Shown piece after piece: positions 1 to 48,162 of a stretch of 48,162 bases of DNA; positions within the stretch are counted from its first letter, which is position 1, and the number at the start of each line of letters is the position of its first letter. This stretch comes from Natronohydrobacter sp. (GTDB taxonomy: Bacteria > Pseudomonadota > Alphaproteobacteria > Rhodobacterales > Rhodobacteraceae), in contig SLDY01000049.1 in the NCBI GenBank assembly GCA_007125005.1, forward strand, positions 1 to 48,162, given 5' to 3'. The position numbers were made by a program, and so were the translations under genes. Below the pieces are notes generated by a model. That model was not told where the DNA came from. It was given only the letters and a program-made list of their open reading frames with translations, and did no database searches.

Positions 1-37
1 AACCCGCCAAGGTTTCAGCACAGATAGGGCCGGAGAT

Positions 38-2935
38 ATGGCGATGGATAAGACGTTCGACGCGAGAGCCGCAGAGGCTCGCATTGCCGCGCTTTGGGAA
101 GAAGCAGGTGCGTTCCGAGCAGGAGCGAACAAACTGCGCGAGGAGTCATACTGCATCATGATCCCACCGCCCAATGTTACGGGAAGCCTACATATGGGCC
201 ATGCCTTTAACAACACGCTTCAGGATATCCTGGTGCGCTGGAAACGTATGCAAGGCTATGACACGCTCTGGCAGCCGGGGCAGGATCATGCAGGCATTGC
301 AACGCAGATGGTGGTTGAGCGCGAATTGGCTAAGGAGGGCTTGAAGCGCGCCGAAATGGGACGTGAGGCGTTTCTGGCGAAAGTCTGGGACTGGAAGACG
401 CATTCGGGCGGTACAATCATTGGACAGCTCAAGCGGTTAGGCTGCTCGCTTGATTGGGAGCGTAACGCTTTCACGATGTCAGGTGCCACCGGGGCACCGG
501 CGGGTGAGGAAGGCAATTTCCATGACGCGGTGATCAAGGTCTTTGTCGATATGTATAACAAGGGCCTCATCTATCGTGGTAAGCGACTGGTGAACTGGGA
601 TCCACATTTCGAGACTGCAATCTCAGACCTTGAAGTCGAGAATATCGAGACCGATGGTCATATGTGGCACTTCAAATACCCGCTCGCAGGGGGCGAGACC
701 TATGAGTATTTGGAGCAAGATGAAGACGGGAACGTGATTCTGCGCGAGATCCGTAACTACATTTCGATTGCGACGACCCGCCCTGAAACAATGCTGGGAG
801 ATGGGGCGGTTGCAGTTCATCCATCAGATAAGCGTTACGCTTCAATTGTCGGAAAACTATGCGAAATCCCAGTTGGGCCAAAAGAACATCGGCGACTGAT
901 CCCGATCATCACGGATGAGTATCCCGACCCGAATTTCGGCTCGGGCGCTGTCAAGATCACCGGCGCACATGATGCAAATGATTATGGCGTTGCCAAGCGC
1001 GGTGGCATCCCGATGTATCGGCTGATGGATACCCGCGCGCAGATGCGGGCCGATGGCGCACCTTACGCCGAGGCAGCGGCGATTGCGGGGGAAGTGGCGC
1101 GCGGGCAGCGCGAGTTGTCGGAGGCTCAGGTTGATGCACTGAACCTCGTGCCGGATCATCTGCGCGGGCTTGACCGCTATGAGGCGCGCAAGCGGGTGGT
1201 CGCGGAGATCACCGCCGAAGGGCTCGCGGTGATGACGCGGGCAGATGACCCGCGCTTGGGGCGCAAGCTGGAGGCCGAGGATGATCCGGCGGCCGAGGTG
1301 CCTCTCGTTGAGGCGAAGAAGATCATGCAACCCTTTGGGGATAGGTCGAAAACCGTGATCGAGCCAATGCTGACCGATCAGTGGTTTGTTGACACGGCCA
1401 AAATCGTGGGACCAGCGCTCGATGCTGTGCGCTCTGGCCGCGTGAAGATCATGCCGGAGAGCGGTGAGAAGACCTATTATCATTGGCTTGAGAATATCGA
1501 GCCCTGGTGTATTTCGCGCCAGTTGTGGTGGGGGCATCAGATCCCGGTGTGGTATGATCCCGAAGGCAACCAGTATTGCGCGCCGACCGAGGCCGAGGCG
1601 CAGGCGCTCGCGCCAGACAGGACACTCATGCGCGACCCCGACGTCCTCGACACATGGTTCTCGTCTGGTCTCTGGCCTATTGGCACGCTGGGCTGGCCGG
1701 AAGACACTGACGCGCTAAAAAAATACTTTCCAACCAGTGTGTTGATCACCGGCTCTGACATTCTGTTCTTCTGGGTCGCGCGAATGATGATGATGCAGCT
1801 TGCCGTGGTGCAGGAGGTGCCCTTCGACCATGTCTATCTGCATGGACTGGTGCGCGACGCCAAAGGCAAGAAGATGTCAAAGAGCCTTGGAAATGTCGTC
1901 GATCCGCTAGAAATTATTGATGAATATGGCGCCGACGCGCTGCGTTTTACCAACGCCTCAATGGCCTCTCTCGGTGGCGTGCTGAAACTCGATACAAATC
2001 GTATCGCGGGCTATCGGAATTTCACCACAAAGCTCTGGAATGCCTGCCGGTTTGCCGAAATGAATGGTGTCTGGGAACGCCATGCGACGCGTTCCGCACC
2101 GCCCGCCGCTGACGCGACGGTCAATCGCTGGATCATCAGCGAGACGGCACGCGTGCGCGAGGCGGTGGATACCGCTTTGCATGACTACCGTTTTAATGAT
2201 GCCGCCAATGCGCTTTACGGTTTTGTCTGGGGCAAGGTCTGCGATTGGTATGTGGAATTCGCGAAGCCGCTTTTCGATGGCCCCGATGCCGCCGAGACGC
2301 GTGCGACAATGGCTTGGGTGCTCGATCAATGCATGATCCTGCTGCACCCCTTCATGCCCTTCGTGACCGAAGAGCTTTGGGGGCTGACCGGGGAGCGCGC
2401 GAAACTTTGCGCACATGCCGATTGGCCGGAATTCGGGGCGGAATTGGTCGATGACGATGCGATGCGAGAGATGCGCTGGGTGATCGGGCTGATCGAGACG
2501 ATCCGTTCGGCGCGAGCACAATTGCGCGTGCCGGTAGGGCTGAAGCTGAACATGGTGCAACTCGATCTCGATGCCGAGGGACGCGCGGCGCTCGGGCGCA
2601 ATATGGCACTGGTGATGAAGCTTGCGCGAATTTCCAGACTCGAGGAAGTCGCGGAACTGCCCAAAGGGTCGATCACGGTGACTGTGGAAGGTGGCAGTTT
2701 CGGGTTGCCGCTGGAAGGTGTGATCGACATCGCTGCCGAACGCGCGCGGCTGGAGAAGACAAGCGCCAAGGCGGAGAAGGAGCTAAGCGGGATCGACGGG
2801 CAGTTGCGTAATGCAAAATTCGTCGAAAGCGCCCCCGAAGAGGTGGTCAGCGAGGCGCGCGAGCGTGCGGAAGTGTTGCGCGAAGAAATCGGGCGGTTGC
2901 GCGCGGCGATCGGTCAGTTGGAGCGCGCAGGCTGA
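38..2935 (+). CDS. valS: Valine--tRNA ligase (ValRS)
   Basis: Class I aminoacyl-tRNA synthetase that charges tRNA-Val in the cytoplasm and edits mischarged Thr. The 965-residue length is normal for the family. The HIGH-type motif is at [14 protein letters not shown] (about residues 43-56), the CP1 editing domain follows in the first half ([10 protein letters not shown]), and the KMSKS loop reads [10 protein letters not shown] near residue 610. The last 80 or so residues are charged and predicted coiled coil, as expected for ValRS. A GGAG at 32-35 lies too close to the ATG at 38 and fits the ATG at 44 better, so the true start may be two codons downstream. It converges with the MarR-type gene on the opposite strand. 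Confidence 0.98.
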
Positions 2936-3038
2936 GTCTGAGTCTTTGAGGGAGGAGCGGGCTTGCCCCCAATTGAGGTGGGCCGCGCCCGCGTCGTGCC
3001 TGCTGGCGCTCCAGCCCGGCCTACAAAACTGGTCCGCC

Positions 3039-3623
3039 TTACCGCGCGGAGGGTTCGAAATCGACACAGATCGCCTGCATTTCCGGAAGGCTCAGGAAGC
3101 TCCGTGTCGAGAGGCAAAAATAGCTGCCATCGTCCTGATGGCAGTGATTGCATTCTGAGCAGCTTCCGAATACCGGCGCCTTGCGATCCTCGGCCAAGGT
3201 GACGATGGTCTGCCCTAATGCATCGGCCAGCGCATCGCGCCGCTCTGGCGCGAGGCGCTCGAGCGCCTTGCGCAAATCTTCGAGTGGGTCATGACGCAGT
3301 ATCTCGCGCCCGGCTTCGGTGATTTCGATCACGGTGCTGCGGGCATCGCTCTCATGGCTCTGCCGCCTCAGAAGCCCCAGAACCACCAGCGATTTCACAG
3401 TTTGCGAGGCAGTGCCGCGCGTTGTCGCATGAAACTCGGAAAACGCCGAGGGTGTGCGCGAAAAGCGGTTTGCGCGTGCGAAATAGCGCAGCGCTGTCCA
3501 TTGCGCAGCGGTAAGACTTTGCGGCGCTGTTTCCGCGCAACGTGCGGATGCCTGGCCCAACCGGGACAGATAAACGATGAGGTCTGCAAGATTGCAAGCG
3601 CTGGGACGGGCTGATTTGCTCAT
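3039..3623 (-). CDS. MarR-family regulator with C-terminal cysteine cluster
   Basis: Probable winged-helix transcriptional regulator of 194 residues. The MarR core spans about residues 12-145; the recognition-helix region (TTRGTASQTVKSL) and the wing (ESDARSTVIEITEAGREIL) are readable. After the core comes a tail with C155-x2-C158-x2-C161 plus C170, C186 and two histidines, which is not part of a standard MarR protein and could bind metal or an Fe-S cluster, or sense redox state (inference). The ATG at 3623 is preferred; an in-frame TTG at 3671 would add 16 residues and run toward the palindrome. The gene is divergent from the sigma-32 gene and shares its 5' region, which contains a palindrome at 3675-3705. 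The ligand is unknown. Confidence 0.85.
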   Translation of the reverse strand: MSKSARPSACNLADLIVYLSRLGQASARCAETAPQSLTAAQWTALRYFARANRFSRTPSAFSEFHATTRGTASQTVKSLVVLGLLRRQSHESDARSTVIEITEAGREILRHDPLEDLRKALERLAPERRDALADALGQTIVTLAEDRKAPVFGSCSECNHCHQDDGSYFCLSTRSFLSLPEMQAICVDFEPSAR

Positions 3624-3674
3624 ACAGGCGAAGTAATCCTGCCTTGGGGAGTTGACAAGGCTATCCGCCAATTG

Positions 3675-3705
3675 GTAGCGATACGAAATAATATTGTAAC
3701 GCTAC
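3675..3705. promoter_or_regulatory. Palindromic operator candidate between MarR gene and rpoH
   Basis: Arms GTAGCGATAC (3675-3684) and GTAACGCTAC (3696-3705) are inverted copies matching at 9 of 10 positions. The inner 11 bases are AT-rich and continue the dyad partly around a centre at 3690. The site lies in the 97-bp gap between divergent genes, 16 bp before the sigma-factor ATG. Size and symmetry suit a MarR dimer operator. A TTGACA (3652-3657) with TAGCGA 18 bp downstream may be the rpoH promoter, which would place the dyad over the -10 and start-site region, so bound regulator would block it (inference). Confidence 0.55.
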
Positions 3706-3720
3706 TATCAGAGTGTCGAA

Positions 3721-4575
3721 ATGGAATCACGCGATCCCCGGACCAGCCGCTTCATCAAAGACGCGATGGCAAGTGAAATGCTTGATGCGGAAACCGAGCA
3801 GATGCTTGCCAAGGCTTGGCGCGATGCGCGTGATGAAGCTGCGCTCCACCGCCTGATCATTGCCTATACGCGGCTTGCGATTTCGGTTGCCGCACGGTTC
3901 CGTCGCTATGGCTTTCCGCTCGATGATCTGATCCAGCAGGGTAATCTGGGATTGATGAGGGCCGCTGAGAAATATGACCCCGATAATGGCGCACGGTTTT
4001 CAACCTATGCGGCTTGGTGGATCCGCGCTTCGATGCAGGAATATGTGATGCGCAACTGGTCTGTGGTGCGGACCGCAACAAATGCATCGCAGAAAAAGCT
4101 GTTCTTCCATCTGCGCAAGACCCTGATAAAGCTCGAGAACGGAGAGATCCGACAGGAAAACCTGAGCCAGTCGATTGCCCGAGAATTGGATGTGCCCGAG
4201 GAACAGGTCGAGATCATGCTGGGACGAATGTCCGGGCAGGATCTGTCACTCAATACCCCGCAAAGCGATGGCGAAGACGGGCGCGATTGGCTCGATACTA
4301 TCGAGGATGGCAGCGTTGCGACAGAGACTCGCGTGCTTAATGATCTGGAAGCGCAGCGCAGACGCCGTTTGCTCTACACCGCCGTGCAGAAACTTCCAGA
4401 GCGTGAGCGGCAGATAATTGCAGAGCGCCATCTGAATGAAGAACCGCGCACACTTGCAGAAATCGGCAAGGATTTGGGGATCTCGAAGGAACGAGTGCGC
4501 CAACTTGAGGAACGCGCCATGGCGCGAATTACCGATGCTGTGCGCGATGCTACACAGATTGGGCTTCCGGCGTGA
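3721..4575 (+). CDS. rpoH: RNA polymerase sigma-32 factor, RpoHII-like
   Basis: Alternative sigma factor of 284 residues with region 2 (about 45-115, DLIQQGNLGLMRAAEKYDP and FSTYAAWWIRASMQEYVM) and region 4 (about 215-275, helix-turn-helix LAEIGKDLGISKERVRQLE). The RpoH box QKKLFFHLRK between regions 2 and 3 separates it from sigma-70 and other groups. The N-terminus is short and lacks the lead-in of RpoHI, so it looks like the second sigma-32 (RpoHII), which in Rhodobacter sphaeroides serves the singlet-oxygen and oxidative stress response. The subtype is inferred. The gene is divergent from a MarR-type gene with a cysteine cluster, suggesting redox-linked control. Confidence 0.9.
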   Translation: MESRDPRTSRFIKDAMASEMLDAETEQMLAKAWRDARDEAALHRLIIAYTRLAISVAARFRRYGFPLDDLIQQGNLGLMRAAEKYDPDNGARFSTYAAWWIRASMQEYVMRNWSVVRTATNASQKKLFFHLRKTLIKLENGEIRQENLSQSIARELDVPEEQVEIMLGRMSGQDLSLNTPQSDGEDGRDWLDTIEDGSVATETRVLNDLEAQRRRRLLYTAVQKLPERERQIIAERHLNEEPRTLAEIGKDLGISKERVRQLEERAMARITDAVRDATQIGLPA

Positions 4576-4634
4576 CGCCTTGATCCCCGCCATGGATTGT
4601 GCGACCCGTGACCTCCGCAGGGAGGGGACTTGCA

Positions 4635-5000
4635 GTGAGCAAGATCAGAACAGGGTATCGTATGAAGGCGTTCGTGCTATCGGGCGTGTTGTTAGTGATA
4701 AGCACGATACTCTTTATTTATCCTATGGATGGCCCTACGGAACCGCGAATCTTCGGGCCTGACAAGATCGTCCATTACCTGCTTTTTTTCGCGATGGTGC
4801 TGCCTGCATTGAGCGTAAAGCCTATGATCTGGGTTTGGCTGGTACCTCTTGCGATCTGTTATGGAATCTTGATCGAACTCATCCAGCCTTACTTCGGGCG
4901 CGGTCGTGATGTCGCGGATATGGTTGCAAATGCGTTAGGGGCTTTGTCCGCCATACCTGTGGCGCGATGGCTAAACCGCCGATTTATCGAACTACGGTAG
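4635..5000 (+). CDS. VanZ-family small membrane protein
   Basis: Protein of 121 residues with three or four hydrophobic segments. It carries the VanZ-like signature DKIVHYLLFFAMVLPAL followed by IELIQPYFGRGRD and a DMVANALGALSA helix. The GTG at 4635 is chosen because GGAGG at 4620-4624 sits about 10 bases upstream; the ATG at 4662 is an in-frame alternative with no such site. The biochemical role of chromosomal VanZ-like proteins of this size is not known, and they should not be read as teicoplanin resistance. The last 9 bases overlap tail-to-tail with the DUF2125 gene. Confidence 0.8.
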   Translation: MSKIRTGYRMKAFVLSGVLLVISTILFIYPMDGPTEPRIFGPDKIVHYLLFFAMVLPALSVKPMIWVWLVPLAICYGILIELIQPYFGRGRDVADMVANALGALSAIPVARWLNRRFIELR

Positions 5001-5933
5001 TTCTGCTAGCATGAGCGGACCTAGAAAGATTTTCGAATCCCGGATCTGGAGTGGAAGGCTGATTTCACCGGTTGTCGGATCTGACTGCGAAGCCAGCAGC
5101 ATCCCCGCCATCATGGCCATATCCGGCGCAAGCCAACCGGATGAGACGATCAGCTGGTGAAGTGGTTTCCAGTTTGATGCTTTGAGCGTAGCTTCGCCAT
5201 CAAGATTGCCCGCATCGTGCGATAGAGTACCACCAAGCGAGAGATGCAATGGGCCCCATTCGAGATACAGCTGGTCGAGCACCAATGTTTCAAACGCGGG
5301 TAGGGGTGCACCGAACATGACCGGATTAGAATATTCTATGCCAGCATCAACAGAGAACCGGCTGATATGTTGCGGTAGGATGCCATCAGGGTCCAGTTGA
5401 GCGCGCAGTGATGGCGCCAGTTCGATGTCTCTGGCTGATCCCTCAAGCATGTAATCTGGGCTGCCGTCTTGTGTTAACAGAAGATCAATATCCGCCACGC
5501 CTTGCAGCAGTAGAGATGGCGCTATGTGCAAGGACTGCATCTGCAGCATAAAAAGGTTGAGTTGTGAATTGCGTTCCAGCGTCAGTTCGCCGCGTGCAAC
5601 TGAACTGCTTAAAACAAAAGTCTGTGTCCCGATTTCAATTTCCTGTTCCGAAGCAAGCGTGAATTCGATTTGGTCTGGTTGGTAACTGGGCGTTGCAAGG
5701 TCGAGATATGGACTTTGCCAGCGAATACCCCCGGTTCGCCCTTGCCAGCTTGGAGCCTCAAGTCGCAGGCGAAAGCTGAGTGGGAATCCCGTAACTGTCT
5801 GCGGGGTGGCATTCAAATGAGGTGCATCAGCGATGATCTGTGCCGTTAGTTTGCTCATCATCCTCGCCGAATAAAACCAATAACCGCAAAAAACAGCAGC
5901 ACTAATCAGGCACAGGGTTGCAATCAGACGCAT
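4992..5933 (-). CDS. DUF2125 domain protein, membrane-anchored
   Basis: Protein of 313 residues with one N-terminal hydrophobic segment (about residues 3-21, LIATLCLISAAVFCGYWFY), so it is probably a periplasmic protein anchored by an uncleaved signal. The rest is beta-rich with motifs such as GFPLSFRLRLEAPSW and LDGEATLKASNW, which I recognise as the DUF2125 family common in alphaproteobacteria. The repeated beta-strand pattern resembles AsmA-like outer-membrane-assembly proteins, but that is only an impression. It is divergent from the ChaC-type gene (69 bp between starts). Function unknown. Confidence 0.8.
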   Translation of the reverse strand: MRLIATLCLISAAVFCGYWFYSARMMSKLTAQIIADAPHLNATPQTVTGFPLSFRLRLEAPSWQGRTGGIRWQSPYLDLATPSYQPDQIEFTLASEQEIEIGTQTFVLSSSVARGELTLERNSQLNLFMLQMQSLHIAPSLLLQGVADIDLLLTQDGSPDYMLEGSARDIELAPSLRAQLDPDGILPQHISRFSVDAGIEYSNPVMFGAPLPAFETLVLDQLYLEWGPLHLSLGGTLSHDAGNLDGEATLKASNWKPLHQLIVSSGWLAPDMAMMAGMLLASQSDPTTGEISLPLQIRDSKIFLGPLMLAELP

Positions 5934-6001
5934 GTAACAAGCCTCTCTTCCGGTTGCGGCAGATACGGTTTACACCCAGCGCAATGGAAAGGACCAGTCA
6001 C

Positions 6002-6562
6002 ATGCGCGCGCAGGCTTCGATTTGGATTTTTGGCTATGGTTCACTTATCTGGGAGCCAGGTTTCGCCTATTCCAGCCGCCATATTGCCCGATTGGAGGGG
6101 TATGAACGCAGCTTTTGCATGCGATCAATCCACCATCGGGGTAGTGTGGCCTCACCCGGGCTCGTTCTGGCACTTGATAAGGGGCAGGGTGGCTGTGAAG
6201 GGGTCGCGTTCGAGGTCCCGGAGGTCATCGCGGCAGAGAGCTTGGAGTATCTGCGTGCGCGTGAGTTGATCTCGGCTGCTTATCTGGAATCTCATGCTCG
6301 GGTAACTTTGCGCGATGGACGCAGGGTTGAGGCAGTGACCTACATTATCGATCAGGCTCATGATCAATATTGTGCCGGGCTTTCTTTGGAAGATCAGGCG
6401 CGTATCATTGCCCGCGCGCATGGTGGCCGTGGTCCTAATTGCGAATATTTATTCAACACTGCTGCGCATCTGGCGGAGCTTGGGTTGCAAGACCCTCAGC
6501 TTGATTGGCTTGTCGCGCGTGTTCAGGAACTGCGTGCGGGCGACGAGCGTCGGAAAGCTTAG
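6002..6562 (+). CDS. Gamma-glutamylcyclotransferase, ChaC-type
   Basis: Predicted cytosolic enzyme of 186 residues that would split gamma-glutamyl peptides, most likely glutathione, to 5-oxoproline and the remaining dipeptide. The substrate-binding loop GYGSLIW is at residues 11-17, followed by the family features RSFCMRSIHHRGS and PGLVLALDKG, and the C-terminal GRGPNCEYLFNTAAHL. The ATG at 6002 has AAAGGA 7 bases upstream; longer in-frame versions would overlap the DUF2125 promoter. The 3' end overlaps the hemerythrin gene stop by 4 bases. A family-level call is firm; specificity for glutathione is inferred from the ChaC relation. Confidence 0.88.
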   Translation: MRAQASIWIFGYGSLIWEPGFAYSSRHIARLEGYERSFCMRSIHHRGSVASPGLVLALDKGQGGCEGVAFEVPEVIAAESLEYLRARELISAAYLESHARVTLRDGRRVEAVTYIIDQAHDQYCAGLSLEDQARIIARAHGGRGPNCEYLFNTAAHLAELGLQDPQLDWLVARVQELRAGDERRKA

Positions 6563-7101
6563 AAGCGCAAGGCGTGATGCAGGATAACGGGGACGACAAG
6601 CTCCTCTTCATCGACAAGATGCCTGTCAAGAAACCTCTCAAAGCCATCAAGTCGCGCAAGCATTGCACCTGCGCTTTCTTTGCTCAGAGTGCGCAAATGA
6701 GAGTTTGCTGACTCTGTGAGTGCCGAGAGTTCGCCATCGAGTGTCTGATGATCCGCGTCAAGTACCTCGAAGCCGCGCACAAGACGCGTCTCCGCTGCCG
6801 AGAGGACAGGAAAATAATGCGCGTCTTCGATATGGTGATGGCCGTGCAATTCGTTGATCAGGAACCCACCGATCCGCGACGTCATCTGCCCATGGGCCTG
6901 TGCTTCACGAGCCTTGTCAAGAAACAAGCGTGTATCGTCTTGCCATTGCGCAAGAGCGCGCCGGAACATCAGATGCCGCTCCAGCCAGAACCGGGTCAGC
7001 CCATCGAAATGCCGGTGACTTTGCCAGATGTCGCGCGGATATTGCTCGAGCAGCACCCGCAGCGAATCTGGCAGGCGGCTGCGATGGTAGAGATCATCCA
7101 T
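6559..7101 (-). CDS. Hemerythrin-domain (HHE) protein
   Basis: Four-helix-bundle protein of 180 residues with probable di-iron ligands: H29/H31 in SHRHFDGL, H43, the cluster [13 protein letters not shown] near residue 85, DHQTLDGEL, and a C-terminal [11 protein letters not shown]. Such proteins bind O2 or sense or repair iron and redox damage; which applies here is not visible. The ATG at 7101 overlaps the end of proS by 8 bases, so translation is probably coupled and the two form an operon. An upstream in-frame start within proS (to 7185) has no ribosome binding site advantage. Confidence 0.85.
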
Positions 7102-8428
7102 AGATCTGTGCGATCCGGTCCACAGCAGCCTCTGGCGACATTTCCTCGCTTTCGCCATTGCGGCGCGAGGTGAGTTCAACGACACCCTTTTCCAGCCCCC
7201 GCGGCCCCACAGTAATGCGCCAAGGCAGGCCGATCAGATCCATCGTTGCGAATTTCGCACCTGCGCGATCGGTGCGGTCGTCATATAGGGGCTCAAACCC
7301 TTTTGAGATGAGCGCCTTGTAGAGGCCCTCACAGGCCGCATCGGCAGCGCTATCTCCTTGCTTGAGATTTACGATCCCGGCATGGAAGGGCGTCACCCCC
7401 TCAGGCCAGATGATGCCCTTTTCGTCATGGCTCGCCTCGATAATCGCGCCCAGAAGGCGCGAAACACCGATTCCATGGCTCCCCATATGGACCGGCACAC
7501 GCTCACCTTTCGCATTTACAACAACTGCGCCCATGGCCTCGGAGTATTTTGTACCGAAATAGAAAATCTGCCCCACCTCGATCCCGCGTGCGGAGCGTCG
7601 GCGCGCTTCGGGCACCTGCGCGTGAAAGGTCGCCTCGTCATGCGTCTCATCCGTTCGGGCATAGCGTGAGGTGAATTCCTCCAGCACGGCCTGACATTCA
7701 GCTACCGAATCATAATCTACAGCGCGGTCACCAAAGCGCAGATCGGTGATTTCACTGTCATAAAAGACTTCCGACTCGCCGGTTTCGGCCAGCACCAGAA
7801 ACTCATGCGTGTCATCACCGCCAATCGGCCCGCTATCGGCGCGCATCGGGATCGCTTGCAGACCCATGCGCTCATAGCTGCGCAGATAGCTCACAAGATG
7901 GCGGTTATAGGCATGCAGCGCTGCGTCTTTGTCCACATCAAAATTATATCCATCTTTCATTAAAAATTCGCGACCGCGCATCACGCCGAAACGTGGGCGG
8001 ATTTCGTCGCGGAATTTCCACTGGATGTGATAGAGCGTCAGCGGCAGGTCCCTGTAGCTGGTAATATGCGACCGGAAAATGTCAGTGATCAACTCCTCAT
8101 TGGTCGGCCCATAAAGCATGTCACGGCCATGACGATCGGTGATGCGCAGCATCTCCTGACCATAATCGTCATAGCGCCCGCTTTCGCGCCAAAGTTCTGC
8201 CGATTGCAGCGTGGGCATCAACATCGGGATATGACCGGCGCGCATCTGTTCCTCATGCACGATCTGTTCGATCCTGCGCAGCACCTTGTAGCCCAGAGGG
8301 AGCCAGGAATAGATACCAGCGGATGCCTGTTTGATCATGCCCGCACGCAGCATCAGCCGATGGCTGACAATCTGTGCCTCGGAAGGGGTTTCTTTGAGAA
8401 CGGGCAGAAAATATCGGCTCAGGCGCAT
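7094..8428 (-). CDS. proS: Proline--tRNA ligase, short alphaproteobacterial form
   Basis: Class II aminoacyl-tRNA synthetase of 444 residues that charges tRNA-Pro. It is about 130 residues shorter than the E. coli enzyme because the INS editing domain between motifs 2 and 3 is absent, the usual state in alphaproteobacteria. Visible landmarks are [23 protein letters not shown] (motif 1 region), [11 protein letters not shown], the motif 2 region [21 protein letters not shown], and the anticodon-binding domain at the C-terminus. The start ATG at 8428 has GAGAGG upstream and matches the family N-terminus MRLSRYFLP. It is followed immediately by the overlapping hemerythrin gene. Confidence 0.97.
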
Positions 8429-8651
8429 TGGCTTGCCTCTCGTGAACTGTATCAACTCCAGGACGGGTTTAGGCGAGGTTGTGCGCAGGGGCAAGGTATC
8501 AGGCAAGGCAACCCGTGCATTGTCCGCAGCAGAACACAAGCGCGCAAGATCCGGCACAGAGCCGCTACAACTCGCCTTCCCAGACTTCCCCTATCCGTCA
8601 AATGCCGGTATCACAGCGCCAAAGAGCGGTTCATGACAGGAGAATAGGCGG

Positions 8652-9917
8652 ATGCGCAGAGTCGTGGTGACAGGGCTGGGTCTGGTGACACCCCTTGCTT
8701 GTGGTGTCGAGGCAACCTGGTCCCGGCTTCTAAATGGACAATCGGGCGCAGGGCCCATTACCCGTTTCGATGCGAGCCATCTTGCAACAACCTATGCCTG
8801 CGAAATCCCTCGCGGCGATGGATCTGACGGCAGCTTCAATCCAGATGACTGGATGGAGCCGAAAGAGGCACGCAAGGTCGATGAGTTCATCCTGTATGGG
8901 GTAGCTGCTGCCGAACAGGCAGTGCGCGACTCTGGCTGGATGCCCGAAGATGAGGACTCGCGCTGCCGGACGGGAGTGATGATCGGTTCGGGGATAGGCG
9001 GTCTCTCAGCCATCGCTGATACGGCGGTATTGCTGAAAGAACGCGGGCCACGCAGGGTTTCACCCTTTTTCATACCTTCGGCACTGATCAATCTTGTTTC
9101 AGGGCAGGTGAGTATTCGTTATGGCTTCAAGGGGCCCAACCATGCAGTGGTGACAGCCTGTTCCACCGGGGCGCATGCCATCGGAGATGCCGCGCGTATT
9201 ATCCAGTGGGGCGATGCCGATGTAATGATCGCAGGCGGCGCGGAAAGTCCGATTTCAGAGATTGGGATTGCCGGATTCAATGCGTGCAAAGCGCTTTCAA
9301 CCAAGCGCGGCGACGATCCCAAAGCTGCGTCGCGCCCGTATGACGCTGACCGCGACGGGTTCGTGATGGGCGAGGGTGCGGGTGTTGTCGTTCTTGAGGA
9401 ATATGAGCACGCAAAGGCGCGCGGGGCAAAAATCTATGCCGAGGTTCTGGGCTATGGCATGTCAGGCGATGCCTATCATATCACCGCCCCATCCGAGGAC
9501 GGCGCAGGGGCGTTGCGCTCAATGAGAGCGGCTGTTTCGCGCGCAGGCATTGCGCCCTCACAGATCGATTATATCAATGCGCATGGCACCTCGACCATGG
9601 CCGATGTAATCGAACTGGCTGCTGTAGAGCGCCTTTTGGGGGAGGGGGCTGCAAACGCCACGATGTCCTCGACGAAATCGGCCATCGGTCATCTTCTGGG
9701 AGCGGCTGGCGCTGTCGAGGCAATTTTCTGCGTGCTCGCGATCCGCGACCAGATCGCGCCTCCGACACTCAATCTTGACGCGCCCGCCGTCGAAACTCCC
9801 ATTGATCTCGCGCCGAAAGTTGCGCGTAAATGTGATATCCGCATTGCGCTCTCCAATAGTTTCGGTTTTGGCGGCACGAATGCCAGCCTGATACTTGGGA
9901 AAGTTGACGCCGGATGA
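8652..9917 (+). CDS. fabF: 3-oxoacyl-ACP synthase II (KASII)
   Basis: Elongating condensing enzyme of type II fatty acid synthesis, 421 residues. The active-site cysteine is in TACSTGAHA, the first histidine in NAHGTSTMAD, and the second in SAIGHLLGAAGAVE, with the Gly-rich C-terminal FGFGGTNAS. After the first histidine it reads STMADVIE in place of the more widespread STPLGDKxE, a variant I associate with Rhodobacteraceae. AGGAG lies 9 bases before the ATG. There is no acpP upstream in this window. It is coupled to mltG through an ATGA overlap, linking fatty-acid and cell-wall genes as in many proteobacteria. Confidence 0.96.
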   Translation: MRRVVVTGLGLVTPLACGVEATWSRLLNGQSGAGPITRFDASHLATTYACEIPRGDGSDGSFNPDDWMEPKEARKVDEFILYGVAAAEQAVRDSGWMPEDEDSRCRTGVMIGSGIGGLSAIADTAVLLKERGPRRVSPFFIPSALINLVSGQVSIRYGFKGPNHAVVTACSTGAHAIGDAARIIQWGDADVMIAGGAESPISEIGIAGFNACKALSTKRGDDPKAASRPYDADRDGFVMGEGAGVVVLEEYEHAKARGAKIYAEVLGYGMSGDAYHITAPSEDGAGALRSMRAAVSRAGIAPSQIDYINAHGTSTMADVIELAAVERLLGEGAANATMSSTKSAIGHLLGAAGAVEAIFCVLAIRDQIAPPTLNLDAPAVETPIDLAPKVARKCDIRIALSNSFGFGGTNASLILGKVDAG

Positions 9918-11080
9918 TCCGACATTTTGTTGCCAACTTCCTCACGCTATTGATCGTTGGTCTAATCGGGCTGGCCATTGTGATCTCTTCGGGCAAGCGC
10001 AGCTTCTATGCCGAGGGTCCGCTGGATCAGGCGATCTGTTTCCGCGTCGCCCCCGGAGATTCGTTGCGTGTGGTGTCAAGCGGTCTTGTCGAACAGGAAG
10101 CGATTTCCTCTGAACAGATTTTCCGCATCGGCGCGCAATATACCGAACGGGCTGGGGCCTTGCGCTTTGGCTCTTATCTGATCCCTGAAGGTGCCTCCAT
10201 GGATCAGATCATGGACCTGCTCACTCGCGGCGGCGCCTCGACCTGCGGATCGGAGATCCAGTATCGCATTGGGGTAACGCGGATTGACACGCTGGTACGT
10301 GAACTGGATCCGACAACGCAGCGCTTTGAGACCATCGTGCAATTTACAAGTGACGAAGAACCGCCCGAAGACTACGCCCGTTTCATCGCTCAGGCTGATA
10401 TCCAGTATCGCATCACGGTCGCCGAGGGCACAACAAGCTGGCAGGTCTGGGAGGGGCTGCGCCTGGCCGAATTCCTCTCTGGCGATCTGGGTGATGTGCC
10501 GCGCGAGGGGTGGCTCGCCCCAGACAGCTATTCGGTGCAACGCGGGTCCGACCGTCAGGCAATTCTGGCCGAGATGGAAGCACGGCAGGAACGTATACTG
10601 GCCGACCTGTGGGAAGCCCGGGCGGAGGGGTTGCCCTATGCCAGCCCCGAAGAGGCGCTCATCATGGCCTCGATCGTAGAGAAAGAAACCGGCGTGGCCG
10701 ATGAACGGCGGCAGGTCGCGAGCGTATTCGTGAACCGCCTGCGTGTCCCGATGCGGCTTCAGACTGACCCGACTGTGATCTACGGGATCACGATGGGGCA
10801 GGGCACGTTGGGTCGAGGTTTGCGCAGGTCTGAACTTGATGCCGTGACGCCCTACAACACTTACCGCATCGACGGGCTTCCCCCCACGCCTATCGCCAAT
10901 CCGGGCCGCGCAGCGATTGCCGCTGCGCTTGATCCTGATGACACGCCCTATCTTTATTTCGTGGCCGATGGCACCGGAGGTCATACATTCAGCACAAATC
11001 TGGCTGATCATAACCGTGCGGTGGCGCGGTGGCGTGAGATCGAAGCCGAGATGCGTGCGCGTGAGCAAGCTGCGGATTGA
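9914..11080 (+). CDS. mltG: Endolytic murein transglycosylase MltG
   Basis: Inner-membrane lytic transglycosylase of 388 residues that cleaves nascent glycan strands and so sets their length. A single N-terminal membrane segment (about residues 7-25) is followed by a LysM-like region and the YceG domain. The catalytic region is IMASIVEKETGVADERRQVASVF near residue 255, where the glutamate of VEKET is the expected acid, followed by LQTDPTVIYG and PYNTYRIDGLPPTPIANPG. The ATG overlaps the fabF stop. The 3' end lies 4 bases from the convergent DUF2237 gene, inside a hairpin. Confidence 0.96.
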   Translation: MIRHFVANFLTLLIVGLIGLAIVISSGKRSFYAEGPLDQAICFRVAPGDSLRVVSSGLVEQEAISSEQIFRIGAQYTERAGALRFGSYLIPEGASMDQIMDLLTRGGASTCGSEIQYRIGVTRIDTLVRELDPTTQRFETIVQFTSDEEPPEDYARFIAQADIQYRITVAEGTTSWQVWEGLRLAEFLSGDLGDVPREGWLAPDSYSVQRGSDRQAILAEMEARQERILADLWEARAEGLPYASPEEALIMASIVEKETGVADERRQVASVFVNRLRVPMRLQTDPTVIYGITMGQGTLGRGLRRSELDAVTPYNTYRIDGLPPTPIANPGRAAIAAALDPDDTPYLYFVADGTGGHTFSTNLADHNRAVARWREIEAEMRAREQAAD

Positions 11081-11102
11081 CGCGTCAGTCGAGATCCGCA
11101 GC
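11069..11102. terminator. Hairpin spanning the convergent mltG/DUF2237 stops
   Basis: A perfect 9-bp stem (GCTGCGGAT at 11069-11077 with ATCCGCAGC at 11094-11102) covers the stop codons of both convergent genes. Its loop contains a second perfect palindrome, TGACGCGTCA (11078-11087). There is no T-run on either side, so it is a weak intrinsic terminator at best and may act in mRNA 3'-end protection. Confidence 0.4.
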
Positions 11103-11468
11103 GTAACGCTTGAGTATCTCGAGCGGCACTATCTCAAGCGCGCGCTGATGGGTGGATTGCAGCAGTATCCTGGGGGCTACCCCTTCATGATGGGCCTGCA
11201 GGAACCGGCTTGCACACAGGCACCACTGATCTCCTGCCTTCAGCCCCGGAAAGGCGAATTCTGGGCGCGGCGTAGAGAGATCATTGCCGAGATACTTGGA
11301 AAAAGCGAGGAACTCGTCTGTCATCAATGCGCAGACGGTATGGCTGCCGCGATCCTCGGGACAAGTATCGCAAAAGCCGCTGCGAAAAAATCCGGTCATT
11401 GGATCGCGCGAGCAGGCAGACAGCCGCCCGCCCAGAACATTGACCGAGGCTTCCATATTAATGCTCAT
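11085..11468 (-). CDS. DUF2237 family protein
   Basis: Small soluble protein of 127 residues belonging to the DUF2237 family, recognised from NVLGGRLSACSRDPMTGFFRSG, the region PEDRGSHTVCALMT, GNDLSTPRPEFAFPGLKAGD and WCLCASRF. Six cysteines are spread along the conserved motifs, which suggests metal binding, though no function is established. AAGGAC precedes the ATG at 11468; a second in-frame ATG at 11456 is possible. It is the first convergent partner of mltG. Confidence 0.85.
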   Translation of the reverse strand: MSINMEASVNVLGGRLSACSRDPMTGFFRSGFCDTCPEDRGSHTVCALMTDEFLAFSKYLGNDLSTPRPEFAFPGLKAGDQWCLCASRFLQAHHEGVAPRILLQSTHQRALEIVPLEILKRYAADLD

Positions 11469-11526
11469 GTTGCCGTCCTTCCTGCGTCAAGGTTCAGGTA
11501 AGCCTTCATGGCCGGGAAGACCAGCG

Positions 11527-12564
11527 TCACAGGGCAGGGGCGCGCCATTCAACCCAACGACCGTGAAAATCTGCTCGTCCAAGATCTATTCTTGTATTAT
11601 CGGGCCATAAATGCAGCGTCAGCGCGGCACCGGGTCCGCTCTCATCCTGCTCCATTGCCAGATGCGCGATGGGCTCATCCTTACGGCAACGCGTACCTAC
11701 ACGTTCCAGAAGCGCTGCGCCGCGGGCTTGATCCTGCAGGCTGAAATACTGCCAGACGACAGTGTGATAGACCAGATGCACTGCCTGCGGCAGAGGGCGC
11801 GAAAGCCGCGCTTCCAGCCAGTCGATGGCATTGCCCCGTGTTACGACTGGTCGCTTTTGACTTGCGAGCGACAATGCGGCGCGGGTGCGTGCAAGCCTGT
11901 CGGTCTGATCAGCCCAGACATAAGAGAGCAAGCGCAGCGCATCGCGGTCTGGATCAAGTGGGTTAAGATCAACCCCGGCGCGTGCCCTTATTGCGGGCGG
12001 TGCAAGCGGTGGAGGATCGCCGTGCCAATCGGGAGCGAGTATTAGGGCAGGGGTCTCTGGTCCGTAACGCTGCCCGCTGATCTCAAGCGCATAATCATCC
12101 CAGAGCAGGTTCAGTCCGGCACTGCTGCCAAGCTCTGAAAGCACAAGTGGCAGATCATAAGCCGCTGTCAGCCAATGTGCTGCGGCAATCAAGACACTGG
12201 AGCGCCGAATTTCATTTGTCTGCGGCGGGTTCTCCATGATGTGCATGATTTGAGCCGCGTGCAACCGCAGCGCTGCATCTACCGAACGCCAGAGCTGGAA
12301 GTCGGGCACTCTATCATGCTGCGCATAGAGCCGCGCCAGCACAGGGGCCTGGCCACTGATGACAAGATAATGCAAAGCGCCGGCCAAACGCAGCGCCACG
12401 GCATCAGTGTGTGTTTGCGCAGATGGCCAATAAAGCAGACGGTCGCCTAGTTCTGTGCCCGGCGCAAGACGATCAGCGACAAGCGTGAGCAACCGCGCTG
12501 TGAAGGGCGAGCCGAGTTCTTCACAAGCCCTGGCCTGCGCGCGGGCATGATCGCGAAAGCTCAC
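11527..12564 (-). CDS. DUF2332 family protein
   Basis: Protein of 345 residues matching DUF2332 as I recall it: an N-terminal helical part with QARACEELGSPFTARLL, the central LVLSELGSSAGLNLLWDDY, then VDLNPLDPDRDALRLLSYVW and a C-terminal YHTVVWQYF. The central segment has the look of a methyltransferase glycine motif (ELGSSAGLN), but no activity is known to me. It starts with GTG at 12564, whose bases overlap the pth stop as GTGA, so it is translationally coupled to pth. Confidence 0.8.
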   Translation of the reverse strand: MSFRDHARAQARACEELGSPFTARLLTLVADRLAPGTELGDRLLYWPSAQTHTDAVALRLAGALHYLVISGQAPVLARLYAQHDRVPDFQLWRSVDAALRLHAAQIMHIMENPPQTNEIRRSSVLIAAAHWLTAAYDLPLVLSELGSSAGLNLLWDDYALEISGQRYGPETPALILAPDWHGDPPPLAPPAIRARAGVDLNPLDPDRDALRLLSYVWADQTDRLARTRAALSLASQKRPVVTRGNAIDWLEARLSRPLPQAVHLVYHTVVWQYFSLQDQARGAALLERVGTRCRKDEPIAHLAMEQDESGPGAALTLHLWPDNTRIDLGRADFHGRWVEWRAPAL

Positions 12565-13244
12565 CGGAACCGATCCACCAGCTTTTGCAGTGCACTACGG
12601 TTATCGTCAGCAGCAGATTCAACGGGTTCGTGCGCCGGGGGTGCAGGCTTGGGCTTGGCGTCAGTGGCTTGGCGCGGAGGGGCCATGCGCAGCGCGACTG
12701 CATTGCTGAACCGCGCGCCGTCACCTGTAGCGAGCGCCGCAGCGCCATCCGCGATCCCGCGCATCAAATCATCGAGCCAGCCCTGATCAGCCTTGGCAAA
12801 ATCTGACAACACATATGGCGAGACATGGTCCTTATGTCCGGGACGGCCGATGCCAAGCCGCACACGCGCATAGTCCGCGCCAAGATGGGCATGAATTGAG
12901 CGCAGACCGTTATGCCCCGCATGCCCGCCGCCTTGTTTCAGCCTCAGCTTTCCCGGAGCAAGGTCGAGCTCATCGTGAAAAACGACGAGATCCCGCGGTG
13001 ACAACTTGTAAAAGCGCATGGCTTCGCCGACACACTGGCCAGAGAGGTTCATATAAGTGTGCGGTTTGATCAGCACGACCTTTTCAGCTCCCAATCTTCC
13101 TTCGCTGATCTCGGCCTGAAACTTCGTGCGCCAAGGCCCAAAGCCATGCGCAGCAGCAATACTGTCGAGCGCCATGAATCCTATATTATGCCTGTTTGCG
13201 GCATATTTCGTGCCCGGATTCCCGAGCCCCACAAAGAGTTTCAT
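12561..13244 (-). CDS. pth: Peptidyl-tRNA hydrolase with C-terminal tail
   Basis: Esterase that recycles peptidyl-tRNA dropped from ribosomes. Key residues are visible: the N of GLGNPGTKY, the catalytic H of ANRHNIGF, the D of VFHDELDLAPG, and GGGHAGHNGLRSI. The 227-residue length exceeds the usual 190 or so because of a Pro/Ala/Lys-rich tail (about residues 185-227) with unknown purpose. In related genomes rplY usually sits directly upstream; here an opposite-strand gene lies between them. DUF2332 follows by GTGA overlap. Confidence 0.96.
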   Translation of the reverse strand: MKLFVGLGNPGTKYAANRHNIGFMALDSIAAAHGFGPWRTKFQAEISEGRLGAEKVVLIKPHTYMNLSGQCVGEAMRFYKLSPRDLVVFHDELDLAPGKLRLKQGGGHAGHNGLRSIHAHLGADYARVRLGIGRPGHKDHVSPYVLSDFAKADQGWLDDLMRGIADGAAALATGDGARFSNAVALRMAPPRQATDAKPKPAPPAHEPVESAADDNRSALQKLVDRFR

Positions 13245-13364
13245 CTATGCCCTGCCTTTCTGTTGCGCCGCAGCATAATCAAGCCAAGGGCAGGTGGGAA
13301 GCGCCAGCTTGCAGCTTCTCGCGCGGTGGTTACTGTAACGATCAGTGAAAAAACAGGAGGAAAA

Positions 13365-13694
13365 ATGTATCTGACCATCAATCGTTTCCGGGTTCGCCCT
13401 GGGAAGGAGGACGCATTTGAAGAAATCTGGACTTCTCGCGAAAGCAAACTGCCCGAGCTGGACGGTTTTGTTGAGTTCCACCTTTTCCGGGGTGTGAGCT
13501 CCGAGGATGCCACGATATATCTCTCTCACACGCTTTGGCGCGACAAGGCAGCATTCAAAGCTTGGGCTCGATCACAGAATTTTCGGGGATCGCACAAAGG
13601 CGTGCGCGATCATGGTGACATTTATCTTGGCCCACCGGAGCTTGAGATCTACGATTCAGTGCAAACGATCCGAGCGAGCGGTAATATAGGGTAG
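13365..13694 (+). CDS. IsdG-like heme-degrading monooxygenase (ABM fold)
   Basis: Protein of 109 residues with a ferredoxin-like ABM domain. Positions N6, W67 and H77 coincide with the Asn-Trp-His triad that defines IsdG/IsdI heme oxygenases, so I predict oxygen-dependent heme breakdown and iron release. The start is fixed by a perfect AGGAGG at 13355-13360. The Asn-Trp-His pattern separates it from generic quinol monooxygenases, though relatives of unknown substrate share the fold. It stands alone on the plus strand between rplY and pth. An 11-base palindrome GTTACTGTAAC lies at 13329-13339, 26 bases before the ATG, and could be an operator. Confidence 0.8.
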   Translation: MYLTINRFRVRPGKEDAFEEIWTSRESKLPELDGFVEFHLFRGVSSEDATIYLSHTLWRDKAAFKAWARSQNFRGSHKGVRDHGDIYLGPPELEIYDSVQTIRASGNIG

Positions 13695-13701
13695 GGCACA
13701 T

Positions 13702-13728
13702 AAAAAGGGGCACCACATGGGCGCCCCT
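13702..13728 (-). terminator. Rho-independent terminator of rplY
   Basis: Minus-strand stem AGGGGC (13706-13711) with GCCCCT (13723-13728), extended by two pairs past one mismatch. Read on the minus strand it is followed by five T residues. It begins 21 bases after the rplY stop, so rplY does not obviously read into pth here. Confidence 0.7.
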
Positions 13729-13749
13729 GAGAAAGCCGTCGCGAAGGGA

Positions 13750-14367
13750 TTACTCCTCGGCCGCTTCTGTCTCTTCTTCGTCATCAGCTGCCGCGAGCGC
13801 GCGTGGTGCCGCAATATTCGCGATTACAAAATCCCGCTCGATTGTGGGCTTTGTGCCTTCGGGCAGTGTGATGGCCGAGATGGTGATGGTATCGCCGATC
13901 TTGCGACCTTCGAGATCGACCACCAGCTTTTCAGGAATGTCACCAGCGAGCACATTGAGTTCGACCTCTGGACGCACCACGGTCAGCGTACCACCGCGCT
14001 TCAGACCAACGCATTTCTCGGCATTGACAAATTCAACCGGGATGAAGAGGTTGATCCGGCTCGTCCGACGCAACCGCATCAGATCAACATGCGTGGGCAA
14101 ACCCTTTACCACATCGCGCTGTACGCCACGACAAATCACGCGAACATCTTCCTGGCCCTCAACCTTGAGGTTGAAAAGCGTGGACAGGAAACGCCCTGCC
14201 TTGAGCTTAGCGATCAGGTAGTGGTATTTGAAATTCACAGCCAGAGGTTCTGCGCCACCGCCATAAACGATACCGGGTACGAGATGCTCACGACGAGCTT
14301 GACGAGCGGCCCCCTTGCCTGTCCCCGTGCGTACCTCGGCCACAAGATCCGGGATCTCACCAGCCAT
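13750..14367 (-). CDS. rplY: 50S ribosomal protein L25/TL5/CTC
   Basis: 5S rRNA-binding ribosomal protein, 205 residues, of the long form: an N-terminal L25 domain (about 1-95, including [16 protein letters not shown]) and a C-terminal TL5/CTC beta domain ending in an acidic tail. The start ATG at 14367 gives the family N-terminus [15 protein letters not shown] with AAAGG upstream; another ATG lies two codons earlier. An intrinsic terminator follows, and a gene on the opposite strand separates it from pth. Confidence 0.95.
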
Positions 14368-14621
14368 TTCCATTTTCCTTTTCACAAGTTGAACGGCCCG
14401 CCTCCAAGGGTGCGGGCCGCAAGTAGGGGCGCTATAAGTGAGTTTACACTGCTTGAAAAGTAAAAAACGCTGCAGAGCAGGCACTCCGGCGGACATCGAA
14501 AGGAGAGCCTAAGCTCATAATCAGTATTATGTTAATAAATACAATACGTTTGGAGCGCAAGCTTGCAGCTTGCATCACCACCGAGTATCAGGCGCGCGTC
14601 AAGCATGAAAGGTCTGCTCCC

Positions 14622-15929
14622 ATGATCCCGCGCTATTCCCGCCCCGAAATGGTTGCCGTCTGGTCCCCCGAGACGAAATTCCGCATCTGGTTCGAGATTG
14701 AGGCTCATGCCTGCGATGCACAGGCAAAGCTAGGTGTAATTCCTGCAGAAAGCGCTGCAGCAGTCTGGAAAGCAAAAGATGTGGAATTCGACATTGCCCG
14801 CATTGATGAAATCGAGGCTGTGACGAGGCATGACGTGATCGCATTCCTTACTCATCTCGCGGAGATCGTCGGACAAGAGGAAGCGCGTTTTGTTCATCAA
14901 GGTATGACCAGTTCCGATGTACTGGATACCACTTTCAACGTGCAGCTTGTGCGCGCCACCGATCTGCTGCTCTCTGATATGGATGCGCTACTTGAAGCCC
15001 TCAAGCGCCGTGCAATGGAGCATAAATTCACGATCCGCATGGGCCGCAGCCATGGTATCCACGCCGAACCGACCACAATGGGTCTGACCTTTGCCCGCTT
15101 CTATGCCGAGATGAAACGCAATCGTGACCGCTTGACAGCTGCGCGCGCCGAGGTTGCTACCGGCGCCATTTCCGGGGCGGTTGGGACATTCGCCAATATC
15201 GACCCCGAGGTCGAATCGCATGTCTGCGCGCAGATGGGCCTGAGCCCAGAGCCAATCTCGACGCAGGTGATCCCACGTGATCGCCATGCGATGTTTTTTG
15301 CGACATTGGGCGTCATCGCGTCCTCAATCGAGAACATCGCCATCGAGATTCGGCATATGCAGCGCACAGAAGTTCTCGAAGCTGAAGAGTTTTTCAGCAA
15401 GGGCCAGAAAGGCTCCAGCGCCATGCCACATAAACGCAACCCAGTTTTGACCGAGAACCTAACGGGATTGGCGCGGCTGGTGCGCATGTCAGTGATCCCT
15501 GCACTGGAGAATGTCGCGCTCTGGCACGAGCGGGACATCTCGCATTCTTCGGTTGAAAGGATGATCGGACCCGACGCCACAGTGACCCTTGATTTCGCGC
15601 TTGCGCGCCTGACTGGCGTGATTGAAAAGCTGGTTGTCTATCCGGACAACATGATCACCAATATGAACAAGTTTCGTGGCCTGATTCATTCACAACGTGT
15701 ATTGTTGGCCCTCACCCAGGCCGGTGTCAGCCGTGAAGACGCCTATACACTTGTGCAGCGCAATGCGATGAAGGTTTGGGAACAAGGGCGGGATTTTCTT
15801 GAAGAACTTCTGAGCGATGCAGATGTCACAAATGCCCTCGGCGAGACTGAAATCCGCTCAAAATTTGATCTCGATTACCACACCAAGCATGTGGAAACTA
15901 TTTTTGCGCGCGTGTTTTCTGAAAAATGA
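14622..15929 (+). CDS. purB: Adenylosuccinate lyase
   Basis: Enzyme of purine synthesis that releases fumarate from SAICAR and from adenylosuccinate; homotetramer of the fumarase/aspartase superfamily, 435 residues. The superfamily signature GSSAMPHKRNP is at about residues 263-273 and the H region TRHDVIAFL and MTSSDVLDT are visible. The ATG at 14622 has AAAGG 9 bases upstream and matches the usual N-terminus MIPRYSRPEM; the open frame extends upstream without support. A small secreted-protein gene follows 64 bp later. Confidence 0.97.
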   Translation: MIPRYSRPEMVAVWSPETKFRIWFEIEAHACDAQAKLGVIPAESAAAVWKAKDVEFDIARIDEIEAVTRHDVIAFLTHLAEIVGQEEARFVHQGMTSSDVLDTTFNVQLVRATDLLLSDMDALLEALKRRAMEHKFTIRMGRSHGIHAEPTTMGLTFARFYAEMKRNRDRLTAARAEVATGAISGAVGTFANIDPEVESHVCAQMGLSPEPISTQVIPRDRHAMFFATLGVIASSIENIAIEIRHMQRTEVLEAEEFFSKGQKGSSAMPHKRNPVLTENLTGLARLVRMSVIPALENVALWHERDISHSSVERMIGPDATVTLDFALARLTGVIEKLVVYPDNMITNMNKFRGLIHSQRVLLALTQAGVSREDAYTLVQRNAMKVWEQGRDFLEELLSDADVTNALGETEIRSKFDLDYHTKHVETIFARVFSEK

Positions 15930-15993
15930 TCCGAAACGGGTTGTTTTTGAAAGAATCGTGCTACCCTTTGCGTTACCGAAAAAGGAGATGGAG

Positions 15994-16158
15994 ATGAAAT
16001 TGAAAATCGCTGTCACCGCATTGGTGATTTCATTATCGCCGGCCATTGCATCTGCGATGTGTTCGAGCATTGCACCCGCACAAACTGCTTCTTCCTGTCT
16101 GGAAGGTCAGGTTTGGGATGCCGAAAGCGCCACCTGCATCACACCTATGAGCAGCTGA
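15994..16158 (+). CDS. Small secreted Cys-containing protein
   Basis: A 54-residue product with a clear Sec signal peptide (MKLKIAVTALVISLSPAIASA, cleavage near residue 21) and a mature part of about 33 residues with three cysteines. The motif CLEGQVWDAESATC resembles the short chitin-binding-like (CBM14-like) repeats of small periplasmic proteins found after purB in related bacteria. AAAGGAG lies 6 bases before the ATG at 15994. Function unknown. A strong terminator follows the stop. Confidence 0.7.
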   Translation: MKLKIAVTALVISLSPAIASAMCSSIAPAQTASSCLEGQVWDAESATCITPMSS

Positions 16159-16179
16159 CAAGCGTCGTATCTGATCATG

Positions 16180-16209
16180 AACTCCGATGCCCTGCATCGG
16201 AGTTTTTTA
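16180..16209 (+). terminator. Strong Rho-independent terminator
   Basis: Perfect 11-bp stem AACTCCGATGC/GCATCGGAGTT with a 3-base loop (16180-16204), followed by a T-run. It ends the transcript of purB and the small secreted protein and isolates the next gene. Confidence 0.92.
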
Positions 16210-16251
16210 TATTCTAACTAATCTTTTACATCTGGCATGTAGAACAATGGA

Positions 16252-17391
16252 TTGAAACAGGACAATTCTCTAGCTCAACCCCAAACGGTCTCGATGAATT
16301 CATCATCTTCTTTGGCGCCATCCTCGCTGACGGTTTCAGACCACGTGAAGTCAGAAGACCACCTTGGCCACCGCGCCGCGGAACTCGGCAAAGTCTGCAC
16401 GAACCATCTCAGCGGCGTAGAAAAAGCGGCCATTGTTGTGCGTGCGCTTGCTGAAGTCGCAGAGCTTTCGCTCTCGGATCTGCCACGAGGGATGCAAACT
16501 GAACTTACCCAGACGCTGACACGCATGCAGTTGATTGATCGAAAGACAATGTATGCGGTTTTGGAAGAGTTTATCGAAACGCTTGATCAGGTTGGTCTTT
16601 CTTTCCCCGACAGTATTGAGGGTGCTCTGTCCATTCTGGAGCCCAAGCTTGATCAATCCGTTGCGCGGCATTTGCGATTATTGGGAAAGGGTCGTGATCT
16701 GGAGGATGTCTGGGCAGTTTTGGAAGTGGCGGAAGATGCCACGCTGCTATCAATATTGGCTCGTGAGTCAGAAATGATCGGAGCCGTGATGCTTTCCAAG
16801 TTAAGCACGGACAAGGCAGCGGGTCTATTGATGCAACTTGAATCCGATTTGGCGCAGGAGCTTGCCTTGGCAATCGCGCGTACAGAAGCGATCGCACCTG
16901 AGGCAGTTCGGCGAATTGGTATGGCACTGGCAGACGAGGTGCGGACGAAACCAATCAGCGCTTTTATTGATCCGCCCTCAAAACGAATGGGAAATATTCT
17001 GAATTCTTCAAGCCCCGTGATACGCGATGGGCTCCTTGCCCATCTTGACGATCTCAACCATGAGTTTGCACAAAAAGTCCGCAGATCGATCTTCACGTTC
17101 AAGGACATCGCTTCAAGATTGGATGCAATGGATGTGCCTCGGCTGATGCGCGACATATCACCTGATGACATAACGATAGTGATTGCTGCTCAAGACCCTG
17201 AAGATAGTAGTTCAATCAGCTTTCTGCTTGAAAACATGTCGAAGAGAGCAGCATCCACTCTTAAAGACGATGCAGCCACCCTGCCCTCGCCCACAGCTGA
17301 GGCTCGAGTTGAAGCATGCAGCAGAATCGCCGCAACTATTCGCAAGTTGGTTGATGCAGATGAAGTCCGTTTGAAACCGCTAAGCGAGTGA
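16252..17391 (+). CDS. fliG: FliG-like flagellar motor switch protein
   Basis: Protein of up to 379 residues. The middle and C-terminal parts read as FliG: LSGVEKAAIVVRAL, MIGAVMLSKLSTDKAAGLL, VRRSIFTFKDIASRLD, then LMRDISPDDITIVI and SFLLENMSKRAASTLKDD, which align by eye with FliG-M and FliG-C of the rotor-stator interface. The Ser-rich first 30 residues are unusual. The start is uncertain: TTG at 16252 is the longest, ATG at 16294 is the first ATG in frame, and neither has a good ribosome binding site. No other flagellar gene lies nearby. The base composition looks less GC-rich than that of neighbours. Confidence 0.75.
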   Translation: MKQDNSLAQPQTVSMNSSSSLAPSSLTVSDHVKSEDHLGHRAAELGKVCTNHLSGVEKAAIVVRALAEVAELSLSDLPRGMQTELTQTLTRMQLIDRKTMYAVLEEFIETLDQVGLSFPDSIEGALSILEPKLDQSVARHLRLLGKGRDLEDVWAVLEVAEDATLLSILARESEMIGAVMLSKLSTDKAAGLLMQLESDLAQELALAIARTEAIAPEAVRRIGMALADEVRTKPISAFIDPPSKRMGNILNSSSPVIRDGLLAHLDDLNHEFAQKVRRSIFTFKDIASRLDAMDVPRLMRDISPDDITIVIAAQDPEDSSSISFLLENMSKRAASTLKDDAATLPSPTAEARVEACSRIAATIRKLVDADEVRLKPLSE

Positions 17392-17399
17392 AAAAAGCG

Positions 17400-19196
17400 T
17401 CAGCGATGCTGCAATACCACAGCGCCGTTTATTTCACCCTCAATCACACTGGATATACCAGAAGCATTCGCCTCATCGGTATCGATATGCATCTCGGTAA
17501 AAGCGTTATCTGCAACGCGTACCAGTACGTTGCTGAATGTCAAACCGCGACCAGTGTCATTTAATGCAACATTCACAGTTTCTCCATCGCGCAACCCGTT
17601 CTGACGCGCATCATCAGAACTCATGTGGATATGGCGCGCAGCGATGATCAGACCATCCGTATCAAAACTTCCCGCAGGACCATTCAGCCGGATCGTCGGC
17701 GTACCATCAAGTGCGCCGCTTTGGCGCACTGGTGCATCAATTCCAAGTGCAAAACTGTCTGTGCGAGATATTTCGATCTGAGTGCGCGAACGTAAAGGCC
17801 CGAGGATGGCGACATGCGCGATATCACCCTTGGGCCCATGTAATGTCACGCGTTCGCGTGCAGCCCAATGGCCCTTCTGGCGCAAAGGTTTGTCTGGGGT
17901 CAGCTCATATCCAGGCCCAAACAATGCATCAACTGCAGCGCGCGAGAGATGAACATGGCGCGCTGATACTGCGATCGGGATGCTCATTTGTTGTTTCGCA
18001 GGGGCACCAAGGGCCGTTGCGACCTCGTGGGCGATCATCAGTTGCTCTGCTGCTTCGGTGACAATAACATTTACGCGGGCTCCATATGCCTGAATCTGAG
18101 TGGCTGATCGACCCTCCAGAGTGACCGCCATATTGCGGTCATGGTCGATCTTTAGCCCGAAGAATTCGAGCCCGTCGCAAATTCGGCGGCGCATTGAGGG
18201 CGAATTCTCTCCGATTCCCCCTGTGAAGATGAGCGCATCCAAACCGCCCATGGCAGCCGCATAGGCACCAATGTATTTCCTTGCACGATAGGCATAAATA
18301 TTTATCGCGAGCTGGGCGTCAGGATCGCCCGCAGCCGCACGGTCTTCCACATCGCGCATGTCAGAGGAACCAGTCAGGCCCTGAAGGCCACTGTCGCAAT
18401 AGAGCGCATCTTCGATCTGGGGAATGCTCAGACCTATCTGACGCGAAAGGTAGCCAAAGAGCCCCGGATCGACATCGCCCGATCGCGTACCCATCACTAG
18501 CCCCTCAAGCGCTGTCATGCCCATGGAGCTATCCATGCTTTCACCCCGTGCAATTGCACAAGCACTCGCACCATTGCCCAGATGTAAACTGATGATCCGC
18601 AAATCGCGCAGTGGCTGCCCTAACTCCTCTGCAGCTCTATGGGCAACGTATTTGTGGGATGTACCATGAAACCCGAACCTGCGCAGTCCAGCGTCACGCC
18701 AGATTTTTGGGACGGCATAGGTCGTAGCCCGTGCCGGGTTTGCAAGATGAAAGCTCGTATCGAATACGGCCCAATGGCTGACATAGGGCCAGACCCGGCG
18801 CGCAACCTCCACTGCTTGCAGATTGGCCGGGTTGTGCATTGGCGCAAGCGCAGTGAGCGAACGGATCTCTTCGATCACCTGATCTGTAAGTTCTGCGGCC
18901 TGTGCGAATTTCGAGCCACCATGAGCAATTCTGTGCCCCACCGCCTCGATCCCGTCCATCCCCGCCTTCTCAAGCGCGAGAGGCACGGCATCTGTAGCCT
19001 CGGCCAGCGAGATATATGGCGCGCGGGTGACATGCCGATCGGGTATCCCGGTTGTGTAGTCACACCCTTCTGGGCCGAATCTGCTGAAATTGCCTTTGAA
19101 AACTTGCCGTGCCTCGGATAGCGCCGCATTCGGCTCGATATCAAAAACTCCAAATTTCAGCGAAGAACTACCTGCATTCAGCACAAGGATGCGCAT
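17400..19196 (-). CDS. Acetate kinase fused to PduL-type phosphotransacylase
   Basis: One 598-residue frame with two enzymes. Residues 1-395 are acetate kinase (NAGSSSLKFG; GHRIAHGG; FGFHGTSHKYV with the active-site H; RSGDVDPG; FTGGIGENS). Residues about 404-598 are a PduL-type phosphate acyltransferase with its histidines in place: H414/H416 in ARHVHLS, H522/H524 in ARHIHMS, and H570 in MHIDTDEANA. Together they would interconvert acetyl-CoA plus Pi and acetate plus ATP via acetyl phosphate. The usual kinase end TNEELMIA is replaced by TEAAEQLMIA. The frame is unbroken across the join. It is divergent from pgm; the shared 200-bp gap has repeated TCTGTCA elements. Confidence 0.88.
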   Translation of the reverse strand: MRILVLNAGSSSLKFGVFDIEPNAALSEARQVFKGNFSRFGPEGCDYTTGIPDRHVTRAPYISLAEATDAVPLALEKAGMDGIEAVGHRIAHGGSKFAQAAELTDQVIEEIRSLTALAPMHNPANLQAVEVARRVWPYVSHWAVFDTSFHLANPARATTYAVPKIWRDAGLRRFGFHGTSHKYVAHRAAEELGQPLRDLRIISLHLGNGASACAIARGESMDSSMGMTALEGLVMGTRSGDVDPGLFGYLSRQIGLSIPQIEDALYCDSGLQGLTGSSDMRDVEDRAAAGDPDAQLAINIYAYRARKYIGAYAAAMGGLDALIFTGGIGENSPSMRRRICDGLEFFGLKIDHDRNMAVTLEGRSATQIQAYGARVNVIVTEAAEQLMIAHEVATALGAPAKQQMSIPIAVSARHVHLSRAAVDALFGPGYELTPDKPLRQKGHWAARERVTLHGPKGDIAHVAILGPLRSRTQIEISRTDSFALGIDAPVRQSGALDGTPTIRLNGPAGSFDTDGLIIAARHIHMSSDDARQNGLRDGETVNVALNDTGRGLTFSNVLVRVADNAFTEMHIDTDEANASGISSVIEGEINGAVVLQHR

Positions 19197-19252
19197 ATTG
19201 TCTCCTGTTTTATCACCGCTCGAATGACAAAACTTGGCGCAAAAGGCTTTGA

Positions 19253-19307
19253 TCTGTCACAAATCTCTGTCACTTTTCTGGCTTTATTACTTCACGGATA
19301 TGACAGA
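19253..19307. repeat. Three copies of TCTGTCA in the ackA-pduL/pgm intergenic
   Basis: TCTGTCAC occurs twice as a direct repeat with a 13-base period (19253-19260 and 19266-19273), and the reverse complement TGACAGA is at 19301-19307. They lie in the 200-bp gap between divergent genes and could be a regulator binding array. The protein is unknown. Confidence 0.35.
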
Positions 19308-19369
19308 AATGCCACCTAACGCAGGTCATATACCGAGCCCACCAAGCAGTGAGATCGAGCGAGGGCTAG

Positions 19370-21025
<1,656 letters not shown>

Positions 21026-21026
21026 G

Positions 21027-21068
21027 CCAATACGCCAAAGCACCTCTTTCAGAGCGTATTGGTTTGTT
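21027..21068 (+). terminator. Terminator hairpin after pgm
   Basis: Stem CCAATACGC (21027-21035)/GCGTATTGG (21054-21062) encloses an inner AAAG/CTTT stem and is followed on the plus strand by TTTGTT. It overlaps the 3' end of the convergent NifU-like gene. Confidence 0.6.
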
Positions 21069-21504
21069 CCATTATCGAGGCGCTTGCTTCTGCTGCCGCT
21101 TCGATCGAAAGCATGATTGAAGCATGGCGATTGCGATATTCGCGCGCAGGCATGAGTACTTCAAATCCCTCGAAGGGTGGCGCCGGAACAGGCCCATCGC
21201 GTGTGAGCATCTCGCGCAATGCATCACGCGCGGCAGAGAGTTCGGCTGCACTACGCCCGATAACCGCCTGCCCGACGATCGCCGCAGCGGCCTGCCCCAG
21301 CGCACAGGCTTTCACGTCCTGACCAAAGCGCACAACACGACCCGCATCCATATCAAGGTCCACTGTAACAGTAGATCCGCACAAAGGAGAACGACGTCGA
21401 ATGCTGGCTTGCGGGTTCTGAAGTCTGTGATGGTGCGGGATATCTGATGCCAGTGCAAGTATTCTGCTCGAGTAGAGTTTAATCAGATCGGCATTTTCAG
21501 GCAT
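21049..21504 (-). CDS. NifU/IscU-like scaffold homologue with missing third cysteine
   Basis: Protein of 151 residues with the N-terminal NifU/IscU fold. Two of the three cluster-binding cysteines are visible, in PLCGSTVTVDLDM and VKACALGQAAAAIV; the third, expected in the RxKC segment near the C-terminus, is replaced where the sequence reads EYRNRHASIML. It may therefore not hold a normal Fe-S cluster. The start ATG at 21504 has AAGGAAAA upstream. It is divergent from hisI, with no isc or suf genes in the window. Role uncertain. Confidence 0.75.
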   Translation of the reverse strand: MPENADLIKLYSSRILALASDIPHHHRLQNPQASIRRRSPLCGSTVTVDLDMDAGRVVRFGQDVKACALGQAAAAIVGQAVIGRSAAELSAARDALREMLTRDGPVPAPPFEGFEVLMPAREYRNRHASIMLSIEAAAEASASIMEQTNTL

Positions 21505-21565
21505 GGCGGCTTTTCCTTGGTCTTTCACCGCGCTAGAAACGCGGAACTTCCAAAGGACATAGCTC

Positions 21566-21940
21566 ATGATATTCGATCCGCAAACCCTCCAATATGATGA
21601 AAAAGGATTGATACCGGCAATCGCGCAAGATCACCTCAGCGGTCAGGTGCTCATGATGGCGTGGATGAATTTTGAGGCCGTGCAGCGAACGCTGCAGACA
21701 GGGCGTGTCACATATTGGTCGCGTTCACGGCAGGCTTTCTGGGTGAAGGGTGAAAGCTCAGGCAATGTGCAACATTTGGTAGAGATGCGGATAGATTGCG
21801 ATCGTGACTGCCTTCTGCTGCGCGTCGATCAAACCGGACCCGCCTGTCATACGATGCGGGAAAGCTGTTTTTTTACATCAGTGCGGGATGGTTCGGAAGT
21901 CGAGATAATGCAGCCAGTTAAAGACCTATCATCCTCTTGA
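21566..21940 (+). CDS. hisI: Phosphoribosyl-AMP cyclohydrolase
   Basis: Third step of histidine synthesis, hydrolysing the purine ring of phosphoribosyl-AMP. It is a stand-alone 124-residue HisI without a fused HisE. Metal-binding elements are visible: MDIDCDRDCLLLRV-type segment (here MRIDCDRDCLLLRVDQ) and GPACHTMRESCFF. AAAGGA precedes the ATG at 21566. No other his genes are adjacent. Its 3' end overlaps the convergent gluQRS stop by 23 bases. Confidence 0.95.
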   Translation: MIFDPQTLQYDEKGLIPAIAQDHLSGQVLMMAWMNFEAVQRTLQTGRVTYWSRSRQAFWVKGESSGNVQHLVEMRIDCDRDCLLLRVDQTGPACHTMRESCFFTSVRDGSEVEIMQPVKDLSSS

Positions 21941-22766
21941 TATCCTGTGGCGTCGCACCTTTTGTCCTGTAATACGAAATTGCCCTTGCGTCATCACGTT
22001 TTGCAAGACGCTTTCCTTCTTGATCACGAATAAGGTCATGATGATAGTAAGTTGTAGGCGGAAGTTGTAGTAAAGCTCGAAGAAGGACATGGATAAAACT
22101 GGCGTCAAACAGATCAGAGCCGCGTGTAACCTCTGTAATTCCTTGTGCTGCATCATCTACAACGACGGATAAGTGATAGCTCGTACCCATATCGCGCCTC
22201 GATAGCGCAACGTCGCCTATCTGCGTGACCATTTGATCCGGCACAATGCTGTGAAGCCCAGGATGCATAGGCCCCAACTCTGAAAAAGTGAGATGCCCCA
22301 CAAGCGAAAGGGCTTTCTGCATGTCCAGGCGTAGCGCAGAATTTGCGGTCACATCTGCCATTGATCTGCCGCGACAGAGCCCTGGATAAACAGGGCCATC
22401 AGGCCCGGAAAGTGTGACCCCCTCTTGCGGGGCTGCCAGTGCTGCACGAATGTCGGCTCGACGACAGTGGCAAGGATAGACCACCCCTAACCCAGCTAAC
22501 TTTTCCAAGGCTTGCCGGTACTCTTTAAGGCGTTCTGACTGCCGTATGACCGGCATCGCCCATGATAGTCCCAGCCAGTACAGATCATCAAAAATCTGTG
22601 CTTCGTACTCCTTACGACTGCGGGTTCTGTCAATATCCTCGATCCGCAACAGAAATCGCCCACCGCCGGCGCGCTCTGCGGCTATGAGTGCCGCGTAAGC
22701 ATGACCAAGATGAAGGGGACCTGTTGGCGAAGGTGCAAACCGCGTGACTTTTTCCTCACGCAGCAT
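21918..22766 (-). CDS. gluQ: Glutamyl-Q tRNA(Asp) synthetase
   Basis: GluRS paralogue lacking the anticodon-binding half, 282 residues. It attaches glutamate to queuosine at position 34 of tRNA-Asp. HIGH reads HLGH in [13 protein letters not shown], the zinc site is CHCRRADI with YPGLCRG, and the KMSKS-like loop is [10 protein letters not shown]. The ATG at 22766 is chosen because GGAGGG lies 6 bases upstream inside trmFO; the frame extends further upstream but that would overlap trmFO more deeply. It is coupled to trmFO by an 11-base overlap. Confidence 0.94.
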
Positions 22767-24108
22767 TGCGTCCCTCAGCGCGGAGCCAGTCAGTGTATGC
22801 CGCTTTTGCACGATCTGTATAGGCTTTGTAGCGGTCACGCCGCCCCCGCCGACCACCTTTGGCGTCAATCGGCGGAAACAGCCCGAAATTTACATTCATA
22901 GGCTGGAAGGTCTTAGCCTCTGCCCCTCCAGTAATGTGGTGCACAAGGGCCCCCATTGCAGTATCGCGTGGAGGCGGCGCTACCGATAAGCCCAGAACGG
23001 ACCCAGCAGCCAAGCGACCAGCAAGCAAACCCATCGCAGCGGATTCCACATAACCTTCAACACCTGTAATCTGACCAGCAAATCGAATATGTGGCTTTGA
23101 ACGAAGCCGCAATTGATCATCGAGCAGCGTTGGTGAATTCAGAAATGTATTGCGATGAATGCCGCCAAGCCGCGCAAAAGACGCATCTTCCAGACCTGGA
23201 ATCATTTTAAAAACAGATGCTTGTGAACCATACTTCATCTTCGTCTGAAAGCCGACAATGTTGTAAAGTGTGCCCAAGGCATTATCGCGCCTTAGCTGCA
23301 CGACTGCATAAGGCTTCACATCAGGTGCATGTGGATTGGTCAAGCCTACGGGTTTCATGGGGCCGTGCCTAAGTGTCTCACGCCCACGTTCGGCCATCAC
23401 CTCAATGGGCAGGCAACCGTCAAAATAGCCAGCTGTTTCACCTTCATGAAACTCAGTTTTTTCCGCCGCGAGAAGTGCGTCGATGAATGCTTCATACTCC
23501 GCGCGTGTCATTGGACAATTGAGATATGCTTTTCGCTCTGCTTCTGTCTCGCCCTTGTCGTAGCGTGATTGAAACCACGCCTTGGACATGTCGATCGTGT
23601 CGAAATAGACAATAGGAGCGATGGCATCGAAAAAAGCTAGCGCCTCAGTGCCTGTTTCACGTGCAATCGCTTGCCCTAATGCGTCAGAAGTCAATGGGCC
23701 GGTGGCAATAATCCAATGAACGGATTCAGGCAGCGTCCGGATTTCGTCGCGAGATAGTGTAATATTGGGATGTGCGAGCAAACGTTCTGTTACCGCTCTC
23801 GCAAATTCATCGCGGTCCACTGCAAGCGCCCCACCCGCCGGTAGAGCGTGACGGTCTGCCATCTCCATGATTAGCCCAGAAGCCGCACGCATTTCCCAGT
23901 GCAAAAGCCCGACTGCGTTCTGTTCATCGTCATCTGAACGAAACGAATTGGAGCACACCATCTCTGCCAAATACTCAGTCTGATGTGCGAATGTCTGGGT
24001 TTTGGGGCGCATCTCATGCAACACGACCTGCACCCCCATATTAGCGGCTTGCCAAGCCGCTTCTGATCCGGCCATTCCGCCGCCTATAATATGAACTGGC
24101 TCTGTCAT
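22756..24108 (-). CDS. trmFO: Folate-dependent tRNA m5U54 methyltransferase
   Basis: FAD enzyme using methylenetetrahydrofolate to make ribothymidine at position 54 of the T-loop, 450 residues. The N-terminal FAD loop [39 protein letters not shown] and the C-terminal [20 protein letters not shown] are diagnostic of TrmFO rather than GidA. The start ATG at 24108 follows AAAGGG. It forms a two-gene unit with gluQRS, both acting on tRNA. A terminator directly upstream isolates it from the small gene before it, so its own promoter must lie in 24109-24170. Confidence 0.96.
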
Positions 24109-24170
24109 CTGACGCCCTTTCCTTTGGCATTCAGATAACCTCCGTGCGCGCATTAAGCAAACCGGCATAT

Positions 24171-24205
24171 AAAAAAACCGCCGTCAATGCGGAACATGAC
24201 GGCGG
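24171..24205 (-). terminator. Strong Rho-independent terminator of the 32-codon gene
   Basis: Minus-strand stem CCGCCGTCA (24197-24205 read in reverse) with TGACGGCGG and a 10-base loop, followed by seven T residues. It lies 56 bases after the stop of the small membrane-peptide gene and well before trmFO, which shows that the small region is a separate transcript. Confidence 0.9.
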
Positions 24206-24260
24206 CAGGGAAGGTCAGGCCAGGGCGGGTTGCGAGAGCAGAGGTCTGACCTGCAGGCAG

Positions 24261-24359
24261 TCAGGCAAATAGCGGCAGATGAAGCGTTGCGAAAACCACA
24301 ACAGCAAGCGCGCCAGCAGCGGCGAGGTCTTTCCAGAACAGGGTGTTGTGGTCACGCAT
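24261..24359 (-). CDS. 32-residue membrane peptide under a LexA-type box
   Basis: A small gene below usual annotation limits. The product begins MRDHNTLFWKDLAAAG and continues as a single hydrophobic stretch to residue 32, so a short polar N-terminus is followed by one membrane segment. Support for it being real: GGAGG lies 5 bases before the ATG, a strong terminator follows, and the upstream 75 bases hold an exact GAAC-N7-GAAC and a 7/8 second copy. Size, topology and control recall SOS membrane peptides such as Caulobacter SidA (29 residues, blocks division) or E. coli TisB, but I see no sequence similarity to claim. Function is inferred only. Confidence 0.6.
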   Translation of the reverse strand: MRDHNTLFWKDLAAAGALAVVVFATLHLPLFA

Positions 24360-24378
24360 GAGAACCTCCACAGTTTAT

Positions 24379-24431
24379 GTTAGCTTAATGTTCTCATATG
24401 TCACCGCAGAAATCAAGAACATTAATGGAAC
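24379..24431 (-). promoter_or_regulatory. Tandem alphaproteobacterial LexA (SOS) box candidates
   Basis: The plus strand reads GAAC-ATTAATG-GAAC at 24417-24431, an exact match to the GTTC-N7-GTTC LexA site known from alphaproteobacteria. A second site, GTTA-GCTTAAT-GTTC at 24379-24393, matches 7 of 8 and overlaps a candidate promoter (GTGACA at 24399-24404, TAACAT at 24377-24382, 16-base spacer) that reads toward the 32-codon gene. The first box ends just before the recG stop. Confidence 0.6.
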
Positions 24432-24432
24432 A

Positions 24433-26523
24433 TTAGCCAATCGAGAGGTAACGAACTGCCTTGTCCTGCTCCATCAACCAAAGAAGCGTGCGTGCTGCCT
24501 CTCCGCGTGTGCTCCTCAACTCGGGATCAGCCTGTAAAAGTTTTCGAGCATCTCTTTGGGCCACTTCCATCAGAGCAGATTGGCGCTCCAGATCGGCAAC
24601 TCTGAACCGTGGCAAGCCAGATTGCGCAGTTCCGATCAAATCGCCTGCTCCGCGGATTATCATGTCCTCTTCGGCGATCCGAAACCCATCCTCTGTATCG
24701 CGCAGAAGTTTCAAGCGTCGTGCCGCGGTTTCGCCAAGAGGTGCTTCATACATCAGCAAGCATGTAGACGCCGCGGCACCGCGTCCGACGCGACCGCGCA
24801 ACTGGTGAAGCTGTGCAAGACCGAAACTTTCGGCGCGTTCTATCACCATGATCGAAGCGTTGGGTACATTTACGCCCACCTCGATGACGGTCGTTGCAAC
24901 AAGAACCTTGGTTTCGCCTTTCACGAACCTCGCCATGGCGGCATCTTTCTCGCCAGAAGAAAGCTGCCCGTGTACGAGCCCGACCTGATTTTCACCCAAG
25001 GCTGCCCGCAAATGTTTGTAGCGCGCTTCGGCTGCTGTCAAATCGCTAAGCTCGGATTCCTCGACCAAAGGGCAAACCCAATAGGCCTGACGACCTTCTG
25101 ATATTGCCTCACGCAAATGCGCGACGACCTCTGCCATGCGAGATGTCGAGACGAGTGCAGTTTGGACTGGTTGCCGTCCGGGCGGTTTCTCATCAAGCAC
25201 AGAGACTTCCATGTCGCCATATTGGGCAAGGGCAAGAGAGCGTGGGATCGGTGTTGCGGTCATTACCAGAACATCCGCGCCTTCTCCTTTGGCTGAAAGC
25301 GCAGCTCTTTGCGCGACACCAAAACGATGCTGCTCATCTATGACGGCAAGTCGCAGATCAGCGAATTCAACACCCTTCTGAAACACCGCATGTGTGCCTA
25401 CCACTATTTTGCTGTGTCCTGCTGCCAGATCGGCCAGTTTACGTTCTCGCTCGGCACCTTTGTCACGCCCCGTAAGCAAATCGAGCTGAACCCCAGCAGC
25501 CCGGACCAAAGGCAAAAGACTGTCATGATGCTGACGCGCCAGAATCTCGGTTGGAGCCATCATGACACCCTGCCCGCCCGCTTCGACAGCGATCAGAAGT
25601 GCCATCAATGCGACAAGCGTTTTTCCAGCGCCGACATCGCCCTGCAACAGTCGGTTCATGCGCATTGGGCCTGCCATATCGGCTGCAATTTCGGCGATAG
25701 CCCTGCTTTGGGCGTTGGTTGGTGTATAGTTCAGGGCAGCTAGCACTTTGGTCTGTAGTTGACCTGTCTGAACGCTGCTGCGCCCTGACTTGCGTCGCGC
25801 GCGCGAGCGTGCAAGCGCTAGGGTTAATTGATGCGCGAACAGCTCGTCATAAGCAAGCCTCGCTCGCGCCGGAGCATTTGCGCTCAGATCAGCCAAGCTT
25901 CCCGGAGTATGTGCTTTCACAACGGCTTCGCGCCAAGTTGGCCACGCTTCACGCACTTTCAATGCGGGATCTATCCATTCGGGCAGATCGGGCGCCCGCT
26001 CAAGCGCGCCTCTAACGGCCTTTCCCATCAGTTTCGCTGTGATCCCGGCGCATAAGGCATACACAGGCTCAGCCTGCGGCAAATGAACCGCATCCTCGAG
26101 GCGTAGGATATGATCGGGATGAACCATCTGTGCGATGCCATCGAAAAGCTCGACCTTGCCGGAGACGAGACGCCTTTGGCCGGTAGGGAGCGTTTTTTTC
26201 AAGTAATCTCCATGCGCGTGGAAGAAGACAAGTTGCCACTCCATGCGTGCGTCACGCACGATGATTCGGTAAGGTTTGCCACGACTGCGCGGCGGATGAT
26301 GTGGCCCGATCACTACATCGACTGTGGCTGTTGCTGGTAGATCCAAACCAAAAAGAGTATTTCGGCGCACCCGGTCGATAACATTATGCGGCAGGTGAAA
26401 CAGAAGATCACGCGGCTTCTCTATCTGCAAGCCGTTGAAATACGATGTAGTTTTTTTCCCGATACCTTCAATGCTCTCCAAACTCGCAAAAAGCGTAAAC
26501 AGGATTTCTGGCCGCGCGGCCAT
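24433..26523 (-). CDS. recG: ATP-dependent DNA helicase RecG
   Basis: Superfamily 2 helicase that remodels stalled forks and branches, 696 residues. An N-terminal wedge/OB domain (about 60-150) is followed by Walker A in GDVGAGKTLVALMAL, motif II as DEQH (AVIDEQHRFGVAQ), TATPIPRSLALAQYGDM, and the second RecA domain with GRVGRGAAAS and the TRG-like region. It starts one base after the ligA stop (TGA-C-ATG), so the two are coupled. Its stop abuts a LexA-type box that belongs to the downstream small gene. Confidence 0.97.
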   Translation of the reverse strand: MAARPEILFTLFASLESIEGIGKKTTSYFNGLQIEKPRDLLFHLPHNVIDRVRRNTLFGLDLPATATVDVVIGPHHPPRSRGKPYRIIVRDARMEWQLVFFHAHGDYLKKTLPTGQRRLVSGKVELFDGIAQMVHPDHILRLEDAVHLPQAEPVYALCAGITAKLMGKAVRGALERAPDLPEWIDPALKVREAWPTWREAVVKAHTPGSLADLSANAPARARLAYDELFAHQLTLALARSRARRKSGRSSVQTGQLQTKVLAALNYTPTNAQSRAIAEIAADMAGPMRMNRLLQGDVGAGKTLVALMALLIAVEAGGQGVMMAPTEILARQHHDSLLPLVRAAGVQLDLLTGRDKGAERERKLADLAAGHSKIVVGTHAVFQKGVEFADLRLAVIDEQHRFGVAQRAALSAKGEGADVLVMTATPIPRSLALAQYGDMEVSVLDEKPPGRQPVQTALVSTSRMAEVVAHLREAISEGRQAYWVCPLVEESELSDLTAAEARYKHLRAALGENQVGLVHGQLSSGEKDAAMARFVKGETKVLVATTVIEVGVNVPNASIMVIERAESFGLAQLHQLRGRVGRGAAASTCLLMYEAPLGETAARRLKLLRDTEDGFRIAEEDMIIRGAGDLIGTAQSGLPRFRVADLERQSALMEVAQRDARKLLQADPELRSTRGEAARTLLWLMEQDKAVRYLSIG

Positions 26524-26524
26524 G

Positions 26525-28690
<2,166 letters not shown>

Positions 28691-28751
28691 TCAGTGCAAA
28701 GTGATAGGTCTGCTTTTAGTTCGGGTCCAGCCCCTGCATGGCACTTTTCAA

Positions 28752-29468
28752 TCAGGCAGACAGAACGTCACGGGTCAGCTTGCCTGGTTCCACAACTGGG
28801 TCTCGCAACACGTATCCACGGCCCCATACAGTGTCGATATAGCTTTCTCCTCCAGTTGCATCTGCCAATTTTTTCCGAAGCTTGCAGATGAACACATCGA
28901 TGATCTTGAGTTCAGGCTCGTCCATGCCACCGTATAGATGATTGAGGAACATTTCTTTGGTTAGAGTTGTTCCCTTGCGCAAGCTAAGCAATTCGAGCAT
29001 CTGGTATTCCTTTCCAGTCAGATGCACGCCTTGCCCATCAACTTCTACCGTTTTGGCATCGAGATTGACCGCAATCTTGCCAGTACGGATAATTGACTGG
29101 GCGTGACCTTTGCTGCGACGGATAATCGCATGGATTCTCGCTATCAGCTCTTCGCGATGGAACGGTTTGGTCATGTAGTCATCGGCACCGCCACCAAATC
29201 CCCGCAGTTTAGTTTCCGTATCACATGATCCCGTAAGGATAAGTACTGGTGTATCCACTCGCGCAAGGCGAACCTGACGCAGCACATCCAGTCCAGCCAT
29301 GTCCGGAAGTTGCAGGTCCAGAAGGATCAGGTCATAGTCATAAAGCTTGCTGAGTTCGACGGCGTCCTCACCGAGTTCTGTACAATATACATTGAAATTT
29401 GAGTGCGTTAGCATAAGTTCAATGCTTCGCGAGGTTGTAGGATCATCTTCAACAAGCAAGACACGCAT
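28752..29468 (-). CDS. ctrA: Cell-cycle response regulator CtrA
   Basis: OmpR-family master regulator, 238 residues. The receiver domain begins [20 protein letters not shown], the phosphoacceptor is D51 in [10 protein letters not shown], and K in [11 protein letters not shown] is conserved; the winged helix at the C-terminus contains [18 protein letters not shown] at 29468 has AAGGAG upstream. In Rhodobacteraceae CtrA controls motility and gene transfer agents rather than being essential. The C-terminus ends in Ser-Ala, not the Ala-Ala used for ClpXP turnover in Caulobacter. A CtrA-type box lies in its own promoter. Confidence 0.97.
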
Positions 29469-29513
29469 CAAGGTTCTCCTTCATTTTGTTAATCCTATCT
29501 TCTCGCGAAAAAG

Positions 29514-29528
29514 TTAACTCTCTGTTAC
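29514..29528. promoter_or_regulatory. CtrA-type box upstream of ctrA
   Basis: TTAA-N7-TTAC at 29514-29528 matches the TTAA-N7-TTAA consensus at 7 of 8, about 45 bp upstream of the ctrA start. It suggests autoregulation. Confidence 0.5.
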
Positions 29529-29553
29529 CGTACTTAACAAGTAACAACTCAAC

Positions 29554-29832
29554 TTAAGGTTGTCTATGCTTTTGTAATGCGGTGACCTTCAAGCCATCAA
29601 CCCCGTGTTTGTTGATTGCGTCTTGCCATAGCTGGAACTCTTCTTCGGATAACGCATAGCGTTCCATCGCGGACTTACGTGAAAGCAAGCCTGTCTCCAC
29701 CGCCTTGATGACAATGGCCTTTCGGCTTGCGACCCAACGTTTGGTCTCCCTTGGTGGAAGGTCTGCGAGGGTCAAAACCGTTCCGTCATCCATGGTCACT
29801 GCACGAGGACCATCTACCCTTTTGATATACAT
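29554..29832 (-). CDS. sciP: CtrA inhibitor SciP (DUF1153)
   Basis: Helix-turn-helix protein of 92 residues. The sequence MYIKRVDGPRAVTMDDGTVLTLADLPP and RWVASRKAIVIKAVETGLLS, followed by YALSEEEFQLWQ, is that of SciP, which binds CtrA at its target promoters and blocks RNA polymerase recruitment. It is read toward ctrA with an 85-bp gap. AAGGAA precedes the ATG at 29832. Its own upstream region holds a CtrA-like site and a GANTC (CcrM) site, matching known cell-cycle feedback. Confidence 0.93.
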   Translation of the reverse strand: MYIKRVDGPRAVTMDDGTVLTLADLPPRETKRWVASRKAIVIKAVETGLLSRKSAMERYALSEEEFQLWQDAINKHGVDGLKVTALQKHRQP

Positions 29833-29866
29833 CTGGTAATTCCTTCTTCACCCATTTCCCACAGAT

Positions 29867-29904
29867 GAATCCAGAATTGCGTGTTGTTATTAACGTCACG
29901 TTGA
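29867..29904. promoter_or_regulatory. GANTC and CtrA-like sites upstream of sciP
   Basis: GAATC (29867-29871) is a CcrM methylation site, and TTAA-N7-TTGA (29890-29904) matches the CtrA consensus at 7 of 8. Both precede sciP on the minus strand and mnmA on the plus strand. Confidence 0.4.
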
Positions 29905-29923
29905 CTGCGCGGTTTTTGTTCAC

Positions 29924-29951
29924 TTGAGAATACAAAGAATTTTCCTATATT
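29924..29951 (+). promoter_or_regulatory. Sigma-70-type promoter of mnmA
   Basis: TTGAGA (29924-29929), a 16-base spacer and TATATT (29946-29951), followed 25 bases later by the mnmA ATG with GGAG between. The predicted leader is about 18 bases. Confidence 0.5.
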
Positions 29952-29975
29952 TCGATCATTCTCCGGAGATGCAGA

Positions 29976-31118
29976 ATGCCCTATGATCCGATCCTGAATT
30001 CGCTTGGCCTGCCCAAACCCGCCGCAGAAACACGCGTGGTCGTGGCTATGTCGGGGGGCGTCGATAGCTCTGTCGTTGCGGCAGAGTTGGCGCGTGAGGG
30101 ATATGATGTCGTGGGTGTGACACTGCAACTATATGACCACGGGGCAGCGCTGGCGAAGAAGGGGGCATGCTGTGCCGGACGCGATATTCATGATGCGCGC
30201 CGCGTGGCTGAAGAAATGGGTTTTCCCCATTATGTTCTGGATTACGAATCGCATTTCCGCGAATCTGTGATCGACGAGTTCGCCGACGCTTATCTTGCGG
30301 GTGCTACACCTGTTCCGTGCATAAGATGTAATGAGCGCGTCAAATTCCGCGACCTGCTGGAAACAGCCCGTGATCTCGGGGCAGATTGCATGGCAACCGG
30401 GCACTATATTCAGCGCAAGATGGGTCCAGCCGGCCCGGAATTACATCGTGCCGCTGACCCAGTTCGCGACCAGAGTTATTTCTTGTTTTCCACGACGCGC
30501 GAGCAGCTCGAGTATTTGCGGTTCCCGCTTGGCCATCTGGAAACCAAAGCAGAAACACGCGCACTTGCTGCGCGGCATGGTTTAAGTGTGGCAGACAAAC
30601 CTGACAGTCAGGATATCTGTTTTGTGCCAGACGGAAACTACGCACGCGTGATCGAGAAACTGCGCCCCGGTGCAGCCGATCCCGGTGATATTGTTGATCT
30701 TGAGGGGCACGTTCTGGGACAACATCATGGCGTCATTCATTATACGATCGGTCAGCGCAAAGGGCTGGGAATCGGTGGCCTTTCCGAACCGCTTTATGTT
30801 GTTCGCCTAGATCCTGAATCGCGCTGTGTAGTTGTTGGCCCAAAGGCGGCACTCGCTACCCGCCGCGTTCCCATACGCGAGATCAACTGGCTTGGTGACG
30901 CCGCTTTCACTTCAAGAACGGAATGGGAACTGGAGGTAAAGCTTCGCTCGACCCGTCCACCTGCCCCGGCAGTTATTCGGCCGATTTCGGAACAGGAAGC
31001 AGAGGTGGAGTTACTAAACCCCGAAGAAGGGGTCAGCCCGGGCCAAGCCTGCGTGTTCTATGCGCCGGAGGGTACGCGTGTATTTGGCGGTGGCTGGATC
31101 TGGAAAGGCCGCAGATAA
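29976..31118 (+). CDS. mnmA: tRNA-uridine 2-sulfurtransferase MnmA
   Basis: Makes 2-thiouridine at wobble position 34 of tRNA-Lys, -Glu and -Gln, 380 residues. The PP-loop is AMSGGVDSS. Catalytic cysteines are expected in [13 protein letters not shown] and [10 protein letters not shown], and both are present. GGAG lies 7 bases upstream of the ATG. The first 20 residues precede the domain and vary in the family. It is divergent from sciP. Confidence 0.97.
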
Positions 31119-31199
31119 ACGTGTACGTCTCCAATCGATTATACGCTGTCGATGCTCAGATCGGGCTGGCCTAGTTCTGACGGGATGATGATGGAACAC

Positions 31200-32165
31200 A
31201 TGAAGCCGCTCGTGATGAGCTGTGGCGATCCTGCCGGAATCGGCCCGGAGATCTCGGTCGCTGCTTGGGAAGCGCTCGGTGCCTCCATTCCCTTTGTCTG
31301 GATTGGAGACCCTGCTCATCTACCAGCGCAGTCGCGTTGGGAAGCAATTGAAAACCTCTCGGAAGCTGGTAACGTATCTGAAAAGGCTTTGCCGGTTTTG
31401 CCGCATTCTTTTGCAACCGCTGCGCAGCCGGGGAAACCGGACAACGCGCATGCCCCAGCTGTCATTGATGTCATCGCGCGAGCAGTTGCGCTGGTTCAAT
31501 CAGGGGCAGCCTCTGGCCTTGTAACTTGTCCGATCAACAAGGCAGCGCTCAAGCGCGGTGCTGGATTCGGCTTTCCCGGACACACTGAATATCTCGCTCA
31601 ACTTGCTGGTGGGGCATCGGTTGCTATGATGTTGGTCTGCCCCGAATTGCGGGTCGTGCCGGTGACTATTCACGTGCCTCTGGCAGAGGTGCAAAACGCG
31701 CTTTCAGCGCCACTTCTGGAACGGAGCGTGCGGTTAACCTATGAGGCATTGCGACGGGATTTCGCCATTTCACAGCCTCGCTTGGCGGTGGCGGGGCTCA
31801 ATCCGCATGCCGGTGAGAACGGAACAATCGGACAGGAAGAGATTACCTTGATCCTGCCGGTCCTGGAAAAGCTCCGCTCAGAAGGGATCATGCTGGAAGG
31901 GCCGTTGTCTGCTGACACTATGTTCCATGCTGCTGCCAGAGCGCGTTATGATGCCGCGATATGTATGTATCATGATCAGGCGCTCATCCCGATAAAGACA
32001 ATTGATTTCGCAACTGGGGTGAATGTGACTTTGGGCCTGCCTTTCATTCGGACGTCACCTGATCACGGCACAGCATATGATATTGCAGGCAAGGGTATCG
32101 CGGACCCATCATCACTGATTGCAGCGGTTCGGCTCGCTGACCAAATCGCGCGGCGGCGCACATGA
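31200..32165 (+). CDS. pdxA: 4-hydroxythreonine-4-phosphate dehydrogenase
   Basis: NAD enzyme of vitamin B6 synthesis, 321 residues from ATG 31200. Zinc-binding histidines occur in [19 protein letters not shown] and [11 protein letters not shown]; the N-terminal [13 protein letters not shown] is diagnostic. In-frame ATGs at 31185, 31188 and 31191 could also serve; 31200 fits family N-termini best and no site has a strong ribosome binding site. It overlaps rsmA as ATGA, the classic pdxA-rsmA pairing. Confidence 0.95.
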
Positions 32166-33001
32166 TAGATGACCTTCCGCCCTTACGCGATGTGATCCGC
32201 GCATATGAGTTGCGCGCCAAAAAAAGTTTTGGTCAGAATTTTCTGCTCGATCTCAATCTTACCGCCAGAATTGCGAGGGCTGCGGGGGATCTGACAAAGA
32301 CAGATGTTCTGGAAATCGGTCCGGGTCCGGGGGGGCTAACGCGCGGGCTTCTGGCCGAGGGCGCGCGTAAGGTTTTGGCAATCGAGAAGGACGTGCGATG
32401 TCTGCCTGCGTTGAAAGAAATCGCGACAGCCTATCCGGGCCGACTGCAGATCATCAGTGGCGATGCTCTCGATGTGGATCCTCTGGAACACCTGACATCT
32501 CCTGTAAAAGTGGTGGCAAATCTTCCCTACAACGTGGGCACGGAGTTGCTGATCCGCTGGATGACACCAACAAACTGGCCACCGTTCTGGGAAAGCCTAA
32601 CTTTGATGTTCCAGCGCGAAGTAGCTGAACGGATTGTAGCGAGGCCAGGTTCCAAGGCGTATGGCAGGCTGGCGATAATGGTGCAGTGGCGTGCAGACGC
32701 AAGGATTGTTCTGAACCTACCCCCCGAAGCCTTTACACCGCCACCCAAGGTGAGTTCTGCCGTTGTTCATATAACGCGCCTCCCTGCCCCACGATACCCC
32801 GCTGATCCTCGAATATTGGAACGAGTTGTCGCCGCCGGCTTCAACCAGCGAAGAAAGATGCTGCGCGCTAGTCTAAGGGGACAGCACTCTAATATTGAGG
32901 CGGTATTGGAAAAGGCCGGTATCCGGCCAACAGCGCGTGCAGAGGAAATCGAGCTTGAGGCATGGTGCTCACTGGCGCGTGTGCTTCAGGCTGCAGCATA
33001 G
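32162..33001 (+). CDS. rsmA: 16S rRNA A1518/A1519 dimethyltransferase
   Basis: KsgA. Dimethylates two adjacent adenines in helix 45 of 16S rRNA during 30S maturation, 279 residues. SAM motif [13 protein letters not shown], the catalytic NLPY in [11 protein letters not shown], and the N-terminal [11 protein letters not shown] are visible. Its ATG lies inside the pdxA stop overlap, so translation is coupled. Confidence 0.97.
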
Positions 33002-33008
33002 TCGGCAT

Positions 33009-34034
33009 TCAATCCGAAACAGTGGGTGTCTCTCTTGGTTTGGGGTAATAGCGCTGAAATTCTTCACGCAGCCAAGAGACGGCGCATTCATCTATCCGGT
33101 CTGTCTGACGCAACAGACTTTGCCGTGTTCGCGCCGAATGCTTGAGCATGATCCGGCGTGCAACGGCATTAATGGAGCGTTGACTCTGCGCAAACTCCGG
33201 CTCGGGAATGAGCGCGGCGATGGGACTGCCCAACAGCAAAAGCGTGCTATAACCATCCAGGGCAAGATAGAGGGCCAGTGTGCATTTCTCTTTCGTTTCA
33301 GGGCATTTTTGCGCACATGCGACACGCAGAGGCAAAGCATAGGGGCTAAGGGAAAGCCAATCCTTCAACTCTTCTTCGGCAACAGTTAATCCGGCAAATC
33401 TGCGTATCGGATCACCCGGCGGGCGCTGATCGGCCTCTGCCGGATCGTATGTGCGTGTCTCGGTCAGATGCATCAGGCTTTCCGGAAACCATGACTGTGC
33501 CCGAAGCTCTGAGTTGAAGCCAGTTTCAAAGCGGCTGATCAGAACAAGAAGCGTTTCTCTGGCCGCGCGCATTTCACCTAATTCGGCAAAGCGTTCGGCG
33601 ATCTCGGTGCCGCCGCGTAGTTGCCAAAGTGACTCCCAGAGCCGGGCCAGTTCACTTTCCTCGACAATATGGCTTATCCAGTTCCGGCCCGATATGCCGC
33701 CGGGCGCCCTCAAGAGCGCGATACGTTCTTCACGACTAAGTGCGATGAGATCCGGCCCCTGAAGAGACGCTCTCTTGTCTATCAACCCGAGCAAGTTTCT
33801 TGCCGCGATGTTTTCTTCTTCCTGCGCCAATGCTGCGAGGCGGGGGACGGAAGCAAGATCGTCTCCGTCGAGCCACGATGCCAGCGCATCACGAAATTCC
33901 GGATTCTCAGAGCCTGAAATCATCTCTGCCTGGGTTGAAGCTGTAGACGCAATTGCTGCGAACACACTTATCGCAGCCGCGCATAATGCTTTCGAGAGCT
34001 GGTCACGCCATGGCGTCGGGTCGGGGCTGCTCAT
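33009..34034 (-). CDS. Secreted protein of unknown function
   Basis: A 341-residue protein beginning with a Sec-type signal peptide: positive start, hydrophobic stretch ALCAAAISVFAAIASTA, and an AxA-like site at STQA near residue 38. The mature part is helical with segments resembling tetratricopeptide-type repeats (AARNLLGLID, AARETLLVLISRF) and one cysteine cluster CAQKCPETKEKC. I do not recognise the family. ATG 34034 follows AGGAG within a GGAGGAGAGGA stretch; an upstream start to 34085 is unsupported. It is convergent with rsmA. Confidence 0.75.
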   Translation of the reverse strand: MSSPDPTPWRDQLSKALCAAAISVFAAIASTASTQAEMISGSENPEFRDALASWLDGDDLASVPRLAALAQEEENIAARNLLGLIDKRASLQGPDLIALSREERIALLRAPGGISGRNWISHIVEESELARLWESLWQLRGGTEIAERFAELGEMRAARETLLVLISRFETGFNSELRAQSWFPESLMHLTETRTYDPAEADQRPPGDPIRRFAGLTVAEEELKDWLSLSPYALPLRVACAQKCPETKEKCTLALYLALDGYSTLLLLGSPIAALIPEPEFAQSQRSINAVARRIMLKHSARTRQSLLRQTDRIDECAVSWLREEFQRYYPKPRETPTVSD

Positions 34035-34130
34035 TCCTCTCCTCCCATTTGCCCCCATTATGCAACTCATACTCAGCTTCGGCAAGATGGAGGAAGCCAG
34101 CCGTCAGCAAGGATACCCTTCCCCCCAAAA

Positions 34131-34159
34131 GAAAAAACCACCTCGTTAATCGAGGTGGT
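34131..34159 (-). terminator. Rho-independent terminator of a minus-strand RNA
   Basis: Stem ACCACCTCG (34137-34145)/CGAGGTGGT (34151-34159) with a 5-base loop, followed on the minus strand by six T residues. It lies upstream of the minus-strand gene at 33009-34034, so it must end another transcript starting to its right. Confidence 0.85.
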
Positions 34160-34234
34160 CTAGTCGGCCCGCGCACAAGCGGGACAGGGAGGAAAGTGCT
34201 TTCGTTAGCATTAAGATGCGATGACGAAAACATG
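34131..34234 (-). ncRNA. Candidate FNR-linked sRNA with C-rich anti-Shine-Dalgarno stretch
   Basis: No gene fits the terminator at 34131-34159, so I propose an RNA of about 100 nt on the minus strand. It would fold into three hairpins: outer TTTCGT/ACGAAA with inner GCAT/ATGC (34200-34229), CCCGC/GCGGG (34168-34183) and the terminator. Between the first two lies an unpaired TTTCCTCCCT (34186-34195), complementary to AGGGAGGAAA-type ribosome binding sites, as in the C-rich loops of CcsR/alpha-r14-type sRNAs. The 5' end is inferred from the FNR box at a class II distance. A plus-strand RNA ending in the T-run at 34250-34256 is a weaker alternative. Confidence 0.5.
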
Positions 34235-34268
34235 ACTCTAGACTAACGATTTTTTTGTCTTGGGCACA

Positions 34269-34282
34269 TTGATCTGGGTCAA
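34269..34282. promoter_or_regulatory. FNR/FnrL-type box
   Basis: TTGAT-CTGG-GTCAA, fitting TTGAY-N4-RTCAA at all ten positions. Its centre is about 41 bases before the proposed start of the minus-strand RNA, with a weak -10 (TAGTCT) 23 bases beyond the box. Fnr, FnrL or Dnr-type regulators bind such sites. Confidence 0.6.
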
Positions 34283-34327
34283 TGAGCCGCGCATCAGAAA
34301 GAAAACAGTCAACAGAATTTCTGTTTA

Positions 34328-34344
34328 TTCCACCTATTGTGGAA
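34328..34344. promoter_or_regulatory. Inverted repeat TTCCAC-N5-GTGGAA
   Basis: Perfect 6-bp arms about 160 bases upstream of the plus-strand unknown gene. It may be an operator for that gene. No regulator is recognised. Confidence 0.3.
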
Positions 34345-34504
34345 ACACCCGAGAGTGATAATTTCTAATCTGCCTTCTTCTTGCCACAATTTGGTTGCCA
34401 AGAGCTTGAGGCCAGCCGCGACGAAGATACAGTATGGAGGCTATGCGGCAAGGCCAATGCAATTCGGTGTTGTGGCAATGTGTCAAAACTTGGGCAGAGC
34501 CGAA

Positions 34505-35440
34505 ATGATGGATATTTTCAGCGAAATCGACCTTAAAACAGCACAAACTGAGGCTGAATGGCTCGCCCGCCTTGACGAAATCGCAGACGAGTTGGGTGCT
34601 TTCACACCGCTAGGGGCCCATCATGCAGCGTTTTTTGCCGATGGCGATGACACGCTGTTGGTGAGTTTCGAGGTTATCGGAGAAATCCGGGCACAATCAC
34701 CTGACCATTGCCCCCGCGCCTTGGGAATAGCACATCGTCACGGCTGGTCCTGCCTCACGATTCTTGCACGTGAAAATCGCTTCTACCGTGACAGTGAGGT
34801 TCTGGATTTCTTTGACGCGCAGATAGATACGAGTTTCTTCGACAGTTTCAGGCGCGTTCTTTTTTTCGGGACCGGGCCTCAGGGCTATGCCGCATGTACG
34901 TTCAGTCTCGCCGCACCGGGGGCGACTGTCCTTGCAATCGCACCCCAAGCCACCCTTGATCCTGAAATCGTACCTTGGGAGCACCGTTTCACGTGGCAGC
35001 GCCGATTGGATTTTCGTAGCCGCTTCGGATATGCTCCAGATATGTTGGACGGTGCGCGCAATGCGTTTGTTATATATGATCCGGCACAAATGCATGATGC
35101 GATGCATGCCGCGCTCTTCCGAAAACCATTTGTAACGATGATGCGTTGTCCGGCCTTTGGCGAGGAGACAGTCGCTGCACTTGATCGGATGCGACTTGTC
35201 GATCTTCTGATCGAGGCCGCAATCCGCGGACGCCTTTCGCCGGCACGGTTTGCCGATATGATGCGCCGGCGCCGTGAAGATGGGGCGTATCTGCGCGCGC
35301 TTGTCAGCCGGACGGTGGAGCGCAACCACCCTGCACTAACTGTCATAGCTGCGCAACATGCCCTCGCCCGGCACGACAGCCGTGCTTTGCGGCGCACGCT
35401 TGCCAGCATGCAAGATCGGCTGGATGAGATGCAGGACTAG
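34505..35440 (+). CDS. Alpha/beta-hydrolase-like protein without nucleophile
   Basis: A 311-residue cytosolic protein. Its centre reads FFGTGPQGYAACTFSLAAPGATVLAIAPQATLDP, which has the shape of the alpha/beta-hydrolase elbow and following helix (GxSxGGYAA... FSPQ) with the catalytic serine absent. Related genes in Rhodobacteraceae are often labelled phosphoadenosine phosphosulfate reductase, but no such motif is present. The ATG at 34505 (or the next codon) is the best of several weak starts; the frame extends to 34337. It lies downstream of an FNR box and an inverted repeat. Role unknown. Confidence 0.65.
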   Translation: MMDIFSEIDLKTAQTEAEWLARLDEIADELGAFTPLGAHHAAFFADGDDTLLVSFEVIGEIRAQSPDHCPRALGIAHRHGWSCLTILARENRFYRDSEVLDFFDAQIDTSFFDSFRRVLFFGTGPQGYAACTFSLAAPGATVLAIAPQATLDPEIVPWEHRFTWQRRLDFRSRFGYAPDMLDGARNAFVIYDPAQMHDAMHAALFRKPFVTMMRCPAFGEETVAALDRMRLVDLLIEAAIRGRLSPARFADMMRRRREDGAYLRALVSRTVERNHPALTVIAAQHALARHDSRALRRTLASMQDRLDEMQD

Positions 35441-35489
35441 ACACGAATCCATCTGGATCAGGACCATGATTCTCTTATAGGGAAAAGTC

Positions 35490-36527
35490 ATGAGCCAGAG
35501 CATAACCATCCCCCGCCCCGATGACTGGCATCTGCACCTGCGTGACGGTGCGATGCTTGCAGGGATCGCCCCTGAAACGGCACGGCATTTTGCGCGCGCC
35601 ATCATCATGCCGAATCTCGTTCCACCTGTTGTCACAAGCGCAGATGCAACGGCATATCGAGAGCGCATTCTGGCCGTTACGAGCGCAGATTTCATTCCCT
35701 TGATGACGCTTTATCTGACTGAGGATACTGACCCAGCCGATGTTGTCGCAGCCCACAAGGGTGGGATCATCTCTGCCGTCAAACTCTATCCGGCTGGCGC
35801 AACCACGAACTCGGCCTCGGGCGTTGTGAATTTTGAAAATGTATACCCGGTGCTTGAGGCGATGGCCGAGAACGGTATCCCTCTCCTGTGTCATGGAGAA
35901 GTCACTGACTCCGAGATCGATATTTTTGATCGCGAGGCAGTGTTCATCGACCGCGTACTCGACCCAATTCGCCAAAAGTTCCAGGGCTTGAAGGTGGTCA
36001 TGGAGCATATCACCACCGCCGATGCCGTAGCCTATGTACAAGACCAACCTGAAAACCTTGCGGCTACGATCACGACGCATCATCTGGTGATTAATCGCAA
36101 CCATATCCTCGTGGGCGGTATCAAGCCTCATTACTACTGCTTGCCAGTCGCAAAGCGCGAACGTCACCGGCAGGCGCTCGTGAATGCTGCTATTTCGGGT
36201 GACAAACGGTTTTTCCACGGCACAGATAGCGCTCCCCATACGGATGACGCGAAAGAATCCGCTTGCGGGTGTGCTGGCTGTTTCACCGCGACAAACACAC
36301 TCTCGATCCTCGCGCATGTCTTTGAAAACGGCAGCGCGCTGCAAAACCTTGAACGGTTTACATCACGAAACGGACCCGGTTTCTACGGGCTACCCGTAAA
36401 CAGCGACACTATCACACTGGTTAAGTCAGACAGCCCCGTTGAGTATCCGGCAAAAATCGAAACCGATGCTGGCCCGGTCACCGTTTTCGATCCCGGATTT
36501 CCACTTTTCTGGCGCGTTGTTCAATGA
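35490..36527 (+). CDS. pyrC: Dihydroorotase, class II type
   Basis: Closes the pyrimidine ring of carbamoyl aspartate, 345 residues. Metal ligands are visible in [10 protein letters not shown], the carboxylated lysine in [20 protein letters not shown], the THHLVINRN segment and the catalytic aspartate in GTDSAPH. It is the class II, E. coli-like form. GGAAAA precedes the ATG. It overlaps the following methyltransferase gene by ATGA. Confidence 0.97.
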
Positions 36528-37786
36528 GCGCTTGCCAAGATGCGCCCAAGAATTCTGCACAGGATTTGCTCAGATCAGGGCATTTTCAAGCCTTGGCAGA
36601 AATGCTCGAACAGCTACAGGATAAAACACTTGCGCAGATCCCTCCCGAATGTGTCGATGCTGCGCTGACCTGGCAGGTTGATCAGTGCAGATTCGACGAC
36701 GTGAACGCTCTCTACCAGCGGGCGCAACGGCTCGAGATATCCGTTGAATTGCCTAGAGGGTTGGCACAGCAAATGATGAGGATGAACCGCCCATCCGATG
36801 CTGTTGATCTCCTCAACGAATGGCGCGCGACTGATAATAAAGACGCTGCTTCTTTCGCAAAACAGGTTTTAGCATTACAGACCATGCGTGCGGATCAAGC
36901 CGCATTGTCAATTTGCAAAAAAGCAAGGACCAAGTTCCCAAGCAACGATCAGTTGGCATTGTCTGAAGTGATCCTGAGTCTTCGGCTCGGTGTGGTTGAG
37001 CCCGTTCTCGATACTCTCAAAGCACTATCTTCAAGGCGTGACCAACCACTTTGGATACATGCTCTGCTTCGGGCGCTTCAAAGTGACGAGATTGATGCCA
37101 TGGGGCTTTCCTTGAGCGTGCCTCGGGAGTTGGTCTCTCCCAAAATAATCCTCTCGCTCGCGCGCGGCTTGTACGAGATCCATGAACGAAATGCCCTATT
37201 GGCAAATTTGATGCCACATGATCGTGTGCTGGAGCTCGGGACAGGCCTTGGCGCAATGGCATGTTGGGCCAATCAGAGACAACCCGAAGTTCCATTTGTT
37301 TCGATTGAAGCCAATCCTTCGCTTGCCCCTCTGATCATGGAGAATTTCAAGCGTAACAACTGCACAGCACAGGCCATCAGTGGGGTTGCCGCTTTGCATG
37401 AAGGTTACACCGAGTTTAATATTGAAGGTGATTTCTGGGCTTCCTCACAGGTGACAGGATCGCCCATGTCGACCAGTGTCAAATTACCGTGTGTCAGCAT
37501 TCCCGACCTGCTTGCAGAATTCAGACCAACGATCATGGTTGTCGATATAGAGGGAGCAGAGGCAGACTTGCTACCGGGCCTTTCGCTGCAATCTGTACGC
37601 AGGCTAATCGTCGAAATGCACCCGCAATTCATTCCCCTGGCTGATTGCGCAAAGCTATGGCGTAAGCTTATTGATGATGGGTTTTATCCTCAGCAGGCTA
37701 AGGGCTCGGACAAGGTAGTGGTATGGAATCGAATCACGGATTCCAAGGCTCATCCGAGTGAAATACAGAAAGGCTCAAGCCAATGA
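36524..37786 (+). CDS. FkbM-family methyltransferase with helical N-terminal half
   Basis: A 420-residue protein. The C-terminal half (about 225-400) is a SAM-dependent methyltransferase of the FkbM family: motif [18 protein letters not shown], then [21 protein letters not shown] and [15 protein letters not shown]. The N-terminal 190 residues are helical and repeat-like (tetratricopeptide type, for example [28 protein letters not shown]-like segments). Its substrate is unknown; family members act on sugars or small molecules. It is coupled by 4-base overlaps to pyrC upstream and pyrE downstream, an unusual guest in a pyrimidine operon. Confidence 0.85.
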
Positions 37787-38445
37787 TCCCAAGCACTTAT
37801 CCAGATCGCGACACTGTTGCCCGGCTCACTGCACGGATGCTTCTTGATATTAAAGCCGTGCATTTCAACGCTTCAGAGCCGTTCACTTTTGCCAGCGGCT
37901 TGAAGGCTCCCACCTATATCGATTGTCGCAAACTCATCAGCTTCCCCCGAATCCGCTCATCGCTTATGGACTTCCTGACCTGTCGCGTAATGGAGGACGC
38001 AGGCCTAGAAGCTTTTGACAATATTGCAGGCGGCGAGACCGCCGGCATCCCCTTTGCAGCACTTGTTGCCGAACGTATGGCATTACCGATGACCTATGTG
38101 CGCAAAAAACCGAAGGGCTACGGGCGGAATGCGCGGATTGAAGGTGCGATGTCCGAGGGGCAACGCGTGTTGCTTGTTGAGGATTTGACAACCGACGGTG
38201 GATCAAAGCTGAGTTTCGTGGATGCAATCCGCGAAACTGGCGCAGAATGTGCACATACCGCCGTCATCTTTTACTATGGCATTTTTCCAGAGACCGAACC
38301 ACGCCTTGCGGAGCACGGTGTCCGCTTGCACTATCTGTGCACATGGTGGGATGTGCTGGCCGAGGCACGTCGCGGAACGGATTTCGATGTTGAGACGTTG
38401 GATTCGGTTGAAGCCTTCCTGCGCAACCCACGCGCATGGCGATAA
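37783..38445 (+). CDS. pyrE: Orotate phosphoribosyltransferase
   Basis: Forms OMP from orotate and PRPP, 220 residues. The PRPP-binding loop is [13 protein letters not shown] and the orotate-side features [17 protein letters not shown] and [13 protein letters not shown] are present. It starts inside the methyltransferase stop (ATGA). It is somewhat longer than E. coli PyrE. It converges with the LuxR-type gene. Confidence 0.96.
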
Positions 38446-38462
38446 GATAGGCGATCGCTAAG

Positions 38463-38972
38463 CTATTTCGGTTCGTCTTTAGACTGCCCCAAAGAGTCTG
38501 TCAGCAAATCGTCGATAAAGATGCTCATCAATTGCCCGCGACCACTTACACCAGCTTTGCGGTAGATCGCGTTTGTCTGGGCTTTGACTGTTCCTTCCGA
38601 AGTGTTCCTGAAACGAGATATTTCGAGGGTTGAGAAGCCTTTGAGGACAAAGAATGCAACGTCGCGTTCAGCAGGTGTCAGACCCCATTGAGAAAAATGT
38701 TGTTGCAAAACCTCCATGAAGGCACCCGAAGCGCGCTCTAGTTGTGCTTCCGCTCGACCAAGGCGGCGCTGTGATTGAGTTAGCAGTGCTGCTGACATAA
38801 CCAAACCGATCAGAAGCGCAATGGCTGCTCCAATCTCGAGGATCTCGCGGCGCTGCCAGTCCAATGGCTCACGTTCAATTCCAAGAAGCGACATTGCAAT
38901 ATCGCTGATAAAGAAAAGTGCGCCCACTGCTTGAACCAGAATCATAAGCGGAAAAACAAATCTGAATTTCAC
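38463..38972 (-). CDS. Membrane-anchored LuxR-type regulator
   Basis: A 169-residue protein with two predicted membrane helices at the N-terminus (about 3-25 and 45-65) and a C-terminal GerE/LuxR helix-turn-helix (about 95-155: LTPAERDVAFFVLKGFSTLEISRFRNTSEGTVKAQTNAIYRKAG). The chosen GTG at 38972 has AGGGGGC just upstream; the longer GTG at 38999 has none. It is likely to sense a membrane or periplasmic state. It is preceded 65 bp upstream by a PepSY-like periplasmic protein gene on the same strand. Confidence 0.8.
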   Translation of the reverse strand: MKFRFVFPLMILVQAVGALFFISDIAMSLLGIEREPLDWQRREILEIGAAIALLIGLVMSAALLTQSQRRLGRAEAQLERASGAFMEVLQQHFSQWGLTPAERDVAFFVLKGFSTLEISRFRNTSEGTVKAQTNAIYRKAGVSGRGQLMSIFIDDLLTDSLGQSKDEPK

Positions 38973-39037
38973 CAAGCCCCCTTTGCTTGACCCGCGCACA
39001 AAAAAATCTGATCGTAAGCTTGCGCAGCAGTCTGTTG

Positions 39038-39391
39038 CTAATTGATAAATTCCAGAAGTGGTTCTGTCGTAATAAGCGTACCGCCACGCGGCATCCCATC
39101 TTGACCTTCAGCAGGTATGCGCGGAGCTGTGAACTCAACCGCGTAATCGCGCAAGACTTGTCCTGACGAATTGTCCAATATGATTTCACGCCAAACCTGT
39201 TCACGCGAAGCTACAAAGCGCATGCGCCCGAGCAAAGTTCGCGTTACCGTTACCACCTGATACCCTTGATGCTCCAGCGCAACCTTGACCATTTCTGATG
39301 TAATCCGATGGTCTTCTGTATAGCCCGCTGTAGGCGCCGAGATGAGCAGCGCCAAACAAATCACCCCGAAGCCTCGGCTATTGATCCACAT
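39038..39391 (-). CDS. PepSY-like periplasmic protein
   Basis: A 117-residue protein with a signal peptide (MWINSRGFGVICLALLISAP, cleavage near residue 22) and a domain resembling PepSY: SEMVKVALEHQGYQVVTVTRTLLGRMRF and REIILDNSSGQVLRDYAVEF. PepSY-like domains bind ligands or inhibit proteases. The ATG at 39391 is chosen for the signal peptide; an ATG at 39472 would add 27 residues ahead of it. It probably forms a pair with the membrane-anchored LuxR gene. Confidence 0.65.
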   Translation of the reverse strand: MWINSRGFGVICLALLISAPTAGYTEDHRITSEMVKVALEHQGYQVVTVTRTLLGRMRFVASREQVWREIILDNSSGQVLRDYAVEFTAPRIPAEGQDGMPRGGTLITTEPLLEFIN

Positions 39392-39747
39392 GAGTTGGAG
39401 TAACTCGCTTACCACAAATCTGCGCAATACAAAAAACTGCAGCACACGCACCAAGTCGTGCGCTGCAGTCATACTCTGTATACTCGTTACTCAACGCTAT
39501 GCCATTCACCGGCAAATGCGTTCCCCTGCCCTCGGGCGCCTTTGCGAAAGGTTTGTCAGCCCGCTACTTAACTTGAGGCACCTGCTACATGGCCTGACAA
39601 AATGGGCATCGACTCCGAAATCAACTGGCAAACTGGAAAGCACGCGAACACCAATACGCGCGGGGTCACATTCGACATGACCCGAAGCTTGGTAGGTTTT
39701 TTCGGGGCTTTGATCTATCGATATTCAGTTTATTTAATATGAATAAA
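39392..39747. other. 356-bp gap with no gene seen
   Basis: Between the PepSY-like gene and trpB. A perfect inverted repeat AGTTTATT/AATAAACT at 39727-39749 overlaps the trpB stop, but there is no T-run beyond it on the minus strand, so it is not a clear terminator. Otherwise I see nothing I can support; the promoter of the PepSY-LuxR pair should lie here. Confidence 0.4.
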
Positions 39748-40980
39748 CTATAGTTTGTGCCCCATATCAAAGCCCAGATGCTTGGCGACAGTGAAGATAT
39801 CTTTGTCTCCGCGTCCGCACATATTCATGACCAGAAGATGATCCCGCGGCAACTCTGGCGCAATCTTGAGAACATGTGCCAACGCATGGCTCGGCTCCAG
39901 TGCCGGTATGATACCCTCCAGCGCACAGCTTGTCTGGAAGGCACTTAACGCTTCGTCATCCGTTATTGAAACATACTCCGCGCGCCCGATATCCTTGAGC
40001 CATGCATGTTCCGGCCCGATACCAGGATAATCGAGCCCTGCCGAAATTGAATGACCCTCAAGGATCTGACCATCCTCATCCTGCAGCAGATAGGTCCGGT
40101 TGCCATGCAGCACACCCGGACGCCCGCCTGTAAGTGATGCGCAGTGTTCCATCCGGTCATCAACGCCCTTGCCCCCGGCTTCCACGCCGATGATGGCTAC
40201 GCTCTTGTCATCGAGGAACGGGTAAAACAGCCCCATCGCATTCGAGCCGCCACCAATCGCGGCAATGATCGTGTCGGGCAGTCGCCCTTCACGCGCCATG
40301 AGTTGCTCCCGTGTCTCCTTGCCTATGATCGACTGGAAATCGCGCACCATTGCCGGATAGGGGTGTGGACCGGCCACAGTGCCAATGCAATAAAATGTAT
40401 CGCGCACATTCGTGACCCAATCGCGCAGCGCATCATTCATAGCATCCTTGAGTGTGCCGCGACCCGAGCGCACCGGCACAACTTCGGCGCCCAAGAGTCT
40501 CATCCGGAACACGTTAGGAGCCTGTCGCTCGACATCATGCGCGCCCATATAGACTACGCATTTCAACCCGAAGCGCGCGCAGACAGTGGCCGTGGCCACA
40601 CCATGCTGCCCTGCCCCAGTCTCGGCGATAATGCGGGTCTTGCCCATCCGCATGGCAAGCAGGATCTGGCCCAGCACATTGTTTATCTTATGCGCGCCGG
40701 TATGGTTCAGCTCGTCGCGCTTGAGATAGATTTTGGCACCACCGCAGTGTTCGGTAAGCCTTTCAGCAAAATATAGCGGCGACGGGCGACCAACATAATG
40801 CGTCCAAAGATCATCCATCTGTGCCCAGAAACTCTGATCTGTCTTGGCTCGCTCATACTCCGCTTCCAGTTCAAGGATCAGCGGCATCAGCGTTTCCGAG
40901 ACGAAGCGGCCACCATAGATGCCGAAACGACCCTGCTCATCGGGGCCTGTCATAAAGGAATTGATCAGATCATCGGGCAT
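39748..40980 (-). CDS. trpB: Tryptophan synthase beta chain
   Basis: PLP enzyme condensing indole and serine, 410 residues. The PLP lysine is in [13 protein letters not shown], the glycine-rich phosphate loop is GGGSNAMG, and NMCGRGDKD is at the C-terminus. AGAGGA precedes the ATG at 40980. trpA and trpF are not adjacent in this window; the gene stands downstream of a retropepsin. Confidence 0.97.
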
Positions 40981-41057
40981 TGTCGGTCCTCTGGGTCACT
41001 TTCACTTCGTCCTATCGTCCGGGGGGCGGTCAGACAAGCAGATTGCGCCTGTGTGCA

Positions 41058-41642
41058 TTATCGCTCAAGGATAAGTCTGTCGCCTTCGATGGCGATGCGC
41101 GCATAGCGTCGCAGATAGCCCATTCCCAACAGGGAAATGTCCAGCTCGCCCTCATTGACAAACGCCGAAACGTTCTGGTCGCGGATTTCAAGATCGCCAT
41201 GCGCAAGCACGACCTCTTCAATTGTGACGCGGGCAATCCCGACAGTTCCGTTGGCAGTGCGCGCGCGCCCAAGATAGGCGAGGCTCTGCGGGTCGATCCC
41301 GACCCGCGCCGCATCTGCCTGCGAGAGCACAAGATCAGAGGCGCCAGTGTCGATGATAAAATCGACAGGAGTACCATTTACGCCAAGCTCAATATGAAAA
41401 TGCCCATTGCGTCCGGCCCACAATACAACTGAACCATCGCCAGCAACGGTTATACTGTTATCGCGTGTAAAATCTTGCCAGAGACCATAGCCTGCGGCAA
41501 CGCCCACAATGATCAGCCCCCACAAGATGAGATGCCGCAGGCTCTGGCCGATATTCTGCGTGCGCGCAATCAAGAAATAGCTGATCAGGACTGTCCCCCA
41601 GACGCCCAGATAGATCAGCCGCATGATCTGGTCACTATCCAT
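41058..41642 (-). CDS. Membrane-anchored retropepsin-like aspartic protease
   Basis: A 194-residue protein with two N-terminal membrane segments (about 7-27 and 37-55) and a retropepsin-type domain: the catalytic triad DTG in VDFIIDTGASDLVLS, followed by the hydrophobic flap region and a closing LLGMGYLRRYARIAIEG. It matches the clan AA, TIGR02281-type family. It is likely to be periplasmic and dimeric. The substrate is unknown. Confidence 0.85.
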   Translation of the reverse strand: MDSDQIMRLIYLGVWGTVLISYFLIARTQNIGQSLRHLILWGLIIVGVAAGYGLWQDFTRDNSITVAGDGSVVLWAGRNGHFHIELGVNGTPVDFIIDTGASDLVLSQADAARVGIDPQSLAYLGRARTANGTVGIARVTIEEVVLAHGDLEIRDQNVSAFVNEGELDISLLGMGYLRRYARIAIEGDRLILER

Positions 41643-41706
41643 TCTCTGCCCCGTCCCATCACCACTTCTATCATCTGGTATTCCCAGCCACAGAAGTCAT
41701 CTGTTT

Positions 41707-42873
41707 TCACGTCTGTGTGACATCATGATCATAGATCCAGTCAAATTTGCGCAAAGGCGCGCCAGGAAAGAACTTGCTGCCCATACGCAATACCTGATGC
41801 GCAATCTGCGCCAATGGCGGGCGCAGATGATAGTTGCGTGCATTGCTGTTGGCAGCCTCTACCACGCGGATCACGCGAGCTTGGCGGGCTTTCTGATAGC
41901 CGGCCAGCGCTGATGGCATGTCAGACGAAAGCTCGAGCATCCGCGCCAGCACGAATGCATCCTCCAACGCCATGTTAGCCCCCTGCGCCATGAACGGTAA
42001 TGTCGGATGTGCCGCATCACCCAGAAGCGCCGCGTGATCCCCATGCCAGTAATTCGCAACCTCATGTCGAAAGAGGCCCCAAAGCCACAGTTGCTCGACT
42101 TGCGCCAACCAGTCGGGCACCGGGCCACCAAAGCCCTTAAAGGCTGCGCGCAGATTCGTCGGGGAGTCGGGATGATGCCACCCCTCTTGCACCCAGTCGC
42201 GGCGCTCCTCAACGGCCACGATGTTTCGCAGCGCACCTTCCCGCAATGGATAGCTCACAAGATGCCGCCCGGGCCCCATGAAGACCTGCGCCTCCGGCGC
42301 AGCATCTGGTTCACAGGGGATCAGCGCGCGCCAAGCAACCTGTCCGGTGAAAAAGGTTTTTGCCAGGCTTGCCGGGTTCAGAGCGGGGCGCAATACAGAA
42401 TGCAGCCCGTCTGCGCCGAGCAGAAGATCCGCTGAAAGCTTTTCTCCCCCTTCAAGAGCAACCGATGGGCGTGAGCCTTGCAAAAAAACTTCACTTGCAC
42501 GGGCGACAAAGCGCGTTTCAAGCCCGTTGCATCCTCCTTCCAGCACAGAAATGAGATCTGCACGGTGGATCAGGTGAAATCCGGGGCCGCAATGCGGGAG
42601 ACCAAGACGCAGCACACTTGTGCCCTTCCTGCCCTCGCGCAGCACAACAGCGTTGCTACGCAAGCTAACTGCCTCCAACGCCCGGCCCTGGCCCAATGCC
42701 CCAACAACCCGCGCGCCATTCGGGCTGATCTGGATCCCGGCGCCTACCTCCAAAAATCCTCCAGCCTGTTCAAGCAGGCACACAGAGGCACCACGTTGCA
42801 GAAGTGCCGCCGAGACAGCAAGCCCCGCCACGCCGCCCCCGATAACGATCACTTCAAGCCCGGAAAGCCGCAT
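41707..42873 (-). CDS. FAD-dependent aromatic monooxygenase
   Basis: A 388-residue flavoprotein monooxygenase. The Rossmann loop is VIGGGVAGLAVSAALL, the middle motif is LLLGADGLHSVLR (DG), and the FAD ribityl motif is LLGDAAHPTLPFMAQGANMALEDA. The closest functional families are salicylate/3-hydroxybenzoate hydroxylases; UbiH-type quinone hydroxylases are a possible alternative. Substrate not known. It follows dksA on the same strand beyond a terminator, and reads toward the retropepsin gene. Confidence 0.88.
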   Translation of the reverse strand: MRLSGLEVIVIGGGVAGLAVSAALLQRGASVCLLEQAGGFLEVGAGIQISPNGARVVGALGQGRALEAVSLRSNAVVLREGRKGTSVLRLGLPHCGPGFHLIHRADLISVLEGGCNGLETRFVARASEVFLQGSRPSVALEGGEKLSADLLLGADGLHSVLRPALNPASLAKTFFTGQVAWRALIPCEPDAAPEAQVFMGPGRHLVSYPLREGALRNIVAVEERRDWVQEGWHHPDSPTNLRAAFKGFGGPVPDWLAQVEQLWLWGLFRHEVANYWHGDHAALLGDAAHPTLPFMAQGANMALEDAFVLARMLELSSDMPSALAGYQKARQARVIRVVEAANSNARNYHLRPPLAQIAHQVLRMGSKFFPGAPLRKFDWIYDHDVTQT

Positions 42874-42893
42874 TCACTAACCTTGATATACTA

Positions 42894-42924
42894 AAACACC
42901 GGGCCAATTACGCGCCCGGTGTTT
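42894..42924 (-). terminator. Rho-independent terminator of dksA
   Basis: Stem AAACACCGGGC/GCCCGGTGTTT (11 bp, 42894-42904 and 42914-42924) with a 9-base loop. Read on the minus strand it ends in T residues. It lies between dksA and the FAD monooxygenase. Confidence 0.85.
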
Positions 42925-42961
42925 CTCTGTTCATTGCATTTTTGCCGGATCAGCAAGGCGC

Positions 42962-43384
42962 TTAATCGTCGCGGTGGACGCGCTCGTTACGTTCATGCGC
43001 TTCCTGCGCCTGCAAGGTCATGGTGGCGATTGGACGTGCATCCAGACGTTTGAGCGATATTCTCTCACCCGTCGCTTCGCAATAACCGAACTCGCCGTTC
43101 TCTATGCGGCGCAAAGCAGCATCAATCTTCGAAATGAGTTTGCGCTGGCGATCACGGGTGCGCAATTCCAGGGCCCTGTCAGTCTCTTCCGAAGCGCGAT
43201 CGGCCACATCGGGAATGTTGCGACTGGAATTGGCGAGTTCCGCGAGCGTTTCCTGACTTCCCTTGAGGATATCTTCCTTCCAAACGATTAGCTTGCGGCG
43301 GAAGTACTCAAGCTGGCGCTCATTCATGAAAGGTTCGTCTTCGGCTGGTCGATAATCTTCCGGAAGAAATACTTCTGGTTTCAT
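42962..43384 (-). CDS. dksA: RNA polymerase-binding protein DksA, single-Cys type
   Basis: Secondary-channel regulator acting with ppGpp, 140 residues. The coiled coil with its acidic tip (RNIPDVADRASEETDRALELRTRDR) is intact. The zinc finger keeps one cysteine: GEFGYCEATGERISLKRLDARPIA has C, then T, A and A in place of the other three. That is the R. sphaeroides-like state. ATG 43384 has AGGAG 7 bases upstream and gives the family N-terminus MKPEVFLPEDYRP; an ATG at 43432 would add 16 residues. Confidence 0.93.
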   Translation of the reverse strand: MKPEVFLPEDYRPAEDEPFMNERQLEYFRRKLIVWKEDILKGSQETLAELANSSRNIPDVADRASEETDRALELRTRDRQRKLISKIDAALRRIENGEFGYCEATGERISLKRLDARPIATMTLQAQEAHERNERVHRDD

Positions 43385-43624
43385 GCCCCGCTCCTGTGTC
43401 TCAAGCGGATCATAAGTGTTGAGGTTTCCCATCTTGATTCACCTATATCCCGCACTCTACGCGCCGGATAGCGGATGCACCCGCAATTGTCACGCCTTTT
43501 CATATAGCGCTGCATGTGCAATCCCAGAAGTTGTCGCCCTCATACCTTGCCGCGCTCTCGGGGGCAGGCTAGGTTGCTGCAGACACGCGCTTTTTGACCG
43601 CGCATTGATTTATCAGGGACAGCG

Positions 43625-44467
43625 ATGCGATTTACCTCTACGAAGAACTACATTGCTAGCGATGACCTGCAAGTGGCCGTCAATGCCGCTGTCACCCTGC
43701 AACGCCCGCTGCTGGTCAAGGGAGAGCCGGGAACTGGCAAAACCGAATTAGCAGTGCAGATCGCGACCTCGCTTGACTTGCCGATGATCGAATGGTCGAT
43801 CAAATCCACCACGCGGGCTCAACAGGGACTTTACGAATACGATGCAGTCTCGCGCCTGCGCGACAGCCAGCTTGGCGACCCGCGCGTGAACGATGTGCGC
43901 AATTACATCCGCAAGGGAAAGCTCTGGCAGGCTTTCGAGGCCGATTCCCGCGTAGTGTTGTTGATTGACGAGATTGACAAAGCCGATATCGAATTTCCCA
44001 ATGACCTGCTCCAGGAACTCGATAAGATGGAGTTCTTTGTATATGAGACCGGTGAGACCATCCGGGCAAAGCAGCGCCCGATCGTGATCATCACCTCGAA
44101 CAATGAAAAAGATTTGCCGGATGCTTTTTTGCGACGCTGCTTTTTCCACTATATCCGCTTTCCGGATCCCGAAACGCTGAAGGCAATCGTCGAAGTGCAT
44201 TTCCCGGCGATCAAGCCAGCGCTATTGGCGGCAGCACTCACACAATTCTACGAATTGCGTGAGACGCCCGGGCTGAAAAAGAAACCCTCCACATCAGAGG
44301 TTCTGGACTGGTTGAAACTGTTACTGGCCGAGGATCTTTCGCCAGAAGACCTGAAACGTGACGGGGTGAATGCATTACCCAAACTCTATGGTGCATTACT
44401 GAAAAACGAGCAGGACGTGCATCTGTTCGAGCGGTTGGCTTTCATGGCGCGCAGGCAGGGGCGGTAG
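43625..44467 (+). CDS. MoxR-family AAA+ ATPase
   Basis: A 280-residue AAA+ ATPase. Walker A is GEPGTGKTELA (about 37-47), Walker B VVLLIDEIDKAD, sensor 1 IITSNNEKDLPDAFLRRC. MoxR ATPases usually work with a VWA-domain partner to mature metalloenzymes or complexes; the CoxE-like VWA protein lies 2 kb downstream. AGGGAC precedes the ATG. It is divergent from dksA. Confidence 0.93.
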   Translation: MRFTSTKNYIASDDLQVAVNAAVTLQRPLLVKGEPGTGKTELAVQIATSLDLPMIEWSIKSTTRAQQGLYEYDAVSRLRDSQLGDPRVNDVRNYIRKGKLWQAFEADSRVVLLIDEIDKADIEFPNDLLQELDKMEFFVYETGETIRAKQRPIVIITSNNEKDLPDAFLRRCFFHYIRFPDPETLKAIVEVHFPAIKPALLAAALTQFYELRETPGLKKKPSTSEVLDWLKLLLAEDLSPEDLKRDGVNALPKLYGALLKNEQDVHLFERLAFMARRQGR

Positions 44468-44475
44468 GGGATCGC

Positions 44476-44922
44476 ATGACCTTCGAGATACGCAAGCTCC
44501 ACCCAAACGATCGCGGGCAATGGGCCCTGCTTTGGAAGGACTATCTGGCCTTCTATAAAACCGAACTCCCGCAGGGAATTTACGATGCGACCTTCGATGC
44601 TTTCTTCACTGAAGGTGAGCACCACCCTCGCTGCCTTGTGGCGGATCAGGCGGGTGAACTTCTCGGGATCGTGCATTTCATCCACCACGCGCATTGCTGG
44701 AAGCCGGAGGGCGTGATTTACCTGCAAGACCTCTTTACGCAGCCGCGAGCGCGCGGCACGGGCATTGCGCGCGCTTTGATAGAGGCTGTCTATGCTGACG
44801 CAGATAAGCGCGGTGCGCCATATGTCTATTGGCTCACACAGGATTTCAATCACACTGCGCGCAAGCTCTACGACCAGGTCGGGATGCTGACCCCATTTCT
44901 AAAGTATCAGCGCCCGCAATGA
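44476..44922 (+). CDS. GNAT N-acetyltransferase
   Basis: A 148-residue acetyltransferase with the acetyl-CoA loop RARGTGIARALIEAVY and the preceding beta strand VIYLQDLFTQP. The acceptor is unknown. It lies 8 bp after moxR and overlaps the next gene by ATGA. Confidence 0.88.
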   Translation: MTFEIRKLHPNDRGQWALLWKDYLAFYKTELPQGIYDATFDAFFTEGEHHPRCLVADQAGELLGIVHFIHHAHCWKPEGVIYLQDLFTQPRARGTGIARALIEAVYADADKRGAPYVYWLTQDFNHTARKLYDQVGMLTPFLKYQRPQ

Positions 44923-46277
44923 GAGTTTTCTTCATTTTTGCAGGGCTCAGTGCGTTGGTGGCTTGTGCGGCTCCGGATATGGAGCCAGCGCCAAGGATCG
45001 ATCTGTCCGTGCAGTCACGCGCAATCAGTTCCGCAGCCCTCTTCGGCGCGCCACGGCCCTTGCCGACAGAGCGCAGCAATTTTCAGATAGCTGAGGATAT
45101 ACTTGAACTTGGTTTCAGGTTGGAATCGGGGCGTGAGATCCCGCATTTTTCCCGGTTCGAGGAGCCGGTTTCTTTGCGCCTTTCCGGTAGTCTGCCACCA
45201 CTCGCAGCGATAGAGACAGAAAGACTGTTGTTTCGGCTGCGCTCCGAAGCAGGTATCGACATTCGACGGGTCGATGCAGGCCCTGCACAAATCGTTGTCG
45301 AATTTGTGCCGCGCACGGAGATGCGGCGGCTGGTTCCGGACGCCGCTTGTTTTGTGCTCCCGAATATCTCGAGCTGGGATGAGTTCCGGGCCGCACCGAG
45401 ATCAGACAGATTGGACTGGGCGCGGGTAATCGAACGCGAAAAGGCGCTGGTTATCGCTCCGGCAGATAGCACAGTGCAAGAGATGCGAGATTGCCTTCAT
45501 GAAGAAGTAGCCCAAGCCATGGGGCCACTGAATGACCTGTTCCGAATTGGCGAAACGGTCTTCAACGATGATAACTTCCAATCAGTACTGACGGGTTTCG
45601 ACATGCTGGTGCTGAGGGTCTGGACGCATCCCTCGCTTAGTTCCGGCATGAGCAGAAACGAGGTAGCGCAGCGACTGCCGAGGATCCTTGCCCAACTAAA
45701 CCCGCGCGGCACACGCGCGAGCGCAAATATACCTATCGATCCGCTTCCAACTCCTCGCGCATGGACAGTCGCGATTGAAGAGGCTCTGGGTGCGCGAAGC
45801 CGCAGGCAGAGTTTTTCATTTGCGCAAGCCGCTTTGCGGATCGCCTTGAATGAAGGTTGGCGCGATGAGAGGCTCGCATTCAACCTCTTTCTTGCTGCGC
45901 GCTTTGCCCCACCGGGCGAAGGTGTGCAGGCGCTGGATGCCCTGGCAACGGCTGCCTCAATTTATGGCTCTCGTCCTGGAGGTTCCGTCCCGCGTGCGCA
46001 TGTAGAAATGCATTTGGCTGCACAGGCGCTCGCCTCCGGGCAAGATGCGATTGTGTTGCGCCTGACCCAATCTGCAATCGAGCCTGCGCGTCGCAGTGAG
46101 AATGGCGCACTTGTTGCAACACTCATGCTCCTGCGCGCTCAAGCGCTGGAGCGGACGGGGCGCGTAGCAGAAGCCGAAAGATTACGGCGCGAATCGCTGC
46201 CCTACGCACTTTTCGGCTTCGGATCACAGGAAGCCGCAGATAGTAGACGCGCCGAAATCAAAGCTTTGATCCAATGA
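44919..46277 (+). CDS. DUF2927 lipoprotein
   Basis: A 452-residue protein with a lipoprotein signal: hydrophobic start MRVFFIFAGLSALVAC, lipobox LVAC, lipidated cysteine about residue 16. The DUF2927 region is recognisable from CLHEEVAQAMGPLNDLFRIGETVFNDDNFQSVLTGFD and LRVWTHPSLSSG. The C-terminal third is helical and repeat-like. The ATG lies in the GNAT stop overlap. Probably anchored in the inner or outer membrane. Function unknown. Confidence 0.85.
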   Translation: MRVFFIFAGLSALVACAAPDMEPAPRIDLSVQSRAISSAALFGAPRPLPTERSNFQIAEDILELGFRLESGREIPHFSRFEEPVSLRLSGSLPPLAAIETERLLFRLRSEAGIDIRRVDAGPAQIVVEFVPRTEMRRLVPDAACFVLPNISSWDEFRAAPRSDRLDWARVIEREKALVIAPADSTVQEMRDCLHEEVAQAMGPLNDLFRIGETVFNDDNFQSVLTGFDMLVLRVWTHPSLSSGMSRNEVAQRLPRILAQLNPRGTRASANIPIDPLPTPRAWTVAIEEALGARSRRQSFSFAQAALRIALNEGWRDERLAFNLFLAARFAPPGEGVQALDALATAASIYGSRPGGSVPRAHVEMHLAAQALASGQDAIVLRLTQSAIEPARRSENGALVATLMLLRAQALERTGRVAEAERLRRESLPYALFGFGSQEAADSRRAEIKALIQ

Positions 46278-46291
46278 AGGAACTGTAGAGA

Positions 46292-46456
46292 ATGATTGTT
46301 ATTCTGGGCGCTATCGCTGGTGCAATGTGGGGTGTTCGTTCATCGCGGCAACGCAACGGCGACCGAAAGGATATAGCGCAATATGCTGCCGTGGGTGGCA
46401 TTCTTGGGGGGCTTATCGGTCTTTTCGTAACCATCGGAATCGAAAAAATCCTTTGA
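46292..46456 (+). CDS. 54-residue two-helix membrane protein
   Basis: A small gene in the 180-bp space between the DUF2927 and VWA genes. The product has a hydrophobic start (MIVILGAIAGAMWGV), a basic central part (RSSRQRNGDRKD) and a second glycine-rich helix (YAAVGGILGGLIGLFVTIGI). AAGGAA lies 9 bases before the ATG, and the stop is 5 bp before the VWA start. Such proteins in relatives are sometimes mislabelled apolipoprotein acyltransferase; I see no basis for that. Confidence 0.65.
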   Translation: MIVILGAIAGAMWGVRSSRQRNGDRKDIAQYAAVGGILGGLIGLFVTIGIEKIL

Positions 46457-46461
46457 GATAA

Positions 46462-47646
46462 ATGTTTCTCTCCTTCTTTCAGTCGCTGCGTGATCATGCT
46501 GTCCCGGTAACGCTTCGGGAATTTCTTGCGTTTCTGGAAGCGGTCCAGAGCGGACTCGTGACATACGATATCGAAGGCTTCTACTATCTCGCCCGCACAG
46601 CGATGGTGAAAGACGAGCGCCATCTCGACCGCTTCGACCGCGCGTTCGCGCATAGCTTCAAGGGTCTCGAAGATATAAGCCTCGATCAGATATTGGACGC
46701 GGTAAACCTGCCGACTGACTGGTTAAAGAAGATGGCAGAAAAACACTTATCACAAGAGGAGCGCGCCCAGATCGAGGCTTTGGGCGGCTTCGACAAACTG
46801 ATGGAGACACTGCGAAAGAGATTGGCAGAGCAAAAGGATCGCCATCAGGGCGGGAATAAATGGATCGGGACTGCAGGCACCTCACCTTTTGGCGCCTATG
46901 GATATAACCCGGAAGGCATACGCATAGGCCAGGACGGTTCACGCCATCGTCGTGCTGTAAAGGTGTGGGATAAACGCGAATTCCGAAATCTGGACGACAA
47001 AGTGGAGCTGGGCACCCGCAACATAAAGATTGCACTTAAACGCTTACGCAAATGGGCCCGAGATGGCGCGCAGGAAGAACTCGATCTAGATGGCACGATC
47101 CGTTCGACCGCGGAACAGGGTTGGTTGGATGTTCGAACCAGACCAGAGCGACGAAACGCAGTCAAGGTTCTGCTTTTGCTTGATATCGGCGGCTCCATGG
47201 ATGACCATATCCGTGCTGTGGAAGAACTTTTCAGCGCGGCGAAATCCGAATTCAAGCATTTCGAGTATTATTACTTTCACAACTGCCTTTATGAATCCGT
47301 CTGGCGCGACAATGCAAGACGCTGGACCGAGCGCCTGCCAACATGGGATCTGTTGCGCAGTTATGGCAGCGATTGGAAATGCATCTTTGTCGGAGATGCG
47401 GCTATGTCACCCTATGAAATACTCTATCCGGGCGGTGCCAATGAGCATTGGAACGAGGAATCGGGAGAGCGCTGGCTCAGGCGTGCGCGTGCACAGTGGC
47501 CCGACCATCTCTGGATCAATCCCACACCCGAAGCGAATTGGCGCCACACACAGTCAATCAATATGGTTTCCGAGATTTTCGAAGGCCGCATGGTGCCAAT
47601 GACGCTGGATGGCCTGTCGCGCGGAATCAAGATGCTTGGGCGCTGA
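46462..47646 (+). CDS. VWA/CoxE-type protein, MoxR partner
   Basis: A 394-residue protein with a C-terminal von Willebrand A domain. The metal site starts as LLLLDIGGSMDDH, a DxGGS form of the DxSxS motif, with VGDAAMSPYEILYPGG after it. The N-terminal half is helical (CoxE-like) and contains GTSPFGAYGYNPEGIRIG. It should be the functional partner of the MoxR ATPase at the start of this run of genes. It starts 5 bp after the small membrane protein gene. Confidence 0.9.
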   Translation: MFLSFFQSLRDHAVPVTLREFLAFLEAVQSGLVTYDIEGFYYLARTAMVKDERHLDRFDRAFAHSFKGLEDISLDQILDAVNLPTDWLKKMAEKHLSQEERAQIEALGGFDKLMETLRKRLAEQKDRHQGGNKWIGTAGTSPFGAYGYNPEGIRIGQDGSRHRRAVKVWDKREFRNLDDKVELGTRNIKIALKRLRKWARDGAQEELDLDGTIRSTAEQGWLDVRTRPERRNAVKVLLLLDIGGSMDDHIRAVEELFSAAKSEFKHFEYYYFHNCLYESVWRDNARRWTERLPTWDLLRSYGSDWKCIFVGDAAMSPYEILYPGGANEHWNEESGERWLRRARAQWPDHLWINPTPEANWRHTQSINMVSEIFEGRMVPMTLDGLSRGIKMLGR

Positions 47647-47787
47647 CATTGCATGAGATACGCGCTCTAAATAAATGATAAATAAGCAAAAAAATGCCGA
47701 TACATTTGCATTCGGTGAAAACGCACCTTAGGTCTCTTGGCGACGCGGAAGATACAAACTCCCGCGCGCAACATACAGGAGAGATAT

Positions 47788-48162
47788 ATGAAACTGCACA
47801 CCCTTCTAAGCACAACGCTGCTTGCCACTGTCTTGGCAACTTCGCCGCTTCTGGCGCCCAATGTCAGTGCACAAGAGCATGTGGAGGGCGCCGAACTTGT
47901 TGCGGATGAAAACAAGGTTGATGCTTTCATCACGGCAGCGCTTGCAGTCGCTCAAACGCGTCAGACCTATATGGCACAACTCGAGCAAACGACTGATGAG
48001 GATGCTCAAATGCAGATCGTTCAGGAGGCTGATGCTGCAATCCTGACGGTCGTCGAAGAGACGCCTGACATCACCGTGGACGAGTACATTGCAATAGGTG
48101 AGGCTGCAGCCGCTGACCCGGAACTGGCTGCAATGATCGACGCACGTTTCGCCGAGCGACAC
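47788..48162 (+). CDS. DUF4168 secreted protein, cut by the window end
   Basis: 125 codons with no stop before the window edge. A signal peptide (MKLHTLLSTTLLATVLA, site near VSA at about residue 28) is followed by a helical DUF4168-like domain: VDAFITAALAVAQTRQTYMAQLEQ and ITVDEYIAIGEAAAADPELAAMI. AGGAG lies 7 bases upstream. Function of the family unknown. Confidence 0.8.
   Translation, partial: MKLHTLLSTTLLATVLATSPLLAPNVSAQEHVEGAELVADENKVDAFITAALAVAQTRQTYMAQLEQTTDEDAQMQIVQEADAAILTVVEETPDITVDEYIAIGEAAAADPELAAMIDARFAERH

Follow-up and report, generated by a model that had tools for sequence, protein, structure and literature searches.

A conserved small membrane peptide gene with LexA boxes behind recG in Rhodobacteraceae, a candidate SOS division inhibitor

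A short gene located directly behind recG in Natronohydrobacter sp. encodes a 32-residue peptide with a single predicted helix and belongs to a family that is core, mostly single-copy, chromosomal, and vertically inherited in Rhodobacteraceae. That the gene is real and conserved is close to certain, and its product is, on balance, probably the SOS division inhibitor of this family, with an action resembling that of SidA of Caulobacter crescentus. The gene cassette occupies positions 24171-24431 of the minus strand of the window, which here means the whole stretch of 48,162 nucleotides that was analysed (Table 1). The preliminary description of this DNA had claimed a LexA box, a 7/8 copy of it, a GGAGG site, the open reading frame (ORF), and a terminator, and inspection of the sequence located every one of these parts in place on that strand. 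Its proposal that an SOS-type gene for a small membrane peptide is transcribed here on its own has strong support from the recurrence of the cassette across the family and from coding constraint, and its likening of the product to SidA or TisB is by analogy.

Table 1. Features of the peptide gene cassette and its neighbours (positions in the window).
Feature	Position	Strand	Remarks
LexA box 1, GTTCcattaatGTTC = GTTCCATTAATGTTC	24417..24431	-	Exact GTTCN7GTTC; right behind the recG stop codon
Putative -35, TTGATT	24411..24416	-	Read from sequence; abuts box 1; TTTACA or TTGACN in relatives
LexA-like site 2, GAACattaagcTAAC = GAACATTAAGCTAAC	24379..24393	-	7/8 match to the inverse box; starts 38 bp past box 1 start; over the putative -10/start region
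Ribosome binding site, GGAGG	24365..24369	-	5 nt ahead of ATG; GGAG-type in nearly all relatives
ORF, 32-aa peptide MRDHNTLFWKDLAAAGALAVVVFATLHLPLFA	24261..24359	-	ATG at 24359, codons 24359-24264, TGA 24263-24261
Short 3'UTR element	24212..24260	-	CTGCCTGC immediately past the stop, then AGGTCAG...CTGACCT hairpin with C-rich loop
Intrinsic terminator, 9-bp stem CCGCCGTCA/TGACGGCGG	24171..24205	-	Stem arms 24205-24197 / 24186-24178; 10-nt loop; T7 24177-24171
recG, upstream neighbour	24433..26523	-	Pfam RecG_wedge, RecG_dom3_C, DEAD, Helicase_C; stop 24435-24433; synteny conserved
trmFO (GidA family), downstream neighbour in Natronohydrobacter	22756..24168	-	Pfam PF01134

In the window, 17 nt separate TTGATT from site 2, and the leader measures 19 nt from site 2 to the ATG, with a putative transcript start. 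The stretches adjoining the box at -35 in relatives read GTTCTTTAC and GTTCTTGAC, and in their typical promoter a TTTAC/TTGAC -35 abuts box 1 while box 2 overlaps the predicted -10 and start. A 36-aa version of the peptide beginning at a GTG codon was rejected as unlikely, since this codon overlaps the GGAGG. The longest trmFO frame, which is the one given in Table 1, begins about 20 codons ahead of the likely start of that gene, where the terminator of the peptide has only just ended.

The distribution of the peptide was assessed with a profile built from 26 members, which matched 349 of 395 Rhodobacteraceae genomes in a set holding about one genome per genus; the window peptide itself matched the family profile at E=2.7e-12. 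When the peptide alone was searched against 198 family genomes, the matches were weak and were confirmed by their context: 25 lie directly after recG with an exact box, one further locus (L032) carries the peptide and two exact boxes with no recG adjoining, and three other retrieved matches were unrelated long frames. A DNA-only promoter pattern (GTTCN7GTTCTTTACN15TGAGAACAA), searched in species genomes, was found in at least 118 places, and among the matches listed, 80 out of 80 follow the end of recG and precede a family peptide. The peptide start lies 66-131 nt past the box start in these 80 loci (the start being misassigned in L101), and where a title includes a taxon of this rank, it is Rhodobacteraceae or Rhodobacterales. 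Lower-ranked profile matches, among those listed, likewise present the box, the second site, and recG (20/20 for each). All 13 genomes of Natronohydrobacter have an exact box close to the recG stop codon as well as a 32-37-residue peptide, and trmFO was seen downstream in 12 of the 13 relatives, so that the frame and box do lie between recG and trmFO in the genus, as the preliminary description had suggested checking. Among genera, the downstream neighbours vary and recG is the constant one.

Twenty profile-negative genomes were also examined, 15 of which had readable recG ends; 11 of these 15 keep the box and a divergent membrane peptide, and the other four show neither. These four loci (L203, L206, L208, and L210, from genomes G109, G056, G008, and G017, respectively) lack both elements behind recG, and the gene may have been lost or moved there. 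Co-loss of the gene with lexA was not seen, as three of the four genomes retain lexA. In two loci (L212 and L213), the box has the GAACN7GAAC orientation. Neither of the failures foreseen in the preliminary description that could be computed appeared: relatives retain the frame, and no locus with the peptide but lacking a box turned up. Because the L032 peptide still has two exact boxes away from recG, the operator and peptide appear to have moved as a unit, and the boxes belong to the peptide rather than to recG. This locus (G131:C67, ~446-649) lies beside an apparent EamA-type transporter gene. The peptide gene was not found in the phage and plasmid collections searched, and two profiles retrieved no convincing homologue outside the family; candidate distant homologues elsewhere in the class were rejected, since the matches look like generic membrane helices and lack LexA boxes.

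The peptide ORF is under purifying selection. Differences between close pairs at codon positions 1, 2, and 3 numbered 290, 138, and 598, respectively, and pN was below pS in each of the 13 disjoint pairs, as it was in each of the 91 pairs within the genus set, which includes the window. In addition, a GGAG-type site is found at a normal distance from the start codon in nearly all loci.

The motif GTTCN7GTTC is that of the alphaproteobacterial LexA (PMC3323433), and three exact boxes occur in the window against an expectation of 0.99, a value lower than the approximately 1.5 given in the preliminary description. As one such box is expected by chance, the box alone is weak evidence and proves nothing. 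The two further exact boxes (30916-30930 and 32754-32768) are both within long open frames and are probably chance occurrences. The genomic context is more informative: the 15-mer of box 1 is identical to that in front of recA of the same genome, lexA has a box (GTTCTATCAATGTTC) just ahead of its start, and the uvrA, imuB, dnaE2-like, and phrB-like (photolyase-like) genes also carry boxes. Gene names were read here from translated starts, and lexA alone was identified by its Pfam family. Probable SOS boxes were located for recA at G000:C101:15236-15250 (L065), uvrA at G000:C65:6899-6913 (L019), imuB at G000:C53:29761-29775 (L016), and the photolyase-like gene at G000:C147:11407-11421 (L069). 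Since lexA, recA, and other SOS genes carry this motif, box 1 counts as a LexA box in this genome. The match to the recA 15-mer, the coding constraint, and the recurrence of the whole cassette after recG (box, site 2, ribosome binding site, peptide, and terminator) place it beyond chance, in agreement with the earlier view that a box in this position is not accidental.

As expected of a member of the LexA regulon, the peptide gene has the GTTCN7GTTC operator in common with lexA and recA, and the operator is kept alongside the gene in relatives. Furthermore, in 35 loci picked without reference to the second site, site 2 begins 35-39 bp past the start of box 1 in 34 and at exactly 38 bp in 28; the same holds in the 80 pattern-found loci, although their search pattern already contained half of the site. 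LexA binding and induction are inferred from the promoter sequences, and control of the peptide gene by LexA appears very probable. Two LexA dimers per promoter would repress it tightly and, given a strong -35, let expression rise steeply upon induction.

The usual peptide has 40 residues (MxxQIKxxxxRSxxTLLQDAxGAxALxVMLVxxLHLPGLx) within a family range of 31-45; the genus form has a shorter N-terminus, with mostly 32-33 aa, and the Paracoccus form has 31 aa. Among 52 forty-residue members, D19 and G22 are present in all 52, L26 and L34 in 51, and P37 in 50; the window peptide has Ala in the conserved Gly column. Residues 2-17 are amphipathic, with a hydrophobic moment of 1.24 compared to 0.76 in shuffles and K6 and R11 as usual residues, and residues 20-34 are hydrophobic and uncharged, the moment of the membrane helix being low (0.31). 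AlphaFold models consist of one helix, spanning residues 4-31 in the window peptide (pLDDT 85) and 2-39 in a relative (pLDDT 83). A single membrane helix would thus follow the amphipathic N-terminus, and an N-in, C-out topology is suggested by the positive residues preceding the helix, although residues 1-19 carry a mean net charge of just +0.2. The invariance of D19 and G22 and the near-invariance of L26, L34, and P37, together with the N-terminal moment, points to specific intramembrane binding. None of the families catalogued in Pfam, NCBIfam, or PADLOC fits the peptide, with sporadic weak matches in Pfam (one, E 0.09) and PHROGs (a few, E 0.009 or weaker). The SulA profile (PF03846) matched nothing in the peptide family, and SulA was not found in the genus.

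A mechanism compatible with these features can be proposed. In undamaged cells, LexA dimers on the two sites 38 bp apart would clamp the promoter, and upon damage RecA would trigger LexA self-cleavage, the strong promoter then firing together with recA. The peptide would insert in the inner membrane, with a cytoplasmic amphipathic N-terminus and a helix reaching to a few residues short of the C-terminus. One helix face, formed by the Asp at the membrane entry, the Gly three residues on, small residues, and HLP near the far end, would bind a membrane partner, most likely FtsW, FtsI, or FtsN of the divisome, and division would be held until repair is done. A divisome inhibitor is favoured because predicted control, size, and topology are as in SidA and YneA, the gene belongs to the core genome, mostly as a single copy, and the genus lacks a detectable SulA, which leaves the checkpoint slot open. 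Other clades use SOS division inhibitors that are often small single-TM proteins without homology to one another, and several of these are tied to FtsW (PMC4211646, PMC13396833). The conserved intramembrane interface would nevertheless fit many partners, not only FtsW, and a simple division inhibitor leaves the conserved structured 3'UTR unexplained.

One alternative, less likely but deserving consideration, is that SOS induces the peptide as a regulator or subunit of some other membrane enzyme, such as a respiratory oxidase, transporter, protease, or sensor kinase, with no effect on the divisome. The conserved face (D19, G22, L26, L34, and P37) indicates specific binding and does not name the partner, and SOS outputs other than division exist, since LexA is wired to CckA/CtrA, c-di-GMP, and gene-transfer genes in R. 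capsulatus and D. shibae (PMC6473078). However, no co-conserved membrane enzyme gene adjoins the peptide gene, which has recG on one side and genus-dependent genes downstream, and most comparable clade-specific SOS peptides target division (PMC13396833).

LexA control, size, and a single hydrophobic helix would also fit a TisB/DinQ-like SOS peptide that depolarises the membrane and slows growth or favours persistence, probably accompanied by an RNA antitoxin; DinQ is a LexA-controlled 27-aa single-TM peptide with an antisense RNA (PMC3567139), and a structured RNA is linked to the peptide gene. This reading appears less likely, as the mRNAs of TisB and DinQ require processing and are paired with antisense RNAs, whereas here the leader is short and GGAGG lies close to the start, unlike the long, structured, processed leader of a type I toxin. 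A scan of 24000-24700 with an E. coli-type consensus found no promoter-like site on the plus strand. The helix is uncharged except for the entry Asp, its hydrophobic moment is low, and conservation extends within the membrane. In contrast to what is typical of type I toxins, nearly all genomes have the gene, mostly in one copy, it is inherited vertically, and it was not found on phages or plasmids, which makes TisB-type toxicity less likely and favours, by analogy, a SidA-like checkpoint. A mobile toxin-antitoxin system was likewise rejected, with no phage, plasmid, or PADLOC match.

The transcript downstream of the ORF is conserved as well. In most relatives, the 3'UTR has a median length of 174 nt from the stop to the terminator end; CTGCCTGCG comes just past the stop, two C-rich motifs (CTGTCCC and CTGCCTG) lie further downstream, and the terminator is conserved. 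Its outer closing stem covaries, with 88.8% of cells paired, both-side changes in 7 of 8 pairs, and 25 both-side-change cells compared to 8.0 in shuffles, and slid registers score far lower; the terminator stem also covaries in relatives. The C-rich motifs lie in loops (unpaired probability 0.75 versus 0.37 elsewhere), and TGTCCC falls in a loop closed by 5 bp in 37 of 56 cases, compared to 29% with shuffled flanks. The 3'UTRs of loci L081-L160 (e.g., L094:3938-4112 and L106:1532-1711) form a multi-branched RNA with loops CUGUCCC, CUGCCUG, and UGCCUC that ends in the terminator. In the window, the fold of the 3' region of the peptide gene beats 200 of 200 shuffles (z=-3.4), and the GGGTCAG/CTGACCC hairpin of the genus, which in the window takes the form listed in Table 1, is a reduced version of the larger structured RNA that other genera have. 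This genus hairpin has 100% of its cells paired and shows no covariation because its columns are nearly invariant. No Rfam family matches the 3'UTR. Locking of the ribosome binding site by the 3'UTR was not supported (51 of 621 site positions pair with it across 69 folded messages), and a genome-wide repeat was discarded, as pattern matches were few and near chance level.

The SOS transcript may release this structured 3' RNA as a regulator. The covarying stem, the unpaired C-rich motifs, and the conserved terminator would even be compatible with the RNA being the main product and the peptide a minor one, but this is very unlikely given the strong purifying selection on the ORF, the ribosome binding site kept in nearly all loci, and the shrinkage of the RNA to a small hairpin in the genus of the window. 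More tentatively than for the peptide itself, it is possible that throughout Rhodobacteraceae one LexA-clamped SOS transcript yields both a checkpoint peptide of a new family and a 3' RNA whose C-rich loops (CUGUCCC and CUGCCUG) regulate other mRNAs or proteins; if so, one promoter would halt division and reprogram gene expression.

That an accidental ORF lies beside an accidental LexA box, or that the box serves recG, is hardly credible despite the 0.99 exact boxes expected per window and a 2012 survey reporting LexA regulation of recG in some alphaproteobacteria (PMC3323433), since the first is ruled out by conservation (80/80 listed, 20/20, and 13/13 loci, with pN<pS throughout) and the second by the position of the box past the recG stop and its presence with the peptide, without recG, in L032.

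Rhodobacteraceae are abundant marine and freshwater bacteria, some of which serve as models for photosynthesis, gene transfer agents, and quorum sensing. The search of literature accessible without subscription found no paper on this peptide family and none naming an SOS division inhibitor for Rhodobacteraceae, and the main text of an in-silico LexA study of D. shibae makes no mention of recG or a division inhibitor (PMC6473078). The kind of peptide, a clade-specific SOS membrane peptide, is known, and the Rhodobacteraceae family is absent from the family libraries searched. This near-universal, LexA-boxed gene is therefore a testable candidate for the missing SOS division inhibitor of Rhodobacteraceae and, if the proposal is true, would add another independently evolved small membrane inhibitor, and setting it beside SidA, YneA, and SosA could reveal whether such inhibitors share FtsW as their target. 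The conserved 3' RNA constitutes a second, separate lead.

Among known systems, TisB of E. coli (TisB/IstR) is a LexA-controlled single-helix membrane peptide of less than 30 aa, a description that also likens DinQ of DinQ/AgrB (27 aa) to the peptide described here; however, both of those systems have processed leaders and antisense RNAs, whereas the Rhodobacteraceae peptide is encoded behind a short leader by a family-wide core gene. SulA of E. coli is an SOS-induced division inhibitor, the role proposed here, but it is a soluble FtsZ inhibitor (PF03846). Closer parallels are offered by YneA of Bacillus subtilis, SosA of Staphylococcus aureus, and ChiZ of Mycobacterium tuberculosis, which are clade-specific, damage-induced, small single-TM division inhibitors with predicted or shown FtsW contact (PMC13396833; PMC6851548). 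YneA acts on FtsW by its TM helix (PMC13396833) and has a LysM domain outside the membrane, whereas the Rhodobacteraceae peptide is without any outer domain and has no Pfam match. SidA of C. crescentus is a LexA-controlled inner-membrane peptide of 29 aa that acts on FtsW/FtsN (PMC4211646), and sidA has an early, strong SOS promoter (PMC12700426). Likened by description, SidA and the present peptide are both LexA-box-controlled, with a single TM segment in about 30 residues (a topology predicted from sequence in our case) and both from the class Alphaproteobacteria. In contrast to SidA, the peptide described here is a Rhodobacteraceae-restricted one of 31-45 aa encoded after recG, and the two-operator promoter and structured 3'UTR of its gene are described here for the family.
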